From contig NZ_FOIE01000004.1 in the NCBI RefSeq assembly GCF_900111455.1, positions 62,001 to 126,000 of the forward strand: 64,000 nt of DNA, given 5' to 3'. Shown here piece after piece: positions 1 to 64,000 of this stretch. Both the position numbers and the translations under genes were made by a program. Within the stretch, counting starts at the first letter, position 1; each line of letters begins with the position of its first letter. The stretch comes from Geodermatophilus poikilotrophus (GTDB taxonomy: Bacteria > Actinomycetota > Actinomycetes > Mycobacteriales > Geodermatophilaceae). The notes beneath the pieces are model-generated. The model was not told the origin of the DNA. It was given only the letters and a program-made list of their open reading frames with translations, and made no database searches.

Positions 1-300
1 GGCGCGCGGGAGGGCTCGGACAGCGGGGACGCCCTGGAGGAGGCGGCCGTGCTGCACGACCCGGACAGCGGCCGGACGCTGACCATCTCCACGACGGAGC
101 CGGGCATCCAGTTCTACTCGGGCAACTTCCTCGACGGCACGCTCGTGGGCACCGGCGGCGGGGTCTACCGGCAGGGCGACGGGCTGGCGCTGGAGACCCA
201 GCACGCCCCGGACTCGCCGAACCAGCCGGAGTTCCCCTCGACGGTGCTGCGCCCGGGCGAGGTGTACGACAGCACGACGGTGTTCGAGCTGACCTCCTGA
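1..300 (+). CDS. galM: Aldose 1-epimerase (galactose mutarotase), C-terminal part
   Basis: The open frame enters from the left edge and ends with TGA at 298-300, so only the last 99 residues are present. They match the C-terminal part of galactose mutarotases: a [12 protein letters not shown]-type strand followed by a segment with [19 protein letters not shown] and a closing LRPGEVY. This enzyme interconverts alpha and beta anomers of aldoses in the cytoplasm. A strong hairpin follows directly, so the gene probably ends its transcription unit. The start lies outside the window. Family assignment is confident; substrate is not determined by this fragment. Confidence 0.9.
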
Positions 301-307
301 GGTCCCC

Positions 308-343
308 GGCGCCCCCGTGGACGCGCAGGTCCGCGGGGGCGCC
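308..343 (+). terminator. Hairpin terminator after galM
   Basis: Arms 308-322 and 329-343 are complementary over 15 bp (one G-T pair) around a 6-nt loop, starting 8 nt after the galM stop. There is no T-run, as is usual in high-GC actinobacteria. Confidence 0.7.
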
Positions 344-489
344 GTCACCGATCCATGACCCGGGGTGACGGCGGGCCGAGGAACGCCGACCCGCCCACGA
401 CACGCTCACCGGGACCAGCCCCCTCGGCTGCCTAGGTTCTCCTCGGGGCCGTGTAGGCGGGCCCGGGGATCGACGAGGGGGCGACGCTG

Positions 490-990
490 ATGAGGACCAC
501 CCGGCACACGCTGGCGGCCGAGGGGCACCGCGGCGGGATCGACGTCCGGGTGAGCCTGCGCAGCGACGCGGGGTCCGGCGAGCAGGCCTTCGACGGGGCC
601 TGGTTCCCGCGCAGCCGCGACCTCGCCGTCGAGCTGCCGGAGCTGGTCGCCGCGTTGAACAAGCGGGGCCTGCGCATCGAGCGCTTCACCTACCCCCTCG
701 ACGCCTGGTCCCCGGCGCCGCGCAAGGTCGTCGTCGGCGGGCGGGTGGTGCGCACCGGCGGCTTCCGCAGCATGGACGACGGTGTGGTCTGCCTGACCTG
801 GGCCGGCGGCATGCGGCGCGCCGATCTGCTCGTCGTCCCCCCGGAGACCGACGTCATCACCGGCGCCCGGGCGCTGCGGCTGTGCACCCGCCGCGGCCTG
901 CCGCGCTCGCCGCAGATGGTGCTGGCCGCCGCCCGCTCCACCCCGCTGCCGCAGGTCCCGGCCGGTTCGCCCTACGACCGGGCGGTCTGA
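490..990 (+). CDS. DUF5994 family protein
   Basis: A 166-residue soluble protein whose central FDGAWFPRSRDLAVELPEL and later RTGGFRSMDD segments match the DUF5994 family, common in Geodermatophilaceae and other actinobacteria. The function of that family is unknown. The ATG at 490 is preceded by a purine-rich GAGGGGG stretch at 475-481. A TAGGTT hexamer at 432-437 could be a -10 element. There is no signal peptide or membrane segment. The gene stands alone on the plus strand and is followed by two copies of the dispersed hairpin repeat. Confidence 0.75.
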   Translation: MRTTRHTLAAEGHRGGIDVRVSLRSDAGSGEQAFDGAWFPRSRDLAVELPELVAALNKRGLRIERFTYPLDAWSPAPRKVVVGGRVVRTGGFRSMDDGVVCLTWAGGMRRADLLVVPPETDVITGARALRLCTRRGLPRSPQMVLAAARSTPLPQVPAGSPYDRAV

Positions 991-993
991 CGA

Positions 994-1128
994 AGGACCA
1001 CCCTTCTCCCCACGCCTCGCAGGCTCGGCGCGGGGCCCTGGAGGGGTGGCCGTTCCGGTCTGTCACCGTGGGAGGATCCCGTCCCCTCATCCCTCGCAGG
1101 CTCGGGACGAGCCGCTGGACGGAGCCTG
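994..1128 (+). repeat. Dispersed stop-proximal hairpin repeat, two copies
   Basis: Begins 4 nt after the stop at 990. The first copy (994-1051) has a 5' arm around GGACCACCCTTC that pairs with a 3' arm GGAGGGGTGGCC, with the shared loop core CTCGCAGGCTCG between. The second copy (1072-1128) pairs GATCCCGTCC with GGACGGAGCC around the same core. Arms differ between the copies but remain complementary. Confidence 0.75.
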
Positions 1129-1185
1129 CTGCGCCGGGAGTGAACCGGCTGGACGGCGGGGGGCGGCTGGGCTGTGGTGGCGGGC

Positions 1186-2169
1186 ATGAGACTGCTCGTG
1201 CTCGGCGGCACCCACTTCCTCGGCCGGCACGTGGTGGGGGCGGCCCTCGACCGCGGCCACGAGGTGGCGACCTTCACCCGGGGCGTCTCCGGGGCGCCGC
1301 CGGCCGGCGTGCGGGCGCTGCACGGCGACCGGGACGACCCCGCCGCGCTGCCGGCCGCGCTCGAGGGCTGGCTGCCCGAGACCGTCGTGGACACCTCCTG
1401 CCAGACCCGCGCGGCCGCCCGCAACGCCGCCGCCGTGCTGAGCGGCGTCCGCGGGTACGCCTTCGTCAGCAGCCTCAACGCCTACGCGAACTGGCCGCCG
1501 GGCCCGATCGGCCCCGAGGACGGCGAGCCGACCTGGGAGACCGACGACGACGAGTACGGGCCGGTCAAGGCGTACGCCGAGCGTGAGATCGGGGCTGCGG
1601 TGCCGGGCCGCTTCCTCACCGCGCGGGCGGGGCTGATCGCCGGTCCGGACGACCGGGTGGACCGGCTCGGCTGGTGGCTGCGGCGGGTGGCACGCGGCGG
1701 GCGCGTCGTCGTCCCGGCCGAGGGGTGGGACCAGCCGATCGCCGCCGTCGACGTCCGCGACCTCGCCGGGTGGCTGGTGGCGATGGCCGAGCAGGGCGTC
1801 TCCGGCGCGGTGAACGCCACCGGCCCGACCGGCATGACCACCCTCGGTGGCCTGCTCGACCTCTGCCGGGAGGCCACGGGTGGCGACGCGGAGTGGGCAC
1901 CGGTGCCGGAGGCCGACCTGCTCGCGGCCGGGGTCGAGCCGTGGGCGCACCTGCCGCTGTGGCTGCCGGCCGAGGTGGCCCGCACCGCCTGGGACGTCGA
2001 CACGACGCGGGCGCGCGAGCTCGGGCTGCCCAGCCGGCCGCTGGAGCGGACCGTGGCCGACACCTGGGCCTGGCTGCAGGGCGTCGAGGAGTTGCCGCCG
2101 CCGCCGCACGGCCTGTCGCATCCCGGACTGCCCGCTGACCTCGAGTCCGCGCTGCTGGCGGGGCGGTGA
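1186..2169 (+). CDS. NAD-dependent epimerase/dehydratase family protein
   Basis: A 327-residue protein starting MRLLVLGGTHFLGRHVV, the Rossmann GxxxxxG nucleotide-binding loop of extended SDR enzymes. The substrate domain is not diagnostic. ATG 1186 is preferred over the in-frame GTG at 1174 because it places the Rossmann strand at the N terminus as is usual. The canonical YxxxK region appears as VKAYAEREIG near residue 133, with the Tyr shifted, so this belongs to the atypical epimerase branch often named NAD-dependent epimerase. The reaction is unknown. The gene is monocistronic and followed by a strong hairpin at 2246-2285. Confidence 0.8.
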   Translation: MRLLVLGGTHFLGRHVVGAALDRGHEVATFTRGVSGAPPAGVRALHGDRDDPAALPAALEGWLPETVVDTSCQTRAAARNAAAVLSGVRGYAFVSSLNAYANWPPGPIGPEDGEPTWETDDDEYGPVKAYAEREIGAAVPGRFLTARAGLIAGPDDRVDRLGWWLRRVARGGRVVVPAEGWDQPIAAVDVRDLAGWLVAMAEQGVSGAVNATGPTGMTTLGGLLDLCREATGGDAEWAPVPEADLLAAGVEPWAHLPLWLPAEVARTAWDVDTTRARELGLPSRPLERTVADTWAWLQGVEELPPPPHGLSHPGLPADLESALLAGR

Positions 2170-2242
2170 CCAGGTGAGCTGGTCCCGAGGGCTCCTGGCT
2201 CGGCACCGGACGTGGGTCAGGACCCTCGACGGTGGGCCAGGA
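2165..2242 (+). repeat. Second dispersed intergenic repeat family, copy A
   Basis: Starts over the stop codon of the preceding gene with GGTGACCAGGTGAGC and ends near CGACGGTGG at about 2232. The same start and end words recur at 31039-31123 and, more diverged and inverted, near 50500-50566. Confidence 0.5.
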
Positions 2243-2245
2243 CAG

Positions 2246-2285
2246 CGAGGGGCCCCGCCCAGCACCGGCCGGACGGGGCCCCTCG
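2246..2285 (+). terminator. Hairpin terminator after the epimerase gene
   Basis: GAGGGGCCCCG at 2247-2257 pairs perfectly with CGGGGCCCCTC at 2274-2284 around a 16-nt loop. It lies about 80 nt after the epimerase stop and before the opposing exporter gene, so it may serve both sides. Confidence 0.7.
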
Positions 2286-2310
2286 TGCGTCGAGCTGCGC
2301 CCCCCCTGCC

Positions 2311-2490
2311 GGGCCCCGCCGCGAGCCTGGTGACGTACTGGCACGGCCCCCTGCAGGGCCCTGCCGCGAGCCTGGTGACGTACTGGCACGGCCCCCTGCA
2401 GGGCCCTGCCGCGAGCCTGGTGACGTACTGGCACGGCCCCCTGCAGGGCCCCGCCGCGAGCTCGCGAGCGGTGGGGGGCAGGGGGTCCTT
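2311..2490 (-). repeat. Hairpin repeat with tandem 45-bp amplification
   Basis: Read on the minus strand, a hairpin repeat begins 3 nt after the exporter stop (arms CCCCCTGC and GCAGGGGG). It is followed by three near-perfect 45-bp units at 2318-2452 (plus-strand unit starts 2318, 2363, 2408), each made of the repeat's 3' arm plus a GTGCCAGTACGTCACC linker. Upstream bases at 2311-2317 continue the pattern. The 324-bp gap between genes is thus filled by repeats and the terminator; no gene is seen in it. Confidence 0.85.
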
Positions 2491-2492
2491 TG

Positions 2493-3494
2493 TCAGTCGC
2501 GCGGGTCGATGGGCCGGCCCGCCGTGACGTCGCGCCGCAGGTCGGCGGCGTCCGCGCCGTCGGCCGGGAGCTCGATCTCGTCGTGCGTCCGCGCCGCCTC
2601 GGCGGCCAGGGCGTCGGCGGACTCCAGCGCGCGGTCCTTGCGGTACTCGCGGAAGGAGTGGACGACGGCCGCGGCCCAGATCGCGTAGATCACCGCGTAG
2701 ACCGCGTAGCGGACGGGGTCGGAGGCGTCGATCCAGTCGCTGCGCAGCAGGGTGCGGGTGTTGGTCAGCACGATCATGCCGCCGACCAGCGAGCCGAGCA
2801 TCCGCGGCGGGACGTGCCGCACGAGCCACGCGGCGAGCGGCGCGGCGACGAGCCCACCGGCGAGCAGCCCGAGCGCCCAGGTGGCGTCGACGCCCTGGGA
2901 GCCCAGCGCGACGAGGAAGCCGAGGCTCGCGGCCACGGCGATCAGGAACTCGGAGGTGTCGATCGAGCCGATGACCTTGCGCGGTTCCATCCGCCCGCTG
3001 GCCAGCAGGGCCGGGGTGCCCACCGGGCCCCAGCCGCCGCCGCCGGTCGCGTCGACGAAGCCGGCCACGAGGCCGAGCGGACCGAGGAAGCGCTTGCGGA
3101 CCGGCTTGCCCAGGTGCCGCCGGTCGATCCCCCGGAGGGTGAAGCGCACGAGCAGGTAGACGCCGAGCGACACCAGGATCAGCGACATGACCGGGGCGGC
3201 GACCTCGGTCGAGAGGCTGGAGAGCACGTTCGCACCGATGAAGGCGCCGACCGCACCGGGGACGCCGACCTTGGCGACGACCTTCCAGTCGACGTTGCCG
3301 AACTTCCAGTGCGCGAGGCCGGACATCAGGCTGGTGCCGATCTCGGCGAAGTGCACGGTGGCCGACGCGGCGGCCGGGTTGGTGCCGATGGCGAGCAGCA
3401 GCGTGGTCGACGTCACGCCGTAGGCCATGCCGAGGCTGCCGTCCACGAGTTGCGCACCGAGGCCCACGAGGGCGAGGAGGACGAGGGTCTTCAC
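2493..3494 (-). CDS. TauE/SafE family sulfite exporter
   Basis: A 333-residue polytopic membrane protein with about eight hydrophobic segments and the family's GLGAQLVDGSLGMAYG N-terminal motif. A second repeat-like motif, GFVDATGGGGWGPVGTP, lies near the middle, as in TauE/SafE exporters of sulfite, organosulfonates or related anions. The GTG at 3494 is chosen because GGAGA sits 8 nt upstream and the first membrane helix starts right after it; an upstream ATG at 3677 would add a 61-residue unrelated Arg/Pro-rich extension. A short Cys-containing leader peptide lies 91 nt upstream, pointing to control by cysteine or sulfur supply. A hairpin repeat follows the stop. Confidence 0.85.
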   Translation of the reverse strand: MKTLVLLALVGLGAQLVDGSLGMAYGVTSTTLLLAIGTNPAAASATVHFAEIGTSLMSGLAHWKFGNVDWKVVAKVGVPGAVGAFIGANVLSSLSTEVAAPVMSLILVSLGVYLLVRFTLRGIDRRHLGKPVRKRFLGPLGLVAGFVDATGGGGWGPVGTPALLASGRMEPRKVIGSIDTSEFLIAVAASLGFLVALGSQGVDATWALGLLAGGLVAAPLAAWLVRHVPPRMLGSLVGGMIVLTNTRTLLRSDWIDASDPVRYAVYAVIYAIWAAAVVHSFREYRKDRALESADALAAEAARTHDEIELPADGADAADLRRDVTAGRPIDPRD

Positions 3495-3585
3495 GGGCTG
3501 GTCTCCGGATCCGGGAGGTCCGCGGGCGCGCGGGCAGGCGCGGTGCAGCGCGGGGGAGGAGCGAGGGGTGCGCGGAGCGCGGGGG

Positions 3586-3669
3586 TCAGCAGCCCGGACA
3601 GCGGGCGGTGCAGACGCGGAGCAGGTCGACGTGGATCCGCCCCACGAGGAGCACCGTCGTCGCCGCCAC
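3586..3669 (-). CDS. Putative cysteine-responsive leader peptide
   Basis: A 27-codon frame starting GTG at 3669 and ending TGA at 3586. It encodes a hydrophobic start followed by HVDLLRVCTARCPGC-stop, with three Cys codons at the end. Short peptides with an HVDLLRV...C..CPGC ending are known upstream of sulfur-assimilation and transport genes in actinobacteria, where ribosome stalling at Cys codons is thought to attenuate transcription. Here it precedes a sulfite-exporter gene by 91 nt. A TAGACA -10 (3678-3683) and TTGGGC -35 (3702-3707), 18 nt apart, place the likely transcript start at or next to the GTG, so it may be leaderless. An internal GTG at 3654 is an alternative start. Confidence 0.7.
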   Translation of the reverse strand: MAATTVLLVGRIHVDLLRVCTARCPGC

Positions 3670-3677
3670 GGGTGCAA

Positions 3678-3707
3678 TGTCTACCAGGTCGATGCATTAA
3701 TGCCCAA
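3678..3707 (-). promoter_or_regulatory. Promoter of the leader peptide-exporter unit
   Basis: On the minus strand TTGGGC (3702-3707), 18-nt spacer, TAGACA (3678-3683). The GTG of the leader peptide follows 8 nt after the -10 hexamer. Confidence 0.45.
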
Positions 3708-3736
3708 AGCACGTCCCGGAGCGTGGGACGGCGGGG

Positions 3737-4291
3737 TCAGGCGTGCGCGTGGACCGCCTCGTCGCCCAGGGTCTCGACCAGGTCGGCCCGGGCGCGCGCC
3801 ACCCGCGACCGGATGGTGCCCACCGGGCAGCCGGCGACCTCGGCGGCCTCCGCGTAGGGCAGCCCCAGCAGCTGGGTGAGCACGAAGGCCTCGCGGCGGT
3901 CGGGGGAGAGCCGGGCCAGCAGGTCGGCGACCGCGGCACCCTCGCCCACCCGGTCCGCGTCGTCCCCGGCGCCGAGGGCCTCGAGGTCGGCGTCCTCCCG
4001 CACGAGGGTGAGCCGGCGGCGCCGGCGGGACCGGACGGCGTCGGCGCACACCCGCCGGGCGATCGACAGCAGCCAGGTGCGCAGCGAGGAGCGGCCCTCG
4101 AAGCGGTGCAGGGACCCGAACGCGCGCAGGTAGGTCTCCTGCGTCAGGTCGTCGGCGGACTGCCGGTCCCCGAGGGCCGCGCACAGCCGCCAGACGTCGG
4201 ACTGGGTGGCACGCACCAGGGCCGCCGCGGCGAGGGGGTCGCCGTCGACGGCGGCAGCCGCCAGCCGCTCCAGGTCGTCCACGTGTCCCAT
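3737..4291 (-). CDS. ECF-type RNA polymerase sigma factor
   Basis: A 184-residue sigma-70 family protein with region 2 (DDLTQETYLRAFGSLHRF, then SLRTWLLSIARRVCADAVR) and region 4 (LPYAEAAEVAGCPVGTIRSR), and no region 3, i.e. an ECF factor. It directs RNA polymerase to a small regulon. It is divergent from a zinc-finger anti-sigma gene 77 bp away, which heads a copper-handling operon, so copper-linked genes are the likely regulon. SigC-type factors are linked to copper in mycobacteria, and this one may be analogous; that is inference. The ATG at 4291 puts an acidic N terminus before region 2. It is the only gene of its unit; the exporter lies downstream. Confidence 0.9.
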   Translation of the reverse strand: MGHVDDLERLAAAAVDGDPLAAAALVRATQSDVWRLCAALGDRQSADDLTQETYLRAFGSLHRFEGRSSLRTWLLSIARRVCADAVRSRRRRRLTLVREDADLEALGAGDDADRVGEGAAVADLLARLSPDRREAFVLTQLLGLPYAEAAEVAGCPVGTIRSRVARARADLVETLGDEAVHAHA

Positions 4292-4333
4292 CCTCCCCGC
4301 TCGACCGCCCTCGGGGCGTCACCCGAAACGAGG

Positions 4334-4358
4334 GGAACCAACCGGCCCTGGCGGACGA
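4334..4358 (+). promoter_or_regulatory. Possible ECF-type promoter of the anti-sigma/copper operon
   Basis: GGAACC at 4334-4339 resembles the -35 element of ECF promoters and lies about 30 nt before the anti-sigma ATG, with a loosely matching CGACC as -10. This would fit autoregulation by the divergent sigma factor. The -10 match is weak. Confidence 0.25.
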
Positions 4359-4368
4359 CCACCCCATC

Positions 4369-5016
4369 ATGCAGTGCACCCCGTACCGCGAGGCGGTCTC
4401 CGCCCGGCTCGACGGCGAGTCGCCCGGCCTGCCCCCCGGCGAGCTGGACGCGCACCTCGCCGCGTGTCCCGGCTGCGCGGCATGGGTCCGGCAGGCCGAG
4501 CTGGTCACCCGCCGCGCCCGGCTGGCCCCCGCGCCTGCTGTGCCGGATCTCACGGCGACGGTCCTGGCCGCGCTGCCGCGCGAGCTGCCCGGCACGGCGG
4601 CGGCCGCCCGCGCCCGGCTGGCCACCGCCGCGCTGCGGCTGGCCCTGCTCGCCGTCGGCGTCGCACAGGCGGCGCTCGCCTGGCCGTCGCTCGTCGCCGG
4701 GACCGGCGCCATGAGCGCGCCGGTGCACATGGCCCACGAGAGCGGTGCCTGGAACCTCGGCATCGCCGCCGCCTTCCTCGCCGTGGCCGCCGGCCCCCGG
4801 CTGGCCGCGGGGGCGCTGCCCTTCCTCGGCACGGTCGCCGTGCTGCTGGCCGTCCTGACCGTCGCCGACCTGCGGGCCGGGCACGTGGCCGCCGACCGGG
4901 CTGCCGCCCACCTGGTGCTGCTCGCCGGGGTCGCGCTGGTGGGCAGCGTCGCCTGGCGGGGACGCCGGCGCCGCTCCGCCCTGCCCGCGGTGCGCCGTGA
5001 GCGGGTGCCGGCATGA
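4369..5016 (+). CDS. Anti-sigma factor with zf-HC2 domain, membrane-bound
   Basis: A 215-residue protein. Residues 1-45 hold the zinc-finger motif HLAACPGC (His29, Cys33, Cys36) of the zf-HC2/anti-sigma domain that binds ECF sigma factors. From about residue 80 there are five or so hydrophobic segments, so the sensor side is an integral membrane domain rather than a single helix. A MSAPVHMAHESG stretch with His and Met residues lies between two helices and could contact metal. The stop overlaps the ATG of the CopC-CopD gene (ATGA), so translation is coupled. Together with the divergent sigma gene this forms a sigma/anti-sigma pair that likely senses copper or envelope state. Confidence 0.8.
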   Translation: MQCTPYREAVSARLDGESPGLPPGELDAHLAACPGCAAWVRQAELVTRRARLAPAPAVPDLTATVLAALPRELPGTAAAARARLATAALRLALLAVGVAQAALAWPSLVAGTGAMSAPVHMAHESGAWNLGIAAAFLAVAAGPRLAAGALPFLGTVAVLLAVLTVADLRAGHVAADRAAAHLVLLAGVALVGSVAWRGRRRRSALPAVRRERVPA

Positions 5017-6791
5017 GCCGGCCCGCCCCCGGGGCGCTGCTGCTCCTGCTGGCCTTGCTCGGCCTGTGGCTCGGGGCCGGGGTGGCGGCCGCGCCGCCCG
5101 CCGCCGCGCACGCCGAGCTGGTGTCGACCGACCCAGGCGAGGGTGCCCGGCTCGAGGAGGCGCCCGCCCAGGTCACACTGACCTTCACCGAGGGCGTCTC
5201 GCTCGGCGCCGGCTACACCCGCGTGCTCGACGCCTCGGGGGAGCGGGTCGACACCGGGTCGGCGACGGTCGAGGGCGACCGCGTCCTCGTCCCGCTGCGC
5301 AGCGACCTGCCCGACGACGGCTACCTCGTCACCTACCGGGTGGTCTCGGCCGACTCGCACCCCATCTCCGGCGCCTTCTCCTTCGTCGTGGGCGACGGCG
5401 AGCTCGTGCCCACAGACGCCGCCGCGGGCGCGGGCGACACCGACCCCGTGGTCGGAGCGGCGCTGCCGGCGGCCCGCTGGCTGGGCTTCGCCGGGCTGTC
5501 GCTCGCGATCGGTGTGCCGGTGCTGCTGCTGGTCGCCTGGCCCGCGGGCTGGGCCTCCGCGCGGCTGCGCCGCATGGTCACCGGCGGGCTGGCCGCCGTG
5601 GCCGCGGGCGCCGCGCTGTCCTTCCTGCTGCAGGGGCCCTACGCCGCCGGCAGCGGGCTGGGCTCGGTCGCCGACCCGGCGCTGCTGGCCGCCACCGCCG
5701 ACTCGGCCAACGGGGTCGCCCACCTGCTGCGGATCGTCCTCGTGGCCGCGCTGGCGGTCGTGCTGCGGTCGGTGTGGCGGCGGGGGAGCCCGTCGGTCCC
5801 CGACGCAGTCGTCGGGGGCGCCCTCGCCGCCGCCCTCGTCGGCACGGTCGCCGCCGTCGGTCACCCGGTCGCCGGGCCGCTCCCGGCCCTGGCGGTGGCC
5901 GCGGCCGCGGTGCACGTCGCCGCGATGGTCGTCTGGCTGGGCGGGCTCGCCGGGCTGCTCGGCGGGGTCCTGCGCGAGGAGGCCCCCGCGGACGACCTGG
6001 CCCGGGCCCTCCCGCCATTCTCCCGGCTGGCCGCCGGCTCGGTCACCGCGCTCGTGGTCACCGGCGTCGTCCAGTCGGTGCGCGAGGTCGGCTCACCGGC
6101 CGCCCTGGTGACGACGACCTACGGCTGGGTGCTGCTGACCAAGCTGGCCCTGGTCCTCCTGCTGCTGGCCGCGGCCGGTGTCTCCCGGGTGTGGGTGCAG
6201 CAGCACCTCGGCGTCCGGCGGTCGCGGCCCGCGCCGCGCCGCCGGGTCACCGCGCACGCGTTCGCCGCGACCGAGCCGGAGCCGGCGGTCACCTCGGCCG
6301 CCGGGGCCCGCGCCGAGGTGCAGGCCGCCGCGGCAGCGGCCGAGCGGCCCGCGCTGCGCCGCTCGGTGCTGGTCGAGCTCGCCGTCGGGCTCGTCGTCCT
6401 CGCGCTGTCGGCCGTGCTCGTCGGTACCCCGCCGGCGCGCGCGGAGGTCGCCCAGCCGGTGGACGTGACGCTGCCGGTGCAGACCGCGGCGGGGGAGGAC
6501 GGCAGCGTGCAGGTGTCGGTGGACCCGGCCGCCGCCGGCCCGAACACCTTGCACGTCTACCTGCTCGACGGGCAGGGCCAGTTCACCCAGCCCGTCGACA
6601 TCCGGGTGACGCTCACCGAGCCGGCGCAGCAGATCGGCCCGATCGACGTCGCCCTGGAGCCCGCCGGACCCGGCCACTACGTCGGGGACGGCATGGCGAT
6701 CCCCGGCGCCGGGACCTGGACCCTCGCCGTCACGGTCCGGCTCGACGAGTTCACCGCCGGCACCGCCAGCACCACCTTCCCGGTGCGCTGA
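5013..6791 (+). CDS. CopC-CopD fusion copper transport protein
   Basis: A 592-residue protein. A signal peptide ends at AAAHAEL, so His33 becomes the first or second mature residue, as in CopC. The CopC domain runs to about 130 and keeps the other Cu(II) ligands in SADSHPISGAF (Asp114, His116). Residues 150-480 form a CopD-type domain with about eight membrane helices, and the last 110 residues form a beta-rich extracytoplasmic domain like the FixH/YtkA type. CopC binds copper outside the membrane and CopD is thought to import it. The gene overlaps the anti-sigma gene by 4 nt and is followed 42 nt later by ycnI. Confidence 0.9.
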   Translation: MSRPAPGALLLLLALLGLWLGAGVAAAPPAAAHAELVSTDPGEGARLEEAPAQVTLTFTEGVSLGAGYTRVLDASGERVDTGSATVEGDRVLVPLRSDLPDDGYLVTYRVVSADSHPISGAFSFVVGDGELVPTDAAAGAGDTDPVVGAALPAARWLGFAGLSLAIGVPVLLLVAWPAGWASARLRRMVTGGLAAVAAGAALSFLLQGPYAAGSGLGSVADPALLAATADSANGVAHLLRIVLVAALAVVLRSVWRRGSPSVPDAVVGGALAAALVGTVAAVGHPVAGPLPALAVAAAAVHVAAMVVWLGGLAGLLGGVLREEAPADDLARALPPFSRLAAGSVTALVVTGVVQSVREVGSPAALVTTTYGWVLLTKLALVLLLLAAAGVSRVWVQQHLGVRRSRPAPRRRVTAHAFAATEPEPAVTSAAGARAEVQAAAAAAERPALRRSVLVELAVGLVVLALSAVLVGTPPARAEVAQPVDVTLPVQTAAGEDGSVQVSVDPAAAGPNTLHVYLLDGQGQFTQPVDIRVTLTEPAQQIGPIDVALEPAGPGHYVGDGMAIPGAGTWTLAVTVRLDEFTAGTASTTFPVR

Positions 6792-6833
6792 CCCCGTCCG
6801 ACCACCCGCTCCACCCGATCCCACAGGAGAACC

Positions 6834-7568
6834 GTGTCCTCATCCCTGCCCCGACCGCTCGCGCGGCTCGGCGTCGTCGCCGTCGCCCTGCTCGCGGCGC
6901 TGGCCACCGCGCTCGCCGGAGCGGGCGTCGCGTCGGCGCACGTCAGCGTCTCCTCGGCCGACGCCACCGCCGGCGGCTTCGGCAAGCTGACCTTCCGCGT
7001 GCCCAACGAGAGCGACACCGCCAGCACCGTGGCGCTGCGCATCTCGATCCCGGAGGAGTCCGCGATGGCCTCGCTCCGGGTGCAGCCGGTGCCCGGCTGG
7101 ACGGTCACCACGACCAGCGCGGACCTGCAGACGCCGCTGGAGAGCCACGGCGAGCAGGTCACCACCTACGTGTCGGTCGTCGAGTTCCGCGCGGTCGACG
7201 GCGGCGGCATCCGGCCCGGCGAGTTCCAGGAGTTCGCGCTGTCCGGCGGGCCGTTCCCCGACAGCGACCAGCTGTCCTTCCCGGCGGTGCAGAGCTACAG
7301 CGACGGCACCGAGGCGGCGTGGATCGAGCCGACCGTCGCGGGCCAGGCCGAGCCCGAGCGGCCCGCGCCGGTGCTGACGCTGACCGCTCCCGCCGGCGCC
7401 ACGACTCCCACGACCACGGCGACCGACACGGCGGGGGCGACCAGCACCGGCCACGGCGACGCGGGCCCCGGCGCGCTGGCGCTCTTCACGGCCATCCTCG
7501 CGCTGCTGACCGGTGTGGCCGGCGTCGTCCTGGGATGGCGCGCGGGCCGTCGTACCGTGTCCTCGTGA
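6834..7568 (+). CDS. ycnI: YcnI family copper-binding membrane-anchored protein
   Basis: A 244-residue protein with a signal peptide ending SAHVSV, making His36 the mature N terminus, the copper ligand of the YcnI (DUF1775) domain. The domain occupies about 36-180. A Thr-rich linker follows, then one C-terminal helix and a GWRAGRR tail, so the protein is anchored with the domain outside. YcnI proteins bind Cu(II) and occur with CopC/CopD. GTG 6834 is supported by a GGAG motif 6-7 nt upstream. The stop overlaps the GTG of the Sco1 gene by 4 nt. Confidence 0.9.
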   Translation: MSSSLPRPLARLGVVAVALLAALATALAGAGVASAHVSVSSADATAGGFGKLTFRVPNESDTASTVALRISIPEESAMASLRVQPVPGWTVTTTSADLQTPLESHGEQVTTYVSVVEFRAVDGGGIRPGEFQEFALSGGPFPDSDQLSFPAVQSYSDGTEAAWIEPTVAGQAEPERPAPVLTLTAPAGATTPTTTATDTAGATSTGHGDAGPGALALFTAILALLTGVAGVVLGWRAGRRTVSS

Positions 7569-8227
7569 GTCTGTTCCCCCGCAGCCGGCTGGCCGTCCTG
7601 ACCGTCTCGGCCGGGCTCGTGCTGGCCGGCTGCGGTGGCGGCGCCGCCGACGAGGACACCGCCGCCGGGGGCCACGACGGCCACGGCGCCGTCGCGCAGG
7701 TCGAGGGGCCCGAGGACCGCTACGCCGGGCTGGACCTGCCCGACCCGTACCAGCGGCCGTCGTTCACCCTCAGCGGCCCCGGCGGGCAGCCCTACGACTT
7801 CGCCGCGGAGACCGGCGGCAAGCCGACGCTGCTGTTCTTCGGCTTCACCAACTGCCCCGACGTCTGCCCGGCCACGATGGCCGACGTCGCCGTCGCGCTG
7901 CGCGGGGTCGACCCGGCGCTGGCCGAGCAGGTGCAGGTGGTCTTCGTCACCACCGACCCGGCGTTCGACACCCCCGAGGTGCTCGCCGAGTACCTCGGCC
8001 GCTTCGACGCCGACCTGCCCACCCGCTTCGTCGGGCTGACCGGCGACCAGGCCGCGATCGACCAGGCGCAGCTGGCCGCCGGGGTGCCGCAGGCCGAGGA
8101 CAACGGCCGGCTGCACTCCTCGCTGCTGCTGCTGTACGGCGCCGACGACCTCGCCCACGTGGCCTTCGACGCGGGCAACACCAGCCGCGACATCGCGGGG
8201 GACCTCGGCCTGGTGGCCGGGGCGTGA
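7565..8227 (+). CDS. Sco1/SenC family copper chaperone lipoprotein
   Basis: A 220-residue lipoprotein with lipobox LAGC (Cys23) and thioredoxin fold. The copper ligands are complete: CPDVC (Cys97, Cys101) and His184 in GRLHSS. A His-rich GGHDGHG follows the lipid anchor. Sco proteins deliver copper to the CuA site of cytochrome c oxidase, and ctaD lies elsewhere in this window. GTG 7565 overlaps the ycnI stop (GTGA) and places the signal peptide at the N terminus. An in-frame ATG at 7535 inside ycnI would give ten extra residues and is less likely. The stop overlaps the next GTG. Confidence 0.92.
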   Translation: MSLFPRSRLAVLTVSAGLVLAGCGGGAADEDTAAGGHDGHGAVAQVEGPEDRYAGLDLPDPYQRPSFTLSGPGGQPYDFAAETGGKPTLLFFGFTNCPDVCPATMADVAVALRGVDPALAEQVQVVFVTTDPAFDTPEVLAEYLGRFDADLPTRFVGLTGDQAAIDQAQLAAGVPQAEDNGRLHSSLLLLYGADDLAHVAFDAGNTSRDIAGDLGLVAGA

Positions 8228-9330
8228 GCCGCGCGGCGGCCCGCCTGCTGGTCGTCGTCCTCGGGGCCCTGGCCGGCCTGCTGCTCGCCGGTCCTGCGCA
8301 GGCGCATGTCGGCGGCGGGGCGGCCGGCAGCGACTTCGACGCGCGCGTGCTCGCGGTCGAGCCGGCGCTGCCCGGGGTCGCGGTGCGGGTGCTGTCCTTC
8401 GGCGACGAGTTCGAGGTGGTCAACCCGACCGCGACCGACGTGGAGGTGCCCGGCTACTCCGACGAGCCGTACCTGCGCATCGGCCCGGACGGCGTGTGGC
8501 GCAACGCGAACAGCCCGGCCACCTACATCAACCTCGACCGGTTCGGCCGCACGATGCTGCCGCCGCACGCCGACCCCGACGCCGAGCCGGAGTGGGTCCA
8601 GGTCTCGACCGAGCCGGGCTACGTCTGGCACGACCACCGGACGCACTGGATGAGCGAGGGCGTGCTGCCGCCCGCGGTGGCCGCCGACCCGACCCGCGAG
8701 CACCTGGTGTCTGCGTGGGTGGTGCCGCTGGCCCACGGCGGCACCGAGGTGCAGGTGCGCGGGGAGCTGACCTGGCGCCCGCCGCCCCCGGCCTGGGCGG
8801 TCTGGCCGGTCTACGTCGTCCTGGCGCTGGCCCCGGTCGCCGCGGCGCTGGTCGCGCCGGGCCCTCGGCTGCTGGGGGCGCTGCTGCTGGTCGGCGGGAG
8901 TGCCGCGGCGTACCACGCGGCGACCACGCCGGAGCCCGCGGCGAGCGTGTCCTCGCACGCGGGCGCGCTCGTCTCGGCGCTGCTGCCCGGGCTGCTCGCC
9001 CTCGCCGTCGCGGTCGCCGGACTGGTCGCCGCGGTGCGGGGCCGTGGTGGGCTGACCGCACTGCTGGCCGTCGTCCTCGGGTGGCTGCTGCTCGTGCAGG
9101 GGCTGCCCGACGTCGACGTGCTGTGGACGGCGAACGTGCTGGCCGAGGGGCCGGTGCTGCTGGCCCGTGCGGCCGTCGCGGTGCTCGTGGCGCTCGGCGC
9201 CGGCTGCGTCGTGGGCGGACTGGTCGCCACCCGCCGCTTCCGTGAGAGGCCGGACCGGCCGGCCGACGGGTTCCTGCTGCGCAGGTGGGACTCGCCGGCC
9301 GGCCCGGGTGCTACGCCGGGTCGCCGGTGA
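8224..9330 (+). CDS. Copper-operon membrane protein with HDHRTHW motif
   Basis: I do not recognise a named family. The protein has 368 residues: a signal peptide ending AQAHVGGG, so His28 would be exposed at or near the mature N terminus as in CopC and YcnI; an extracytoplasmic domain to about 205; then about five membrane helices and a basic tail. The domain holds the cluster WHDHRTHWM (residues 135-143), three His and one Asp that look like a metal site. The GTG overlaps the Sco1 stop by 4 nt, so it is the last member of the coupled copper operon. A role in copper capture or oxidase assembly is inferred from position and motif only. Confidence 0.7.
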   Translation: MSRAAARLLVVVLGALAGLLLAGPAQAHVGGGAAGSDFDARVLAVEPALPGVAVRVLSFGDEFEVVNPTATDVEVPGYSDEPYLRIGPDGVWRNANSPATYINLDRFGRTMLPPHADPDAEPEWVQVSTEPGYVWHDHRTHWMSEGVLPPAVAADPTREHLVSAWVVPLAHGGTEVQVRGELTWRPPPPAWAVWPVYVVLALAPVAAALVAPGPRLLGALLLVGGSAAAYHAATTPEPAASVSSHAGALVSALLPGLLALAVAVAGLVAAVRGRGGLTALLAVVLGWLLLVQGLPDVDVLWTANVLAEGPVLLARAAVAVLVALGAGCVVGGLVATRRFRERPDRPADGFLLRRWDSPAGPGATPGRR

Positions 9331-10111
9331 CCGGCTGCAGGTGGCTGCGCTCGGCGAACATCGCGTTCGCCCGCTCCAGGTCGGCCTCGAAGTCCACCTC
9401 GACGGCCGCGTGCTGCGAGATGTCCAGCGGACGGACGCGCAGCCCCGCCGAGGCGATCGCGGTCTCGATGCCGCGCTCGAAGTAGTCCTGCTCCGCGCAG
9501 GTCGCCAGGTGCTCGATCAGCACCGGCTTGTCGGCGGCGCAGACGTGGTTGATGCCGACCGCCTCGCCGAGGCCCCCGACCACGGTCTTGGACAGCTCCT
9601 GGATCCAGCCCTCGGCGTCGACGGTGTACTTGACCTCCTCGTCGGCGACGGTGGAGGTGTCGACGCAGACGAAGCTCTCGTCGGCCCGCAGCGCCGGCAG
9701 GGCGGTCTCGATCACCGCCGGGTCGAAGACGACGTCGCCGTTGAGCCACAGCACGCCGCCGTCGCGGGTGGTCCGCAGGGCGCGCAGCAGGCTCTGGGAG
9801 GTGTTGGTGACCCGGTAGTCGGGGTTGTAGGCGAAGCGCACGTCCGGGACCGCCCGCATGACCCGCTCGGCCTCGAACCCGACGACCACGGTGATGTCGA
9901 CCGTGGGGCCGAGCACCGAGCGCAGTCCGTCGAGCTGGCGCTGCAGGATGCTGCGCCCGTCGTGCAGCGGGGTCAGCGGCTTGGGCCAGGGCCGGCCCAG
10001 CCGGGTGCCCATCCCGGCGGCCAGGATGACGACCTGGACGGGTACGTCCAGGGCCGGGGCGGCAGGGGCCGGCCCGGTCAGTTCGGCGGTGGTGGCGCGG
10101 TCAGCGAGCAC
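9311..10111 (-). CDS. Sugar/polyol phosphate nucleotidyltransferase
   Basis: A 266-residue NTP-transferase with the signature LAAGMGTRLGRPWPKPLTPL (residues 30-49) and a metal-binding LNGDVVFD segment. The NPDYRVTNTSQSLL region resembles LicC-like cytidylyltransferases that activate phospho-alcohols, so CDP transfer is likely. GTG 10111 is chosen because GAGGAGGGG lies 7 nt upstream; an ATG at 10141 lacks such a site and would overlap the upstream gene by 41 nt. With GTG the overlap with the transferase gene is 11 nt. It is the last gene of a four-gene operon with a polyol dehydrogenase, HAD enzyme and CDP-glycerol-type transferase. It overlaps the convergent copper-operon gene by 20 nt. Confidence 0.8.
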   Translation of the reverse strand: MLADRATTAELTGPAPAAPALDVPVQVVILAAGMGTRLGRPWPKPLTPLHDGRSILQRQLDGLRSVLGPTVDITVVVGFEAERVMRAVPDVRFAYNPDYRVTNTSQSLLRALRTTRDGGVLWLNGDVVFDPAVIETALPALRADESFVCVDTSTVADEEVKYTVDAEGWIQELSKTVVGGLGEAVGINHVCAADKPVLIEHLATCAEQDYFERGIETAIASAGLRVRPLDISQHAAVEVDFEADLERANAMFAERSHLQPVTGDPA

Positions 10112-11219
10112 GGTCGTCCCCTCCTCGGGTGGTGGTCCCACCGGCCGGTGCCGGCGGGAAGAGCAGGTCGAGGACGCGCTCGGTGGCGTGCCCGTCCTCC
10201 AGGTGGCAGAAGGTCTGCCGGAACTCGGCGTAGCGGGTGGCGTAGCGCTCCCGCACCCCGTCGAGGTCGGCGATGGCGTCGATCAGCTCCGTGCTGGTGG
10301 ACAGCATCGGCCCGGGGGCGACGTCCTCCAGGTCGAAGTAGAACCCACGCAGCTCGTCGCGGAAGTAGGCCAAGTCGTAGGTAAGGAACAGCATCGGCCG
10401 GCCGGTGATGGCGAAGTCGAACATCGTCGAGGAGTAGTCGGTGACCATGGCGTCGGCGGCCAGGTACAGGTCCCGGATGTCTGGGTGGCTGCAGACGTCG
10501 TGCACCGGAGAGCCGGCCACGACCTCCAGCCGGTCCATGACCATGTTGTGCAGCCGGAGCAGCAGCACGTGGTCCTTCCCGAGCCGGGCGGTGAAGTCCT
10601 CGAGGTCGACGGGGAACTCGAAGTCCTGCGGCCCGGTCTTCTTGAACACCAGGTCGTCGCGCCAGGTGGGCGTGTAGAGGACGACGGTCTGGTCGTCGGG
10701 GATGCCGAGGTCGGCGCGGACGGCGGCCCGGACGGCGTCCCGCTGGGGGCTGCTGAGCAGGTCGTTGCGCGGGTAGCCGGTCTCGTGGATCTCCCCGCGG
10801 TAGCCGAAGGCGTTGCGCAGCCGGGGGGTGCTGGCCGCGTTCGGCGACAGCAGCAGGTCCCACTTCGCGATGTCGTGCTCCAGGTAGGCCAGCCGGCCCT
10901 CCGGCGCCCAGCGGACGTCGTTGTGGATCCGCTTGAGCGGGGTGCCGTGCCAGGTCTGCAGGTAGCGGGCGCCGGGCTTCTTCTCCCAGTCCAGCGGGAT
11001 GTGGTCGTTCGAGACGACCAGGTCCGCCCCCTCCAGCGCCGCGATCGACTCCGGGCTGCCGAAGGTCACCGTGGCGACGTCGTCGGGGAAGGTCGCCTGG
11101 GTGTGCGGAGCCGAGAGCCAGGTGTGGGTCGCCTCGACGCCGCGCTGCAGCAGGCCTTCGTAGAGCGCGCGGGGGCTGTCGGAGAAGTGGCCGCGGAAGG
11201 CCACGTAGACGATGTTCAC
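10101..11219 (-). CDS. CDP-glycerol:glycerophosphate glycerophosphotransferase family protein
   Basis: A 372-residue cytoplasmic-face GT-B enzyme of the TagB/TagF family. Visible landmarks are QTWHGTPLKRI (His91), GYPRND, YTPTWRDD and the C-terminal MVTDYSSTMFDF with a GRPMLF strand. Such enzymes add phospho-polyol units from a CDP-activated donor to teichoic-acid-like polymers. There is no long N-terminal extension, so it is the catalytic domain only. The ATG overlaps the HAD stop (ATGA). Its donor is probably made by the neighbouring nucleotidyltransferase; whether that is CDP-glycerol or another CDP-polyol such as CDP-mannitol cannot be told from the sequence. Confidence 0.88.
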   Translation of the reverse strand: MNIVYVAFRGHFSDSPRALYEGLLQRGVEATHTWLSAPHTQATFPDDVATVTFGSPESIAALEGADLVVSNDHIPLDWEKKPGARYLQTWHGTPLKRIHNDVRWAPEGRLAYLEHDIAKWDLLLSPNAASTPRLRNAFGYRGEIHETGYPRNDLLSSPQRDAVRAAVRADLGIPDDQTVVLYTPTWRDDLVFKKTGPQDFEFPVDLEDFTARLGKDHVLLLRLHNMVMDRLEVVAGSPVHDVCSHPDIRDLYLAADAMVTDYSSTMFDFAITGRPMLFLTYDLAYFRDELRGFYFDLEDVAPGPMLSTSTELIDAIADLDGVRERYATRYAEFRQTFCHLEDGHATERVLDLLFPPAPAGGTTTRGGDDRAR

Positions 11220-12031
11220 CCATCTCCTCCGGTAGGGATCAGGTCGCCGGCGGCCCGGCGGGTGAGCACCGGGAGCAGCAGGTCGGCCAGCTGCCGCCAG
11301 GAGTCGACCACGGTGAGCACCCCCGCGTCGAACAGCGCCGCTGAGCGCTCGGCGCGTTCGGCCTCCGGGACGAAGAGCAGATTGCCGACGGTCGGGCAGC
11401 CCGCCCGCACCGCGGACAGGGCGCCGGGAACGGAGTCCTCGACCGCCAGCCCGGCCTCGGGGGCGATGCCCAGCTGCTCGCAGGCGTGCAGGTAGACGGC
11501 CGGGTCAGGCTTGCTGGTGGGCACCGGCAGCGAGTCCTCGGCGCTGAAGCGCACGGCGGGCGGGATGAGCTCGTCCAGGCCGGTGGCGGTGAAGCAGGCG
11601 GCCAGCCGGGTCAGCGCGCTGGAGCTCACGGCGGCCGGCCGCAGGTACGCCGACAGGGCGGTGAGCGCGGCCGTCGTCGGCTCGTGCGGGGCGAGGGTCG
11701 CGCCCAGGTGCGCGGTCACGGCCCGTTTCTCCTCCGCCACCCACTGCTCGACGTCGAGGTCCGGGTGCCCGGCCTCGGCCGCCAGCCGGCGCGACGTCGT
11801 CCGGAAGTTCATGCCCGTGGTGGCCAGCCGCAGCTCCTCCGGGGTGAACCGGCGGTCCACGCCGAGGTCGGCGAGGAGGCGGTTGGTCACGTCGGCGGAG
11901 GCGACGAAGGCCGGTTCCTCGGAGGGGAACAGGTTGCCGTCGGCGTCGCAGAGGAGGACCTCGAGCCGTGCGACGAGCGGCTCGGGGAGGGCGGGCACCG
12001 GGGCCGTGCCTCCGGAGGGGGATGTGGTCAT
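11216..12031 (-). CDS. HAD family hydrolase (phosphatase/mutase-like)
   Basis: A 271-residue HAD protein of the beta-phosphoglucomutase/phosphatase type. Motif I is CDADGNLFPSE (Asp29 nucleophile, Asp31), motif II serine lies in AVSSSALTRL, the lysine in SKPDP and motif IV in AVEDSVPGA. It likely dephosphorylates a sugar or polyol phosphate. ATG 12031 has AGGAG 5 nt upstream. An in-frame ATG at 12046 overlaps the preceding stop (ATGA) and is the alternative. It sits between the polyol dehydrogenase and the CDP-glycerol-type transferase, so a polyol-phosphate substrate is likely. Confidence 0.82.
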   Translation of the reverse strand: MTTSPSGGTAPVPALPEPLVARLEVLLCDADGNLFPSEEPAFVASADVTNRLLADLGVDRRFTPEELRLATTGMNFRTTSRRLAAEAGHPDLDVEQWVAEEKRAVTAHLGATLAPHEPTTAALTALSAYLRPAAVSSSALTRLAACFTATGLDELIPPAVRFSAEDSLPVPTSKPDPAVYLHACEQLGIAPEAGLAVEDSVPGALSAVRAGCPTVGNLLFVPEAERAERSAALFDAGVLTVVDSWRQLADLLLPVLTRRAAGDLIPTGGDG

Positions 12032-12042
12032 GGGGCTCCTGG

Positions 12043-13629
12043 TCATCGGGACGGGGGGAGGGCCGGGACGCCGAGGGCGGCGGCGACCGCCGCGCGGGCG
12101 CCCAGCCGGTCGATGGTCTCGATCGCGCCGGTCAGCGCGGCGACGACGACCGGGTCGTCGCCGAGGTCGCCGAAGACCGCGCGGACGTCGAGCAGCGGCC
12201 GCGGGTCGCCGCCGCCGGCCAGCGCCAGGGCGTGGAGCTCGTCGGCGCGCGGGTCCTCCAGCGGCAGCGGGCGGCCGTCGTCGTCCGTGCCGCGCAGGTA
12301 GCGGCACCAGCCGGCGACGGCGAGGAGCAGCAGGGGAGCCGGCCGGCCCTCGACCAGCGACTGGCGCAGCGAGGGCAGCAGGTGCTGGGGCAGCTTGGCC
12401 GAGCCCCGCCGGCACAGCCGGGACAGCCGGTCGGCGATGGCCGGGTTGGCGAAGCGCTGCAGCAGGGTGCGCTTGTAGTCCGTCAGGTCGACGCCGTCGG
12501 GCTGGGGGAGCAGCGGGGTGACCTCGTCGTCCATGAGCCGCTCGACGTACGTGGCGAACACCGGGTCGCCCATCAGCTCGTCCATGCGGTCGTACCCGGC
12601 CAGGGAGCCCAGGTGGCCCATTGCCGAGTGGCTCGCGTTGAGCAAGCGGGTCTTCATCAGCTCGTAGTCGCCGACGTCCGGGACGAAGCGGACCCCGACC
12701 TGGTCCAGCGGCGGGCGGCCGTTGCTGAAGGTGTCCTCGACGAACCACTGCGAGAACGGCTCGGTGACGACCGGCCAGCGGTCGTCGACGCCGTAGCGGG
12801 CGGCGAGGGCGGCGCGCTCCTCGGGCGGGGTCTGCGGGGTGATCCGGTCGACCATGCTGCTGGGGAAGGCCACCCGGTCGGTGATCCAGCGGGCGAGCAC
12901 CTCGTCGCGCAGCCGGGCGAGGCCGACGACGGAGGCCCGGGTGGCCTCGCCGTTGCGGTGCAGGTTGTCGCAGGAGACGACGGTGAACGGCGCCAGGCCC
13001 GCCTGCCGACGCCGGTCGAGGGCCTCCAACAGGTAGCCGAAGACGGTGGCCGGGGCGTGCGGCTCGGCCAGGTCGCGGTGGACGTCGGGGTGGTCGGCGG
13101 TGAACGCGCGGGTCTGCGGGTCGAGCAGGTAGCCGCCCGGGGTGATGGTCAGGGTGACCAGGCGGGTGCGCGGGTCGCTCAGCCGGTCGAGGACGGCCGC
13201 GGGGGCATCGGGGGCGTAGAGGTAGTCGACCATCACGCCGACCACGCGGGCGCGCTCGCCGTCGGGGCTGCGCTCGACGACGGTGTAGAGGTGGTCCTGC
13301 GGGGCGAGGGCGTCCTGCAGGTGCCGCTGCCGCAGGCCGACGCCGACGACGCCCCACCCGGTGGAGATGCGCCGCTCGGCGAGCTCGTCGAAGTAGATGA
13401 GCTGGTGGGCACGGGAGAAGCCGCCCACGCTGAGGTGGACGACGGCCGGGGTGAGCGCACCGCGGTCGTAGCTGGGGACGGCGATCCGGGCGCCGTGGCT
13501 GTACAGCGTCGCCTGGGTCAGCGGGCGGACCCGCAGCGCCTCCGGCCCGGGGTCCGTCGGGAGGAGCATGGCCGTAGCCAGCGTGCGGGCCGGCGCCTGG
13601 GGTCCCGTGATGGGCTCTGCCGTGGTCAT
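12043..13629 (-). CDS. Mannitol/polyol dehydrogenase family protein
   Basis: A 528-residue NAD(P)-dependent polyol dehydrogenase. The N-terminal Rossmann region has HLSVGGFSRAHQ, and the catalytic Lys-Asn-His set is in KTRLLNASHSAMG. Members oxidise mannitol, arabinitol or related polyols, or run in reverse from the ketose. ATG 13629 has a GGGAGG motif about 11 nt upstream; a longer in-frame extension to 13962 is Arg/Pro-rich and unlike the family. It is the first gene of the four-gene minus-strand operon. In that context it probably supplies or recycles the polyol that is later activated as a CDP derivative, though a catabolic role cannot be excluded. Confidence 0.88.
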   Translation of the reverse strand: MTTAEPITGPQAPARTLATAMLLPTDPGPEALRVRPLTQATLYSHGARIAVPSYDRGALTPAVVHLSVGGFSRAHQLIYFDELAERRISTGWGVVGVGLRQRHLQDALAPQDHLYTVVERSPDGERARVVGVMVDYLYAPDAPAAVLDRLSDPRTRLVTLTITPGGYLLDPQTRAFTADHPDVHRDLAEPHAPATVFGYLLEALDRRRQAGLAPFTVVSCDNLHRNGEATRASVVGLARLRDEVLARWITDRVAFPSSMVDRITPQTPPEERAALAARYGVDDRWPVVTEPFSQWFVEDTFSNGRPPLDQVGVRFVPDVGDYELMKTRLLNASHSAMGHLGSLAGYDRMDELMGDPVFATYVERLMDDEVTPLLPQPDGVDLTDYKRTLLQRFANPAIADRLSRLCRRGSAKLPQHLLPSLRQSLVEGRPAPLLLLAVAGWCRYLRGTDDDGRPLPLEDPRADELHALALAGGGDPRPLLDVRAVFGDLGDDPVVVAALTGAIETIDRLGARAAVAAALGVPALPPSR

Positions 13630-14043
13630 GCGGCGTCGGTCCTCCCTCGTGCAGGTCGTTCGGCGACGTCCCCCTCGCGGCGGTCCTCGAGCGGCCCCGG
13701 TCTCGTCGGGGGCCGCGCGCGGTGCGGTGATGATCATGACTACACGTGGCAACGAGGTCCGGCCAGTCCGGGGCCGTCCTTCGGTGGCGTGAGCCGCGAT
13801 GGGCGCTGGGCGTCGCGGCGCGGTTTTTTTCACGCCGGGGCGCGAACGTAGCCGGAGGGAACCCCTTCCAAACAGGATCGCCGTCACGCCCCTTGTGACG
13901 TCGGGGACGTGGGGGACATCACGCACGGCGTGTCTTCCAGGACGCGCCGTGCACCGGGTCACGGATCCATCACAGAGTGTTTGGATCGGCGGCGAGCCCT
14001 CGAGCCCGGCAACGGGCGTTCTCCCCCACGAACGGGTAGGTGC
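13630..14043. other. Divergent promoter region between polyol operon and M23 gene
   Basis: No gene is seen in these 414 bp. The right half carries the GTCAC repeats described separately and an inverted GTCAC/GTGAC hairpin (CGTCAC at about 13885, GTGACG 7 nt later). No convincing riboswitch was found. Confidence 0.6.
13958..13986 (+). promoter_or_regulatory. GTCAC direct repeat and -10 upstream of M23 gene
   Basis: GTCACG (13958-13963), 5 nt, ATCACA (13969-13974), then GTGTTTGGAT providing a -10-like element, 70 nt before the start codon. The same layout precedes the paralogous M23 gene at 47145. GTCAC-type direct repeats are typical of MtrA, a regulator of wall hydrolases; assignment to MtrA is inference. 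Confidence 0.5.
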
Positions 14044-14799
14044 ATGGCCGGTCGGCGTCGCGCTCAGCGCTCCGGGGACCCCCGGGTCCCCGCTCCCTCG
14101 CGTGCCCAGCGGTCGGCCTCGGGCCCGCGCCGCGGTCCGCTGCTGCTGACGGCCCTGGTCGTGGGCGGGCTCGTCGCCGGGGTCACCGGCGTCTCGAACG
14201 CCTCCGACACCCCGACCGGGCAGACCTCGGTGCTCGCCGCCCAGATGGAACTGGCCACCGCGGGGGACGACGTCGAGACGCTGCCCATGGCCTCGATCAG
14301 CGTCGCGGAGGCCGAGGCCCGGCTGGCGGAGGTCGCCGCGTCACGCGCCGAGCGCGCCGCCGCGGAAGCGGCCGCCGCCGAGGCGGCGCGGGAGGCCGCT
14401 CGGCCCAAGGCGGTGCTGCCGGTGGACGGCGCCCGGTTCACCAGCGGCTACGGAGGCCGATGGGGCACCTTCCACTACGGCATCGACCTGGCGGCCCCCA
14501 TGCGGACGCCCGAGTACGCGGCCATGGACGGCGTCGTCCTGCGGGCCGGCTCGGCCAGCGGCTTCGGGCTGGCCGTCTACGTCCTCCACGAGAACGGCGA
14601 CGTGACCGTCTACGGCCACATGGACTCGATCCTCGTCGAGCCCGGCCAGTACGTGGAGGCCGGCGAGACGATCGCGCTGCTGGGCAACCGTGGCCAGTCC
14701 ACCGGCCCCCACCTGCACTTCGAGGTGCACGAGGGCGGCATGAACGGCAAGCGGATCGACCCCGTCCCGTGGCTGGCCGCCCGCGGCGTCGAGGTCTGA
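14044..14799 (+). CDS. M23 family metallopeptidase (LytM-type wall hydrolase)
   Basis: A 251-residue protein with a basic cytoplasmic N terminus, one membrane helix (about 35-52), an Ala/Glu-rich coiled stretch (about 85-120) and a C-terminal LytM domain. Zinc ligands are visible as HYGIDLAAP (His and Asp) and HLHFEVH. The domain would cut peptidoglycan cross-links outside the cell. ATG 14044 follows a GGTAGGTGC stretch; the paralogue at 47236 has the same GGTGC before its ATG. The two proteins are nearly collinear over the last 130 residues. Upstream repeats suggest shared control. A tRNA-Ala gene follows 82 nt after the stop. Confidence 0.88.
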   Translation: MAGRRRAQRSGDPRVPAPSRAQRSASGPRRGPLLLTALVVGGLVAGVTGVSNASDTPTGQTSVLAAQMELATAGDDVETLPMASISVAEAEARLAEVAASRAERAAAEAAAAEAAREAARPKAVLPVDGARFTSGYGGRWGTFHYGIDLAAPMRTPEYAAMDGVVLRAGSASGFGLAVYVLHENGDVTVYGHMDSILVEPGQYVEAGETIALLGNRGQSTGPHLHFEVHEGGMNGKRIDPVPWLAARGVEV

Positions 14800-14881
14800 C
14801 ACGGCGACCCGACCCCCTGCACCGGAGGGCGGCCGGGGCCCTGTAGAGTCGTCCACGGCTCGGACACGACGCACCGGGCAC

Positions 14882-14954
14882 GGGGCTGTGGCGCAGCTGG
14901 TAGCGCACCACACTGGCAGTGTGGGGGTCAGGGGTTCGAGTCCCCTCAGCTCCA
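14882..14954 (+). tRNA. tRNA-Ala (GGC)
   Basis: A complete cloverleaf: acceptor GGGGCTG pairs with CAGCTCC, anticodon arm CCACA-CTGGCAG-TGTGG gives anticodon GGC, and the T arm is AGGGG-TTCGAGT-CCCCT. The discriminator is A; 3' CCA is not encoded. A 44-nt 3' portion recurs with four mismatches at 19690-19733, marking a likely island boundary. Confidence 0.95.
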
Positions 14955-14959
14955 CCCCG

Positions 14960-15001
14960 ACGACTCAGGCCGTTCTCGATCCGGAGAACGGCCTGAGTCG
15001 T
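14960..15001 (+). terminator. tRNA-Ala terminator
   Basis: Perfect 18-bp stem (14960-14977 with 14984-15001), 6-nt loop, then TCGTGG. It starts 6 nt after the mature tRNA end. Confidence 0.85.
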
Positions 15002-15128
15002 TCGTGGTGCCATCGTGGTGGCCACCGGCACGGATGCGGTGCAGGTCGATCCCGCAGCGCGCTTGCCCTGCGGTCCGCCCCGCCGCGGCCGAGTGCGGGC
15101 ACCACGTGGCTGCAGGTGTCCGTTGCCA

Positions 15129-15265
15129 TCGGCCCTGAACCAGTCCGCCCTGCTCGAGGTGCTTCAGGCAGTGGAAGCCGCCGATGTCGACGATCGGATG
15201 CGGTCGGCGGCCACCGCCACCTACCAGGCCCCTGATCGAGGCCGGGCTGACCTGCTCCTGCAACG
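15129..15265 (+). pseudogene. IS256/Mutator transposase fragment, frameshifted
   Basis: Reading from 15129 gives SALNQSALLEVLQAV then AADVDDRM and ATYQA, close to the start of IS256-family transposases. After about 34 codons a single extra base is needed to continue with LIEAGLT, the next conserved words. Everything downstream (DDE domain, inverted repeats) is missing. It is a dead remnant of an insertion sequence. The match rests on recall of family N termini and is moderate in strength. Confidence 0.5.
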
Positions 15266-15718
15266 TCTTCCCAGTGCGGCAGGTCGCCGACGCGCCCGAC
15301 CGCGTGCATGCCAGTCCGCAGACAGTCCGCAACCTGCCCGATCCCGGCCAACTGCACCCGGCTCCACTCAGCAACCAAGGCGCTGGTCAGCGTCCCTTTC
15401 CGTTGTCGCCTGACGGCGGCCGAAGAGACGCTCCTCGTGCCGCTGCACCGTCTGACTGTGAGCACCTGCGCTGGTCGGAGGGCGTGGAGGTGCTCGAGTC
15501 CGCGGCTGTCCGCACGCAGCCGCTCGGAGGCGCTCCTCGTCCCGTCCTCCGCGGTGGCCGGACGCGGCCGTGGCTGCTCAGCATCGTCGTCGGGTCGGCG
15601 TGCCCGAGGACCGCTGGAGCGTGTCGACGTCGCGCCCGGGGGCGATGGGCCCGAAACTGTGGACGTGCCGGAGGTCCTGCAGCTCCGCGCGGCTCAGAGG
15701 GCCGCTGCGAGGTTCGGT
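15266..15718. other. Region without recognisable gene
   Basis: About 450 bp inside the island. Open frames exist in several phases, as expected at this GC content, but none has family motifs, a good ribosome site or consistent codon use. Confidence 0.5.
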
Positions 15719-16051
15719 TCAGCCAGGGGAAGACGTCGGGCTCGTGGCCGGCTGCGGGATGTCGTGGAGGTGCTGGAGTACCTGCCGGTACGAGTCCACC
15801 AGACCGTTCCCGACGTAGCGCACGCCCTTCTTCCGCGCAGAAGGCCGCTACCAGTCGCTGGGCGCGCCGCAGGTTGGGCCTCGGCATGCTCGGGAAGAGG
15901 TGTGCTCCACCTGGTAGTTCAGACCGCCCAGGAGCAGGTCGACGAAGCGCCCGCCGCGGACGTTCCGGGAGGTGAGCACCTGGCGGCGCAGGTAGTCCCG
16001 TTCCTCTTCCGGGGTGAGGGCCGGCATCGCCGCGCCGGTCCGGTGGCTCAT
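15719..16051 (-). pseudogene. Fatty acid desaturase, C-terminal remnant with two frameshifts
   Basis: The minus strand from about 16030 encodes LTPEEERDYLRRQVLTSRN and LLLGGLNYQVEH, the hallmark end of membrane acyl-CoA desaturases including the last His box. One base is missing right after the EH codons; in the shifted frame the expected LFPSMPRPNLRRAQRLV follows. One extra base in a GAAGAAG run then shifts back to a frame reading YVGNGLVDSYRQVLQHL to a stop at 15719. The N-terminal two thirds with the first His boxes is absent. This is a truncated, inactive gene. Confidence 0.8.
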
Positions 16052-16068
16052 CCGGATCCGCGAGTGAT

Positions 16069-16320
16069 GTGCTGGAGGACATGGCGAAGGTGCTGAGGAT
16101 GGCCGGGACGGACCTCGTGTGGAAACTGGACCACTCCGTCGATCTGACGAGTTGCGCCGAGGAGCTCGTGACGGCTCGGGCGAGCAACCGATCCGTGACG
16201 CTCATGGCGCGGTTGCCGGGCCAGAGCGAGTTCGGTCACGTGACCCTGGCGACGGGACAGCTCGCGTGGTGGTCACTCGGCGAGGAGAGCGACCCGAGCG
16301 CGATGGGGTGGCGTCAGTGA
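16069..16320 (+). CDS. Small hypothetical protein
   Basis: An 83-codon frame with third positions strongly G/C, which suggests coding. The product has a VTLMARLPGQSEFGHV strand-rich centre, a single Cys and no membrane segment. I do not recognise a family. A GGAGG at 16074-16078 is too close to the ATG at 16081 to serve it well, so the start (GTG 16069 or a codon further in) is uncertain. It lies in the decayed island and may be a remnant. Confidence 0.35.
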   Translation: MLEDMAKVLRMAGTDLVWKLDHSVDLTSCAEELVTARASNRSVTLMARLPGQSEFGHVTLATGQLAWWSLGEESDPSAMGWRQ

Positions 16321-16570
16321 GTTCCTGAGGGCCCGAACTCCGGGGCGACGAGGAGAGCCTGTCGAGGGAGGGGGCGGGTCCCGGCCGGGAGGCACCAAGA
16401 GCGGATGGCCGCGCGTACGGGCAGAACCTGGAGGAAACGCCCGGTCAGGGACGACTGCGGACGTCCGGGCACTGGACGAGGCAGCAGTGGCGGCCGGGCC
16501 GGACCGATCTGCTGGACGGTCGGCGCTACCGAGCCGGCGCCACCACCGATAGCACATCGGGACCGCCGGC

Positions 16571-16792
16571 TCAGGAGGGTCGGCAGATGCAGCCTCGGGC
16601 GATGGCGGCCTTGAGGGTGGCGTGGCGGAACCGGGGTCCCAGCGAGTCGTGACGGGCCACCGGGTGCGGACAGGCGGCGCAGTCCGCTCGGTCCAGCGGC
16701 TGGGGTGCGCTGTCAGCGAGTTCCTGCATCCGCTCGGCCGGGGATCTGCTGTCGGCGGCGGCCAGTGTGCGTGCCTGTGCAGGGCGGGTCAT
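16571..16792 (-). CDS. Small RGCVC-type cysteine-rich protein
   Basis: A 73-residue protein with DCAACPHPVARHD in the middle and a C-terminal RGCICR motif, giving four Cys and two His that could hold zinc. It resembles the RGCVC family of small proteins common in Geodermatophilaceae, whose function is unknown. ATG 16792 starts the conserved part; an upstream ATG at 16849 would add an unrelated stretch. No partner gene is evident. It lies inside the tRNA-flanked island. Confidence 0.6.
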   Translation of the reverse strand: MTRPAQARTLAAADSRSPAERMQELADSAPQPLDRADCAACPHPVARHDSLGPRFRHATLKAAIARGCICRPS

Positions 16793-16957
16793 GACAGCCG
16801 CCTGACTCCGCCGTGATGTGGCGGGTAGAGGAAACGTCGGATCCAGCACGGCATCGGAGCGGGGTGCCAGGGGGGACCGCCACCGTCACGCTACGCCTGC
16901 CGACCCGCCGAGGCTGCTCGCCCCGGCGCGATCTACTCGTCCGCGCCACGCTCCCGC

Positions 16958-18025
16958 TCAGTCCTGGCGCGCCGACGACGCGGGACGCTCCACGGTGTAG
17001 GCGAGTTGCTCGAGCACCGCGGCGGCGGCCTCGGGGTCGTCGCGCACGGTCCGGCGCAGCTCCGGCGTCCCGGGCCCGGATTTCTCGAGCCGGCCGCGGC
17101 GGTCACGCAGCGGCACCGGCCACAGCGCCTGGATGGCGGCGTTCAGCTGTGCCCCCAGGATGATCGCCAGCGCGATGAAGAAGGTGGCCAGCAGGAACGC
17201 GATGGGTGCGGCCAGCGCGCCGTACGTGTAGCCGCTACCGGTCAACCAGTCGAGGTAGAGCCGCAGTCCGGTCGACCCGACGAGGAAGACCACCGCGGCG
17301 AGCAGAGCTCCCGGCAGCCCGCGGTACCACGGCGGCTTGAGCGGCAGCGCCACCCGGTACAGCGTCGTGAGCGCCAGCAGCAGCACGAGGCCGAGCACCG
17401 GGTAGTAGACCGTGTCGAAGGCCGTGCCCACGCCCCGTTGCCAGGAGTCGGGCAGCAGGGGCAGGACCCGCTCCGGCCCGAGCGCGAGGAGCGGCAGGGC
17501 GACGATCCCGGTGACGAGGCCGACGAGGTACATGATCATCGACAGGAGTCGTTGCCAGACGAGGTTGCGCACCTCGTACTGGTCGTAGGCGCGGGTGATG
17601 GCGTCGACGAACGAGGCCATCGCCGACGAGCCCGACCAGAACGAGAGGACGAACCCGATCGAGATGACCTCCGCACGGGCGGTGCTGAGGATGTCCTCGA
17701 CGGTCGGGGCGATGATCTCTTCGAGGGCGTTGCGGCTGAACACCCCGGCGGTGAGGTCGATGATCCACTGCTGCACCGCGGCGATGGTGTCGGGCCCGAA
17801 TGCGCCGCCGACGTAGCCGAGGATGCCGAAGAGTCCGAGGAGCAGCGGCGGCAGCGAGAGCGTCTGCCAGAACGCCGCGGCCGCCGACTCGGTGAAGATG
17901 TCGTCGTTCCAGGCGTTGCCCAACGTGCGGCTCATCAAGCGGTGGACGGCGCCCCGCCGTGATGCGGGTGCGGGATCCGTGGCCTCGTCGCCGGTGCCCG
18001 TTCCGTCGTTGCGCTCCGCCGGCAT
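16958..18025 (-). CDS. YihY/virulence factor BrkB family membrane protein
   Basis: A 355-residue integral membrane protein with about six long helices between residues 45 and 300, typical of YihY/BrkB proteins (once misnamed RNase BN). The loop WSGSSAMASFVDAITRAYD and the AYGAL-like TYGALAAPIAFLLATFF segment are family features. The C-terminal 45 residues are charged and cytoplasmic. Function in this family is not established. ATG 18025 is chosen to avoid a low-complexity extension; the ribosome site is weak and an ATG at about 18064 is possible. It is intact although its island neighbours are broken. Confidence 0.82.
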   Translation of the reverse strand: MPAERNDGTGTGDEATDPAPASRRGAVHRLMSRTLGNAWNDDIFTESAAAAFWQTLSLPPLLLGLFGILGYVGGAFGPDTIAAVQQWIIDLTAGVFSRNALEEIIAPTVEDILSTARAEVISIGFVLSFWSGSSAMASFVDAITRAYDQYEVRNLVWQRLLSMIMYLVGLVTGIVALPLLALGPERVLPLLPDSWQRGVGTAFDTVYYPVLGLVLLLALTTLYRVALPLKPPWYRGLPGALLAAVVFLVGSTGLRLYLDWLTGSGYTYGALAAPIAFLLATFFIALAIILGAQLNAAIQALWPVPLRDRRGRLEKSGPGTPELRRTVRDDPEAAAAVLEQLAYTVERPASSARQD

Positions 18026-18217
18026 CGTCCAAGCATGCAGGTGCGGTCGCCGGCCGGCCGTCATTCCGTTCGCCGGTCGTGGCTGCGGGGCGTGGTCGTC
18101 CGCCGGGCCACCACGGAGTCCGCCACCGGTCTGCAGCAGTCGGCACGACGTCCGTCCACCGTCGACGACGCGCGACGTCCATCGACGGCACGGGTGCCCC
18201 TGGAGGCCCGGGTACCT

Positions 18218-18508
18218 GCTCCGACGTCGGTCGCCGACGTCGCCGCCGCCGCTCATGCGTTGGCCGACGTCGTCTTCGCCACTCGCCGGTACACCGACGT
18301 GTTCGAGCGGGGACAGCGCACCACACCGTTCTGCCCGGCCGCCGGGATCCAGCGTCGACTGCTGCCGGCCTCCTGCACCTGCGAGGCCGGGCAGCTCGCC
18401 CTCGCGGACTGGCTGGAACCGGCGGCGTCAGTGGGCGGTGACACCTCCGACCACACGCTCAACCGGGACGCGCTGCACGTCGCGATCACCGGTGCCGTCG
18501 CCGCCTGA
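18218..18508 (+). pseudogene. PP2C/SpoIIE-type phosphatase fragment
   Basis: The frame ending at 18508 reads TRRYTDVFERGQRTTPF, then IQRRLLPASCTCEAGQ and LADWLEPAASVGGDT, matching the entry of the SpoIIE-type PP2C domain of RsbU-like phosphatases. It stops just after AITGAVAA where the intact family continues with the metal-binding domain. Several family residues are changed as well (for example DTFDF is DTSDH). It is a truncated remnant that overlaps no intact gene. The codons before 18218 do not match the family. Confidence 0.6.
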
Positions 18509-18825
18509 CACGCCGGAGCTGCCTTGACGCCTCGATGTGACCCCGATCACTGTTGTGCGGGGAGGGCGCAGTCGATGTGAACGGCCACCCAGAGCCAGGT
18601 GGAGCAACCAGACGCAGCCCGACGACCGGGACTGCCCGCCACCGGCCGGGGGTGGGAGTGATCACCGCGCTGGATCGGCGGTGCCACGAGACGGCCTCGA
18701 CCTCGATGGGCCCCGCGGAGGTCGTGGATCGCAGACCACGGACGTCTCGTCAGCTGTGCCGGAGCCGCTCGCGGCGCACGTGCCGGCTGTGCCGCTCCCG
18801 GCATCGATCAGGAGGGGGTCCGGCA
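18509..18825. other. Non-coding stretch before the acetate transporter
   Basis: About 317 bp with no supported gene. The right end holds the GGAGGGGG ribosome site of the transporter; nothing else was recognised. Confidence 0.5.
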
Positions 18826-19527
18826 GTGGCAGTCAACGCAGCACCCGACACCGATACGAGGACCGCACGAGGGGGCAGTGAGTTCCTCGCCGACCTGAGC
18901 GACCCGACGGCCGGCCGAGTGGCCATGGCGAGGGAGCTCGCCTCGGAGAACGTGCGGATGATCGCCGACCCTGCGCCCCTGGGTCTCGGCTGCTTCGCGC
19001 TGACGACGTTCCTGCTGAGCCTGTTCAACGCAGGACTGTTGCCGGCGGCCGGCGAGCCGATCGTCTTCGGCGTCGCACTCGCCTACGGGGGCGCGATCCA
19101 GGTGCTCGCCGGCATGTGGGAGTTCCGGAAGGGCAACGTCTTCGGGGCGACCGCTTTCAGCTCCTACGGCGCCTTCTGGCTGTCGTTCTGGGCGTTCGTC
19201 ACCTTCTACGCGGCCGACATCCCGGACGCCGATGACCGGGCGACCGTCGTCGGCTGGTACCTCATCAGCTGGGGCATCTTCACGGTGGTCATGTGGGTCG
19301 CCTCCCTGCGTACCACCGCGGTGCTGGCCCTGCTCTTCACCCTCCTTGCTGCGACGTTCTTCGTGCTGGGGGCCGGGGACGTGGCGCACAACGAGGGCCT
19401 GACCACGTTCGGCGGCTATCTGGGCCTCGTGACCGCTGCCGTCGCCTGGTACGCGTGCCTGGCCGGGGTCAGCGCGTCCACCTTCGGACGGGTGGTGCTG
19501 CCGAACCCGCCGCTGTACAGGCTGTGA
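18826..19527 (+). CDS. Acetate uptake transporter (GPR1/FUN34/SatP family)
   Basis: A 233-residue protein with six membrane helices. The family signature appears as DPAPLGLGCFALTTFLLS near residue 47, the equivalent of NPAPLGL in SatP/YaaH, followed by FNAGLLP. These proteins carry acetate or succinate across the membrane. GTG 18826 is fixed by a GGAGGGGG ribosome site 7 nt upstream; longer in-frame starts lack one. A hydrophilic N-terminal stretch of about 40 residues precedes the first helix. It is intact and is the last gene before the truncated tRNA. Confidence 0.88.
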   Translation: MAVNAAPDTDTRTARGGSEFLADLSDPTAGRVAMARELASENVRMIADPAPLGLGCFALTTFLLSLFNAGLLPAAGEPIVFGVALAYGGAIQVLAGMWEFRKGNVFGATAFSSYGAFWLSFWAFVTFYAADIPDADDRATVVGWYLISWGIFTVVMWVASLRTTAVLALLFTLLAATFFVLGAGDVAHNEGLTTFGGYLGLVTAAVAWYACLAGVSASTFGRVVLPNPPLYRL

Positions 19528-19689
19528 CCCCGTCCGGCGGTCAGCTGATCGACCGCCCGTCGGTCGTCGCAGGCGTGGCTGCGATCGAGCGCATCCCGGG
19601 TCGGGCGTCGCAGTGCACGGCAGTCCGTGTCTGCTGCTGGAGCGGCACTCGGAACGGCTGTGGACCTCTACGAACGGGATCACGACGGC

Positions 19690-19733
19690 CTGGCAGTGCG
19701 GGGGGCGGGGGTTCGAGTCCCCTCGGCTCCACC
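19690..19733 (+). repeat. Truncated tRNA-Ala 3' copy (candidate att site)
   Basis: Matches positions 14912-14955 of the tRNA-Ala region at 40 of 44 bases, from the anticodon loop through GTTCGAGTCCCCT to the acceptor end. The 5' half of a tRNA is missing and the anticodon stem cannot form, so it is not a working tRNA. Confidence 0.7.
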
Positions 19734-19803
19734 AGGTCGGCGGCCTCGTCCGGACCGGTGGGGGAGACGGACCGGTGCACCGGGGCGGCGGCGCCACCGC
19801 CGC

Positions 19804-20613
19804 TCATGACACCGGTCCCTCGGGGTGCGGCGTCGCCCGGATCCGGACCTCGGCGTCCGGGGAGTCGGCCGCGACGGCGGTGAGCAGCCGGCCGAGCAGC
19901 GGGGTGGCGCCGCGGACGGTCAGCCCCGGCGGTGGACCGGCAGCGGCCACCAGGGCGTCGGCGGCGGAGACGTCGAGGACGTGCAGGTCGCTCACGTCCC
20001 ACACGCGTGAGCCGCCGTCCTGACCTGCGGTGGCAGCCAGCACCGCCCGGAGGGCCTCGGTGTTGCTGCCGTCCAGCTCACCGGTCAGCCGCAGCGCCTC
20101 GCCGCGTCGGCTCAGCCGGAACGAGTCGTCGTCGTAGGCGGCGGGCGCGTGCACCCGCTCGTCGTGCAGGGAGTCGAGCGCGGCCTCCCGCTGGGACCCG
20201 AGCAGCGAGGAGAGGTAGGGGCACAGCACGGTCAGGGGACGGGTCCGTGCCAGCTCGTCGACGACCGGCTCGAACGGACCGGCCCCGGGCTCGGTGATCG
20301 CCCCGCTGAACCGGACGCCGGGGAAGCCGTCGTCCAGGGCCGAGTCCACCGACGCCACGAGCGCGGCCGGGTCGGGAGGGACGGCGCGCAGGGCGGCCCG
20401 GCCGCGGTCGGGGCAGGCGCCCAGCTCGACCCCCGCCCGCTGCAGGCGTCGTCGCACGTTCTCGTCGGGGGCGCCCATCCCGGCCAGCAGGACGCAGTCC
20501 CCCTGCTGCAGCCCGTCCAGGACGAAGTCCCCGACGACCTCCTCGTGGGCCAGCTCGCTGTCCAGCACCACCCAGCCGTGCTGTCCTCGAGTGGTGGCCT
20601 CCGCCGCCGTCAT
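19804..20613 (-). CDS. MEDS and STAS domain regulatory protein
   Basis: A 269-residue soluble protein. Residues 10-165 resemble the MEDS sensory domain (VVGDFVLDGLQQGDCVLLAG near 30; GFPGVRFSGAITEPG later). The C-terminal 90 residues look like a STAS domain (LRLTGELDGSNTEALRAVL, then VWDVSDLHVLDVSAADALV), where the Ser in SAAD could be the switch residue. Such proteins act in sigma-B-like or light/stress signalling by partner switching. The start overlaps the stop of the upstream GAF-ANTAR gene (ATGA), so the two are co-translated. The signal is unknown. Confidence 0.78.
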   Translation of the reverse strand: MTAAEATTRGQHGWVVLDSELAHEEVVGDFVLDGLQQGDCVLLAGMGAPDENVRRRLQRAGVELGACPDRGRAALRAVPPDPAALVASVDSALDDGFPGVRFSGAITEPGAGPFEPVVDELARTRPLTVLCPYLSSLLGSQREAALDSLHDERVHAPAAYDDDSFRLSRRGEALRLTGELDGSNTEALRAVLAATAGQDGGSRVWDVSDLHVLDVSAADALVAAAGPPPGLTVRGATPLLGRLLTAVAADSPDAEVRIRATPHPEGPVS

Positions 20614-21374
20614 CGGGCGGTACCCGAGCCACCGCGCGGCTGCGGCGTCTCGCCGGTCTCGGTCACCAGTTCGGCCACGTCGCGCAGCCTGCGGTGGGTC
20701 TCCTGCGAGGCCCGGGCGAGGATGTCGAAGGCGGCGTCGGCGGTGATCCGGTGGCGCTCCATGAGCACCCCCTTGGCCTGCCCGATGACGTCGCGGCTCT
20801 CGAGCCCGCGGTTGAGGTGGACGGCGCGCTGCACGGCGGCCAGGGCCAGCGCGGCGTGCGCGGCCACCGGCTCGAGCAGCCGCCTGCCCGCGCCGGACCA
20901 GTCGGCCGGCTCCGGCGCGTAGACCGACAGGGCGCCGAGGACGGCGGTGCCGGTATCCAGCGGCAGGCACACCGCCGACCGGACGCCGTGGTCGCGCGCG
21001 GCGTCCCTGAACCGCGGCCACGGGGCGGTGCGCAGGTCGTCGCCGGCGGTGGTCCGGCCGGCCAGCGCCTCCGGCAGCGGGCCCTCGCCGGCGGTCAGCT
21101 GCACGGTGTCGAGCCAGGCCCGGGGCCCGGTCGGGTCCGGAGCCGGCAGGGGACGGCGGCCGGGACCGAGGCGGGTGACGGTCACCGAGACACCTGCAGG
21201 CAGCAGGACCGCCACCGACCGGGCCACCGACCGGGCGACGGCGTCCTCGTCGGGCTCGGCGTGCCACGCCCGGGCGGCGGAGACCAGCCACGGGGACGGC
21301 GCCGCATCAGGCAGCCCGGGGAGTTCCGGGGACCGCGGTGGCGGGGGTGAGAAGGACCTGGTCGCAGACTGCAC
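20610..21374 (-). CDS. GAF and ANTAR domain transcription antitermination regulator
   Basis: A 254-residue protein with a GAF domain (about 40-185; VCLPLDTGTAVLGALSVYAP is its core strand pair) and a C-terminal ANTAR domain (about 190-245: LESRDVIGQAKGVLMERH, AFDILARASQETHRRLRDVA). ANTAR domains bind RNA hairpins to prevent termination. GTG 21374 has GGAGGT 7 nt upstream. It is the first gene of a two-gene unit with the MEDS-STAS protein. The ligand of the GAF domain cannot be read from the sequence. Confidence 0.9.
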   Translation of the reverse strand: MQSATRSFSPPPPRSPELPGLPDAAPSPWLVSAARAWHAEPDEDAVARSVARSVAVLLPAGVSVTVTRLGPGRRPLPAPDPTGPRAWLDTVQLTAGEGPLPEALAGRTTAGDDLRTAPWPRFRDAARDHGVRSAVCLPLDTGTAVLGALSVYAPEPADWSGAGRRLLEPVAAHAALALAAVQRAVHLNRGLESRDVIGQAKGVLMERHRITADAAFDILARASQETHRRLRDVAELVTETGETPQPRGGSGTAR

Positions 21375-21526
21375 TGCGAGACCTCCGGACCGGGGCTTCT
21401 CCCGGTGAGCTGGGTCGTCCGGTCCGTCTTCTCGAACCGGCGTTGCTTCCTGTCGCTCACGGTACCGCCGGGTCCCGGTGGCTCCCGCAGGCCCGCACCG
21501 GTGTCCCCTCGCCCGGCGGTGCGGGG

Positions 21527-21907
21527 TCAGGAGGGGTCGAACCAGGTGACCCGGTCCGGGTCCGCGGAGAACGGGTTGGCCCACTCCGACGGCGTGCCGG
21601 TGATCGGCTGGGCGTCGGTCACGACGACGAACGGCGGGCCCGGGTAGACGGCCAGCACCCGCGTGGACGACGCCAGCGTCTCGGTGCGCTCGACGACCTC
21701 CCCGCGGCGCAGCTGCTGCGTCGTCCGCTGCCCGCGCAGCTCCGCACCGACCTCGGCGACCCATCGGGCGCCGTCCTGGAGGAAGGCGATCGCCTGGACG
21801 CGCCGTCCCGGGGGAGCGGGCTCGCACCCGGCGAACTCCGCGAGGGCCTCGTAGAGCCGCTCCGCCTGCTCGTCGTCGCTCGCCCGCGGGAGGAAGAAGG
21901 CCACCAT
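21527..21907 (-). CDS. Hypothetical protein
   Basis: A 126-residue soluble protein with no family I recognise. It starts MVAFFLPRASDDEQAERLYE, has a central GARWVAEVGAEL strand pair, and ends with a PFSADPDRVTWFDPS tail. An alpha-beta fold is likely. The ATG at 21907 gives the most compact protein; the ribosome site is weak and longer frames upstream run into the divergent symporter's promoter. It stands alone between the GAF-ANTAR gene and the symporter. Confidence 0.6.
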   Translation of the reverse strand: MVAFFLPRASDDEQAERLYEALAEFAGCEPAPPGRRVQAIAFLQDGARWVAEVGAELRGQRTTQQLRRGEVVERTETLASSTRVLAVYPGPPFVVVTDAQPITGTPSEWANPFSADPDRVTWFDPS

Positions 21908-22013
21908 GCCCGCATCTTCGCCGTCGGCACCGACGACTCCCGGGTGGTGGTGCCCATACCAGTACCGACACTGTGGTTGTCGCTCCCGCAACCCGCTGTG
22001 ACAGTGGACCCCC

Positions 22014-22976
22014 GTGGACAGCATCGCCGCCCTGGGCGCGTTCGTCGGGCGCTGGTTCGCCCTCATCGTCGTGGTGGCCGGCGGCACCGCGCTGGCGACG
22101 CCGGACACCTTCGCCTCGGGGAGCGCGCTGGTCCCGTACTTCCTGATGGTGGTCATGCTCGGCATGGGGATGACCCTGCGCGGGTCGGACTTCGCGATCG
22201 TGGCGCGGCGGCCGTGGGCGCTGCTGCTCGGCGTGGCCGCGCAGTACGTGGTCATGCCCGGGGTGGCCTGGCTGCTGACCCAGGTGTTGAGCCTGCCCCC
22301 GGCGATCGCCGCCGGCGTCGTCCTCGTCGGGGCCGCTCCGGGCGGGACGGCGTCCAACGTCATGGTCTACCTGGCCAAGGGGGACACGGCCCTCTCCGTC
22401 GCGATGACCTCGGTGTCGACCCTGCTGGCCCCGCTCCTCACGCCGCTGCTGGTCCTGTGGCTGGCGGGGGAGTACCTGCCGGTCGACGCCGGGGGCCTGT
22501 TCACCTCGATCGTGCAGATCGTCCTCGTGCCGGTCCTGCTCGGGCTGGTCCTGCGCCTCGTCGTCCCCCGGCTGGTCGAGCGCGTCCTCCCGGCGCTGCC
22601 GCTGGTCTCCGTCGTCGGGATCGCCGCCGTCGTGGTGGTCGTCGTCGCCGGCAGCGCGGACACGATCACCTCGGTGGGCTTCGTGGTCGTCCTCGCGGTC
22701 GTGCTGCACAACGGTCTCGGCCTGGCCCTCGGGTACGCCATCGCGCGTGCCTGCGGCATGGACGTCTCGGCCCGGCGGGCCATCAGCATCGAGGTCGGCA
22801 TGCAGAACTCGGGGTTGGCCGCGGGCCTCGCCACGGTGCACTTCAGCCCCGCGGCCGCGCTGCCGGCGGCCGTCTTCTCGGTCTGGCACAACGTGTCCGG
22901 GTCGCTGCTGGCCGGCCACTGGGCTCGCCGGGACCCCGCCGCCGATCGCGACGAGGCGCTGGTGCGCGAGCGCTGA
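22014..22976 (+). CDS. Bile acid:sodium symporter family protein
   Basis: A 320-residue protein with ten membrane helices of the BASS/PanS type. Family landmarks are FLMVVMLGMGMTLRGSDF (end of helix 2), VLVGAAPGGTASNVMVYLA (first crossover) and ISIEVGMQNSGLAAGLAT (second crossover with the Gln-Asn-Ser sodium site). It should import an organic anion with sodium; the substrate is unknown, ketopantoate-like acids being one option. The GTG start follows a GACAGT hexamer by 8 nt, so the mRNA may be leaderless. It stands alone. Confidence 0.9.
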   Translation: MDSIAALGAFVGRWFALIVVVAGGTALATPDTFASGSALVPYFLMVVMLGMGMTLRGSDFAIVARRPWALLLGVAAQYVVMPGVAWLLTQVLSLPPAIAAGVVLVGAAPGGTASNVMVYLAKGDTALSVAMTSVSTLLAPLLTPLLVLWLAGEYLPVDAGGLFTSIVQIVLVPVLLGLVLRLVVPRLVERVLPALPLVSVVGIAAVVVVVVAGSADTITSVGFVVVLAVVLHNGLGLALGYAIARACGMDVSARRAISIEVGMQNSGLAAGLATVHFSPAAALPAAVFSVWHNVSGSLLAGHWARRDPAADRDEALVRER

Positions 22977-22995
22977 CGCGGGCGCCCCGGGCGGG

Positions 22996-23343
22996 TCAGC
23001 CCGCGCGCGACGACCGCTGCTCGGTGCGGTGCGTCCGGTTGTGGACCCACAGCACGAGGCAGCGCAGGGCGGCGTAGCCCTCGGCGGAGGCGTAGCCCTG
23101 CTCGAAGCGCGCGGCCTCGACCAGCTCGTCGCTGTCGACGCTCCCGCCGGCGGCGAAGCGGTCCAGCACCTCGCCGGACAGCGACGTGCTGCGGAACAGC
23201 CGCGCGATGCCGAGCGCCACCGGGTCGGACACGGTGAGGCTGAACGGCGGGTGCTTCAGCGCCGCCCGGCGGTCGAGCAGCTGGGCGACCTCGCTGTACA
23301 CCTGCACGTCCGTGGCAGGCAGCCCTCGAGCGGCGATCTTCAA
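22996..23343 (-). CDS. Hypothetical protein
   Basis: A 115-residue soluble, mostly helical protein that I cannot assign. It opens MKIAARGLPATDVQVYSEVA, contains FSLTVSDPVALGIARLF and ends in Arg/Ser-rich residues. A TTG start at 23343 is chosen because GAGGAGA sits 6 nt upstream; an ATG at 23385 lacks a ribosome site. It converges on the symporter gene 19 nt away. Confidence 0.55.
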   Translation of the reverse strand: MKIAARGLPATDVQVYSEVAQLLDRRAALKHPPFSLTVSDPVALGIARLFRSTSLSGEVLDRFAAGGSVDSDELVEAARFEQGYASAEGYAALRCLVLWVHNRTHRTEQRSSRAG

Positions 23344-23457
23344 CGACGTCTCCTCGCTGGTCCGGTGTCCTCCGGGGGAGTGCATCGGCCGCTGCCGGCC
23401 GGTGTTGACCCGGGACGGGTGCGCCCCTCCCTCCGGGTGAGGCGACGTCCGGTGCGG

Positions 23458-23751
23458 TCAGGGCAGCCGGATGGGCACCACGGGCGCCGGCGCGTGCGCC
23501 TGCGGCTGGGTCCCCGAGCCGCCGAGGCCCTGCGGGTCGGCGTCCTCACCGCGGTCGAGCACGTAGCAGGCCGCGATCACGCCGGCGCGGTCCTCGACGA
23601 TCCGTCCGATGACCTGGTCGACGGTCTCGCGGACGCAGTAGGAGCTGCCGTCGGTCGTGATGACGACGGTGTCGTACCCGCCCTCGACCCGTTCGATGTG
23701 GTCCGGGTCCAGGCGGCAGCGCTCGCCGGTGCGTCGGGTCAGACCGATCAT
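23458..23751 (-). CDS. FlbD-like protein, orphan
   Basis: A 97-residue protein whose first 60 residues match the flagellar FlbD/SwrD family: MIGLTRRTGERCRLDPDHIE, then DTVVITTDGSSYCVRETVDQ. The last 35 residues are Pro/Ala-rich and variable. In flagellated bacteria FlbD-like proteins affect flagellar torque, but no flagellar gene is visible in this window, so the role here is open. The conserved core makes the start at 23751 secure. It is divergent from the methyltransferase gene. Confidence 0.7.
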   Translation of the reverse strand: MIGLTRRTGERCRLDPDHIERVEGGYDTVVITTDGSSYCVRETVDQVIGRIVEDRAGVIAACYVLDRGEDADPQGLGGSGTQPQAHAPAPVVPIRLP

Positions 23752-23897
23752 GGCGGTCCTCCTGCTGAGCGGGGCAGCGGGCCCCGGGGGCTCCCTCGGG
23801 AGTGAGGTGCCGGTTCCTTCGACGTGGTGGCTCCCGTGGTTGAGCGCGGGTCCTCGGGCACCCGACCCGTCGGGGTGAGGGACCTACCGTGGGCGGC

Positions 23898-24428
23898 GTG
23901 GGTGCCTCGGCGCGACTCGGCTGGGCCGCCGGTGTGGTGGCGCCGCGACCCGGCGAGCGGGTGTTGGAGGTGGGCTGCGGCCACGGCGTCCTCGTGGCCC
24001 TGCTCGCCGAGCGGGCGGGCGAGGTGGTCGGCGTCGACCGCTCACCGACCATGGTCACCGCGGCCGGCCGACGCAACCGCGCGGCGGTCGAGGCCCGCCG
24101 GGTCCGGTTGCAGGCGGCAGCCCTGCACGAGGCCGACCTCGGCCCGCACCCCTTCGACGTCGTCGTGTCGTTCAACGTGCGGGCCCTCTGCGACCCGGCT
24201 CAGGAGGTGACCTGGGACGTCGTCTCGCGGGTCCTCGCGCCGGCGGGCCGGGTGGTGGTGGCCTCCTCGGTGATGACGCCGGGGGCCGAGGGCGACGTCG
24301 TCGCGACCGTCGCCCGGCTGGCCGGCGACCGCGGTCTGGCCGTCGTCGCGGTGCACCGGGGCGCGACGGCGCCGTTCGCGTCCGTCGCGGTCGAGTTGCG
24401 CCGTCCCGCCGACGCGGACCGCGGCTGA
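23898..24428 (+). CDS. Class I SAM-dependent methyltransferase
   Basis: A 176-residue Rossmann methyltransferase. Motif I is VLEVGCGHGVLVALLAERA, the acidic residue of motif II is in VVGVDRSPTMV, and motif IV is FDVVVSFNVRAL. The substrate is unknown. GTG 23898 is preferred to the in-frame GTG at 23889 because a TACCGT -10 hexamer (23885-23890) ends 7 nt before it, so transcription should start at the codon itself. The gene stands alone and is followed by the OmpR-type regulator. Confidence 0.8.
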   Translation: MGASARLGWAAGVVAPRPGERVLEVGCGHGVLVALLAERAGEVVGVDRSPTMVTAAGRRNRAAVEARRVRLQAAALHEADLGPHPFDVVVSFNVRALCDPAQEVTWDVVSRVLAPAGRVVVASSVMTPGAEGDVVATVARLAGDRGLAVVAVHRGATAPFASVAVELRRPADADRG

Positions 24429-24555
24429 CCTGCTCCTCCGTCCGGGTGAGGGCGGCACCCCGCGCTCAAGACGGCTCGGGCCACCGCCGATCACCCGGTC
24501 AGGTGACGCCCGCCTCCGGGTCGGCGTCGGTCGCCGTGCAGGAGGAGGGGACGTC

Positions 24556-25254
24556 GTGTCCGAGCAGTCCGTGCTCGTCGTCGAGGACACCGAGGAGATC
24601 AGGGAACTGGTCTGCACGGTCCTGCGCCGGGCGGGGATGGACGTCCGGGCGGTCGCGTCGGGCGCCGAGGCGCTGGCCGAGGTCCGTCGTTCCGCGCCCG
24701 ACGTCGTCGTCCTCGACCTCGGCCTCCCGGACGCCGACGGCACCGAGGTGTGCCGGCAGATCCGGGCCGGGAGCGAGTGCTACGTCCTCATGCTCACCGC
24801 GCGCGCCGAGGAGGTCGACCTGCTCATCGGGCTGGCCGTCGGCGCCGACGGCTACATGGCCAAGCCGTTCTCGCCGCGCGAGCTGGTCGCGCGGGTGCAG
24901 GCACTGCTGCGCCGCCCGCGCATCCCGGCCCCGCAGCCCGCTCCGGTCGAGGAGGCGGTGCTCCGGCTCGCCGAGCTCGAGGTGGACGAGGACAGCCGCG
25001 AGGTGCGGGTGGACGGCGCCGTCGTCGACCTCACCCGCACCGAGTTCGACCTGCTCGCCGCACTGGCCTCGCGGCCGGGTCGGGTGCTGCAGCGGGAGAC
25101 GCTGCTGCGCGAGGTCTGGCAGACCGACTGGGAGGGCAGCGTCCGCCTGGTCGAGGCGCACATGTCCAACCTGCGCCGCAAGCTGCAGGCCGCGGGGCTC
25201 TCGTCCCCGTCGATCCGCACCGTGCGCGGTGTCGGCTACCGCCTGGTGGCCTGA
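24556..25254 (+). CDS. OmpR/PhoB family response regulator
   Basis: A 232-residue two-domain regulator. The receiver (1-115) has the acidic pair in VVEDTEE, phospho-acceptor Asp54 (VVLDLGLPDADG) and Lys103 (MAKPFSP). The winged helix occupies about 130-232 (LTRTEFDLLAALAS, then VRLVEAHMSNLRRKL and the RTVRGVGYRL turn). No kinase is adjacent on the same strand; the PAS kinase at 26233-27456 is the nearest candidate partner. A hairpin repeat begins 3-4 nt after the stop. Confidence 0.93.
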   Translation: MSEQSVLVVEDTEEIRELVCTVLRRAGMDVRAVASGAEALAEVRRSAPDVVVLDLGLPDADGTEVCRQIRAGSECYVLMLTARAEEVDLLIGLAVGADGYMAKPFSPRELVARVQALLRRPRIPAPQPAPVEEAVLRLAELEVDEDSREVRVDGAVVDLTRTEFDLLAALASRPGRVLQRETLLREVWQTDWEGSVRLVEAHMSNLRRKLQAAGLSSPSIRTVRGVGYRLVA

Positions 25255-25257
25255 CCG

Positions 25258-25308
25258 AGGACCCGTCCTCCCCCCTCACAGGCTCGGGGCGGCCCCGGGG
25301 ACGGGGCC
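25258..25308 (+). repeat. Dispersed stop-proximal hairpin repeat
   Basis: Arms around GACCCGTCC and GGACGGGGCC with the loop core CAGGCTCGGGGC. It lies between two convergent genes and probably ends transcription of the regulator. Confidence 0.7.
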
Positions 25309-25319
25309 GCGGTCGTCCG

Positions 25320-25988
25320 TCAGCAGCCGGCGACGGTGCGCAGCTCCACCACCAGCTCGTGGGCGAGGCCCCCGCGCCGGGCTTCCCGCGCGATGGCCCG
25401 GCAGACCGCGGCGATCTCCGGGTGACCGAGCTGGGCGCTGGTACCGGCGAGCGTGGCCGAGTCCCGGGCGAGGGACACGGCGTCCCCGGTGCGAGCGCCG
25501 TCGGCGATGGCGGTGAGCCGGTCGGGCAGCGCGGCGGCGTAGCACCGCTGTAAGCGGTCCGTGAGCTCGGTGTCGACGTCGTCGACCCCGGCGGGCGGCT
25601 CGGCAGCGCCGGGCGCCTGCGGCCCGGGTGCGCGGCGGCCGAGGAGGTCCAGCAGCAGGCCGACGCCGACGGGCTTGGGCAGGCAGGCGACGGCGCCGGC
25701 CTCGAGCGCGGCAGCCCGGGCCTGCGGGTCGGCGTCCGCCGTCACGGCGAGCAGGTGGGCGCGGCAGCCGACCAGCCGCAGGCGGCGCAGCAGGGCGGGG
25801 ACGTCGCCGGCCGGACCGTCCAGGTCGGTGACGACCAGGTCCGGGTGCAGGCGGTGGGCCAGGCTGAGGGCGTCGCGGGTTCCGGCCGCCTCCCACACCT
25901 CCCACCCGGCCACCCGCAGCAGGCCGGCGAGCGGCGCGCGGCCGGCTGCGTCGGCGCCGACGACGAGGGCGTTCCGCAGAGCGCTCAC
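25320..25988 (-). CDS. Receiver-degenerate HPT domain protein
   Basis: A 222-residue protein. The N-terminal half is a receiver with Asp55 (VVTDLDG) and Lys105 (CLPKPVG) in place, though only one acidic residue in the first pocket (VVGADAAG). The C-terminal half looks like a histidine phosphotransfer domain (LARDSATLAGTSAQLGHPEI), but the phospho-acceptor His of HxLKG is Ala178 and the Lys is Ala181, so it cannot relay phosphate in the usual way. GTG 25988 has GAGGAGG 8 nt upstream. It lies between a response regulator and a PAS kinase and may act as a binding partner or phosphate sink. Confidence 0.75.
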   Translation of the reverse strand: MSALRNALVVGADAAGRAPLAGLLRVAGWEVWEAAGTRDALSLAHRLHPDLVVTDLDGPAGDVPALLRRLRLVGCRAHLLAVTADADPQARAAALEAGAVACLPKPVGVGLLLDLLGRRAPGPQAPGAAEPPAGVDDVDTELTDRLQRCYAAALPDRLTAIADGARTGDAVSLARDSATLAGTSAQLGHPEIAAVCRAIAREARRGGLAHELVVELRTVAGC

Positions 25989-26124
25989 GACTCGTCCTCC
26001 TCGTCGGCCGGCCGCCGGGTGGTGGGCAGCCCTGCGCCGGGATCGGGTGACCCGACGACAGGGACGACCTTGGCCGCCCAACCGCAGCCTCCCCGCCCGC
26101 CGACCGCAAGAAGCGCGCAAGACG

Positions 26125-26217
26125 GAGGATCCCCGCGCCCATCGCTCGCAGGCTCCCGCCGGGTCCCGTCCCGAGGCTCACCGCGAGCTCGCGAGCGGTG
26201 AGGAGGACGGGGTCCTG
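26125..26217 (-). repeat. Dispersed hairpin repeat, head-to-head copies
   Basis: On the minus strand a repeat starts about 16 nt after the kinase stop (arms GACCCCGTCC and GGGACGGGACC, core CGCTCGCGAGCTCGCGG). A plus-strand copy (GGATCCCCGCGCCC, core CTCGCAGGCTC) overlaps its far end. Confidence 0.65.
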
Positions 26218-26232
26218 CGACGCGGGGGCCGG

Positions 26233-27456
26233 TCAGCGGGGGAGGGTGAGGGTGAACGTGGTGCCCCGGCCCTCGACGCTGCTGACCTCGAGGGTGCCGT
26301 CGTGCGCGGCCGCGATGGCCCGGGTGATGGCCAGGCCCAGCCCGACGCCGGGCACCGCGTGCCGCCGGGCGGTCGAGGCGCGGAAGAAGCGGGCGAACAG
26401 CTGCGACTGCTCGCCGGCGGGGATCCCGATGCCGGTGTCGCTGACCGACAGCCGGGCCACGGGCACGGCGCCGTCCTGCGGGGCCTCGACCCCGCCGTCC
26501 GGCGTGCGCCAGGCCGCCTGCAGTGCCAGGGTGACGCGGCCGCCGGCCGGGGTGAACTTGACCGCGTTGGCGACCAGGTTGTCGCAGGCCTGCCCGAGCC
26601 GGACGGCGTCGCCGTGCACCAGCAGGCCGCCGTCGGGCACGTCGACCGAGACCTCGACGCCGGTCGCGCCCGCGACCACCCGCACCGTCTCCTCGGCGGC
26701 GCGGACGACGGCGGCCAGGTCCACGTCCTCCGGCTGGAGGCTGAACCGGCCGGCGTCCACCTGCGCGGTGAACAGCAGGTCGCCGACCAGCCGGAGCAGC
26801 CGCTGGGCGTTGCGCTCGACCGTGCCCAGGTACTGCCGCTGCTCGTCGGTCAGCCCCGGGTCGTCGAGGAGCAGCTCCAGGTAGCCCAGGATGGAGGTCA
26901 GCGGGGTGCGCAGCTCGTGGCTGACCAGGCTCACGAACTGGTCCTTCATCCGCTCGGTCGCCCGCGCCTCGGTCATGTCGGTGCCGACGAAGTTCCAGCC
27001 GGCGTGCACGCCGCGGTCGTCGGTGCGCGGGGTCACGGCGACCGAGACGGTGAGCTCGGTGCCGTCCGCGGCGACGTAGGTCCAGTCCCGGACGTCGCTG
27101 CCCTGCTCCTGCGCGGTGCCGACCAGCGCGGCGAGTCCGCCACCGGCCTCCGCGAGCTCCTCGGGCAGGTGAAACTCGGTGATCGACCGGGCGCGGACGA
27201 CGTCGGCGCGGGGCAGCCCCAGCATCCGCTCGGCGCCGGGGTTCCAGACGCGGACGACGCCGTCGACGTCGGTGCCGATGATCGACTGCTCGGTGACCGC
27301 GTCGATGACGCTGGTCATCGTCTGCGCCCGCGCCTGCAGCATGCGCGTGGCGACCTCCAGTTCGTCGTCCCGGTGCTGCACCCGGGCGCGCAGCGCGGCG
27401 TTCTCCGCGCGCAGCCGGGTCAGCTCCTCGGCCGGCGCGGGCTCGAGAGCGGTCAC
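26233..27456 (-). CDS. PAS domain sensor histidine kinase
   Basis: A 407-residue cytoplasmic kinase. A coiled coil (8-45) leads into a PAS domain (about 48-165), then the phospho-acceptor region FVSLVSHELRTPLTS (His180) and the ATPase with NLVANAVKF, SDTGIGI and GVGLGLAI. No membrane helices are present, so the signal is internal. GTG 27456 overlaps the stop of a 38-codon receiver remnant (GTGA), which decides the start. Its partner could be the OmpR-type regulator at 24556 or a gene elsewhere. Confidence 0.9.
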   Translation of the reverse strand: MTALEPAPAEELTRLRAENAALRARVQHRDDELEVATRMLQARAQTMTSVIDAVTEQSIIGTDVDGVVRVWNPGAERMLGLPRADVVRARSITEFHLPEELAEAGGGLAALVGTAQEQGSDVRDWTYVAADGTELTVSVAVTPRTDDRGVHAGWNFVGTDMTEARATERMKDQFVSLVSHELRTPLTSILGYLELLLDDPGLTDEQRQYLGTVERNAQRLLRLVGDLLFTAQVDAGRFSLQPEDVDLAAVVRAAEETVRVVAGATGVEVSVDVPDGGLLVHGDAVRLGQACDNLVANAVKFTPAGGRVTLALQAAWRTPDGGVEAPQDGAVPVARLSVSDTGIGIPAGEQSQLFARFFRASTARRHAVPGVGLGLAITRAIAAAHDGTLEVSSVEGRGTTFTLTLPR

Positions 27457-27569
27457 GGGGTCGCTACGGCGGCCGGCTCGCAGCCGGCCCGGCGGACGGC
27501 CGGTCCCACCCGTGCCCGGATGTCGTCCTCGTCGTCGGCGACCAGGACGCGCGGCGCTGCGGTCGGCAC
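27453..27569 (-). pseudogene. Truncated response-regulator receiver, coupled to the kinase
   Basis: A 38-codon frame from GTG 27569 reads APRVLVADDEDDIRARV and ends TGA at 27453, overlapping the kinase GTG by 4 nt. The ADDEDDIR acidic pocket and the following helix are a clear receiver start, but the domain ends before the phospho-acceptor Asp. A full receiver was probably deleted down to this stub. It may now serve only to couple translation of the kinase. Confidence 0.55.
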
Positions 27570-27758
27570 GGGTCGGGCTCCCTCGCTCGGGCGGTGTCGT
27601 CCCGGACGACGTCGGCGCCCCCCGGACCGCGCTCCAGCCCGCCCGGCGCGGTCTCACCCCAACAGGGGAACCGGCCGCGGACGCACGCGCGCCCCGCCGG
27701 GAGGACCCGGCGGGGCGCGGCGGAGGAGTGCAGCGGCCCCCTGCTGAGGTCGGGCCGC

Positions 27759-27813
27759 GGCCCCGTCCCGGGTCCTACCCCGAGCTGCGGGGAGTGGGAC
27801 CCGGGACGGGGCC
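27759..27813 (-). repeat. Dispersed hairpin repeat, 17-bp perfect stem
   Basis: GGCCCCGTCCCGGGTCC (27759-27775) pairs perfectly with 27797-27813; the loop holds CCCCGAGCTGCGGGG, itself a small hairpin. It lies 5 nt after the stop of the DUF3618 gene and likely terminates it. With the receiver stub it fills the gap between 27457 and 27818. Confidence 0.8.
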
Positions 27814-27818
27814 CTCGT

Positions 27819-28487
27819 TCAGCTGCCCGACTGGCTCTGCACCGTCTGACGGGACTGCTGGGCCTGGCCCTGGACGTCCTGCGCGGCGGACTGGCCCTCC
27901 TGCTTGACGGTCTGGGCGGCGTCCTGCGCAGTGGACTTGACCTCCTGGACCGCCTGCTGGGCGGCGGGCTGGAGCTCCTCGCGGATCTCCTGCGCGGCCT
28001 CCTTGGCCGGCTGCAGCAGCGTGTCCTTGTGCTCGCGCACCGCGGACTCGGCCTGCTCGGCCAGCTGGCGCTCCCGCTCCGAGGCCGGCAGCAGGCTGGA
28101 AACCAGCCAGCCGACACCGAAGGCGATGAGGCCCGCCGCCAGCGGGTTGCCCTGGGCCTGCCGGACGATGGTGTCCGGGGCCTGCTGCACCGCGTGCGCG
28201 GCCTGCTGCGCGGCACCCTGCACGGACTCGGCAGCGCCCTGCGCCTTGTCCTGCACCGTGCCCGCGGCGTTCTGCGTGCGGTACTGGGCCGCGGACCGGG
28301 TCTCCTGGGCGCTGCCCATGACCCGGTCCCTGACGCGGGAGACGCGGCCCTTGGCCGCGCTGACCCGGCGGTCCATCACGCGGGAGGGGTTCACCTTCTC
28401 GTTGAGGGCGTCGACGTCGTAGCTCAGCTCACGCTGGGTCTGCTCGATCTGCCGGCGGATCGCCTCGGGGTCGTTGCTGGTGGTCAT
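27819..28487 (-). CDS. DUF3618 domain-containing protein
   Basis: A 222-residue protein. The N-terminal DUF3618 motif is IRRQIEQTQRELSYDVDALNEKV, followed by NPSRVMDRRV. A long Ala/Gln-rich amphipathic stretch follows (about 60-110), one membrane helix (about 115-132: AAGLIAFGVGWLVSSLL), then a second Gln/Ala-rich helical tail. Proteins like this sit with holin-like and LEA-like proteins in actinobacterial envelope or desiccation-stress clusters; the exact role is unknown. It is the third gene of a three-gene minus-strand unit. Confidence 0.88.
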   Translation of the reverse strand: MTTSNDPEAIRRQIEQTQRELSYDVDALNEKVNPSRVMDRRVSAAKGRVSRVRDRVMGSAQETRSAAQYRTQNAAGTVQDKAQGAAESVQGAAQQAAHAVQQAPDTIVRQAQGNPLAAGLIAFGVGWLVSSLLPASERERQLAEQAESAVREHKDTLLQPAKEAAQEIREELQPAAQQAVQEVKSTAQDAAQTVKQEGQSAAQDVQGQAQQSRQTVQSQSGS

Positions 28488-28527
28488 CTCAGGTCCTCCT
28501 GATGTCTGAGGGGCGCGGGGCCGCGGG

Positions 28528-29055
28528 TCAGTTGGGCTTCAGGGCGCTGGGGACGTCGGACAGCGTGTCCACCGTGCGCTCGGGCTTGGGGTTCACCTGC
28601 TGCAGCTTCTTCTTGCCCATGGAGAAGGCGACCGCGCCGATGACGCCCCACAGGACCGCGACGATGAGCGCGGCCAGTCCGGCGTCCATCACGTTCTCCA
28701 GCGCCCACCACAGGGCGTTGGACAGGAAGAGCACCGTCAGGAACCCGGCGAGACCGGCGACGGCCATCATGCCCGCGCCCTTGCCCGCCTTCTTCGCCTC
28801 GGCCTGGACCTCGGCCTTGGCGAGGGCCACCTCCTGCCGCATGAGCGTGGAGAGGTCCTTGGCCAGCTCACCGAACAGCTGCCCGACCGAGGTGCCCTCC
28901 ACGTCGGGCCGGCCCTCGCTCGTCGTCGGCGTGCCCAGGGTCCCGCTGTGGGCGCCGTAGGACTCGTCCGGGCCGACGGCGTAGTTGCCCTGGCCGTAGG
29001 GGTCCTGGCCCGGCGTCGAACCGACCGGCGTCGCGCCGGAGTAGGGAGAGCTCAT
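28528..29055 (-). CDS. Phage holin family (actinobacterial holin-X type) protein
   Basis: A 175-residue protein with a Gly/Ser/Tyr-rich N terminus (1-50), an amphipathic segment LFGELAKDLSTLMRQEVALA typical of this family, and two membrane helices (about 93-113 and 122-142) before a KKKLQQVNPKPE tail. Despite the family name these chromosomal proteins are not lysis factors as far as is known and usually pair with DUF3618 proteins. ATG 29055 lies 5 nt after the stop of the upstream gene, so the two are probably co-translated. Confidence 0.85.
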   Translation of the reverse strand: MSSPYSGATPVGSTPGQDPYGQGNYAVGPDESYGAHSGTLGTPTTSEGRPDVEGTSVGQLFGELAKDLSTLMRQEVALAKAEVQAEAKKAGKGAGMMAVAGLAGFLTVLFLSNALWWALENVMDAGLAALIVAVLWGVIGAVAFSMGKKKLQQVNPKPERTVDTLSDVPSALKPN

Positions 29056-29060
29056 CGGGT

Positions 29061-29909
29061 TCAGACCCCCTGACCAGGACGGCGGGTCGGGTCGTCCCAG
29101 CCGGCCGGGGTGGTCGGCGGGACCGCGGCGCCCGCGGGCGGAGTGGTGCCGTACGGCGGCGGCGGGACCGGGCTGCCGGTCGCTGCCGTGCCGCTGTACC
29201 CGGTGGTCGTCTCGTAGGAGGTCGTCTCGGCGTAGCCGGAGTAGGCCGGCGCCGGGTCGACGTAGTTGGTCTGCGTGTAGTCGGTCCGGTACTGCTGCTG
29301 CGAGCCCGTGGACGACGAGCCGTCGGAGTGCGCGGCCTTCACGCCGCTGGTGAGCCGGCCGGCGAGGACACCAGCGAGCGCGGCGCCGAGCAGGAAGGCG
29401 CCGGGCCGCCGACGGGCGAAGGCGCGGACGTCGTCCAGCAGGTCGGCCGGCTCGCGGCTCTGCAGCCGGTCGGCGAACTGCTCGACGTAGCCCGACGCCT
29501 GCTGGAGCAGGTCGCGCGCCGGGCCGGGAGCGCCCTGGCTGCTGCCGTCGGCCAGGCCGCGCAGCTCCTGGGCCAGCGAGCTCAGGCCGGTCGCGGCCTT
29601 GTGCTGCTGGGCCACCGTCTGCTGGCGCAGCTGCTGGCGGCCCTGGTGCAGCAGGTCCTGGGCCTGCCGCTGGGTCTCGTGGGCGACCTCCCTGGCCTGG
29701 TCGGCGGCGGTCGAGGCGACCTGGCTGCCGGCCTGGGCGGCGGTCTGGCCCACGTTGCGGGCCTCGTCCTTCGCCACGTCGGTGGTCGACGGGGAGCCCG
29801 TCGAGGTGGTGGTCGTGGTGGTCGTCGCGGTGGTTCCGCTGGTCGCGCTGGTCGCGCCCGTGCCGGTGGAGGGCGGCGGCGGGAACGGGGCGTCGATGGA
29901 GTGAGTCAT
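29061..29909 (-). CDS. Ala/Gln-rich membrane protein of the DUF3618-holin cluster
   Basis: A 282-residue protein. A Thr/Ser-rich start (10-45) is followed by a long Ala/Gln-rich amphipathic region (45-150), with repeated ADQAREVAHETQRQAQDLL-like heptads, then RRRPGAFLLGAALAGVLAGRL as the one membrane helix and a Tyr/Thr/Pro-rich tail. It resembles LEA-like or envelope-stress proteins but no named family is certain. It is first in the three-gene unit; GAGGAACG precedes the ATG. The upstream 268 bp hold its promoter and the divergent iron-regulated gene's control site. Confidence 0.75.
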   Translation of the reverse strand: MTHSIDAPFPPPPSTGTGATSATSGTTATTTTTTTSTGSPSTTDVAKDEARNVGQTAAQAGSQVASTAADQAREVAHETQRQAQDLLHQGRQQLRQQTVAQQHKAATGLSSLAQELRGLADGSSQGAPGPARDLLQQASGYVEQFADRLQSREPADLLDDVRAFARRRPGAFLLGAALAGVLAGRLTSGVKAAHSDGSSSTGSQQQYRTDYTQTNYVDPAPAYSGYAETTSYETTTGYSGTAATGSPVPPPPYGTTPPAGAAVPPTTPAGWDDPTRRPGQGV

Positions 29910-30131
29910 CGTTCCTCCTCGGCATACGTCGTGGTCGGGCGAGGCGGTACCCGACAAACGATCACCCACACATGGCGTGTCGACGGCCGTCGGCACGAGG
30001 CGTGCGGGGACGGCGATACGGGGCGCCGTGGTCGGGGCGGCAGGGGGCCGGTGGAGCCCTCCCGGTACCCCTGGCGGGTGGCGGTGTGACCCTCGTTCCC
30101 TGCGGTGGCCCGCCTCTCCGGGAACGCGGAC

Positions 30132-30150
30132 TAAGGTGAGCCTTACCTGT
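30132..30150 (+). promoter_or_regulatory. IdeR/DtxR-type iron box
   Basis: The palindrome core AGGTGAGCCTTACCT (30134-30148) agrees with the IdeR consensus core at 12 of 15 positions and lies 30 nt before the siderophore-interacting protein start. Iron-loaded IdeR would repress the gene. Confidence 0.75.
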
Positions 30151-30177
30151 CAGCGCCCGACCCGAGGGAGCCCCGCC

Positions 30178-31023
30178 ATGGCCGACAAGGCCCCGCGCCG
30201 CCCGCGCACGCCCCGGCTGGCCACCGTGCTGCGGACGTCGCGCCCGACCCCTCACCTGGTCCGCGTGGTGCTCGGCGGGGACGGTCTGGCCGGCTTCGCC
30301 CCCACCTTCGCCGACGCCTACGTCAAGCTGGTCCTCCCGCCCGCCGGTGCCCCGTACTCCGCGCCGTTCGACGTGGACGCCGTGCAGGCCGAGCACCCGC
30401 GCGAGTGGTGGCCGTGCCTGCGCACCTACACGGTGCGCGGCTGGGACCCCGACGCCGGCGAGCTCGTCCTCGACGTCGTCGTGCACGGGGACGAGGGGCT
30501 GGCCGGGCCCTGGGCCCAGGCCGTCCGGCCCGGCGACCTGGTGCAGCTGCTCGGCCCCGGGGGCGCCTACGCGCCCAGCGGGGACGTCGACTGGCACCTG
30601 CTGGCCGGCGACGAGACGGCCCTGCCGGCGATCGCCGCCTCGCTCGAGCGGCTGCCCGCGGGAGCGGTGGCGCGGGTGTTCGTCGAGGTCGCCGACGCCG
30701 CCGAGGAGCAGCCGCTGCCGCCGGCGCCGGGCGTGGAGCTGACCTGGGTGCACCGCGCCGGGCTGCCGGGGGAGGCCCTCGTCGCCGCCGTCCGCGGGGC
30801 CGCGCTGCCCGACGGCTCGCTGCACGCCTTCGTGCACGGCGAGGCCGGCTTCGTGCGCGAGCTGCGCCGCTTCCTGCGGGTGGAGCGCTCGGTGCCCCGC
30901 GAGCAGCTCTCGGCGTCCGGCTACTGGCGGCTGGGCCGCGACGACGAGCGCTGGCGCGCCGAGAAGGCGGAGTGGAGCGCCGCGGTGGAGGCCGACGAGG
31001 AGGCCGTCCGGTCGGTGGTCTGA
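30178..31023 (+). CDS. Siderophore-interacting protein (ferric-siderophore reductase)
   Basis: A 281-residue flavoprotein of the SIP family. The FAD-binding barrel holds RTYTVRGWD (typical RxYTxR), and the C-terminal NAD(P)H-binding half holds LLAGDETALPAIAASLERL, the family's GDETALPA signature. A closing SGYWRLGRDDERWRAEK is also typical. These enzymes reduce iron from imported siderophores in the cytoplasm. The ATG at 30178 gives the usual length. An iron box 30 nt upstream indicates repression by iron. No transporter genes are adjacent; the siderophore-binding lipoprotein is at 35602. Confidence 0.93.
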   Translation: MADKAPRRPRTPRLATVLRTSRPTPHLVRVVLGGDGLAGFAPTFADAYVKLVLPPAGAPYSAPFDVDAVQAEHPREWWPCLRTYTVRGWDPDAGELVLDVVVHGDEGLAGPWAQAVRPGDLVQLLGPGGAYAPSGDVDWHLLAGDETALPAIAASLERLPAGAVARVFVEVADAAEEQPLPPAPGVELTWVHRAGLPGEALVAAVRGAALPDGSLHAFVHGEAGFVRELRRFLRVERSVPREQLSASGYWRLGRDDERWRAEKAEWSAAVEADEEAVRSVV

Positions 31024-31038
31024 GCCGGCCCACGGCCC

Positions 31039-31123
31039 GGTGACCAGGTGAGCCGGTCGTCGCGGATCCGGGCTCGAGCCGGTGGTGAGCCAGGACCCGC
31101 GACGGTGGTCCCAGCTGGTCACC
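31039..31123 (+). repeat. Second dispersed intergenic repeat family, copy B
   Basis: Starts GGTGACCAG and ends CTGGTCACC, a perfect 9-bp outer stem; inner arms around GTCGTCGCGG and CCGCGACGG also pair. It shares words with copy A at 2165. Confidence 0.6.
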
Positions 31124-31144
31124 GTGGTCGGCGGGCGGGTCCTC

Positions 31145-32065
31145 CTACAGGTCGTCGGTGGCGAAGGTGTCGCACTGCGCGGGGTCGCCGGTCTCGTAGC
31201 CGGTGGTGAACCAGCGCTGGCGCTGCTCGGAGGAACCGTGGGTGAAGGCGTCCTGGTCGACGGTGCCGCCGCCCAGGTTCTCCTGGATGAAGTCGTCGCC
31301 GATGCGGGCCGCGGCGTCCAGGGCGCGGTCGATGTCGTCCTGGGTGATCTCGGCGATCAGCGGCTCGCCGGACTCGTCGGGCACGGTCTCGGCGTGGTTG
31401 GCCCACGTGCCGGCGAAGCAGTCGGCCTGCAGCTCCAGGCGCACGGTGCCGCTGGTCGGCCCGGTCTCGCCCGGGGTGACCTGCTGGTTGATCCCGAGCA
31501 CGTTCTGCACGTGGTGGCCGTACTCGTGGGCGATGACGTAGGCGTTGACGAACAGCCCGCCCTGCGCACCGAACTGCTGCTGCAGCGTGTCGAAGAAGGA
31601 CAGGTCGATGTACACCTGCTGGTCGCCCGGGCAGTAGAACGGCCCCGAGCCGCTGGTGGCGCCGCCGCAGTCGGTCTGCACCGAGCCGGCGAAGAACACG
31701 GTGTCGGTCGGCCGGTAGTCCGCGCCGAGCACGCCGGACCAGTAGTCCTGGATCGACTCGATGTCGGCCACGACGGCGCAGTCGAGCGACTCGTTGGCGT
31801 CGGTCCCGGTCCGGCACTGCTGCTCGAGTTGCCTGTTGTCGGCTGTCTCCCCCTGGCCGAGCCCGCTCAACTGGCCCAGCGCCGCGCCGGTCCCGCCGTC
31901 CCCACCACCGCCGCCCAGGACCTGGAACAGCACCAGCACGAGGACGCCGACCAGGCCCAGCCCACCACCGCCGACGGCGAGGCCACGCCCGCCCCCGAGA
32001 CCGCCGCCACCCCGGCGGTCCTGCACGCCCGACGGATCGAGGTCTGCTCCCTCGCTGTACCTCAT
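31145..32065 (-). CDS. Neutral zinc metallopeptidase (YpfJ type)
   Basis: A 306-residue membrane-anchored protein. A charged/Gly-rich N terminus precedes one helix (about 38-51); the large extracytoplasmic domain holds the zinc motif HEYGHH (180-185), the FYCPGDQQVYIDLSFF segment before it and RLELQADCFAGTW after it, all typical of the YpfJ/neutral zinc metallopeptidase family. Four Cys may form disulfides. Its substrate is unknown. ATG 32065 begins MRYSEGADLD, the usual start of the family, whereas a start at 32125 would add an Arg-rich stretch. Confidence 0.9.
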   Translation of the reverse strand: MRYSEGADLDPSGVQDRRGGGGLGGGRGLAVGGGGLGLVGVLVLVLFQVLGGGGGDGGTGAALGQLSGLGQGETADNRQLEQQCRTGTDANESLDCAVVADIESIQDYWSGVLGADYRPTDTVFFAGSVQTDCGGATSGSGPFYCPGDQQVYIDLSFFDTLQQQFGAQGGLFVNAYVIAHEYGHHVQNVLGINQQVTPGETGPTSGTVRLELQADCFAGTWANHAETVPDESGEPLIAEITQDDIDRALDAAARIGDDFIQENLGGGTVDQDAFTHGSSEQRQRWFTTGYETGDPAQCDTFATDDL

Positions 32066-32156
32066 CGGTGGGCACCCTCCCGGTCGCCGTGCTGCTGGTC
32101 GCCTGGCACGCCGAGACGGTGCCATCCGCAGCGGCGGTTCCCCCGGCGGAGGCGGG

Positions 32157-33014
32157 TCATGCGCGCTCGGCGGCCTCCCCGCCGGTCGACGTCCGGCTGG
32201 GCTGCTCGGACGGCTGGTCGCGCAGGAACAGGTACCAGTAGGACGTCGAGACGAAGACGACCGCGCCGACGAGGTTGCCCACCCCGGCCATCAGCCAGTT
32301 GAGCAGCACGTCGTCCCAACCGAGGTCCGGGACGCCGGCGAAGATGGCGGCGGGCAGGAAGAACATGTTGGCGACGACGTGGTCGAAGCCCATCGCCACG
32401 AACGCCATGATCGGGAAGAAGATCGCCAGGACCTTGCCCGACACGGACTGGGCGGCCAGCGACATCCACACCGCCAGGCAGACCAGCCAGTTGCAGCCCA
32501 CGCCGCGCAGGAAGACCTGCCACGGCGACTCGTGCAGCCCCTTGGCCTCGGCGATCGAGGCCAGCCGGTCGTGGGTGAGCGCGGCGCTCCCCGAGGCCCC
32601 CGGCGCCCCGATGACCCCGGTCTGCACCGCGAGGAAGTAGGCCACGAACAGGGCGCCGATGAGGTTGCCCACCAGGACGAGGGTGAGGTTCTTGGCGACG
32701 TCGCCCATGCTGATCCGGCCCTGCATCGCGCCGAGCGGCACCAGCATCATGTTGCCGGTGGCCAGGTCGGACCCGGCGATGAGCACCAGGACCAGGCCCA
32801 GGGTGAACGCGGCACCCATGAACAGCGTCGGCAGCGTGCCCCAGGTGGCGGGGTCCAGGCCGGAGGAGACCGTGATCGCGACGAGCGCGCCGAAGGAGAT
32901 GTAGGCCCCGGCGAGGAAGGCGCTGACCAGCACGCGGTCCCAGGTCCGGTGGACCTTCTTGGCCCCGGTCTCACTGGCGACCTGGGCCATCTCGGGGGGT
33001 TGGCGGTCGGACAT
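32157..33014 (-). CDS. Formate/nitrite transporter family protein
   Basis: A 285-residue FNT channel with six membrane helices. The entry motif is AGAYISFGALVAITV, then LATGNMMLVPLGAMQG, the LVLVGNLIGALFVAY helix and VGCNWLVCLAVWMS; a conserved central His is in FDHVVANMFFLPAA. Such channels carry formate, nitrite or hydrosulfide. Neighbours give no clue to the ion. The ATG at 33014 gives the usual length; the C-terminal tail is hydrophilic. Confidence 0.92.
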   Translation of the reverse strand: MSDRQPPEMAQVASETGAKKVHRTWDRVLVSAFLAGAYISFGALVAITVSSGLDPATWGTLPTLFMGAAFTLGLVLVLIAGSDLATGNMMLVPLGAMQGRISMGDVAKNLTLVLVGNLIGALFVAYFLAVQTGVIGAPGASGSAALTHDRLASIAEAKGLHESPWQVFLRGVGCNWLVCLAVWMSLAAQSVSGKVLAIFFPIMAFVAMGFDHVVANMFFLPAAIFAGVPDLGWDDVLLNWLMAGVGNLVGAVVFVSTSYWYLFLRDQPSEQPSRTSTGGEAAERA

Positions 33015-33155
33015 CAGCGCCTCCGCGAGGGAACGGACCTCGGAGGCCGAACCGTACGACTCCGGCCCGGATCCGGCACCCGGGTGCGGCGATGGCCACC
33101 GCCGGACCGGATCGATCTAGGGTCGGCGGACACCCCTGAGACACCGGGAGAGCAC

Positions 33156-33566
33156 ATGGCGGTCTCCAACCGCGTCCGCAGCGCCCTGACGACGACGGTG
33201 CTGGCGACCGCGGCCACCGGCTTCCTCGCCGCCTGCGGCACGGACGAGGAGGAGCAGGAGCAGGTCGCCTACTGCACGAACGAGGACGGCGAGATCGTCG
33301 ACGACGACTACTGCGACGACGGCTACCGCGGCCCCGGCGCGGGGTTCTTCTTCCTGTACCTCGGCGGCTTCCGCCCGGGCCTGCCGGTCGGCACCGTCCT
33401 CCCCCGCGGGGGCACGCGCATCAACCCCACCGACACGGCGGCCCGCCAGCGCGCCGGGCTGCCCTCGACCGGCAAGGTCACCGGGGGCACCCGGGTCACC
33501 GGCGGCATCGGCTCCGGCGTGGGCGGCCGCTCCGGCACCGGCTCCGGCGTCGGCGCGGGGAGTTGA
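33156..33566 (+). CDS. Small lipoprotein with acidic Cys cluster
   Basis: A 136-residue lipoprotein (lipobox LAAC, Cys27). An acidic segment with three more Cys follows (YCTNEDGEIVDDDYCDDGY), which could bind metal or form a disulfide. The C-terminal half is Gly/Thr-rich low complexity (GGTRVTGGIGSGVGGRSGTG). I do not recognise a family. ATG 33156 is preceded by GGGAGAGC. A hairpin repeat follows the stop. Confidence 0.7.
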   Translation: MAVSNRVRSALTTTVLATAATGFLAACGTDEEEQEQVAYCTNEDGEIVDDDYCDDGYRGPGAGFFFLYLGGFRPGLPVGTVLPRGGTRINPTDTAARQRAGLPSTGKVTGGTRVTGGIGSGVGGRSGTGSGVGAGS

Positions 33567-33568
33567 TG

Positions 33569-33624
33569 AAGGACCCCGTCCTCCCCACCCTTCGCAGGCT
33601 CAGGGCGGGACCCGGGACGGGGCC
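33569..33624 (+). repeat. Dispersed stop-proximal hairpin repeat
   Basis: Starts 3 nt after the lipoprotein stop: arm GGACCCCGTCC, core TTCGCAGGCTCAGGGC, arm GGGACGGGGCC. Confidence 0.75.
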
Positions 33625-33654
33625 GCCAAACCCGGGCGAGGAGAGGACTGGGGA

Positions 33655-34884
33655 GTGAGGCGCGTCGAGGCGGGGGTGGTCCGCCCGGGCTGGGAGGCCG
33701 AGATCGAGGCCCAGGGCCTGGTCTACAACCGCACGGACCTGCCCGGCGGCGAGGTGCGCAGCTACTGGCGCGAGGGGCCGTTCTACGACTTCACGATGGC
33801 CGAGGTGGAGCAGCTGGGGGGCTGGGTCGCGCAGCTGTTCGAGATGTGCGTGGCCGCCGGTGACCACGTCGTCGAGCACGACCTGTTCGACCGGATGGGC
33901 ATCCCGCCGATCGCCCGACCGGAGATCCGCCGCACCTGGGAGACCGAGCCGCCGAGCGTCTACGGCCGCTTCGACCTGCGCTACGACGGGCAGGGCCCGC
34001 CGAAGCTGCTGGAGTTCAACGCCGACACCCCGACCGGCCTGGTCGAGTCCGCCGTGACCCAGTGGAACTGGCACCTGTTCACCGGTCAGGGCGCCGACCA
34101 GTGGAACGCCCTGCACGACAAGCTCGTCGCCGCCTGGCAGCGCAACCTGCTGCGCTGGGAGCGGCGCACCGGCGTCCGCCCGCGGGTGCACCTGGCCTGG
34201 ACGTCGGAGGAGCGCTCCGGCGAGGACCGGATGACCGTGGCGTACCTGATGGACACCGTCGTGCAGGCCGGCTACGAGGCGATCGAGCTGGTCGTGGAGG
34301 ACATCGCGCTCGACGACGGGGACGGCCGCTTCTACGACCAGCAGGGCCGCCACCTCGACGTCGTCTTCAAGCTCTACCCGTGGGAGTGGCTGATCGAGGA
34401 CGAGTTCGGCCCCGCCGTCCTCGCCGACGCCGCCCGCCCGGGCGGGACCACCTGGGTGGAGCCGGCCTACAAGATGCTGTGGAGCACCAAGGCGCTGCTG
34501 CCGGTGCTGTGGCAGCTCTTCGGCAGCGACGCGGCGCTCTCCCCGCTGCTGCTGCCGGCCTACTTCGCCGACGAGATGCCCTCGTCCTGGCAGACGTTCG
34601 TGCGCAAGCCGCTGTGGGGCCGGGAGGGCGCCAACGTGCAGATCGTCCGCGACGGGCAGGTCGCGGTGGAGATGCCCGGCCGGTACGGCACCGAGGGCTG
34701 GATCGTGCAGGAGTTCGCACCGCTGCCCGACTTCTCCGGCGTCGACGGTCCGCACCACCCGGTGCTGGGGGCCTGGGTGGTCGACGGCGAGCCGGCCGGT
34801 CTGGGCATCCGGGAGAGCGACGGCCTGGTCACCGACAACCTCAGCTTCTTCGTGCCGCACACCGTCGACTTCACCGCTCCGTAG
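33655..34884 (+). CDS. Glutathionylspermidine synthase family ATP-grasp protein
   Basis: A 409-residue protein of the pre-ATP-grasp/GSP-synthase domain. Typical segments are PPKLLEFNADTPTGLVESA, QWNWHLFTG, DVVFKLYPWEW, YKMLWSTKALLPVLW, FVRKPLWGREGANVQI and EGWIVQEFAPLPDF. Family members join a carboxylate to an amine using ATP, as in glutathionylspermidine synthesis. The true substrates here are unknown, and the amidase half of the E. coli enzyme is absent. GTG 33655 follows GGAGAGGACTGGG. It is monocistronic, ended by the hairpin at 34945. Confidence 0.88.
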   Translation: MRRVEAGVVRPGWEAEIEAQGLVYNRTDLPGGEVRSYWREGPFYDFTMAEVEQLGGWVAQLFEMCVAAGDHVVEHDLFDRMGIPPIARPEIRRTWETEPPSVYGRFDLRYDGQGPPKLLEFNADTPTGLVESAVTQWNWHLFTGQGADQWNALHDKLVAAWQRNLLRWERRTGVRPRVHLAWTSEERSGEDRMTVAYLMDTVVQAGYEAIELVVEDIALDDGDGRFYDQQGRHLDVVFKLYPWEWLIEDEFGPAVLADAARPGGTTWVEPAYKMLWSTKALLPVLWQLFGSDAALSPLLLPAYFADEMPSSWQTFVRKPLWGREGANVQIVRDGQVAVEMPGRYGTEGWIVQEFAPLPDFSGVDGPHHPVLGAWVVDGEPAGLGIRESDGLVTDNLSFFVPHTVDFTAP

Positions 34885-34944
34885 GGCGCGTCTGACGAAC
34901 CTCCAGCCTCGGTGGCGCCGCCCAGGCGGCGCTCCGCTGCGTTC

Positions 34945-34986
34945 GAGAGGCCGTCGGACACGAACCCCGGTATCCGACGGCCTCTC
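34945..34986 (+). terminator. Hairpin terminator after the ATP-grasp gene
   Basis: A 14-bp perfect stem (34945-34958 with 34973-34986) around a 14-nt loop, about 60 nt after the stop. Confidence 0.75.
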
Positions 34987-35082
34987 GGCCTTGCTGAGCA
35001 TCCCCCTGGCCGTCCCTCCCATCGGCATGGGTCCGTCAGGCACGCCCTGGCCGGGCGCCGGTAGCCGACCTACGGTCGGGAC

Positions 35083-35544
35083 ATGCCGCTGGAAGGTGAG
35101 TACGAGCCGAGCCCCGAGGCCTGGGTGCGCGAGCAGGTCGAGCGCTACGAGGCGACCGGGGGCCGGGAGGCCAACACGCTGCGCGACACCGGGATCCCGA
35201 TCGCCGTCTTCTGGACCCGCGGTGCGAGGACTGGGAAGGTGCGGAAGAACGGCCTGATGAGGGTCGAGCACGAGGGTGCCTACGCCATGGTGGGCTCGCA
35301 GGGCGGCGCCCCCAAGGACCCGGCGTGGGTGGCCAACCTCCGCGCGCACCCCGACCAGGTCACCGTGCAGGACGGGCCCGAGCCGTGGGACGGCGTGGCC
35401 CGCGAGGTGACCGGCGAGGAGAAGCGGCAGTGGTGGGAGCGGGCCGTTGCGGTCTATCCCGAGTACGAGCGGTACCAGCAGCGCACCGACCGGGAGATCC
35501 CGGTGTTCGTCGTCGAGCGGGCCGACCCGGTGAACCCGGCTTAG
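35083..35544 (+). CDS. Deazaflavin (F420)-dependent nitroreductase family protein
   Basis: A 153-residue split-barrel protein of the DDN family. Characteristic parts are PIAVFWTRGARTGKVRKNGL, YAMVGSQGGAPKDPAWVANL and ATG-type basic residues for F420 phosphate contact. These enzymes use reduced F420 to reduce quinones or nitro compounds. The ATG at 35083 lies 6 nt after a TACGGT -10 hexamer, so the mRNA is probably leaderless. Its stop codon overlaps the iron box of the next gene. Confidence 0.88.
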   Translation: MPLEGEYEPSPEAWVREQVERYEATGGREANTLRDTGIPIAVFWTRGARTGKVRKNGLMRVEHEGAYAMVGSQGGAPKDPAWVANLRAHPDQVTVQDGPEPWDGVAREVTGEEKRQWWERAVAVYPEYERYQQRTDREIPVFVVERADPVNPA

Positions 35545-35559
35545 GAGAGGCTGTCCTAA
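35541..35559 (+). promoter_or_regulatory. IdeR/DtxR-type iron box overlapping a stop codon
   Basis: TTAGGAGAGGCTGTCCTAA is a 19-bp site with perfect TTAGGA/TCCTAA half-sites. The TAG stop of the preceding gene (35542-35544) lies inside it. The siderophore-binding lipoprotein starts 43 nt downstream. Confidence 0.8.
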
Positions 35560-35601
35560 GTTCTCCCGTGCCGGAGGTGCCGGCGACGCGAGGAGGCGGC
35601 G

Positions 35602-36561
35602 GTGCGGACGACGTGGGGAACACTGGCGGTGGCGTCGGGGCTGGTGCTGGCCGGCTGCGGCTCGGCGGACGAGGGGACGACGGCCGCAGCGCCGTCCACC
35701 GCGGCCGCCGCGGTCCGCACCGTGGAGCACGCTGCGGGCACCACGGAGGTCACCGGCACCCCGGAGCGGGTCGTCGTCCTCGACACCGGTGAGCTCGACG
35801 CCGTGCTGGCGCTGGGCGTCACCCCGGTCGGCGCGGTGCGCACCGGGGTCAGCGACGAGCTGCCGGCCTACATCGAGGACGCCAGGGTCGACCCGGCCCG
35901 GATCGCGAACGTGGGCACGATCGCCGAGCCGGCCCTCGAGGAGATCGCGGCACTGGACCCGGACCTGATCCTGTCCAACTCCGTGCGCCACGCCGAGATC
36001 TACGACCAGCTGTCGGCGATCGCGCCGACCGTCTTCGCCGAGGCGATCGGGGAGACGTGGGAGGACAACCTGCGGCTGGCCGGGGAGGCGCTGGGCCTTC
36101 CCGACGAGGCCGAGCAGCTGCTGGCCGACCACGAGGAGCGGGCCGCCGAGGTGGGCGCCCTGTACGGCGACCCCGCGGCCACCGAGGTCAGCGTGGTGCG
36201 CTTCCTCGACGGCTCGGCGGTCCGCCTCTACGGCGAGGGCTCGTTCATCGGCGACGTCCTCGGCGACGTCGGCTTCGCCCGCCCCGAGGTCCAGCGCACC
36301 GCCGAGACCTTCGTCGAGGTGAGCCCCGAGCAGATCGACCGGGCTGACGGCGACCTCCTCTTCTCCGCCTCCTACGGCGACGAGGGCCGGACCGCCGCCG
36401 GGCAGGTCACCTCCGGCGGGCTGTGGCAGGGGCTGTCCGCGGTGCAGGAGGGGCGGGCCTTCGAGGTGGACGACGACCGCTGGTTCCTGGCGATCGGGCC
36501 GCTGGGCGCCGGGCTGGTGCTCGACGACCTGGAGCGGTTCGCGCAGCAGCCGGCGAGCTGA
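35602..36561 (+). CDS. Iron-siderophore ABC transporter substrate-binding lipoprotein
   Basis: A 319-residue lipoprotein (lipobox LAGC, Cys19) of the FepB/FecB class. It has the ERVVVLDTGELDAVLALGV entry, an ALDPDLILSNS turn, a long connecting helix and the C-terminal FLAIGPLGAGLVLDDLE. It should capture a ferric siderophore outside the membrane for an ABC importer encoded elsewhere, as no permease or ATPase gene is adjacent. GTG 35602 follows GAGGAGGCG closely. An iron box at 35541-35559 points to IdeR control, together with the siderophore-interacting protein gene. Confidence 0.92.
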   Translation: MRTTWGTLAVASGLVLAGCGSADEGTTAAAPSTAAAAVRTVEHAAGTTEVTGTPERVVVLDTGELDAVLALGVTPVGAVRTGVSDELPAYIEDARVDPARIANVGTIAEPALEEIAALDPDLILSNSVRHAEIYDQLSAIAPTVFAEAIGETWEDNLRLAGEALGLPDEAEQLLADHEERAAEVGALYGDPAATEVSVVRFLDGSAVRLYGEGSFIGDVLGDVGFARPEVQRTAETFVEVSPEQIDRADGDLLFSASYGDEGRTAAGQVTSGGLWQGLSAVQEGRAFEVDDDRWFLAIGPLGAGLVLDDLERFAQQPAS

Positions 36562-36651
36562 GCCGGTCCGTCGGCCGCGTCGGGGAGCCGCCGCGGGAGG
36601 GCGCCGCGCGGCCGGGGCGGGGCCTGGACGCTGTCGCCCCCGCCGAGGACG

Positions 36652-37164
36652 ATGCCGGGCACGACCACCGACCGGCTGTTGCGCGCCGCCCTGCTCCTCA
36701 AGGGACTCGACGGCGCGGTCGAGCTGCTCGCGGGCGTCGCTCTGGCGCTGGTGGGCCCACGAGAGCTCGGGGAGCTGACCCGTCGGGTGGTCGCGCACCA
36801 CCTGCTGGGCAGCCCGCGCGGCGCCCTGGCCGAGCGCGTCACGGCCGGGGAGGCGGCGCTGGGCGGTGGCGACCACACGTTCGCCGTCGTCTACCTGACC
36901 CTCCACGGCCTGGTGAAGCTGGGTCTGGTCGTGGCCCTGCTGCGCGAGCTGCGGCCCGCGTACCCGGTGGCGATCTGCGTCCTCGCCGTCTTCATCGGCT
37001 ACGAGGCGTACCGGGCGGCACGGACCGGGTCGTCGGTGCTCTGGGCTGCCGCGGCGCTCGACCTGGCGATCACCGTGCTCGTGGTGCGCGAGTACCGACG
37101 CCTCACGGCAGGGCGGCCGCCGCCGCGGGGATCGCGGCGGCGACCTCGTCGGGGAACGTGGTGA
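36652..37164 (+). CDS. DUF2127 domain-containing membrane protein
   Basis: A 170-residue protein with about four membrane helices, opening with LLRAALLLKGLDGAVELLAG as in DUF2127 proteins. The VVYLTLHGLVKLGLVVALLR helix and the AVFIGYEAYRAART segment are also typical. The function is unknown. The last 20 residues are Arg/Pro-rich and their codons overlap the 3' end of the convergent winged-helix gene by 62 nt, which is unusual; the real end of function may lie earlier. Confidence 0.78.
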   Translation: MPGTTTDRLLRAALLLKGLDGAVELLAGVALALVGPRELGELTRRVVAHHLLGSPRGALAERVTAGEAALGGGDHTFAVVYLTLHGLVKLGLVVALLRELRPAYPVAICVLAVFIGYEAYRAARTGSSVLWAAAALDLAITVLVVREYRRLTAGRPPPRGSRRRPRRGTW

Positions 37165-38164
37165 ACGGCGTCGCGGTGACCGAGCGCCTGGCACCGCGGC
37201 CCTGCCAGGCCCAGGTGCCCAGCACCCGCCCGCGGTGGACGACGGTCGGCCGGAAGACGCCGTTGCCGCCGGGCACGATGCGGTCGGCGAACTCGGGCGG
37301 GACGGCGCAGCTGCGGTCGGCGTAGCCGAGGACGAACTCGTCGAACCCGGGCAGCAGGAACAGCCCGGCCGCGTCGGCGCGGTGCTCGGCGAGCAGGTCG
37401 GGGGTCTCGGGCGCCAGCAGGTGCTCGCGGCCGTCGACCTCGACGGCGGCGAGCCGGTCGCGGACGGCGGCCACCCCGGCCCGGACGTCGGTGAGCGGCA
37501 GTCCGGCCCACCGCGCGAGGTCGGCGACGGTGGCAGGCCCGTGACCGCGGAAGTAGCGCAGCGCCAGCTCGGCCAGGCCGGTGTCGCGGTCGAGCCGCCG
37601 CGGCGCGGTCACCCACTCGTCGAGCAGCACGAACGCCTGCTCGCCGCCGGCCATCGGCCCCATGCAGAGGGTGCCGGTCTGCGCCAGGTACCAGAGCAGG
37701 TGGTAGCCGCGCTGCCCGGTGACGGCCACCCCGCCGTCGGCCACCACGGCGAGCAGCTCCTTGCGCCCGCACCGCCGGCCGCCGGTGAGCGCCGCGGTGA
37801 CCAGCTCGCGCGCCCGCTCGGCCTCCGCCTCGGTCAGCCCGAGCGCCGCCCGCCGCTGGGCGGCGCCGGCCAGCACCCGCGGCCCCAGCAGGTCGAGCAT
37901 CCAGGACAGGTCCTCGGCGGGCAGCAGGTGCAGCGTGCCCCGCATCGGCCAGGAGCGGACCACCTCCCCGCCGTCCAGCGCCGCCTCCACACCGGCCCGC
38001 GTGCGCTCTGCCGTCCGCAGCGCCACTGACGTCAGCGCGCCCGGCAGGTCCTGCCCCTGCACGCAGGTCAGCAGGCGGACCGCCTTGGTCGCGGTGGCCG
38101 GCGGTGGGCCGGCGACCCGCTGGGCCACCAGCCGGAGCAGCGCGAGGTCGCGGGCCGTCGTCAT
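37103..38164 (-). CDS. Winged helix DNA-binding domain (AlkZ/YcaQ-like) protein
   Basis: A 353-residue protein of the winged-helix HTH_42 family. It starts ALLRLVAQRVAGPP and has the hallmark LTCVQGQDLPGALTSVALR, then VVRSWPMRGTLHLLPAEDLSW, and a late DEFVLGYADRS. Relatives include the DNA glycosylases AlkZ/YcaQ; in AlkZ a QxQ pair is catalytic and here QGQ lies in VQGQD, so glycosylase activity is possible. ATG 38164 gives the usual start. It is convergent with the DUF2127 gene. Confidence 0.85.
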   Translation of the reverse strand: MTTARDLALLRLVAQRVAGPPPATATKAVRLLTCVQGQDLPGALTSVALRTAERTRAGVEAALDGGEVVRSWPMRGTLHLLPAEDLSWMLDLLGPRVLAGAAQRRAALGLTEAEAERARELVTAALTGGRRCGRKELLAVVADGGVAVTGQRGYHLLWYLAQTGTLCMGPMAGGEQAFVLLDEWVTAPRRLDRDTGLAELALRYFRGHGPATVADLARWAGLPLTDVRAGVAAVRDRLAAVEVDGREHLLAPETPDLLAEHRADAAGLFLLPGFDEFVLGYADRSCAVPPEFADRIVPGGNGVFRPTVVHRGRVLGTWAWQGRGARRSVTATPFTTFPDEVAAAIPAAAAALP

Positions 38165-38350
38165 GGCCGGAGCCTGCCAGCGGGGTACGACGATGTCGCC
38201 GGTCCGGTGTGAGGGCGCCTCCTGGGGGTACCGCGCGCCGCGGACCGCATCCCCTGATGGAAGACAGCTCCGCCTCATGGCCACTCCTCTCCTGGCTCCT
38301 CTGCCCACCCCCGACACGGCCCGCCCCGGTGCGGTCGCCGGGGACGCGTC

Positions 38351-39100
38351 GTGAACCGACTCTCCGGACGCCGGGTCGTGGTGACCGGCGGCGCCCGCGG
38401 CATCGGGGCGGCGATCGTGCGCGCCTTCGCCGCCGAGGCCGCCCGGGTCGCCGTCCTCGACCCCGCCGCGGAGGAGGCCGCCCGGCTGGCGGCGGAGGTC
38501 CACGGCCGGGCGTACGGCGTCGACCTGACCGACGCCGCGGCCACCCGGGAGGCGATGGAGAAGGCGATCGCCTGGCTCGGCGGGATCGACGTCCTCGTCA
38601 ACGACGCCGGCACCGCCCGCTTCGCGCCGCTGCTCGAACTCGAGCCGGCGGACCTCGGCGACACCGTCACCTCTCCCGCCCGCACCATGCTGGTGACCAC
38701 GCAGGCCGCGGCCTGGTCCATGATCGCGCTGCGCGGGCCCGGGGACGACTGCGTGGGCAAGATCGTGAACGTGGCCGGGGCCGGGTGCACGGCCGGTGGC
38801 GGGCAGGCGCACCACGCGGCGGCGACGTCCGCCGTCACCGCGCTCACCCGGGCCGCGGCGGAGGAGCTCGGCCCGCACGGCATCACGGTCAACTGTCTCT
38901 GCCCGGGCCTCGTGGTGGGGGAGGGCGGGGTCGGCGGTCACGACCGCCGGGAGGCGGCCGGCTGGTCGGCGCGGTCCCCGCTGGGTCGTGTGGGCGAGCC
39001 GCGCGACGTGGCCCGCGCCGCGCTCTTCCTCGCCTCCAGCGACTCCGACTACCTGACCGGGGACGCGCTGAACGTGTCCGGTGGGCTGGTCCTGCACTGA
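38351..39100 (+). CDS. SDR family protein with substituted active site
   Basis: A 249-residue short-chain dehydrogenase fold. The nucleotide loop VTGGARGIGAAIV and the NDAG motif (NDAGTARF) are intact. In the catalytic block, however, the usual YxASK reads HHAAATSAV: Tyr becomes His155 and Lys becomes Thr159, and the preceding Ser region reads VAGAGC. It therefore likely binds NAD(P) but lacks normal oxidoreductase chemistry. The closing LTGDALNVSGGLVL is typical. GTG 38351 gives a standard length. A methyltransferase gene follows 12 nt later. Confidence 0.82.
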   Translation: MNRLSGRRVVVTGGARGIGAAIVRAFAAEAARVAVLDPAAEEAARLAAEVHGRAYGVDLTDAAATREAMEKAIAWLGGIDVLVNDAGTARFAPLLELEPADLGDTVTSPARTMLVTTQAAAWSMIALRGPGDDCVGKIVNVAGAGCTAGGGQAHHAAATSAVTALTRAAAEELGPHGITVNCLCPGLVVGEGGVGGHDRREAAGWSARSPLGRVGEPRDVARAALFLASSDSDYLTGDALNVSGGLVLH

Positions 39101-39112
39101 GAGACCACCCCC

Positions 39113-39742
39113 GTGGAGGCAGCGGACTGGGATGCGCGCTACGCCGCGCAGCAGCAGTGGTCGGCCGAGCCGAACGCGCTGGTCGCCGAGCTGCTCGCCG
39201 ACCTGCCGCCGGGCACCGCGGTCGACCTGGCCGCGGGGGAGGGGCGGCACGCGCTGTGGCTGGCCGGGCGCGGCTGGGTCGTCACCGCGGTGGACTTCTC
39301 CGCGGCCGGGCTGGCCCGGGGGCGCGGGCGGCCCGGTGCCGACCGCGTCACCTGGGTGACCGCCGACGTCCTCGCCTGGACCGCCGCGCCGGACTCGCTG
39401 GACCTCGTGCTGGTCGCCTACCTGCACCTGCCGGAGGCCGAGACGACGGCGCTGCTGCGCCGAACGGTGGGCTGGCTGCGGCCGGGCGGGCGGCTGCTCG
39501 TCCTCGGCCACGACGCCGACAACGTCGCGCACGGGGTCGGCGGCCCGCAGGACGCGGCCATCCTGCACAGCGTCCCCCGGCTGGCCCCGGTGGCCGAGCT
39601 GCTCGACGTCGACCGGCTGGAGCAGGTGCGCCGGCAGACCCCGGCCGGCACCGCGCTGGACACCCTGCTGCTGGGCCGCCGCCCCGTGCCCGTACCCGGG
39701 TCGGCGCCCTCCGGAGGCTCGCCGCGGGCGGGCGGGCGGTGA
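39113..39742 (+). CDS. Class I SAM-dependent methyltransferase
   Basis: A 209-residue methyltransferase of the TehB/thiopurine-like group: MEAADWDARYAAQQQWSAEP start, motif I VDLAAGEGRHALWLAGRGW, motif II AVDFSAAGLARG and motif IV LDLVLVAYLHL. Its substrate is unknown. GTG 39113 begins 12 nt after the SDR stop, so the two are probably one operon. The last 15 residues are low complexity. Confidence 0.85.
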   Translation: MEAADWDARYAAQQQWSAEPNALVAELLADLPPGTAVDLAAGEGRHALWLAGRGWVVTAVDFSAAGLARGRGRPGADRVTWVTADVLAWTAAPDSLDLVLVAYLHLPEAETTALLRRTVGWLRPGGRLLVLGHDADNVAHGVGGPQDAAILHSVPRLAPVAELLDVDRLEQVRRQTPAGTALDTLLLGRRPVPVPGSAPSGGSPRAGGR

Positions 39743-39781
39743 CGAGGATGGGGTCCGTCCACCGGCGGTAGCGTGCGGCCC

Positions 39782-39907
39782 GTGATGGGGATGGGTGGAG
39801 CCGGCGGCCCCGATGCGGAACGGCGTCGGCGCCTGGTGGCCACGGTCGTGGTGCTGGCGCTGCTGCTGACCGCGGCGGCGACGGTGCTCTCGATCGCGCT
39901 CGGCTGA
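39782..39907 (+). CDS. Small single-helix membrane protein
   Basis: A 41-codon frame: a Gly-rich start, a basic AERRRRLVA patch, then one membrane helix (VVVLALLLTAAATVLSIAL) ending at TGA 39905-39907. A TAGCGT hexamer (39769-39774) ends 7 nt before GTG 39782, so a leaderless start is likely; an ATG at 39785 is the alternative. It lies 13 nt before the DUF1801 gene and may share its transcript. Function unknown. Confidence 0.55.
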   Translation: MMGMGGAGGPDAERRRRLVATVVVLALLLTAAATVLSIALG

Positions 39908-39920
39908 GGAGGCGGGAACC

Positions 39921-40346
39921 GTGGACGCCGAGATCGAGGACTGGTTCGCCGCTGCCGGCCCACGGGAGGCTGAGCTGCGGGCCGCCGACGCGCTCGTCAC
40001 GGCCGCCGCGCCCGGCATCGACCGGCAGCTGGTGCCGGCCGGCTCCGGCCGGGTGCTCGGCTACGGGCTGATGCCCTACCGGCCGCGGTCGGCCCGGGAG
40101 ACGACGACGTGGCCGCTGATCGCCCTGGCGGCGCAGAAGCGCCACCTGTCGCTGTACGTGTGCGCCGTCGTCGACGGCGCCTACCTGGCCGAGTCCCGCG
40201 CCGACCGGCTGGGCCGGGTGTCCTGCGGGAAGAGCTGCATCCGGTTCGCCTCGCTCGACCGGGTCGACCGGGCCGAGCTGACCGCGCTGCTGCAGGACGC
40301 CGTCGCCGCGACGCGGGCCGGCGCGAACGCCTACTCCTCGGGCTGA
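39921..40346 (+). CDS. DUF1801 domain-containing protein
   Basis: A 141-residue soluble protein. The WPLIALAAQKRHLSLYVCAVV strand pair and GRVSCGKSCIRFASLDRVD are typical of the DUF1801/YdhG fold. Such proteins are small, of unsettled role. GTG 39921 follows GAGGAGGCGGGAACC. Its last 16 nt overlap the convergent phosphoribosyltransferase-hydrolase gene. Confidence 0.85.
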   Translation: MDAEIEDWFAAAGPREAELRAADALVTAAAPGIDRQLVPAGSGRVLGYGLMPYRPRSARETTTWPLIALAAQKRHLSLYVCAVVDGAYLAESRADRLGRVSCGKSCIRFASLDRVDRAELTALLQDAVAATRAGANAYSSG

Positions 40347-41671
40347 TCGGCCCGCCGCCGGGCCGGCTGCTCCGCGGGAGCCACCGGGACGAGGTGGGTG
40401 GCGAACCAGTCGCGGGCCAGCTCGGCGGCGGCACGGAGCGTCCCCGGCTCCTCGAACAGGTGCGAGGCCCCCGGGACGACGGCCAGCCGGCTCGCGCACC
40501 GCAGCCGGGCCTGCGCCTCCCGGTTCAGCTCGAGCACCTGCTGGTCGTGGCCGCCCACGACCAGCAGCGTGGGCGCCCGGACCTCGGCCAGCGCCGGGCC
40601 GGCGAGGTCGGGCCGGCCGCCGCGGGAGACCACCGCCCGCACGGTGTCGTCCCGGGCCGCCGCCACCAGCGCCGCCGCGGCGCCGGTGCTGGCACCGAAG
40701 TACCCCAGCGGCAGGCCCGCGCAGGCCGGCTCCGCACCCGCCCAGCGGGCGACCGCGGTCAGCCGGCCGGCCAGCAGCGCCACGTCGAACACCGGGCCGC
40801 GGGCGGCCTCCTCGGCGGGGGTCAGCAGGTCCACCAGCAGCGTGGCCATCCCCGCGCGCACCAGCACCTCGGCGACGGCTCGGTTGCGGAGGCTGTGCCG
40901 GCCGCTGCCGGAGCCGTGGGCGAACACGACCAGCCCACCGGCGTGCTCGGGGACGGTCAGGTGGCCGGGCAGGCCGTCCGGACCGGCGTCGGCGACCACG
41001 TCGTCGTCCCGCGGGGTGGGGGCGTCGCCCGGCGGTGCCGGGGGCGGACGGTGCAGCAGCGCCAGGACCTCCTCCTCCTCGGTCGGCCGGAAGTCGGCGT
41101 ACGCCTGCCCGACGGCGGTGAAGCGCTGCGGGCTCTCCAGGCACACCACCTCGTCGACCTCCGCCGCGATCTCCTGCAGGGCCCGGGGTGAGCCGACCGG
41201 GACGGCCAGCACCACCCGGGCGGCCCCGTGCGACCGGGCGACCGCGCAGGCGGCCCGGGCGGTGGCGCCTGTCGCGATGCCGTCGTCCACCACCACCGCC
41301 GTCCGGCCCTCCAGCGGGAGCCGGGCGCGGTCGCCGCGCAGCTGCCGCGCCCGCCGGTTCAGCTCGGCGCGCTCGCGCCGCTCGACGTCGGCGAACGTCG
41401 TCTCCTCGACCCGGGCGGCCCGGACGACGTCGTCGTTGACGACGACCACGCCGTCCTCGCCGACCGCGCCCATCGCCAGCTCCGGGCGCTGCGGCAGGCC
41501 GAGCTTGCGGACCAGGACCACGTCGAGCGGGGCGCCCACCGCGCGGGCCACCTCCGCGGCCACCGGCACCCCACCGCGCGGCAGGCCGAGCACCACGACG
41601 CCCCGGCCGGCGAACGACGCCATCCGGCGCCCCAGCTGCCGGCCCGCGTCCCTGCGGTCCTGGAACGGCAC
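40331..41671 (-). CDS. Phosphoribosyltransferase-alpha/beta hydrolase fusion
   Basis: A 446-residue fusion. Residues 1-215 are a type I phosphoribosyltransferase with the PRPP loop VVVDDGIATGATARA and VVLGLPRGGVPVAAEV at the start. Residues 235-430 are a dienelactone-hydrolase-like domain with nucleophile Ser in GASTG, acid Asp in GGHDQQV and His in GASHLF. Fusions of this kind belong to the hypoxia (DosR) regulon in mycobacteria; the same is possible but unproven here. GTG 41671 has GAGGAGG 5-6 nt upstream. A 10-bp palindrome lies in the upstream region. Confidence 0.88.
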   Translation of the reverse strand: MPFQDRRDAGRQLGRRMASFAGRGVVVLGLPRGGVPVAAEVARAVGAPLDVVLVRKLGLPQRPELAMGAVGEDGVVVVNDDVVRAARVEETTFADVERRERAELNRRARQLRGDRARLPLEGRTAVVVDDGIATGATARAACAVARSHGAARVVLAVPVGSPRALQEIAAEVDEVVCLESPQRFTAVGQAYADFRPTEEEEVLALLHRPPPAPPGDAPTPRDDDVVADAGPDGLPGHLTVPEHAGGLVVFAHGSGSGRHSLRNRAVAEVLVRAGMATLLVDLLTPAEEAARGPVFDVALLAGRLTAVARWAGAEPACAGLPLGYFGASTGAAAALVAAARDDTVRAVVSRGGRPDLAGPALAEVRAPTLLVVGGHDQQVLELNREAQARLRCASRLAVVPGASHLFEEPGTLRAAAELARDWFATHLVPVAPAEQPARRRADQPEE

Positions 41672-41747
41672 CCGCGCCTCCTCGCGTCGTACCCATGCTC
41701 ACCCTGGTGCCGTCCGGACGGGATACGCAACCACGGGTTGCCTAGAT

Positions 41748-41757
41748 GACCTAGGTC
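41748..41757. promoter_or_regulatory. Palindrome GACCTAGGTC upstream of the fusion gene
   Basis: A perfect 10-bp palindrome extended to GGGACCTAGGTC on the minus strand, about 77 nt before the fusion gene. It partly resembles a DosR box half; the match is incomplete. Confidence 0.3.
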
Positions 41758-41851
41758 CCTGGTGCGTGCGCCCGGCAGCGGTCACCGTTGGTCGCCGGCG
41801 CCGAGAGCGCCCACTGCTCCACACACCTCGCGCGCACGGAGGCGCCCCCGC

Positions 41852-42046
41852 ATGACGCTGACCGAAGACCCCGCCGTCGACCAGGCCGTGGCCCGACTCG
41901 CCGACGAGTTCCGGGCGCGGCTGCGTCCCCAGGTCATCGGCACCGTCGTCCGCACCTGCCGTCAGGACCTCAGCGGGGTACCGGCCACGGCGCTGCCCGA
42001 GCTGGTCGAGCGGCTGGCCCGGGAGCGCCTGCAGTCCGTCGGCTGA
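41852..42046 (+). CDS. Three-helix bundle dimerization domain protein
   Basis: A 64-residue helical protein: VARLADEFRARLRPQVIGTV, then a VRTCRQDLSGVPATALPELVE segment that matches the small three-helix bundle dimerization proteins of actinobacteria. They are thought to dimerise; function unknown. ATG 41852 has GGAGGCGC upstream. A degenerate hairpin repeat starts 3 nt after the stop. Confidence 0.7.
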   Translation: MTLTEDPAVDQAVARLADEFRARLRPQVIGTVVRTCRQDLSGVPATALPELVERLARERLQSVG

Positions 42047-42048
42047 CG

Positions 42049-42082
42049 GAGGACCCCTGCCCCCGCAGCCTCCGGGGTCCTC
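42049..42082 (+). repeat. Short variant of the stop-proximal hairpin repeat
   Basis: GAGGACCCC pairs with GGGGTCCTC around a loop that keeps the CCTGCCCCCGCAG word; the long inner stem is lost. Confidence 0.55.
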
Positions 42083-42144
42083 GTCGCGGGCCCGCCGGAG
42101 CCGCTCCGGGCGAAACCGGTTGCCGCGACCCGGAGGATGTCCGG

Positions 42145-43764
42145 GTGGGCTCCATCGACGTGATCGGGGTGCGGCACACCCTCCCGGACGGGCGGGTGCT
42201 GCTCGACGGGGTCTCCTTCCGGGTCGGTGAGGGCGCCCGCGCCGCGCTGGTGGGGGAGAACGGTGCCGGGAAGACGACGCTGCTGCGGATCGTCGCCGGC
42301 GACCTGGTCCCCGAGGACGGCGCCGTGGCCCGCAGCGGCGGGCTGGGGGTGATGCGCCAGTTCATCGGCTCGGTGCGGGACGACACGACCGTCCAACGGT
42401 TCCTCGTCCACCTCGCTCCACCGGCCGTGCGGGCCGCCTGGGAGGCGGTCGAGGCCGCCGAGCTGACCCTCATGGAGACCGACGCCGACGCCGCGCAGCT
42501 GGCCTACGCCGACGCCCTCGCGCAGTGGGGCGACGCCGGTGGCTACGAGGCCGAGGTCACCTGGGACGCGGTGACGGTCGCGGCGCTCGGCGTCCCGTAC
42601 GACCGCTGCAAGTACCGCGAGCTGTCCACCCTCTCCGGCGGGGAGCAGAAACGGCTGGCGCTGGAGGCGCTGCTGCGCGGCCCGGACCAGGTGCTGCTGC
42701 TCGACGAGCCGGACAACTACCTCGACGTCCCCGGCAAGCGCTGGCTGGAGGAGCGGCTGCTGGAGACCCGCAAGACGGTGCTGTTCGTCAGCCACGACCG
42801 GGAGCTGCTGGCCCGCGTCGCCGACCGGGTGGTCACCGTCGAGGGCGGGACGGCGTGGGTGCACGGCGGTGGGTTCGCGGGTTACGCACAGGCGCGGACG
42901 GCGCGGCACGAGCGGATGGCCGAGCTGCGCCGGCGCTGGGACGAGGAGCGCGCGCGGCTGGTCGAGCTGGTGCGCACGCTGCAGCAGCAGGCGGCCAACT
43001 CACCGGACATGGCCTCCCGGTACCGGGCCGCGCAGACCCGGCTGGCGAGGTTCGAGGCCGAGGGGCCACCGCCGGACCGCCCACCGGAGCAGCGGGTCAC
43101 CATGCGACTGCGCGGCGGGCGCACCGGGGTGCGCGCGGTCATGGCCGAGCAGCTGGAGCTCAGCGGCCTGATGCGGCCGTTCGACCTGGAGGTCTGGTAC
43201 GGCGACCGGGTCGCCGTCCTCGGGGCCAACGGGGCGGGCAAGTCGCACTTCCTGCGGTTGCTGGCCGGCCAGGACGTCGCGCACACCAGCTCGTGGCGGC
43301 TCGGTGCCCGCGTCGTCCCCGGCTTCTTCGCGCAGACCCACGCGCACCCCGAGTGGCTCGACCGCAGTCCGGTCGACCTGCTGTGGCACGGCGAGCCCGG
43401 TCGACCGGGCGTGGACCGCGGCCGGGCCATGGCGGCGCTGCGCCGGTACGGCCTCGCCGAGGCCGGCGACCAGCCGTTCGGCACGCTCTCGGGCGGGCAG
43501 CAGGCACGCCTCCAGGTGCTGCTGCTGGAGCTGTCCGGCGCCACGCTGCTGCTGCTCGACGAGCCGACCGACAACCTCGACGTGCTGTCGGCGGAGTCGC
43601 TGGAGGAAGCACTCGCCGCGTTCGACGGGACCGTGCTCGCGGTCACCCACGACCGCTGGTTCGCCCGCTCGTTCGACCGGTTCCTGGTCTTCGGCACCGA
43701 CGGCCGGTTGTACGAGTCGGCCGAGCCGGTGTTCGACGAGACCCGGGTCCGGCGACCGCGCTGA
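42145..43764 (+). CDS. ABC-F family ATP-binding protein
   Basis: A 539-residue protein with two ATPase domains and no membrane part. The first has Walker A GENGAGKTT (37-45), signature LSGGEQKRL and Walker B VLLLDEPDNYLD. A charged linker (about 245-320) follows, then the second domain with GANGAGKSH, LSGGQQARL and LLLLDEPTDNLD. ABC-F proteins act on ribosomes, some protecting against antibiotics. In the second Walker A a His follows the Ser, which is less common. GTG 42145 has CGGAGGA 8 nt upstream. Confidence 0.92.
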   Translation: MGSIDVIGVRHTLPDGRVLLDGVSFRVGEGARAALVGENGAGKTTLLRIVAGDLVPEDGAVARSGGLGVMRQFIGSVRDDTTVQRFLVHLAPPAVRAAWEAVEAAELTLMETDADAAQLAYADALAQWGDAGGYEAEVTWDAVTVAALGVPYDRCKYRELSTLSGGEQKRLALEALLRGPDQVLLLDEPDNYLDVPGKRWLEERLLETRKTVLFVSHDRELLARVADRVVTVEGGTAWVHGGGFAGYAQARTARHERMAELRRRWDEERARLVELVRTLQQQAANSPDMASRYRAAQTRLARFEAEGPPPDRPPEQRVTMRLRGGRTGVRAVMAEQLELSGLMRPFDLEVWYGDRVAVLGANGAGKSHFLRLLAGQDVAHTSSWRLGARVVPGFFAQTHAHPEWLDRSPVDLLWHGEPGRPGVDRGRAMAALRRYGLAEAGDQPFGTLSGGQQARLQVLLLELSGATLLLLDEPTDNLDVLSAESLEEALAAFDGTVLAVTHDRWFARSFDRFLVFGTDGRLYESAEPVFDETRVRRPR

Positions 43765-43810
43765 GCCGGGGGCCCTCCTGCCCACCCCTCGCAGGTCCCC
43801 GGGCCGGCCA
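43765..43810 (+). repeat. Dispersed stop-proximal hairpin repeat, degenerate
   Basis: Directly after the ABC-F stop: GGGGGCCCTCCTGCCC, core CCTCGCAGG, then GGGCCGGCC. Pairing is weaker than in other copies. Confidence 0.5.
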
Positions 43811-43836
43811 GGGAGCGTCTCGACCGTCAGGGCGGC

Positions 43837-43865
43837 TTGACTGTCAGGGTGTCCTGACGGACGCT
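43837..43865 (+). promoter_or_regulatory. Promoter with operator-like palindrome in the spacer
   Basis: TTGACT (43837-43842) is a good -35; the spacer holds TCAGG-GTGT-CCTGA (43844-43857), and the next gene's ATG is at 43872. A partial repeat of GTCAGGG lies just upstream. A repressor binding here would block transcription. Confidence 0.45.
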
Positions 43866-43871
43866 GGGGCC

Positions 43872-44270
43872 ATGGTCGACATCGACGTCCTGGACCGGGA
43901 GCACACCCTCTCCACCGCCGTCCGGCGCTACGAGGAGCTGCGGACCCGCGACTCCCTGGCCGACCCCGACGATCCGGCCGGCCCCCGCCCGCTGGGCCGG
44001 GCCGAGGCGCTGGAGCTGCTGGCCCTCAGCGAGGTGGTCACCCGCAAGGCCGGCCGGGGGCGGCAGCTGACGGTCCGCACGGCGCGCGGTGCCGGAGCCT
44101 CGTGGGCCGACATCGGGCAGGCGCTCGGGACCACCCGCCAGTCGGCCTGGGAGGCGCACCGCCGGTGGATCGACGGGCAGGCCGCCCAGCGCGGCACCGT
44201 CGGAGCGATCGGCTTCGACGAGGACGACGTAGCGGCCGCCTGCGCGCTGGCCGGCGACAGCGCCGACTGA
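43872..44270 (+). CDS. Helix-turn-helix-like protein
   Basis: A 132-residue soluble protein. It has an N-terminal helical part, then ASWADIGQALGTTRQSAWEA, which reads as a helix-turn-helix, and an acidic C terminus (FDEDDVAAACALAGDSAD). No family is certain. The upstream palindrome in the promoter spacer suggests it may control itself. The ATG at 43872 is the first in frame after the promoter. Confidence 0.65.
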   Translation: MVDIDVLDREHTLSTAVRRYEELRTRDSLADPDDPAGPRPLGRAEALELLALSEVVTRKAGRGRQLTVRTARGAGASWADIGQALGTTRQSAWEAHRRWIDGQAAQRGTVGAIGFDEDDVAAACALAGDSAD

Positions 44271-44411
44271 GCAGCCGGTCCGGTCCGCCCCGGCAGCCGC
44301 CGCTCCGCCGGGCGCCGCGTCGACCACGGCGTTCCCGCAGACGCCGCCGGCGTGTCCGACCGTGTCGCCTGCACCACCCCCCCCCCGATCAGCTGGGGGT
44401 GGGCGGCCGGT

Positions 44412-45614
44412 TCAGGCGGCGGTGCGGCACTCCGCGGGGACGGCCTCCGGTCCGGCGGGGGGCCGGACCTGCTCCCGCCGGTCGGCCGCCCGCACGACGA
44501 CGGCGATCCCGGCGCCGACGAGGGCCAGCACCGCGCCCACCCAGATCGGCGCGGTGTAGCCCAGGCCTCCCGACAGAACCGCCGCGCCGAGGGCGGCCCC
44601 GAGGGCGTTGGCCACGTTGAACGCGCCCTGGTTGGCGGCTGAGACGAGGCTGCCGCCGGGCACCCGCGCGGCCTCGATGACGCCGTTCTGCACCACCGGG
44701 CCGAGGCCGAAGGCCAGGGTGCCGAACAGCACCAGCAGCACCACCGCGGCGACCGGGGTGCGGGCTCCCAGGGCGAACGCAGCCAGGACGACGGCGGTGC
44801 CCAGCAGGCCGACCGCGACGAAGGAGAAGCCGTAGCGGTCGCCCAGCCGGCCGCCGACGAGGGTGCCCACGGTGGTGCCGGCGCCGAAGAGCGCCAGCAC
44901 CGGCGTCACCCACTCCACCGGGATGCCGCCCAGCTCGGTGAGGATCGGGCTGACGTAGCTGTAGACGGCGAACAGCGCGGAGAAGCCGACCATCGTCAGG
45001 CCGAGCACCAGCCACACCTGGCCGCGGCGGAAGGCGGCCAGCTCGGTGCGCAGGTCGGCGGGCTCGCCCAGCTCGCGCGGCAGCCAGGCCATCAGCCCGG
45101 CGATCGTGACCAGGCCGATGACGGCGATCGCGGCGAGCACCAGCCGCCAGCTGGTCTGCTGCGCGACGAACGTGCCCAGGGGGACGCCGACGACGTTGGC
45201 CACGGTCAGCCCGGTGATCATCAGCGAGATCGCGCTGGTGGCCCGCTCGGGCGCGACCAGCCGGCGGGCGGCCACCGCGCCGACGCCGAAGAAGGAGCCG
45301 TGCGCCAGCGCGGTGAGCACCCGGGCGGCGGCGAGCGTCTCGTACGTGGGCGCCACCGCCGACAGCGCGTTGCCGACGACGAACAGCACCATGAGGGCGA
45401 CGAGGGTCCGCCGCGGCGGGAAGCGCACGCCGAGCGCGGTGAGGGTGGGCGCTCCCACAACCACGCCGACGGCATAGGCGGAGATGAGCAGGCCGACCGA
45501 GGGCACGGAGACGCCGAGGCCGTCGGCGATCTCGGGCAGCATGCCCATGACGACGAACTCGGTGGTGCCGATGCCGAAGGCGCCGATGGCGAGGGCGAGC
45601 AGGGCGCGGGGCAC
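44412..45614 (-). CDS. MFS transporter (DHA1, AraJ/Cml-like)
   Basis: A 400-residue protein with 12 membrane helices. The N-terminal GAFGIGTTEFVVMGMLPEIA is the hallmark of the sugar-efflux/chloramphenicol-resistance DHA1 group. A basic loop with RFPPRRTL follows helix 2, and a central hydrophilic loop carries ELGEPADLRTELAAFRRGQV. It exports small molecules by proton exchange; the substrate is unknown. The GTG at 45614 gives the family's usual start. It lies in the same orientation as the alcohol dehydrogenase upstream, separated by a terminator. Confidence 0.9.
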   Translation of the reverse strand: MPRALLALAIGAFGIGTTEFVVMGMLPEIADGLGVSVPSVGLLISAYAVGVVVGAPTLTALGVRFPPRRTLVALMVLFVVGNALSAVAPTYETLAAARVLTALAHGSFFGVGAVAARRLVAPERATSAISLMITGLTVANVVGVPLGTFVAQQTSWRLVLAAIAVIGLVTIAGLMAWLPRELGEPADLRTELAAFRRGQVWLVLGLTMVGFSALFAVYSYVSPILTELGGIPVEWVTPVLALFGAGTTVGTLVGGRLGDRYGFSFVAVGLLGTAVVLAAFALGARTPVAAVVLLVLFGTLAFGLGPVVQNGVIEAARVPGGSLVSAANQGAFNVANALGAALGAAVLSGGLGYTAPIWVGAVLALVGAGIAVVVRAADRREQVRPPAGPEAVPAECRTAA

Positions 45615-45705
45615 GGGGCGGCTTCAGGGACGGCGGCGCGGACGAGGTGGGGCGGACTGCGTCGTCCGGCGGGGTCCTCCGGGGAGATCCTCTGCGAGGG
45701 GCAAG

Positions 45706-45739
45706 GCGGCGTCCCGGGCCGGCATGCCCGGGACGCCGC
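45706..45739 (-). terminator. Hairpin terminator after the alcohol dehydrogenase
   Basis: A 14-bp perfect stem (45706-45719 with 45726-45739) and 6-nt loop, about 25 nt past the dehydrogenase stop on the minus strand. Confidence 0.75.
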
Positions 45740-45763
45740 GTGGGTCCGCTCACACGGAGCGGG

Positions 45764-46945
45764 TCAGGGGGTGAGCAGCACCTTGACCGCGCCGTCCTTC
45801 TTCTCGCGGAAGTCCGCGTAGGCCTGCGGCGCCTGCTCGAGCGGCACGTGGTGGGTGGCGAAGTCGTCGACGCCCAGCGGGTCGCCCTCGGTGAGGATCG
45901 GCAGGATGTCGGGCACCCAGCGCCACACGTTGGCCTGGCCCATGCGCAGCTGGATCTGCTTGTCGAACATCCGCATGAGCGGCACCGGGTCGGTCGCGCC
46001 GCCGTAGACGCCGGACAGCGAGATGGTCCCGCCGCGCCGCACCGCGTCGATGGCGGTGTTGAAGGCGGCCAGCCGGTCGACGCCAACCACCTGCATGACC
46101 TTCTCCATGATCGCGTCGGGGACCACCGCGGTGGCCTTCTGGGCGATGCTCGCCAGGGGGGAGCCGTGCGCCTCCATGCCCACCGCGTCGATGACCGCGT
46201 CGGCGCCGCGGCCGGCGGTCGCGTCCTGGATCTGCTGCACGACGTCGTCCTCGTCCGTCGAGCGGATGACGTGCGTGCCACGCGCGGTGGCCCGGGCCAG
46301 CCGCTCCGGGACGACGTCGGACGCGTACACGTTCTCGATGCCCAGGTGGTGGGCGATGCGGGTGCACATGTCACCGATCGGGCCGAGGCCGAGGACGAGC
46401 AGTGTGCCGCCGGGCGGGACGGCCGCGTACTGGACCGCCTGCCACGCGGTCGGCAGGACGTCGGAGAGGTAGACGAACCGATCGTCGGCCGGGCCCTCGG
46501 GGACCTTGATCGGCAGCGTGTTACCGAAGGGCATACGCAGGTACTCCGCCTGCCCGCCGGGCACCTGGCCGTAGAGCTTGGTGTAGCCGAACAGCGAGGC
46601 ACCGAAGCCCTGCTCACGGTTCTGCGTCGTCTCGCACTGGGACTGCAGGCCCTGCGAGCACATCCAGCAGGTGCCGCAGGAGATGTTGAAGGGGACGACG
46701 ACCCGGTCGCCGGGCTTGACCGCGGTGACCTGCGAGCCGACCTCGCGGACGATGCCCATCGGCTCGTGGCCCATCACATCGCCGACCGACATGAACGGCG
46801 CCATGACCTCGATCAGGTGGAGGTCGGACCCGCAGATCCCGCTCGAGGTGACCTCCACGACGACGTCCGTGGGCTCCTGGATCGTGGGGTCGGGGACGGT
46901 GTCCACCCGGACGTCGGCTCGGCCGTGCCAGGTCACTGCGCGCAT
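45764..46945 (-). CDS. Zinc-dependent alcohol dehydrogenase
   Basis: A 393-residue medium-chain dehydrogenase. Catalytic zinc ligands are in SSGICGSDLH and GHEPMGIV; the structural zinc Cys set appears as CGTCWMCSQGLQSQC; the nucleotide loop is LVLGLGPIGDMCTRIA. Length and motifs resemble glutathione-independent formaldehyde dehydrogenase or threonine-dehydrogenase-like enzymes. The alcohol or aldehyde used is unknown. ATG 46945 has GGAG upstream. It is divergent from the M23 gene with 290 bp between. Confidence 0.9.
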   Translation of the reverse strand: MRAVTWHGRADVRVDTVPDPTIQEPTDVVVEVTSSGICGSDLHLIEVMAPFMSVGDVMGHEPMGIVREVGSQVTAVKPGDRVVVPFNISCGTCWMCSQGLQSQCETTQNREQGFGASLFGYTKLYGQVPGGQAEYLRMPFGNTLPIKVPEGPADDRFVYLSDVLPTAWQAVQYAAVPPGGTLLVLGLGPIGDMCTRIAHHLGIENVYASDVVPERLARATARGTHVIRSTDEDDVVQQIQDATAGRGADAVIDAVGMEAHGSPLASIAQKATAVVPDAIMEKVMQVVGVDRLAAFNTAIDAVRRGGTISLSGVYGGATDPVPLMRMFDKQIQLRMGQANVWRWVPDILPILTEGDPLGVDDFATHHVPLEQAPQAYADFREKKDGAVKVLLTP

Positions 46946-47144
46946 CGGGGAGGGCTCCTCGGATCGACGTCGACGGTCTCGGACAAGGGCCTTGTGCCCC
47001 GACGTGACGTCCATCGCGCCTCGATGCGCTCCGCTGCGGCGTGTCGACCACGACCGGTCAGACGTGATCGACGCACTGTCGACGGTCAACCGTGCGCGTC
47101 CGTGATCCCAGTCACCGATCGGGGCCCTATTCCCCTGGACAAAG

Positions 47145-47172
47145 GTCACGAAATGGTCACGACGTGTTTACA
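47145..47172 (+). promoter_or_regulatory. GTCAC direct repeat and -10 upstream of second M23 gene
   Basis: GTCACG (47145-47150), 5 nt, GTCACG (47156-47161), then GTGTTTACAT as -10, 74 nt before the start. It aligns base for base with the site at 13958. Confidence 0.55.
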
Positions 47173-47235
47173 TGGCTCCCGTCCGCTTCCCCTGGACGCC
47201 GCACGACGACCTTGTCCCCTCCGGAAGTCAGGTGC

Positions 47236-48207
47236 ATGAGCCAGCTCCATCACGACCGTCCCGTCGACGAGAACGAGGCGGCCCCGCACACCGTCCCGAC
47301 GCAGCGCACGGGGGATGCGCGACCGTCGGGCACCACCCCCGAGGAGCCGCGGCTCACCGAGATCGCTGACCTCGCCGACCTCACCTGGCAGGCCGAGGCC
47401 ACCGCCCGCGCCGGGATCGAGGGCGTCACCCCGCCCTCCCCGTCCCCGGCCGTGACCGGTGGACGACGGAGCCGCCGCCGCCGCAGCCGCGGCATCCCGC
47501 TGCCCACCCGCCGGCCGGCCGCCTACCTGGCCGCGGCGCTCGTCGGAGCCAGCGGCATGGGCCTGCTCGCCGCCGGCGACCGCGCCGTTGCCGAGGAGAC
47601 CGACGTCGTCGAGAGCTCGTCGGTCAGCGTCGCCGAGGAGCTGGGCCTGGACGTCGGGTCGCCGGCCGCGATGCCCGAGCCCGACGCCGCCGCCCGGCTC
47701 GGCGAGCTGACCGCCAGCCGCGCCGCGCGGGAGGCCGAGCAGGCCGCCGCCGCGCAGGCGCAGGCCGAGGCCGACCGGCTGGCCGCCGAGGCCATCGCCG
47801 AGGCCGCCCGCCCCGACGCGGTGCTGCCCGTCGACGGTGCGCGGCTGACCAGCGGCTTCGGCGCCCGGTGGGGCAGGGCGCACGCCGGCATCGACCTCGC
47901 CGCGCCGATGCGCACCCCGGAGAAGGCCGCGATGGACGGCGTCGTGCTCGAGGCCGGCCCGGCCAGCGGCTACGGCCTGGCGGTCTTCGTCCAGCACGGC
48001 AACGGCGACGTCACCGCCTACGGCCACATGGACGAGATCCTCGTGTCGGCCGGTCAGGTCGTGCGGGCCGGCGACACCATCGCGCTGCTCGGCAACCGCG
48101 GCCAGTCGACCGGCCCGCACCTGCACTTCGAGGTGCGCCTCGGCGGTCTCGGCGGCCAGAAGGTCGACCCGGTGCCGTACCTGCGGGAGCGCGGCGTCCA
48201 GATCTGA
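47236..48207 (+). CDS. M23 family metallopeptidase (LytM-type wall hydrolase)
   Basis: A 323-residue paralogue of the enzyme at 14044. A hydrophilic cytoplasmic N terminus of about 90 residues with a basic RRSRRRRSRG patch precedes one membrane helix (about 97-115), then an Ala/Glu-rich coiled region (150-190) and the LytM domain with zinc ligands in HAGIDLAAP and HLHFEVR. It should cut peptidoglycan outside the cell. The longer N terminus distinguishes it from its paralogue. ATG 47236 follows the same GGTGC word. A hairpin repeat follows the stop. Confidence 0.9.
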   Translation: MSQLHHDRPVDENEAAPHTVPTQRTGDARPSGTTPEEPRLTEIADLADLTWQAEATARAGIEGVTPPSPSPAVTGGRRSRRRRSRGIPLPTRRPAAYLAAALVGASGMGLLAAGDRAVAEETDVVESSSVSVAEELGLDVGSPAAMPEPDAAARLGELTASRAAREAEQAAAAQAQAEADRLAAEAIAEAARPDAVLPVDGARLTSGFGARWGRAHAGIDLAAPMRTPEKAAMDGVVLEAGPASGYGLAVFVQHGNGDVTAYGHMDEILVSAGQVVRAGDTIALLGNRGQSTGPHLHFEVRLGGLGGQKVDPVPYLRERGVQI

Positions 48208-48209
48208 GC

Positions 48210-48280
48210 AAGGACCCCTGCCCCCACCGCTCGCAGGCTGGCGGCGGGACCCTGCAGGGGGCCGGACCCGGGACGGGGCC
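48210..48280 (+). repeat. Dispersed hairpin repeat with two 3' arms
   Basis: Starts 3 nt after the M23 stop: AGGACCCCTGCCCCC, core CGCTCGCAGGCTGGCGG, arm CCCTGCAGGGGGCC, then a second arm CCCGGGACGGGGCC that matches the other arm class. Confidence 0.75.
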
Positions 48281-48324
48281 GGCAGGCCGCTGGAGGTGGT
48301 CATCCGGTGCGGGACACTGGGACC

Positions 48325-48354
48325 GTGCAGGACGCGACGGCGGAGCGGTGCTGA
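48325..48354 (+). CDS. Nine-codon upstream ORF before the CDF gene
   Basis: GTG 48325 opens a short frame ending in a Cys codon and TGA, and the TGA overlaps the CDF start as TGATG. A GACACT hexamer ends 6 nt before the GTG, so the transcript may start at this codon. It could couple or tune translation of the transporter. Speculative. Confidence 0.3.
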   Translation: MQDATAERC

Positions 48355-49277
48355 TGGGGCCCGGTCACGCCCACCCGCACCCGTCGGCGACCGCATCGGC
48401 CGGGTACCGCCGCCGGCTGGCCGTCGTCCTGGGGCTCACCGTCGCGGTGATGGCGGCCGAGGTCGCCGGTGCGCTCGCCTCCGGGTCGCTGGCACTACTC
48501 GCCGACGCGGGGCACATGGCCACCGACGCCCTCGGCATCGGCCTGGCGCTCGGGGCGGTGTCCCTGGCCCAGCGGCCCGCCCGCGGGCGGCGCACCTTCG
48601 GCTGGCAGCGCGCGGAGATCCTCGCCGCCGTCGCCAACGGCCTGCTGCTGGTCGTGGTGGCCGGGTACGTCGTGGTCGAGGCGGTCCGCCGGATCGGGGA
48701 CCCGCCGCGGATCGACGCGGGTGTGGTGCTCGCCGTGGCGGCGGTCGGTCTGGCGGTCAACCTCGCCGGCCTGGCGCTGCTGCACGCCGGCCGGTCGCGG
48801 TCCCTCGCCGTCCGGGGCGCGCACCTCGAGGTGCTCGGCGACGCGCTGGGGTCGGTCGCCGTCCTCGTCTCCGCCGTCGTCGTCGCCACCACCGGCTGGA
48901 CGCCGGCCGACACCGTCGCCTCGCTGCTCATCGCGGCACTGGTGCTGCCGCGGGCGTGGTCGCTGTTGCGCGAGGCGGTCGACGTGCTGCTGGAGGCCGC
49001 GCCGCGCGGGGTGGACCTGGACCGGGTGCGGGCGCACGTCCTCGGGGTGGACGGCGTCGTCGGCGTCCACGACCTGCACGCCTGGACGATCACCTCCGGC
49101 CTGCCGGTGCTCTCCGCGCACGTCGTCGTCAGCGACGAGGCGCTGGCCGACGGCCACGGCGGACGGGTGCTGGACGCGCTGTGCGCCTGCCTCGGCGACC
49201 ACTTCGACGTCGAGCACTGCACCTTCCAGCTGGAGGCCGAGACGCACGCGGGCCACGAGGCGCCGGTCCACGAGTGA
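48354..49277 (+). CDS. Cation diffusion facilitator family transporter
   Basis: A 307-residue CDF protein: His-rich start (GPGHAHPHP), six membrane helices and a C-terminal cytoplasmic domain. Zinc-site residues are visible in helix 2 (LADAGHMATDAL: Asp51, His54 and Asp58) and helix 5 (HLEVLGDALGSV). It exports zinc or a similar divalent metal. ATG 48354 has CGGAG about 7 nt upstream. The C terminus has FDVEHCTFQLE, typical of ZitB/CzcD types. Confidence 0.93.
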   Translation: MGPGHAHPHPSATASAGYRRRLAVVLGLTVAVMAAEVAGALASGSLALLADAGHMATDALGIGLALGAVSLAQRPARGRRTFGWQRAEILAAVANGLLLVVVAGYVVVEAVRRIGDPPRIDAGVVLAVAAVGLAVNLAGLALLHAGRSRSLAVRGAHLEVLGDALGSVAVLVSAVVVATTGWTPADTVASLLIAALVLPRAWSLLREAVDVLLEAAPRGVDLDRVRAHVLGVDGVVGVHDLHAWTITSGLPVLSAHVVVSDEALADGHGGRVLDALCACLGDHFDVEHCTFQLEAETHAGHEAPVHE

Positions 49278-49418
49278 GGACTCCTCTGCCCCCTCACCAC
49301 TCGTAGGAGGACCCCGTCCTCCTCGAGAAGGACCCCGCTCTCCTCACCCCTCGCAAGCTCGGGGTGAGCCTCTGAGCGGGGCCACTTGGCCCGCGGCGAG
49401 CCTCTGGACGGGGCCGCC
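49278..49418 (+). repeat. Nested dispersed hairpin repeats
   Basis: Starts right after the CDF stop. An outer pair (GGACCCCGTCC at about 49313, GGACGGGGCC at about 49409) encloses an inner pair (GGACCCCGCTC, GAGCGGGGCC) with core CCTCGCAAGCTCGGGG. Each arm is complementary only to its own partner. Confidence 0.8.
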
Positions 49419-49475
49419 CGGTCCCCCGTGAGTGGGACAGTGGGACGCAGGCGCACGGCAGGGCAGGAGGCAGCG

Positions 49476-50435
49476 GTGGACCACGGTCATCACTCGGGCA
49501 TGTGGGTGCCCGCGGAGCCGCCGACCTGGGGCCGGGTGTTCCTGCCCCACCTCGACGGCTGGTCGTGGTTGGCGGTCCTGAGCCTGGTCGGCGTCGTCGG
49601 CTACCTCGGAGCCGTCGTGGTGCTGCGCCGCACGGGCGTGGCCTGGCCGTGGTGGCGGACGACGTCCTGGATCGCGGGCTGCCTCTCGCTGTTCGCGGTG
49701 ACCGGCACCTGGCTCAACGGCTACAGCATGGTGCTGTTCAGCCTCCACATGGCCCAGCACATGGTGCTGTCGATGGTGGTGCCCATCCTGCTGCTGCTCG
49801 GCGCCCCGGTCACCCTGGCGCTGCGGACGCTGCCGCGCGGAAAGCGGTTGGCCGGCGTCCCGCGGGCGCTGCTGCTCGACGCGCTGCACAGCCGGGTCGC
49901 CCGGGTGCTGTCGCACCCGGCGTTCACGCTGCCGCTGTTCCTGGCCAGCCTCTACGCCGTCTACTTCACGCCCGTCTTCGACGTGCTGATGGGCAACCCG
50001 TTCGGGCACCAGTTCATGCTGGCCCACTTCACGGTGACCGGACTGCTGTTCTTCGGCCCGATCCTGGCCCAGGACCCGTGGCCCCGGACGGCCGGCCACG
50101 GCGGCCGGATGATCGAGCTGCTGCTCCCGATGCCGTTCCACGCCTTCTTCGGCGTCGCGATCCTGATGGCCGGCTCGCTGGTCGTGGAGACCTTCGCCAG
50201 CCCCCCGGCCGGCTGGGGGATCGACCCGCTGGCCGACCAGAAGACCGCCGGGAGCATCGCCTGGTCCTTCGGTGAGATCCCGACGGTCTTCGTGATCGCG
50301 CTGGTGCTGTTCGCCTGGATGGGCTCCGAGCAGCGGAAGGCCCGCCGGCTCGACCGCGTCGCGGACCGCACCGAGGACGCCGAGCTGACGGCCTACAACG
50401 AGCGTCTCCGCGCGATGGCCGCCCGGAGCAGGTGA
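49476..50435 (+). CDS. Cytochrome c oxidase assembly protein (caa3-type CtaG)
   Basis: A 319-residue membrane protein with about seven helices and a His/Met-rich start (MDHGHHSGMW). The family core is FSLHMAQHMVLSMVVPILLLLGAP, with a later ALHSRVARVLSHPAFTLPLF and FMLAHFTVTGLLFF. CtaG-type proteins help insert copper into the oxidase. GTG 49476 has AGGAGG 7 nt upstream. It works with the copper operon at 4.4-9.3 kb and ctaD at 53.4 kb by inference; no oxidase gene is directly adjacent. Confidence 0.9.
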   Translation: MDHGHHSGMWVPAEPPTWGRVFLPHLDGWSWLAVLSLVGVVGYLGAVVVLRRTGVAWPWWRTTSWIAGCLSLFAVTGTWLNGYSMVLFSLHMAQHMVLSMVVPILLLLGAPVTLALRTLPRGKRLAGVPRALLLDALHSRVARVLSHPAFTLPLFLASLYAVYFTPVFDVLMGNPFGHQFMLAHFTVTGLLFFGPILAQDPWPRTAGHGGRMIELLLPMPFHAFFGVAILMAGSLVVETFASPPAGWGIDPLADQKTAGSIAWSFGEIPTVFVIALVLFAWMGSEQRKARRLDRVADRTEDAELTAYNERLRAMAARSR

Positions 50436-50499
50436 CACCGTCGTCCCACCGGACGACACGGCCGTTCCCGGCTGCCCGTGTCCCGGCCGCGTCCCGGCT

Positions 50500-50566
50500 C
50501 GCCTCTGTGGCTCCCAGCTCACCACTGGTCGTGAGCCCGGAGTCGCGGTGATCAGCTGATCACCGG
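50500..50566 (-). repeat. Second dispersed intergenic repeat family, diverged copy
   Basis: On the minus strand CGCGACTCCGGGCTC and GTGGTGAGCTGGGAGC echo words of the copy at 31039. Its end is the 20-bp palindrome at 50546. Confidence 0.35.
50546..50565. promoter_or_regulatory. Perfect 20-bp palindrome
   Basis: CGGTGATCAGCTGATCACCG, between the CtaG-type gene and the phosphoesterase gene. It could be an operator or part of a terminator hairpin. Confidence 0.45.
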
Positions 50567-50716
50567 CGAGGGCCGGCGCTGCCGGTACGGCTCGTCGCCG
50601 CAGTTGCCGGCGCCGGACGCGCGGGTGGACGCGGGTCGCCAGGGGTGGTGCGCGAGGGGGCCGGGGGGACGGGCCACGGCCGGCACGGGGAGGTGGCCGT
50701 TTGCGACCATGACCAC

Positions 50717-51220
50717 GTGCCGGTCACCCTCGTGTTCACCGCGGACACGCACGTCCCCAGGCGTGCACGTGACCTGCCTCGTGCGCTGTGGGCCGCGATC
50801 GACGCCGCGGACGTCGTCGTGCACGCCGGCGACTGGGTGGACGTCGCGCTGCTCGACCGCTTCGAGGAGCGCGCCCGCCGGCTGGTCGCCGTCCACGGCA
50901 ACAACGACCACGGGCCGCTGCGCCAGCGGTTGCCGGAGGTCGCCCGCGCCGAGATCGAGGGCATCCGGCTGGCCGTCGTCCACGAGACGGGGGACAAGAA
51001 GGGCCGCGAGGCCCGCTGTGCCGCCCGCTTCCCCGACACCGACCTGCTGGTGTTCGGCCACAGCCACATCCCCTGGGACACCACCGCCGACACCGGCCTG
51101 CGGCTGGTCAACCCCGGCTCGCCCACCGACCGGCGCCGGCAGCCGCACGGCACCTTCGTCACCGCGGTGGCCGACGACGGCGTGCTGCGCGACCTGACCT
51201 TCCACCCGGTCCAGAGGTGA
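50717..51220 (+). CDS. Metallophosphoesterase (YfcE-like)
   Basis: A 167-residue calcineurin-like phosphoesterase. Metal ligands are visible in FTADTH (Asp and His), VVHAGDW, VHGNNDH and FGHSHIP. This small single-domain type includes phosphodiesterases such as YfcE; the substrate is unknown. GTG 50717 starts right before the first beta strand. The stop overlaps the GTG of the MFS gene (GTGA). Confidence 0.88.
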   Translation: MPVTLVFTADTHVPRRARDLPRALWAAIDAADVVVHAGDWVDVALLDRFEERARRLVAVHGNNDHGPLRQRLPEVARAEIEGIRLAVVHETGDKKGREARCAARFPDTDLLVFGHSHIPWDTTADTGLRLVNPGSPTDRRRQPHGTFVTAVADDGVLRDLTFHPVQR

Positions 51221-52458
51221 CGGCGGCGCCCTCCGGAGCGCAGGCCGACGCCCGCTGGCGCCACCTCGGGGTCAGCCTGGTCGGACTGGTCGCCGCGTGC
51301 GCGATCCAGAACGGGCTGCCGTTTCTCACCGTCGCCCTGCGTGCCGAGGGGCTCTCGCTGGCGGCGATCGGCCTGCTGGTGAGCGCACCGACGGCCGGCC
51401 TGGTGCTCAGCCTGCTGGCCTGGGGCGCCGCGGCCGACCGCTACGGCGAGCGTCTGGTGCTCAGCGCCGGGCTCGGCACCGCCGCGACTGCCATGACCGG
51501 CGCCGCGCTGGCCGGCACCCCGGTGGCCACGGGGCTGTGGCTGCTGCTGGCCGGGGCCGGCAGCGCGTCGGTGCACGCGGCCAGTGGGCGGCTGGTGCTG
51601 GGCTGGTTCCCCGCCTCGCAGCGGGGGCTGGCCATGGGGATCCGCCAGGCGGGTCAGCCGATCGGCGTCGGGGTCGCGGCCCTCACCCTGCCGCGGCTGG
51701 CCGCGGACGGACCCGCGACGGCGTTCGCGGCGCTCGCCGCCGGCTGCGCGGTCGCCGCCGTCCTCATCGGGGTGCTGGTGCGCGACCCGCCGCGGCCGGC
51801 GAGGACCCCGGGCGTGCCGCGGCCGTCCTCGCCCTACCGCTCGCCGGTGCTGTGGCGCGTGCACGCGGCCAGCACGCTGCTCGTCGTCCCGCAGTTCGTG
51901 GTCGCGGCCTTCAGCTTCGACTTCCTGGTGCGTGAGGCCGGCTGGTCCGCGGGCGGGGCCGGCACGCTGCTGGCCGTCGCCCAGCTCGGCGGAGCGGCTG
52001 CGCGGCTCGGGGCGGGCGCGTGGTCGGACCGGGCGGGCAGCCGGGTGGGGCCGATGCGGCTGGTCGCCGTCGCAGTGGCCGTGGTCGTCGGCGTCCTGGC
52101 CGTCGCGGCGGTCCTGACCCCGGACGTCCTCGAGCCGGCGGCCGTCGCCGCGGCCGTCGTCCTCGCGGCGGTCGTCACGGTGAGCCCGAACGGCATCGCG
52201 TTCACCTCGGTCGCCGAGCAGGCCGGCAGCGCCTGGGCCGGTCGGGCGCTGGGTGCCCACAACACCGTGCAGAACCTCTCGGCCGCCGTGACGGTGCCGC
52301 TGGCCGCGCTCCTCGTGGAGGGCGGTCCCGGCTACCCGGCGGCGTTCGCAGCCGGCGCCGTGGCGGCGGCCCTGGCCGTCGGCGTCGTCCCCGGGCGGGC
52401 GGTCGAGGCGTCGTCCCGCGGGGCCGCGCGGGCGGCCGACCCCGCGCCGAGCCGGTGA
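51217..52458 (+). CDS. MFS transporter
   Basis: A 413-residue protein with 12 membrane helices. The loop after helix 2 has DRYGERLVL and the mid-protein GMGIRQAGQPIGVGVAALTLP helix is typical of the OFA/CynX-like major facilitators. The substrate is unknown. It starts inside the stop of the phosphoesterase gene and its stop overlaps the RlmA-like gene, forming a three-gene coupled operon. Confidence 0.88.
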   Translation: MTAAPSGAQADARWRHLGVSLVGLVAACAIQNGLPFLTVALRAEGLSLAAIGLLVSAPTAGLVLSLLAWGAAADRYGERLVLSAGLGTAATAMTGAALAGTPVATGLWLLLAGAGSASVHAASGRLVLGWFPASQRGLAMGIRQAGQPIGVGVAALTLPRLAADGPATAFAALAAGCAVAAVLIGVLVRDPPRPARTPGVPRPSSPYRSPVLWRVHAASTLLVVPQFVVAAFSFDFLVREAGWSAGGAGTLLAVAQLGGAAARLGAGAWSDRAGSRVGPMRLVAVAVAVVVGVLAVAAVLTPDVLEPAAVAAAVVLAAVVTVSPNGIAFTSVAEQAGSAWAGRALGAHNTVQNLSAAVTVPLAALLVEGGPGYPAAFAAGAVAAALAVGVVPGRAVEASSRGAARAADPAPSR

Positions 52459-53318
52459 GGCGCCGTCCCTGGCCCGCCGGGGCGGTCGAGCTGCTCGCCT
52501 GCCCGGTCTGCGACGCGCCCCTGGCCGTGCGGGCCGACGACGCCGGGCTGGTCTGCCCGGCCGGGCACTCCTTCGACCGGGCGCGGCAGGGGCACGTCAC
52601 GCTGCTGCCGCCCGGGCACGTGCCGCCGTCCGGGGACTCCGCGGCGATGGTCGCCGACCGGGTCGCCTTCCTCGCCGCCGGCCACTACGCCGGCGTGACC
52701 CGTGCGCTGGCGGACGCCGTCACCGCCGGGGACGACGGTCCGCCCGGCGCGCTGCTCGACCTCGGCGGGGGCACCGGGCAGCACCTGGCCGGTGTCCTCG
52801 ACCGGCTGCCCGGTGCGGTCGGGGTGGTCCTCGACTCCTCCCGGTACGCCGCCCGCCGCGCCGCCGGCGCGCACCCGCGGGCCCTGGCCGTGGTCGGCGA
52901 CGCCTGGGCCCGGTTGCCGGTGCGCGATGCCGCCGTCGACCGCGTGGTGGTCGTCTTCGCCCCCCGCAACGGGCCGGAGATCGCGCGCGTGCTGCGTCCG
53001 GAGGGGCGGCTGGTGGTCGTCACCCCGGCCGCCGACCACCTCACCGAGCTCGTCGGCCCGCTCGGGTTGCTGCGGGTCGACCCCGACAAGGCCCGTCGGC
53101 TGTCGGCGACCCTCGAGCCGCACCTGCGCCCGGGAGCCGCGACCGGGTACCGCGAGCGGCTGGAGCTGGACCGGGCGGCGGTCGCGACCCTGGTCGGCAT
53201 GGGCCCGCACGCCCGCCACCTGAGCGCGGCGGGCCTGGCCGCGGCAGCCGCCGGGCTGCCCGAGCGGACGCCGGTCACCGTGTCGGTCGACGTCACGACC
53301 TGGACCCGGGCCGGCTGA
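52455..53318 (+). CDS. RlmA-like 23S rRNA guanine-N1 methyltransferase
   Basis: A 287-residue protein. An N-terminal zinc finger (LLACPVCDAPL, then CPAGHSFDRARQGHVTLL) is the mark of RlmA/TlrB methyltransferases; the SAM domain has LLDLGGGTGQHLAGVL and AVVGDAWARLP. RlmA methylates 23S rRNA at G745 or G748, the latter giving tylosin-type resistance. Which position is used cannot be told here. GTG 52455 overlaps the MFS stop. Confidence 0.85.
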   Translation: MRRRPWPAGAVELLACPVCDAPLAVRADDAGLVCPAGHSFDRARQGHVTLLPPGHVPPSGDSAAMVADRVAFLAAGHYAGVTRALADAVTAGDDGPPGALLDLGGGTGQHLAGVLDRLPGAVGVVLDSSRYAARRAAGAHPRALAVVGDAWARLPVRDAAVDRVVVVFAPRNGPEIARVLRPEGRLVVVTPAADHLTELVGPLGLLRVDPDKARRLSATLEPHLRPGAATGYRERLELDRAAVATLVGMGPHARHLSAAGLAAAAAGLPERTPVTVSVDVTTWTRAG

Positions 53319-53422
53319 CCGGGGGCCCGGCAGGTCACGATTCGGCAACGGTCTCCAGGCGCCGGCGCCGCGGGGACCGGCGCGCCCCCGGCGTCGGCAG
53401 GAAGCCCGTCGCAGCAACCGTC

Positions 53423-53435
53423 TAAGCTGCGGCCG
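53423..53435 (+). promoter_or_regulatory. -10 element of ctaD, likely leaderless
   Basis: TAAGCT (53423-53428) ends 6 nt before the GTG start, so the message probably begins at the start codon. Confidence 0.45.
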
Positions 53436-55192
53436 TGACGATCGCACCGGCGCCGATCGTGAGCCGGCCGAGCCCGGTTCACCAGGCGGAGAAGGGCTCG
53501 CGGCTCTCGAACCTGCTGCGGACCACCGACCACAAGACCATCGGCCTGATGTACCTGGCCACCTCCTTCGCCTGGTTCGTCATCGGCGGCCTGATGGCGA
53601 TGCTCATGCGTGGGGAGCTGGCCCGGCCCGGGCTGCAGTTCCTGTCGCCGGAGCAGTACAACCAGCTGGTCACCATGCACGGCACGGTGATGCTGCTGTT
53701 CTTCGCGACGCCGCTGTTCTTCGCCTTCTCGAACCTGATCATGCCGCTGCAGATCGGCGCGCCCGACGTGGCGTTCCCGCGGCTGAACTCGTTCTCCTAC
53801 TGGCTGTTCCTCTTCGGCAGCACGATCGCGGTGTCGGGCTTCCTCACCCCGGGCGGCGCGGCCGACTTCGGCTGGTACGCCTACACGCCGCTGTCCCTGG
53901 GGACTCACAGCCCGGGGGCCGGCGCCGACCTGTGGATCGCCGGTCTGGCGGTGTCCGGTCTGGGCACGATCCTCGGTGCGGTCAACTTCATCACCACCAT
54001 CGCCTGCCTGCGGGCGCCGGGCATGACGCTGTTCCGGATGCCGATCTTCACCTGGAACACCCTGGTCACCAGCCTGCTGGTGCTCTTCGCGTTCCCGATC
54101 CTCACCGCGGCCCTGTTCGGCCTCCTGGCCGACCGGCAGCTGGGTTCCCTGATCTACTCGGAGGAGAACGGGGGGCCGATGCTGTGGCAGCACCTGTTCT
54201 GGTTCTTCGGGCACCCCGAGGTCTACATCATCGCGCTGCCGTTCTTCGGCATCATCACCGAGGTCATCCCGGTGTTCAGCCGCAAGCCGCTGTTCGGCTA
54301 CAAGGGCATGGTCTTCGCGACCATCGCCATCGGCGCCCTGTCGCTGACGGTGTGGGCGCACCACATGTACGCCACCGGCGCGGTGCTGCTGCCGTTCTTC
54401 GCGTTCCTGACCTACCTGATCGCCGTGCCGACCGGGATCAAGTTCTTCAACTGGATCGGCACCATGTGGCGGGGTCAGCTGACCTTCGAGACGCCGATGC
54501 TGTGGTCGATCGGCTTCCTGGTCACCTTCCTGCTCGGTGGTCTGACCGGCGTGCTGCTGGCCTCGCCGCCGCTGGACTGGCACGTCAACGACAGCTACTT
54601 CGTCGTCGCGCACTTCCACTACGTGGTCTTCGGGACCGTGGTGTTCGCCGCCTACGCCGGCGTCTACTTCTGGTTCCCCAAGATGTGCGGCCGGATGATG
54701 GACGAGCGCCTCGGCAAGCTGCACTTCTGGCTGACCTTCATCGGCTTCCACGGCACGTTCCTGGTGCAGCACTGGCTCGGCGGTGAGGGCATGCCGCGTC
54801 GCTACGCCAACTACCTGGCCAGCGATGGCTTCACCACGCTGAACACCGTCTCGACGGTCTTCTCGTTCATCCTCGGCGCCTCGACGATCCCGTTCTTCTA
54901 CAACGTGTACAAGTCGTGGAACCACGGTCGGCTGGCGCTGCGGGACGACCCCTGGGGTCACGGGAACTCGCTGGAGTGGGCGACGTCGTCCCCGCCGCCG
55001 CGGCACAACTTCACCGAGATCCCGAAGATCCGCTCCGAGCGGCCGGCCTTCGAGGCGCACTACCCGCACCTGATCGAGCGCCTGCAGCGCGAGGCGCACG
55101 CCGGCAAGCGACACGAGCCCTACGCCGGCGTCAGCGAGCTCGGTGGTACTGGCGGTCGCCGGCAGGGGCCGAACGACCCCGACCCCACCTGA
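53435..55192 (+). CDS. ctaD: Cytochrome c oxidase subunit I (aa3 type)
   Basis: A 585-residue protein with twelve membrane helices. Haem and copper ligands are in [12 protein letters not shown] (low-spin haem His), [11 protein letters not shown] (CuB His and the Tyr cross-link), WAHHMYATG (CuB His pair) and [11 protein letters not shown] (high-spin and low-spin haem His). It reduces oxygen and pumps protons in the membrane. Subunit II and III genes are not adjacent, as is usual in actinobacteria. The GTG start is near a -10 element. A hairpin repeat follows the stop, then serB. Confidence 0.97.
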
Positions 55193-55194
55193 GA

Positions 55195-55312
55195 GAGGAC
55201 CCCGTCCTCCCCACCCCTCGAGAGAGGACCCCCTGCTCCCCGCCACTCGCACGCTCGCGGCGGGACCCTGCAGGGGGCCAGCGGGACCCTGGAGGGTGGC
55301 CGTTCCCGTACC
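55195..55312 (+). repeat. Dispersed hairpin repeat, compound copy
   Basis: Starts right after the ctaD stop: an orphan 5' arm GACCCCGTCC, then a full copy (GACCCCCTGC, core CTCGCACGCTCGCGG, GCAGGGGGCC), then a third arm CCTGGAGGGTGGCCG with the GTTCCCGTACCTCACC tail seen near 1052 and in the tandem units at 2318. Confidence 0.75.
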
Positions 55313-55417
55313 TCACCTGCGACGCCCCGTCGGCTCCGGCCGGCGGGGCGTCGCCGCGTCCGAGGGGCCAGCCTCGCCCCGGACCGGTGACAGGGCAGCG
55401 GCCGCCGGTGCGGGAGG

Positions 55418-56689
55418 ATGACCGCCGTGCCGCTCGACCCCGCTCTCCGCACGTCGCCGAACACTGCGTCCGCCCCGCGGGCGCTGCTCACCGTCTCCGG
55501 AGGCGACCGGCCGGGGGTCACCGCGCGGCTGTTCGCCGCCCTGGCCGGGCCCGGCGGAGGGCTCCCGCCGGTCGAGGTGGTCGACGTCGAGCAGGTCGTC
55601 GTCCACGGTCAGCTGGTGCTCGGCGTGGTCGTCGGGGCACTGCCGGCCGAGGGTGGGCCGGTGGCGGAGGAGCACTTCCTCGCCGCGCTCGAACGACTGG
55701 CCGCCGACGTCGCGGAGGCGACCGGGGTGCAGGTGCAGGTGGAGTCGGCCGCCGACGCCGGGCTGGACGCCGCCCCCGACGGCCGTCCGCACCACGTCAT
55801 CCTGCTCGGCCGCCCGGTGTCACCCGAAGCCGTCGCCGGGGCCGCCTCGGCCATCGCCGGCATCGGCGGCAACATCGAGGCCATCCGCCGTCTCTCGGAC
55901 TACCCGGTGACCAGCTTCGAGCTGACCGTCTCCGGCGCCGAGGCCACCGAGCTGCGCACCGCGCTGGCCTCGGTCGCCTCGACCAGCAACGCCGACATCG
56001 CCGTCGAGCAGGTCGGCCTGGCCCGCCGCAGCAAGCGGCTCATCGTGCTCGACGTCGACTCCACCCTCGTCCGCGGCGAGGTCATCGACGAGCTCGCCGC
56101 CCGCGCCGGGCGGGCCGCCGAGGTCGCCCGGATCACCGCCGCCGCGATGAACGGGGAGCTGGACTTCGCCCAGTCGCTGCGGGCCCGCGTCGCCGCGCTG
56201 GAGGGGCTGCCGGTCGAGGTGCTCGACGAGGTCCGCGGGGCACTCGTGCTCACACCCGGCGCGCGCACGCTCATCCGCACCCTCAAGCGGCTCGGGTTCC
56301 GCTGCGGCATCGTCAGCGGCGGCTTCACCCAGATCACCGATCCGCTGGCCGAGGAGCTCGGCCTGGACTTCGCCGCTGCCAACACCCTCGAGGTCGCCGA
56401 CGGGCGGCTCACCGGGGGCCTGGTGGGGGAGATCGTCGACCGCGCCGGCAAGGCCCGCGCCCTCGCCCGCTTCGCCGACCGGTACGGCATCCCGCTGGAC
56501 CAGACCGTGGCCGTCGGCGACGGCGCCAACGACCTGGACATGCTCAACGCCGCCGGGCTGGGCATCGCCTTCAACGCCAAGCCCTACGTGCGGGAGCAGG
56601 CGGACACGGCGCTCAACCAGCCCTACCTCGACGCGGTGCTGCAGGTGCTCGGCTTCACCCGTGACGAGGTCCTCGACGCGGTCCCCTGA
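55418..56689 (+). CDS. serB: Phosphoserine phosphatase with N-terminal ACT-like domains
   Basis: A 423-residue protein. The first 195 residues form two ACT-like regulatory regions (LLTVSGGDRPGVTARLF; IAGIGGNIEAIRRLS). The HAD phosphatase follows with motif I VLDVDSTLVRGEVID, a Ser in IVSGGFTQIT and motif IV AVGDGANDLDML. It makes serine from phosphoserine in the cytoplasm. The ATG at 55418 gives the usual actinobacterial length. It is convergent with the SecA-like gene, 21 nt away. Confidence 0.95.
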   Translation: MTAVPLDPALRTSPNTASAPRALLTVSGGDRPGVTARLFAALAGPGGGLPPVEVVDVEQVVVHGQLVLGVVVGALPAEGGPVAEEHFLAALERLAADVAEATGVQVQVESAADAGLDAAPDGRPHHVILLGRPVSPEAVAGAASAIAGIGGNIEAIRRLSDYPVTSFELTVSGAEATELRTALASVASTSNADIAVEQVGLARRSKRLIVLDVDSTLVRGEVIDELAARAGRAAEVARITAAAMNGELDFAQSLRARVAALEGLPVEVLDEVRGALVLTPGARTLIRTLKRLGFRCGIVSGGFTQITDPLAEELGLDFAAANTLEVADGRLTGGLVGEIVDRAGKARALARFADRYGIPLDQTVAVGDGANDLDMLNAAGLGIAFNAKPYVREQADTALNQPYLDAVLQVLGFTRDEVLDAVP

Positions 56690-56710
56690 GCCGGTCCCCG
56701 CCCGTTCGGC

Positions 56711-59700
56711 TCAGGGCTGCGCGAGCACGTCCTCCACCCATCGCCACAACCCGGCCGCCACCTCCCACACGTCGATGAGGTCGGCGATACCGCGGAGTAC
56801 GAGGAAGGCCACGACCAGCAGACTGACCCGCTTGCCGAAGCGCGTCAGCACCTCCTGGACGTCGCCGACCATGCTCCCCGAGAGCGTCTCCGTGTCGCCG
56901 CCGCCGGCCGGACGCTCGGAACCCACAACCTGCGACAGGCTCAACACGGCCGCGCTTATCAGCTCGGCGCCGATGATTCCTAGGCCCGCCGCCAATAGGC
57001 CGAGGTTCACGTCCGGCCCGCCGAACAGGCTGCCGACCGAGCCGACCAGAACCGCGCAGACGACGATCAGTGAGGCCGTGGCAACCTCCCGCGCCACGAG
57101 CAATCGGCGCAGTGACGCCAGGCCGCTCTCTAACGTCGGCCGTCCTGCGGTGGGCCGGTAGGCCTGATTGGCGCCGCGCAGCCGCGAGGTCCACCGCCCC
57201 GGTGCGGTGGCCGTCACCGCCAGGCGTCGGGCCCACAGCGAGTACACGACGAGGTACACGGCCCCTGTCACCAGGCTCTCCCCGAGGGCATCCAGCCGCC
57301 CGCGCAGGACCGCCCCCGTCGCCAGAGCGGCGAGGAGTGCGTAACAGTGGGCCGGCCACCTTTCGGGTACGGGTAACGGGACCATCGAGGGGACGGCGTG
57401 GCCGGCGTCCCCTCCGTCCTCGGTCCACTGCATGGAACTGACCGGCAGCCGCAGCCGGAACAGGCCCCGGGAGAGGATGACGGCGACGCCGAGGAGCGCC
57501 GGGACGATGACCGCGGTCCCGTGCTGGCGGCCAAGCGCGGGCAGGGCCACGCCGAGGACGAAGACGCCGATGAGGGCGGCCGGGACGTGGACGCGACCGA
57601 CGTTCTGAGCCGTCCACACCAAGTTCCGGACGACAACGGCAGCGGCCAGGAGGACGGCAACCACGACCGCGTCCCGCGCCCAGCCGCGCGTGGGTTCGGC
57701 CGCGTTCGCAAGCCAGATCGAGACGGTGATCGCCGCGAGCAGAGCCAGTATTCGCTCGGCCGGCGAGTTGCCCACCACATCCCCGTAGCCGCGCGGCAGC
57801 CATCCGACGAAGGTGGCACCGAGAGTGGCGACGAGGGCGGGGCCGAGGACGGAAGCGGCCCCCAGCATGCCGCCGGACAGTGACAGGTCGAGCAAGCGTC
57901 CCCAGCCGGTCGACGACACCGGCCCGCCGACGTGGGCCATGGCGAGGAAGAGCCCGACGGCGACAGCGGCGGTGACGGTGAGGACCCCGGCGGCTAGCCG
58001 GGGCGCACCCAGCCGGGCCGTCGCCCGCCGCCACATGACCTGCGACCGGGTGCGGACTCCCTTCGGGCGTCGGGCGACCACCCCTTGCGCGTTGAGAAAG
58101 TCCAGAAAGTCCCGAACCGTCCGGTCCACCTTGCGCCGGCGCCAGGGCATCGGACGGAGACGGACGGGGTCCTTCCGCCACCGGTCCATGGCTTCAGCCA
58201 CTCCCTCGGGGGTGGACATGGCGGCGAGCGGCGTGGCGTCGAGCAGCGCGTTGAGCGCGGGAGCGACCTCCTCAGGCCGCGGCCCGCGGCGCGCGTCCCC
58301 CGTGTTGGCCAGGGAGTCGAGGAAATACCGGACCAGGGTGTCCCGTTCGCCGGACGGTCGGTGGTCCAGATCGTCATCCGCCGTCGCCGGCGGGGTGAAG
58401 CGGCGAGCGAAGTCGGTGACCTCTCCAATGGAGGGCGGTACGTACACGCTGGCATCCCGGGCGGTGAAGAGCGCGTCGAGCACCGCCGGATCAGCCCCCT
58501 TCCGCAAGTTCACGACGAGCTGCTTCACGAGATTCGACTCGTGGACCTTCAGGAGGTCTTCGGTCCCGGCGCAGTAGGCGCTCTGATGACGCAATGCGCT
58601 GAGCTGGCGCTGGGTGACCTGAAAGCGGAGCCGTTGGAGTCCGTCGTTCACCGCGTCCGAGGTCTCGGTGAGCGTCTCTGAGACGATGGACACCGGGTCG
58701 CGGCCACGCGTCTTCCGCGCGGCGGCATCCGCCAGCGGCACAGCGGCAACCCGCTCCTGGAAGCGTCCCACGGCCCGGCTCAGCCCCTCCGACAGCGCCT
58801 CCAGGTCCGCCGCGGCCGGGGCGCCGGGCGTGACGGGCAGCCGGACGGTGCGGACGACTAGGCCCCGCAGTTCCTGGAGTATCTGCGTCGTCTCGTCCGG
58901 GTTCTCGGCGGACGGGGCGACCTGGGCGGTGTCCGGAACTCGCACCGGGGCGCCCAGTCGCTGCGCTAGCCCTTCCCGTACCCATTCCCGCGCATCCGCC
59001 CAGGAGAACCGCGGACCGGGGGTGCCGGCTCGGGCCCATCCCGGAGGGAGGCACACGTGGGCCGGTGCCGGCGCGGCACCGGACAGCCGGTCGACCCGCG
59101 CGCGGAGTACGGCTAGGACCTGCAGCCCCCACGCAGCCGCCGCTGCGGCGTGGTGCTGTGCCGTGAGCTCTTCGGTGCGCCGCACGTTCTCGCGCATCGC
59201 CTCATCCAGCCGATCGACGAGGTGGGTCGTGATGATCTGCTTCGCGGCCTCCCCCGCCTGGCCGAGCACGCGCACGTGCAGTTCGTCGGCCGGACCATCG
59301 AGGCCGAGGGCGCCGCCCACCTGGGCCGCGATGCGCGCGGCCTCCGGCTGGGTGACCGTCTCGGTGCCGAGGCTGGGTAGGTGATAGGCGATGAAGGTGG
59401 TCGCGATGTGCTCCAGGAAGGGCCTGCCGAACAGGGAACCGTCGGTGTGCTCCTGCGCGGCTCGTCGCCAGCCCTCCAGCATGCGGTAGACGTCACCGTC
59501 GGCCCGCTTCGCCGTGACGTTGCCGGCGAAGCGTTGCAGTTTGAGCTGGCGGAGTGACCGCTGGAGGGAGTGCAGGCCACGGTCCATGGTCCGGGACTCG
59601 ACGCCGCGGCGAGGCCAGGCCCGGCCGACTCTGGCCCCGAGGGGGATCAGGCTGACCAGGTCGTCGTCGGGGTGATTGCAGAAGTATGCGGTGTAAGGGT

Positions 59701-61348
59701 TGCCCCGCCGACCGACTCGGCCGAGCAGTTGCCGGTCGTGGCGGGGCTCGCTGCTGTGACCGAGCAGGATGAGCAGGCTGCCACCGTTCTCCCGGGCTCG
59801 TTCGTCGAGCGGGATGTCCACGCCCCGGCCGGCCTGTCGGGTGGAGACCAGCACTACGGCGGGCCGTCCGGCATCCTCGAACTGCCTCTCCTGCGCGGCC
59901 GACTCGCCCAGCGCCAGTCGGACGTCCACGTCTTCGGGCAGGGTCTCCCGCAACCGGCTGCAGAGCTGGTACACCGTGGGTTTGGCCGAGGCGACCACGA
60001 GCAGCGGCCGGAGGGGGGCCTCGCGGGCGGCCACCTGCTCGATGTGCTCCTCCGCGTCAGCCAGTGACGGGAAGTAGAGATCCGGACGGCGACCGTGACG
60101 TCGCTTGTGCCGCGGGCGGATGATCGCCAGCGGCAACTGGGCTAGTAGCAGGTACTCGACGGCCTCGTCGACGACCGTGCCGGACGTCCCGGCGAAGTGG
60201 TCGAATCCCAGGAGCGTGTCCAGGCCTGAGGTGACGTGGATCGCCTGCAAGTGTGGCGGAACCATCAGGCCGCGGGCGCTCGCGAGAGGCGCCACCCAGT
60301 CCGGGGTCACCTCCGGGCGGCGCCAGCCGCTCTGCGGGTCCAAGGGGACGACCCGGTGGTTGATGATCTCGTAGTCCCTGCCCTCGACAGCCTCGAACAG
60401 GCCGGCGTAGGCGAGTTCGATGTCGCGGTAGAGCCCCAGGTGCTGGGCTTCGTCGAGAAGGGTCCCGGACACGTCGCGCACGTGCTGCTGACCAGCGGCG
60501 GTCAGGTACACGCGCTTGATGTTGGGATCTCTTGCACGCTCGACGTGCCGGTCGCCCAGTTCTCGTGCCAGGGAGGCGGCCAGACGCCAGTTCTTGGTCC
60601 GCGCGGACACGGCCCGAGTGATCCGGTACGTGTCCGACTCGGCGTCGAGGAGGATGGCGTCGACCTCGTCCACCAGTACGGCGGCGGCCCGCAGCGAGCG
60701 CTGGTCGGTTCCCGGCACCAGGTCGTCATCGAGCTTTCGGAAGACGAGGGAGTTCGCCGTGGTGTAGACGACGCGCGCATCCCAGGTCCGCCAACCGCGG
60801 GCCTCATACCCCTTCGGCAGGGCGGCGCCGACGGAGATGCCGAGCGCGGTCCAGTACGGGGCCGTCTTGGCGGCGTCCCGGATGGCCAGGTACGGGTTGG
60901 CCGTCACCACGTAGACCCGGTCGTGCCGGCGAAGCAGGGCTAGTGCCGCCACCATCAGCGCAAACGTCTTCCCTTCTCCGGTGTCCATCTGCACGAGCGA
61001 GCCGCGCATGAGGTGGGCCGCGCACTGGACCTGCTCTTCGTAAAGCGACGTGCCGCGTGGGGTCCCCTGCGGAGGAAAACGGCGGAAGGCAGCGCAGGCC
61101 AACGCCAGGGCCTCGGCGTCGCGCTCGTCCAGCCGCTGACCGATCAGCCGGTAGCGACCGGCGTCCTCCTCGGTGGGCACCGCGGCCTTCGGCGCGTGGA
61201 CCAGCCGGTGACAGGCCTCGCGGAGCGCGGCGTCGTTCAGAGCAGCGTGGCTCGCTGCCAGCTCCAACGCCCGCCGGGCGGTGGACTCCCCGTTGAAGCC
61301 GCTCAGGGCCTGCGTGATCGTCCCCACCAGGAACCCGAGCCGGCTCAT
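56711..61348 (-). CDS. SecA-like ATPase fused to a polytopic membrane domain
   Basis: A 1545-residue protein. Residues 55-570 are a SecA-type motor: Walker A MDTGEGKT (121-128), DEVD box (227-230), a preprotein-binding-like insert (about 280-395, with LFEAVEGRDYEIIN and FAGTSGT), motif V STRQAGRGVDIPL and motif VI QLLGRVGRRGNP. Residues 570-1100 are helical and unassigned. From about 1115 to the end there are ten or eleven membrane helices, which normal SecA lacks; SecA's zinc-binding tail is missing. ATG 61348 has GGGGGAAG close upstream. AT-ending codons such as CTA, AAT and TTA-phase words are visibly commoner than in neighbours, hinting at transfer. It lies between pncA and serB. Role unknown; energised transport of protein is inferred. 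Confidence 0.85.
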   Translation of the reverse strand: MSRLGFLVGTITQALSGFNGESTARRALELAASHAALNDAALREACHRLVHAPKAAVPTEEDAGRYRLIGQRLDERDAEALALACAAFRRFPPQGTPRGTSLYEEQVQCAAHLMRGSLVQMDTGEGKTFALMVAALALLRRHDRVYVVTANPYLAIRDAAKTAPYWTALGISVGAALPKGYEARGWRTWDARVVYTTANSLVFRKLDDDLVPGTDQRSLRAAAVLVDEVDAILLDAESDTYRITRAVSARTKNWRLAASLARELGDRHVERARDPNIKRVYLTAAGQQHVRDVSGTLLDEAQHLGLYRDIELAYAGLFEAVEGRDYEIINHRVVPLDPQSGWRRPEVTPDWVAPLASARGLMVPPHLQAIHVTSGLDTLLGFDHFAGTSGTVVDEAVEYLLLAQLPLAIIRPRHKRRHGRRPDLYFPSLADAEEHIEQVAAREAPLRPLLVVASAKPTVYQLCSRLRETLPEDVDVRLALGESAAQERQFEDAGRPAVVLVSTRQAGRGVDIPLDERARENGGSLLILLGHSSEPRHDRQLLGRVGRRGNPYTAYFCNHPDDDLVSLIPLGARVGRAWPRRGVESRTMDRGLHSLQRSLRQLKLQRFAGNVTAKRADGDVYRMLEGWRRAAQEHTDGSLFGRPFLEHIATTFIAYHLPSLGTETVTQPEAARIAAQVGGALGLDGPADELHVRVLGQAGEAAKQIITTHLVDRLDEAMRENVRRTEELTAQHHAAAAAAWGLQVLAVLRARVDRLSGAAPAPAHVCLPPGWARAGTPGPRFSWADAREWVREGLAQRLGAPVRVPDTAQVAPSAENPDETTQILQELRGLVVRTVRLPVTPGAPAAADLEALSEGLSRAVGRFQERVAAVPLADAAARKTRGRDPVSIVSETLTETSDAVNDGLQRLRFQVTQRQLSALRHQSAYCAGTEDLLKVHESNLVKQLVVNLRKGADPAVLDALFTARDASVYVPPSIGEVTDFARRFTPPATADDDLDHRPSGERDTLVRYFLDSLANTGDARRGPRPEEVAPALNALLDATPLAAMSTPEGVAEAMDRWRKDPVRLRPMPWRRRKVDRTVRDFLDFLNAQGVVARRPKGVRTRSQVMWRRATARLGAPRLAAGVLTVTAAVAVGLFLAMAHVGGPVSSTGWGRLLDLSLSGGMLGAASVLGPALVATLGATFVGWLPRGYGDVVGNSPAERILALLAAITVSIWLANAAEPTRGWARDAVVVAVLLAAAVVVRNLVWTAQNVGRVHVPAALIGVFVLGVALPALGRQHGTAVIVPALLGVAVILSRGLFRLRLPVSSMQWTEDGGDAGHAVPSMVPLPVPERWPAHCYALLAALATGAVLRGRLDALGESLVTGAVYLVVYSLWARRLAVTATAPGRWTSRLRGANQAYRPTAGRPTLESGLASLRRLLVAREVATASLIVVCAVLVGSVGSLFGGPDVNLGLLAAGLGIIGAELISAAVLSLSQVVGSERPAGGGDTETLSGSMVGDVQEVLTRFGKRVSLLVVAFLVLRGIADLIDVWEVAAGLWRWVEDVLAQP

Positions 61349-61499
61349 CGCTTCCCCCAGGCGTGCAGACCCCACCGCGCGGGGGTTGTCAGTGGTCGCG
61401 GAACCGCCCCCACCGTCCCTCTCCCCGACGGCGGGAGGATAGGCGGCTGGCAGGGCGCGCAGAACCTTCCAGCGTCCGCCTGCGCATCGCCCGGAACGG

Positions 61500-62072
61500 T
61501 CAGCCCTCGGGGATTTGCTCCTCCAGGCGCACGCCAGCCGTGCGCAGCTGCTCCAGCGCGGCGTCGGTGGTGGCCTCGCTGACGCCGGCGGTGAGCGGCA
61601 GCAGCACCCGCGTCGCGAACCCCTCGGCGACGGCGTCCAGCGCGGTCGCTCGCACGCAGTGGTCGGTGGCGATGCCGACGACGTCGACGGCGTCGACCCC
61701 GTGCGCGCGCAGCCAGTCGGCGAGGGGCACGCCGTCCGACACCCCCTCGAAGCCGGAGTAGGCGGCGGCGTGCTCGCCCTTGTCGAACACCGCCTCGATG
61801 GGCTCCCGTTCCAGTCGAGGGTGCAGCTCGACGCCGTCCGTGCCGACGACGCAGTGCGCCGGCCACGTCTCGACGAAGTCCGGTTGCTCGGCGAAGTGGC
61901 CACCGGGGTCGACGTGGTGGTCGCGGGTGGCCACCACGTGCGCGTACTCGGCGGCGTGCGCGCGGACGTGCCCGCTGATCGCGGCGGCGACGTCCGCGCC
62001 ACCGGCGACGGCGAGACTGCCGCCCTCGCAGAAGTCGTTCTGCACGTCCACGACCACCAGGGCGCGGGTCAT
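61500..62072 (-). CDS. pncA: Nicotinamidase
   Basis: A 190-residue isochorismatase-fold enzyme. Catalytic residues are Asp9 (VVDVQNDF), Lys98 (FDKGEHAAAYS) and Cys139 (GIATDHCVRATA); metal ligands lie in ATRDHHVDPGGHF. It converts nicotinamide to nicotinate for NAD salvage. It follows pncB on the same strand with a 10-nt gap, so the two form an operon that does the first two salvage steps. The ATG at 62072 is preceded by GAGGACGAG. Confidence 0.95.
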   Translation of the reverse strand: MTRALVVVDVQNDFCEGGSLAVAGGADVAAAISGHVRAHAAEYAHVVATRDHHVDPGGHFAEQPDFVETWPAHCVVGTDGVELHPRLEREPIEAVFDKGEHAAAYSGFEGVSDGVPLADWLRAHGVDAVDVVGIATDHCVRATALDAVAEGFATRVLLPLTAGVSEATTDAALEQLRTAGVRLEEQIPEG

Positions 62073-62082
62073 CTCGTCCTCC

Positions 62083-63366
62083 TCAGGCCGTCAGTGTCTC
62101 GATGGCGCAGTCCCCGCGGGACAGCGCGAACGCCTCGGCCGGCATCGCCCCCCGCGCCCGTTCGTGGTGGGCGCGGGCGGCGGCCAGCGCCTCCCGTGGA
62201 GTGGCCGGCGCGCACAGCTCGCCGCCCCGGACCAGCTCGACGAGCAGCGACCGGTCGCCGTCCCGCGGCAGGACCGGCTCGCTGGTGACCACCTCGGCGG
62301 TCGCCGTCCCGGAGGCGTCGTGCCGGCGGACGGCGGACTTGCGCCCACCCACCGAGTTCTTGCCCTCGGAGCGCTTGGCCACCGGGACGCCGTCGCGCTC
62401 GACGAGCTTGTAGACCATCCCCGCGGTCGGCGCCCCGGAGCCGGTGACCAGCGAGGTGCCGACGCCGTAGCCGTCGACCGGGGCGGCCATCAGCCCGGCG
62501 ATGGCGAACTCGTCGAGGTCGCTGGTGACGATGATGCGCGTGCCCGTCGCACCGAGGGAGTCGAGCAGCTCGCGGGCGTGGGCGGCCAGCGTGGGCAGGT
62601 CGCCGGAGTCCAGCCGGATGGCGCCGAGCTCCGGGCCGGCGACCTCGACCGCCGTCCGGATGCCCTGGTCGACGTCGTAGGTGTCGACCAGCAGCGTGGT
62701 GCCGACCCCGAGGGCGGCGACCTGGGCGCGGAAGGCGGCGGCCTCGTCGTCGTGCAGCAGCGTGAAGGCGTGCGCGCTGGTGCCGGTCGTCGGCACCCCG
62801 TAGCGGTGGCCGGCCTCGAGGTTGGAGGTGGCGGCGAAGCCCACCAGGTGGGCGGCCCGGGCGGCGGCGACCGCGGCGTCCTCGTGCGTGCGGCGGGAGC
62901 CCATCTCGATGCAGGGGCGCTCGCAGGCCGCGGCCACCATGCGGGCGGCGGCCGAGGCGATCGCGCTGTCGTGGTTGAGCACCGAGAGCACCAGCGTCTC
63001 CAGCAGCACCCCCTCGGCGAAGGGCGCGCGGACGGTGAGGACGGGGGAGCCGGGGAAGAACAGCTCGCCCTCGGCGTAGCCGTCGACGTCCCCGCTGAAG
63101 CGGAACGAGGCCAGCCAGTCCAGCAACCGGGAGTCGGTGAGCCCCTGCTCGCGCAGCGCGGCGAGGTCCTCGTCGGTGAACCGGAAGTCGGGGAGCGCCT
63201 CCAGCAGCCGGCCGGTGCCGGCGAGCACGCCGTAGCGGCGGCCGTGCGGGAGCCGCCGGGCGAAGACCTCGAACACGCAGTCGCGGTCGGCGGTGCCGTC
63301 GGCCAGGGCCGCGGCGACCATGGTCAGCTCGTACCGGTCGGTGAGCAGGGCGGGACCCGTCGGCAT
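62083..63366 (-). CDS. pncB: Nicotinate phosphoribosyltransferase
   Basis: A 427-residue enzyme joining nicotinate and PRPP to give nicotinate mononucleotide. Typical segments are [10 protein letters not shown] at the start, [42 protein letters not shown] (with the His that is phosphorylated), IRLDSGDLP and the YKLVER region. It is first in the pncB-pncA operon. A TAGGCT hexamer (63375-63380) ends 8 nt before the ATG, so the message may be leaderless. It is divergent from clpS. Confidence 0.95.
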
Positions 63367-63418
63367 GGTCCCGGAGCCTAGGCGGGGCCGCCGGGGGCCA
63401 CCGCCCGGGACGGTCTCC

Positions 63419-63431
63419 TACAGTGGAGCCG
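63419..63431 (+). promoter_or_regulatory. -10 element of clpS, likely leaderless
   Basis: TACAGT (63419-63424) ends 6 nt before the clpS GTG. Confidence 0.45.
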
Positions 63432-63727
63432 TGGCCGGACCACTCGCGCCGACACGGACGCCGGAGGAGACCGTCGAGGAGCACGGTGACCTCGACCGGC
63501 CCTGGGTCACCATCGTCTGGAACGACCCGGTCAACCTCATGACCTACGTGACCTACGTGTTGCAGGAGCTGTTCGGCTACGACGAGCCGACGGCGACCAC
63601 GCTGATGCTGCAGGTGCACGAGGAGGGGAAGGCCATCGTGAGCTCCGGGCCGCGGGAGCGCATGGAGCACGACACCAGCCGGCTGCACGCCTACGGGCTG
63701 TGGGCCAGCTACCAGCGCGACGCATGA
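63431..63727 (+). CDS. clpS: ATP-dependent Clp protease adaptor ClpS
   Basis: A 98-residue N-end-rule adaptor. The core has [20 protein letters not shown], then [20 protein letters not shown], both typical of actinobacterial ClpS. It delivers substrates with bulky N-terminal residues to ClpAP/ClpCP. GTG 63431 is supported by the -10 element 6 nt upstream. The stop overlaps the next ATG (ATGA). Confidence 0.95.
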
Positions 63728-64000
63728 GGCCGTTCCGCCGCAGGGGGCACGAGCTGCTGGCCCGGCTCGAGCCGGCCGAGGCCCGCATCCTCGCGCTGCT
63801 GCTCGACCAGCTCGAGCAGCTGCTCACCGCCGACGCCGAGGACGTCGCCGGCGACCCGGTGCTCGACCGGCTGCTGCCCGCCGGTCACCGCAGCGATCCG
63901 GAGGTGGCCGCCGACTACCGCGAGCTGACCGAGTCCTCGCTGCGGGCGGGCAAGGCCGATGACCTGGCCACCGTCCGCGCCGGCCTGCCCCTGGACGGCG
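63724..64000 (+). CDS. DUF2017 family protein, N-terminal part
   Basis: The first 92 residues of a soluble helical protein: [34 protein letters not shown] and [18 protein letters not shown] match DUF2017, which follows clpS in most actinobacteria. Function is unknown, a link to ClpS-dependent proteolysis being inferred from this constant pairing. It overlaps the clpS stop by 4 nt and runs off the right edge. Confidence 0.9.

Follow-up and report, generated by a model that had tools for sequence, protein, structure and literature searches.

A gene joining a SecA motor to a probable SecY-type membrane domain in Geodermatophilus poikilotrophus

A single gene inserted between serB and pncA

The window analysed here is the whole 64,000-nucleotide stretch of contig NZ_FOIE01000004.1 of Geodermatophilus poikilotrophus. 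It contains a long gene whose product combines a SecA motor, a helical linker and a membrane domain that is most likely of the SecY type. The gene lies between two genes that are named serB and pncA here from their sequences. The features of the locus, with residues numbered along the 1545-aa product, are:

55418-56689, plus strand: serB-like flanking gene, found in all 26 genomes examined in the genus
56683-61519, no strand: inserted stretch with no aligned counterpart at the serB-pncA junction of the other genus genomes
56711-61348, minus strand: gene for SecA motor, linker and putative SecY-like membrane domain, 1545 aa; open frame, five relatives of the same architecture
56783-56839, minus strand: eleventh membrane helix predicted by hydropathy, residues 1504-1522
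56915-58018, minus strand: probable SecY-like membrane domain of ten helices, residues 1111-1478 (models, fold searches, topology, profile alignment)
57086-57229, minus strand: basic loop TM8/TM9, cytosolic by prediction, residues 1374-1421 (48 residues, 10 K/R), at the position of the SecY C5 loop
57356-57460, minus strand: loop TM6/TM7, cytosolic by prediction, with a predicted beta hairpin, residues 1297-1331, at the position of the SecY C4 loop
58019-59443, minus strand: helical linker, residues 636-1110 (~475 residues), without convincing family match
59444-59647, minus strand: start of the SecA scaffold helix, residues 568-635, where the profile-profile match ends
59648-61069, minus strand: SecA motor, residues 94-567, its two nucleotide-binding domains flanking a preprotein-binding-like insert (Pfam and PDB sequence match)
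59708-59731, minus strand: motif VI QLLGRVGR, residues 540-547, with Q540, G543, R544, G546 and R547 invariant
60254-60616, minus strand: preprotein-binding-like insert, about residues 245-365 (SecA alignment; Pfam SecA_PP_bind in relatives)
60659-60670, minus strand: Walker B DEVD, residues 227-230, with D227, E228 and D230 invariant in six members
60965-60991, minus strand: Walker A QMDTGEGKT, residues 120-128, identical in six of six members by construction, the relatives having been found with this motif
61500-62072, minus strand: pncA-like flanking gene

Homology with the other genomes of the genus ends near 56682 and resumes near 61520. In all 25 of these genomes serB and pncA are separated by no more than 1.4 kb, pncA having been located in a flank of up to 1.5 kb next to serB; the gap between the aligned ends is 291 bases or less in 22 genomes and ~1.07 to 1.35 kb in three. 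None of the 25 genomes matched the C-terminal part of the gene, which is a single-gene gain in this genome. A recent arrival as a lone gene had been proposed in the preliminary description, and it is borne out by the 25 genomes without the insert and by a GC3 of 86.7%, lower than in the four flanking genes ctaD, serB, pncA and pncB (94.2-98.1%). As also stated there, no partner gene was recognised beside it.

Two of the three wider serB-pncA junctions (L067 and L069, positions 2800-4280) carry a different inserted pair of genes, which by eye resemble glyoxalase and AraC genes, suggesting that this site may repeatedly take up foreign genes.

The gene begins with an ATG at 61348 and continues as an uninterrupted frame of 1545 codons. 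The same frame stays open upstream to 62002, where it overlaps pncA in another frame, and for this reason the ATG at 61348 was kept as the start. GC3 is between 80 and 93% in every one of fifteen 100-codon blocks (codons 1-1500), an evenness that speaks against a frameshift joining two genes. Such a frameshift or an assembly joint, considered from the outset as a possible artefact, was rejected given the open frame, the even GC3 and the 447 kb length of the contig. The intact frame thus agrees with the earlier view that motor and membrane part form a single chain.

A SecA motor and its relatives

Comparison with known protein families showed that the N-terminus has the make-up of a SecA motor with intact ATPase motifs. 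Pfam SecA_DEAD matched residues 22-398 (E 1e-32; 113.8 bits vs a cut-off of 24.6) and P-loop_SecA matched residues 434-516 (E 2e-7; 31.1 bits vs a cut-off of 27), and solved SecA proteins (PDB sequences) matched residues 94-567 with a best E of 5e-34. The residues of Walker A, Walker B and motif VI are intact. The presence of a preprotein-binding insert is supported by alignment with SecA. The Pfam model SecA_PP_bind exceeded its cut-off in one relative (P0004) and reached 23.4 vs 23.5 bits in the Woeseiaceae member (P0002) and 20.9 bits in P0007; it did not match P0008, P0003 or the G. poikilotrophus protein itself (P0001), which nevertheless has the aligned region.

The preliminary description had placed SecA in the N-terminal 570 residues. 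The ATPase motifs and the preprotein-binding-like insert stand, but the end point moves, since homology reaches the first scaffold helix, up to about residue 635. The profile match stops there, and the two-helix finger, the wing and most of the scaffold were not recognisable in the protein; the Bacillota relative matches the SecA profile further, to model position 713 of 789. The top NCBIfam models were SecA and SecA2, at 163 bits vs cut-offs of 725 and more, so that the protein is not SecA or SecA2 proper. Canonical SecA as its identity was rejected on these missed cut-offs and on the ordinary secA that, as anticipated, was found elsewhere in the same genome (C14:34916-36052).

We scanned a genome collection of 84,980 species for the Walker A motif QMDTGEGKT and found ten loci, five of which encode a motor, a linker and about ten membrane helices. 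The other five are SecA2-like, with 776-806 aa and no membrane domain, one of them being cut by the locus end (597 aa). As the search motif selects members that keep QMDTGEGKT, the family may be larger. One fusion relative belongs to a named isolate, Actinokineospora terrae (631 kb contig), and has 36% identity to the G. poikilotrophus protein; the others come from metagenome-assembled genomes of Woeseiaceae (25%), Phycisphaeraceae (24%), Propionibacteriaceae (23%) and Bacillota (21%). Two of the five belong to the Actinomycetota. Four of the five are complete, the Phycisphaeraceae member having its 5' end cut by the contig; two relatives running off their locus were completed.

The SecA-membrane fusion is therefore spread over six lineages, and the five relatives indicate a rare family and not a one-off; an architecture peculiar to this genome was rejected on the same grounds. 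In a tree of 38 motors the six members formed one side of a branch with a support of 100/100, P0003 being a very long branch and the program warning of long branches and unlike letter make-up. That the protein is a decaying or non-functional fusion would fit such rarity and divergence, but the frame is unbroken, and the Walker B and motif VI residues do not vary among six lineages whose proteins share 21-36% identity, which makes this highly improbable.

Each relative's genome also holds an ordinary SecA, the SecA genes in these five genomes being 711-1191 aa long and, as far as their frames were seen, free of predicted membrane helices. The search for SecA motors with C-terminal helices and for their neighbours, suggested together with the original description, thus yielded five relatives and, among the locus stretches seen, no shared neighbour gene. 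Ten neighbouring frames from four of the five loci were scanned with Pfam and eight match ordinary families. In the Propionibacteriaceae and Bacillota loci the GC3 of the fusion gene is below that of its neighbours. A 187-aa frame without Pfam match (L115:13647-14210, minus strand, GC3 0.68) lies ~40 bases upstream of the Propionibacteriaceae fusion gene and may have arrived with it.

The C terminus matched only its own genome at every level covered, that is, 1 of 26 genomes of the genus, 1 of 57 of the family and 1 of 148 of the class. The motor was matched in 288 of 296 genomes of the phylum; among the matches listed, frames other than its own have 579-1145 aa and 24-31% identity to it. A profile search in Pseudonocardiaceae returned one full-length match in 390 among the matches listed; frames of up to 1394 aa occur there, but their match ends around model position 670 of 1524. 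Outside the family, the best match to the profile among those listed is a divergent 804-aa SecA-like gene of a Pseudonocardiaceae genome (G682; L140:7216-9630, plus strand). It has no multi-helix partner alongside, and each of the two frames that follow downstream is predicted to contain a single membrane helix.

Scans of genome contigs and viral contigs for close relatives found no fusion relative. When the whole protein was searched against plasmid and phage proteins, and three relatives against plasmid proteins, SecA motors were all that matched, and the C terminus had no match among plasmids. Three plasmid loci were noted besides. A plasmid SecA-like gene annotated as a DEAD/DEAH helicase (L028, NZ_CP049813.1 62979-76448) has as neighbours RND adaptor genes, a PqqD-family protein and a giant LEPR-XLL open frame of 31.8 kb, and has the look of an accessory locus that exports a giant protein. 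The Miltoncostaea megaplasmid NZ_CP064357.1 (L025, L136) has a divergent SecA-like gene at 34134-36329 with the same QMDTGEGKT Walker A, and also carries a SecY-family gene at 84386-85573, about 48 kb from it. On a Shinella plasmid (L139, NZ_CP081988.1, near 985726) there is a SecY-like open frame of ~429 aa, absent from the plasmid gene table.

The linker and the membrane domain

According to the preliminary description, the C terminus consists of a long helical linker and ten or so membrane helices, and our data agree. Hydropathy predicted 11 membrane segments, all beyond residue 1119, and 9 or 10 segments in each of the five relatives, an extra pick at residue 58 of the Woeseiaceae protein falling in the motor part. 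In the linker, a block at about residues 1000-1089 was modelled at pLDDT 63-82 and the rest mostly at low confidence. The side predicted from charge only to face the cytosol carries the long loops TM6/TM7 (35 residues), TM8/TM9 (48 residues) and TM10/TM11 (38 residues). A pattern with two long cytosolic loops fits the topology of SecY, whose loops TM6/7 and TM8/9 are named C4 and C5; a local profile match to SecY also falls on the TM8/TM9 loop. The putative eleventh helix is possibly SecE-like and may stand in for SecE.

Two AlphaFold models were built with the six-member alignment, one of residues 560-1545 of the G. poikilotrophus protein (model 1) and one of the membrane domain alone of the Woeseiaceae member (model 2). 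The latter includes no SecA residues, and thus SecA cannot have hinted at SecY there. Overall confidence was low (mean pLDDT 49.5 and pTM 0.32 for model 1; 52.5 and 0.47 for model 2), in particular for TM1-5, which like the linker may have a different fold, and pLDDT was 71-85 over residues 1330-1429 of model 1 and 72-86 over residues 1363-1452 of model 2. Both models have a beta hairpin before TM7 (at moderate confidence) and a helix plus a short strand between TM8 and TM9.

In structural comparisons, 49 of 50 rows for model 1 were SecY/Sec61 (Z 7.6-10.9; 8oj0_1 counted as Sec61 by inference), the remaining row matching another part of the model. For model 2, SecY/Sec61 made up 46 of 50 rows, including the first 44 without exception. 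The best matches were 2zjs_Y (Z 10.9, 198 aligned, 3.9 A) and 5gae_g (Z 10.0, 264 aligned, 4.7 A), respectively, with the tool warning that a Z of 10-11 is within reach of unrelated helical bundles. Foldseek placed SecY/Sec61 at ranks 1-16 for model 1, with probabilities of 0.72-1.00 vs at most 0.21 for the unrelated rows shown, and at ranks 1-5 for model 2, with unrelated rows interspersed among the later ones. Among the rows shown TM-scores were at most 0.42, and E was below 0.001 for one match of model 1 and two of model 2. With the low-confidence stretches omitted, residues ~1276-1475 of the G. poikilotrophus protein align with Sec61 residues ~242-468, presumably TM6 to TM10 of Sec61. The structure prediction proposed earlier therefore puts SecY/Sec61 first, at low model confidence, and it is the recurrence of the same fold in two members and two search methods that supports a SecY-like channel. 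The lack of a competing fold among these matches does not prove it.

The low confidence and low TM-scores are also what can be said for a different protein, a membrane-tethered remodelling or extracting ATPase, in which the helices would be an anchor of unrelated fold and the SecY match an AlphaFold artefact of the shallow alignment. This reading has to contend with the lead of SecY over every other fold in both members and both searches, and 10-11 helices with long cytosolic loops far exceed what an anchor needs.

A cleaned profile of the six members was compared with a profile of 13 SecY sequences. The global alignment was collinear over 356 columns and scored 21.4, a value reached by 3 of 650 locally shuffled SecY decoys (1/150, 2/250 and 0/250), and the local score was reached by 4 of 150 decoys. 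In this register the plug GG coincides with that of SecY and TM8-loop-TM9 lines up, and a shift of one residue separates both the TM7 proline and the TM10 GG from their SecY counterparts; P-x-x-[FY] stands at the start of TM7 in three of the six members. The global controls were reversed SecY (14.6), a ctaD profile (8.1) and three single unrelated membrane proteins (1.5-10.6), and only the ctaD profile is a like-for-like control, because three of the four unrelated controls are single sequences and single SecY sequences also score just 1.9-9.0 globally against the family profile. Local scores of single SecY sequences (13.7-18.6) were hardly above those of unrelated controls (13.6-17.2), with the best local match near the expected diagonal for four of six and off it for two. 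The uncleaned alignments gave a global score of 13.1, with the C-terminal half alone in register and the N-terminal half not collinear. The HH-suite probability of SecY against the family was 14% (global) and 2.5% (local).

Plain sequence searches gave no SecY match by Pfam in any of the six members at E up to 10, nor was SecY found by the family profile among PDB sequences. With a SecY HMM, 56 of 100 shuffles of the membrane domain scored as high as the domain itself, and one of the six members beat all 100 of its own decoys. The SecY assignment thus rests on structure and on the global profile alignment. The missing sequence match and the weak HH-suite probability fit a tethered ATPase, whereas a collinear profile alignment that beats nearly all decoys does not, and we consider such an ATPase unlikely. 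Taken together, models and profiles indicate that the membrane part is most likely a SecY-type channel.

A putative translocase and its known counterparts

Our best reading of the protein is a single-chain SecA-SecY protein translocase, to which we give a probability of a little under 60%. The SecA motor would bind ATP and an unfolded polypeptide through its two nucleotide-binding domains and the preprotein-binding insert. It would lie against its own C-terminal SecY-like channel on the cytosolic side, held by the TM6/7 and TM8/9 loops in the way that SecA is held on SecY, and cycles of ATP would drive the polypeptide through the ten-helix channel or let it leave sideways. The eleventh helix may replace SecE. 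The docking, ATP-driven transport and its direction, the substrate and the independence from SecYEG are inferred. As the two-helix finger is not recognisable, the power stroke may differ from that of SecA. The protein falls short of the equivalog cut-offs of SecA and SecA2 and has no plain match to SecY, yet it probably works like a Sec translocase.

The one-protein translocase had been offered earlier as a guess. The match of the membrane part to the channel fold of SecY/Sec61 lends it specific support, the fold itself being read from low-confidence models and a profile alignment. A bolder version, a self-contained natural translocase with SecA, SecY and a SecE-like helix in one chain, acting without SecYEG and hopping between phyla as a lone gene, is possible but doubtful.

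Another role for the same machine can be considered. A lone mobile conflict gene would keep the SecA-SecY chain for anti-phage defence or inter-bacterial conflict, for example to export or extract invader proteins or to collapse the membrane on infection. The single-gene insertion in 1 of 26 species, the patchy spread without shared partner and the deviant codon use here and at two other loci are consistent with it, and giant actinobacterial toxins are mentioned, in the available part of one source, as having SecA-like ATPase domains (PMC8195603). PADLOC matches were weak, at best 0.0018 for the G. poikilotrophus protein; these and the match of the Woeseiaceae member to the DinG model (4e-9) were read as generic helicase similarity. 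There is no recognised defence gene among the ten neighbouring frames, eight of which have a Pfam match, and searches of phage records and viral contigs yielded no relative that has the membrane domain. We regard a conflict role as quite improbable, more so than a tethered ATPase.

If a single-chain translocase is what the gene encodes, it bears on questions debated in protein export: whether one SecA and one SecY are enough, how motor and channel are geared, and what number of copies is at work. In a natural one-chain machine the ratio of motor to channel is set at one to one, and such a machine, if active, would offer a simple subject for structural and single-molecule studies. It would further demonstrate that a motor fused to its channel can spread as a single mobile gene, apart from the conserved Sec genes.

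SecA-only channels are treated in the available part of PMC5456053. Several known systems share part of the present architecture. The giant actinobacterial toxins combine a SecA-like ATPase with membrane transport domains, according to the part of that source at hand, but their membrane part is of the MFS type and they carry toxin and glycosyltransferase domains, none of which was recognised in the G. poikilotrophus protein or its relatives (PMC8195603).

Accessory secretion systems offer another likeness, a second, non-housekeeping SecA in a genome that also holds the ordinary one. In these systems SecA2 and SecY2 are separate genes, whereas no separate partner or substrate gene was seen here. 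With SecA-SecYEG the protein shares the motor domains and probably also the preprotein-binding insert and the channel fold with its motor-docking loops. It differs in being one polypeptide with a divergent motor and a long extra linker; SecE and SecG partners were not seen alongside, and the finger and wing of SecA were not recognisable.

The preliminary description knew of no system with this architecture. For natural proteins this stands, as no natural SecA-SecY fusion was found in searches of the open-licence PubMed Central literature, but a man-made SecY-SecA fusion has been published (PMC5562318, as far as the available part goes) and is cited in the accessible part of a review (PMC10465204). 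In that construct, as described in the available part of the paper, Thermus SecY comes first and SecA second, joined by (GGSG)4, and with separate SecE and SecG it translocates protein (PMC5562318). In the G. poikilotrophus protein SecA comes first, and the joint is a helical region of ~475 residues. Channel and motor are covalently joined in the engineered protein as they would be in the natural one, and its activity indicates that such a fusion can work.
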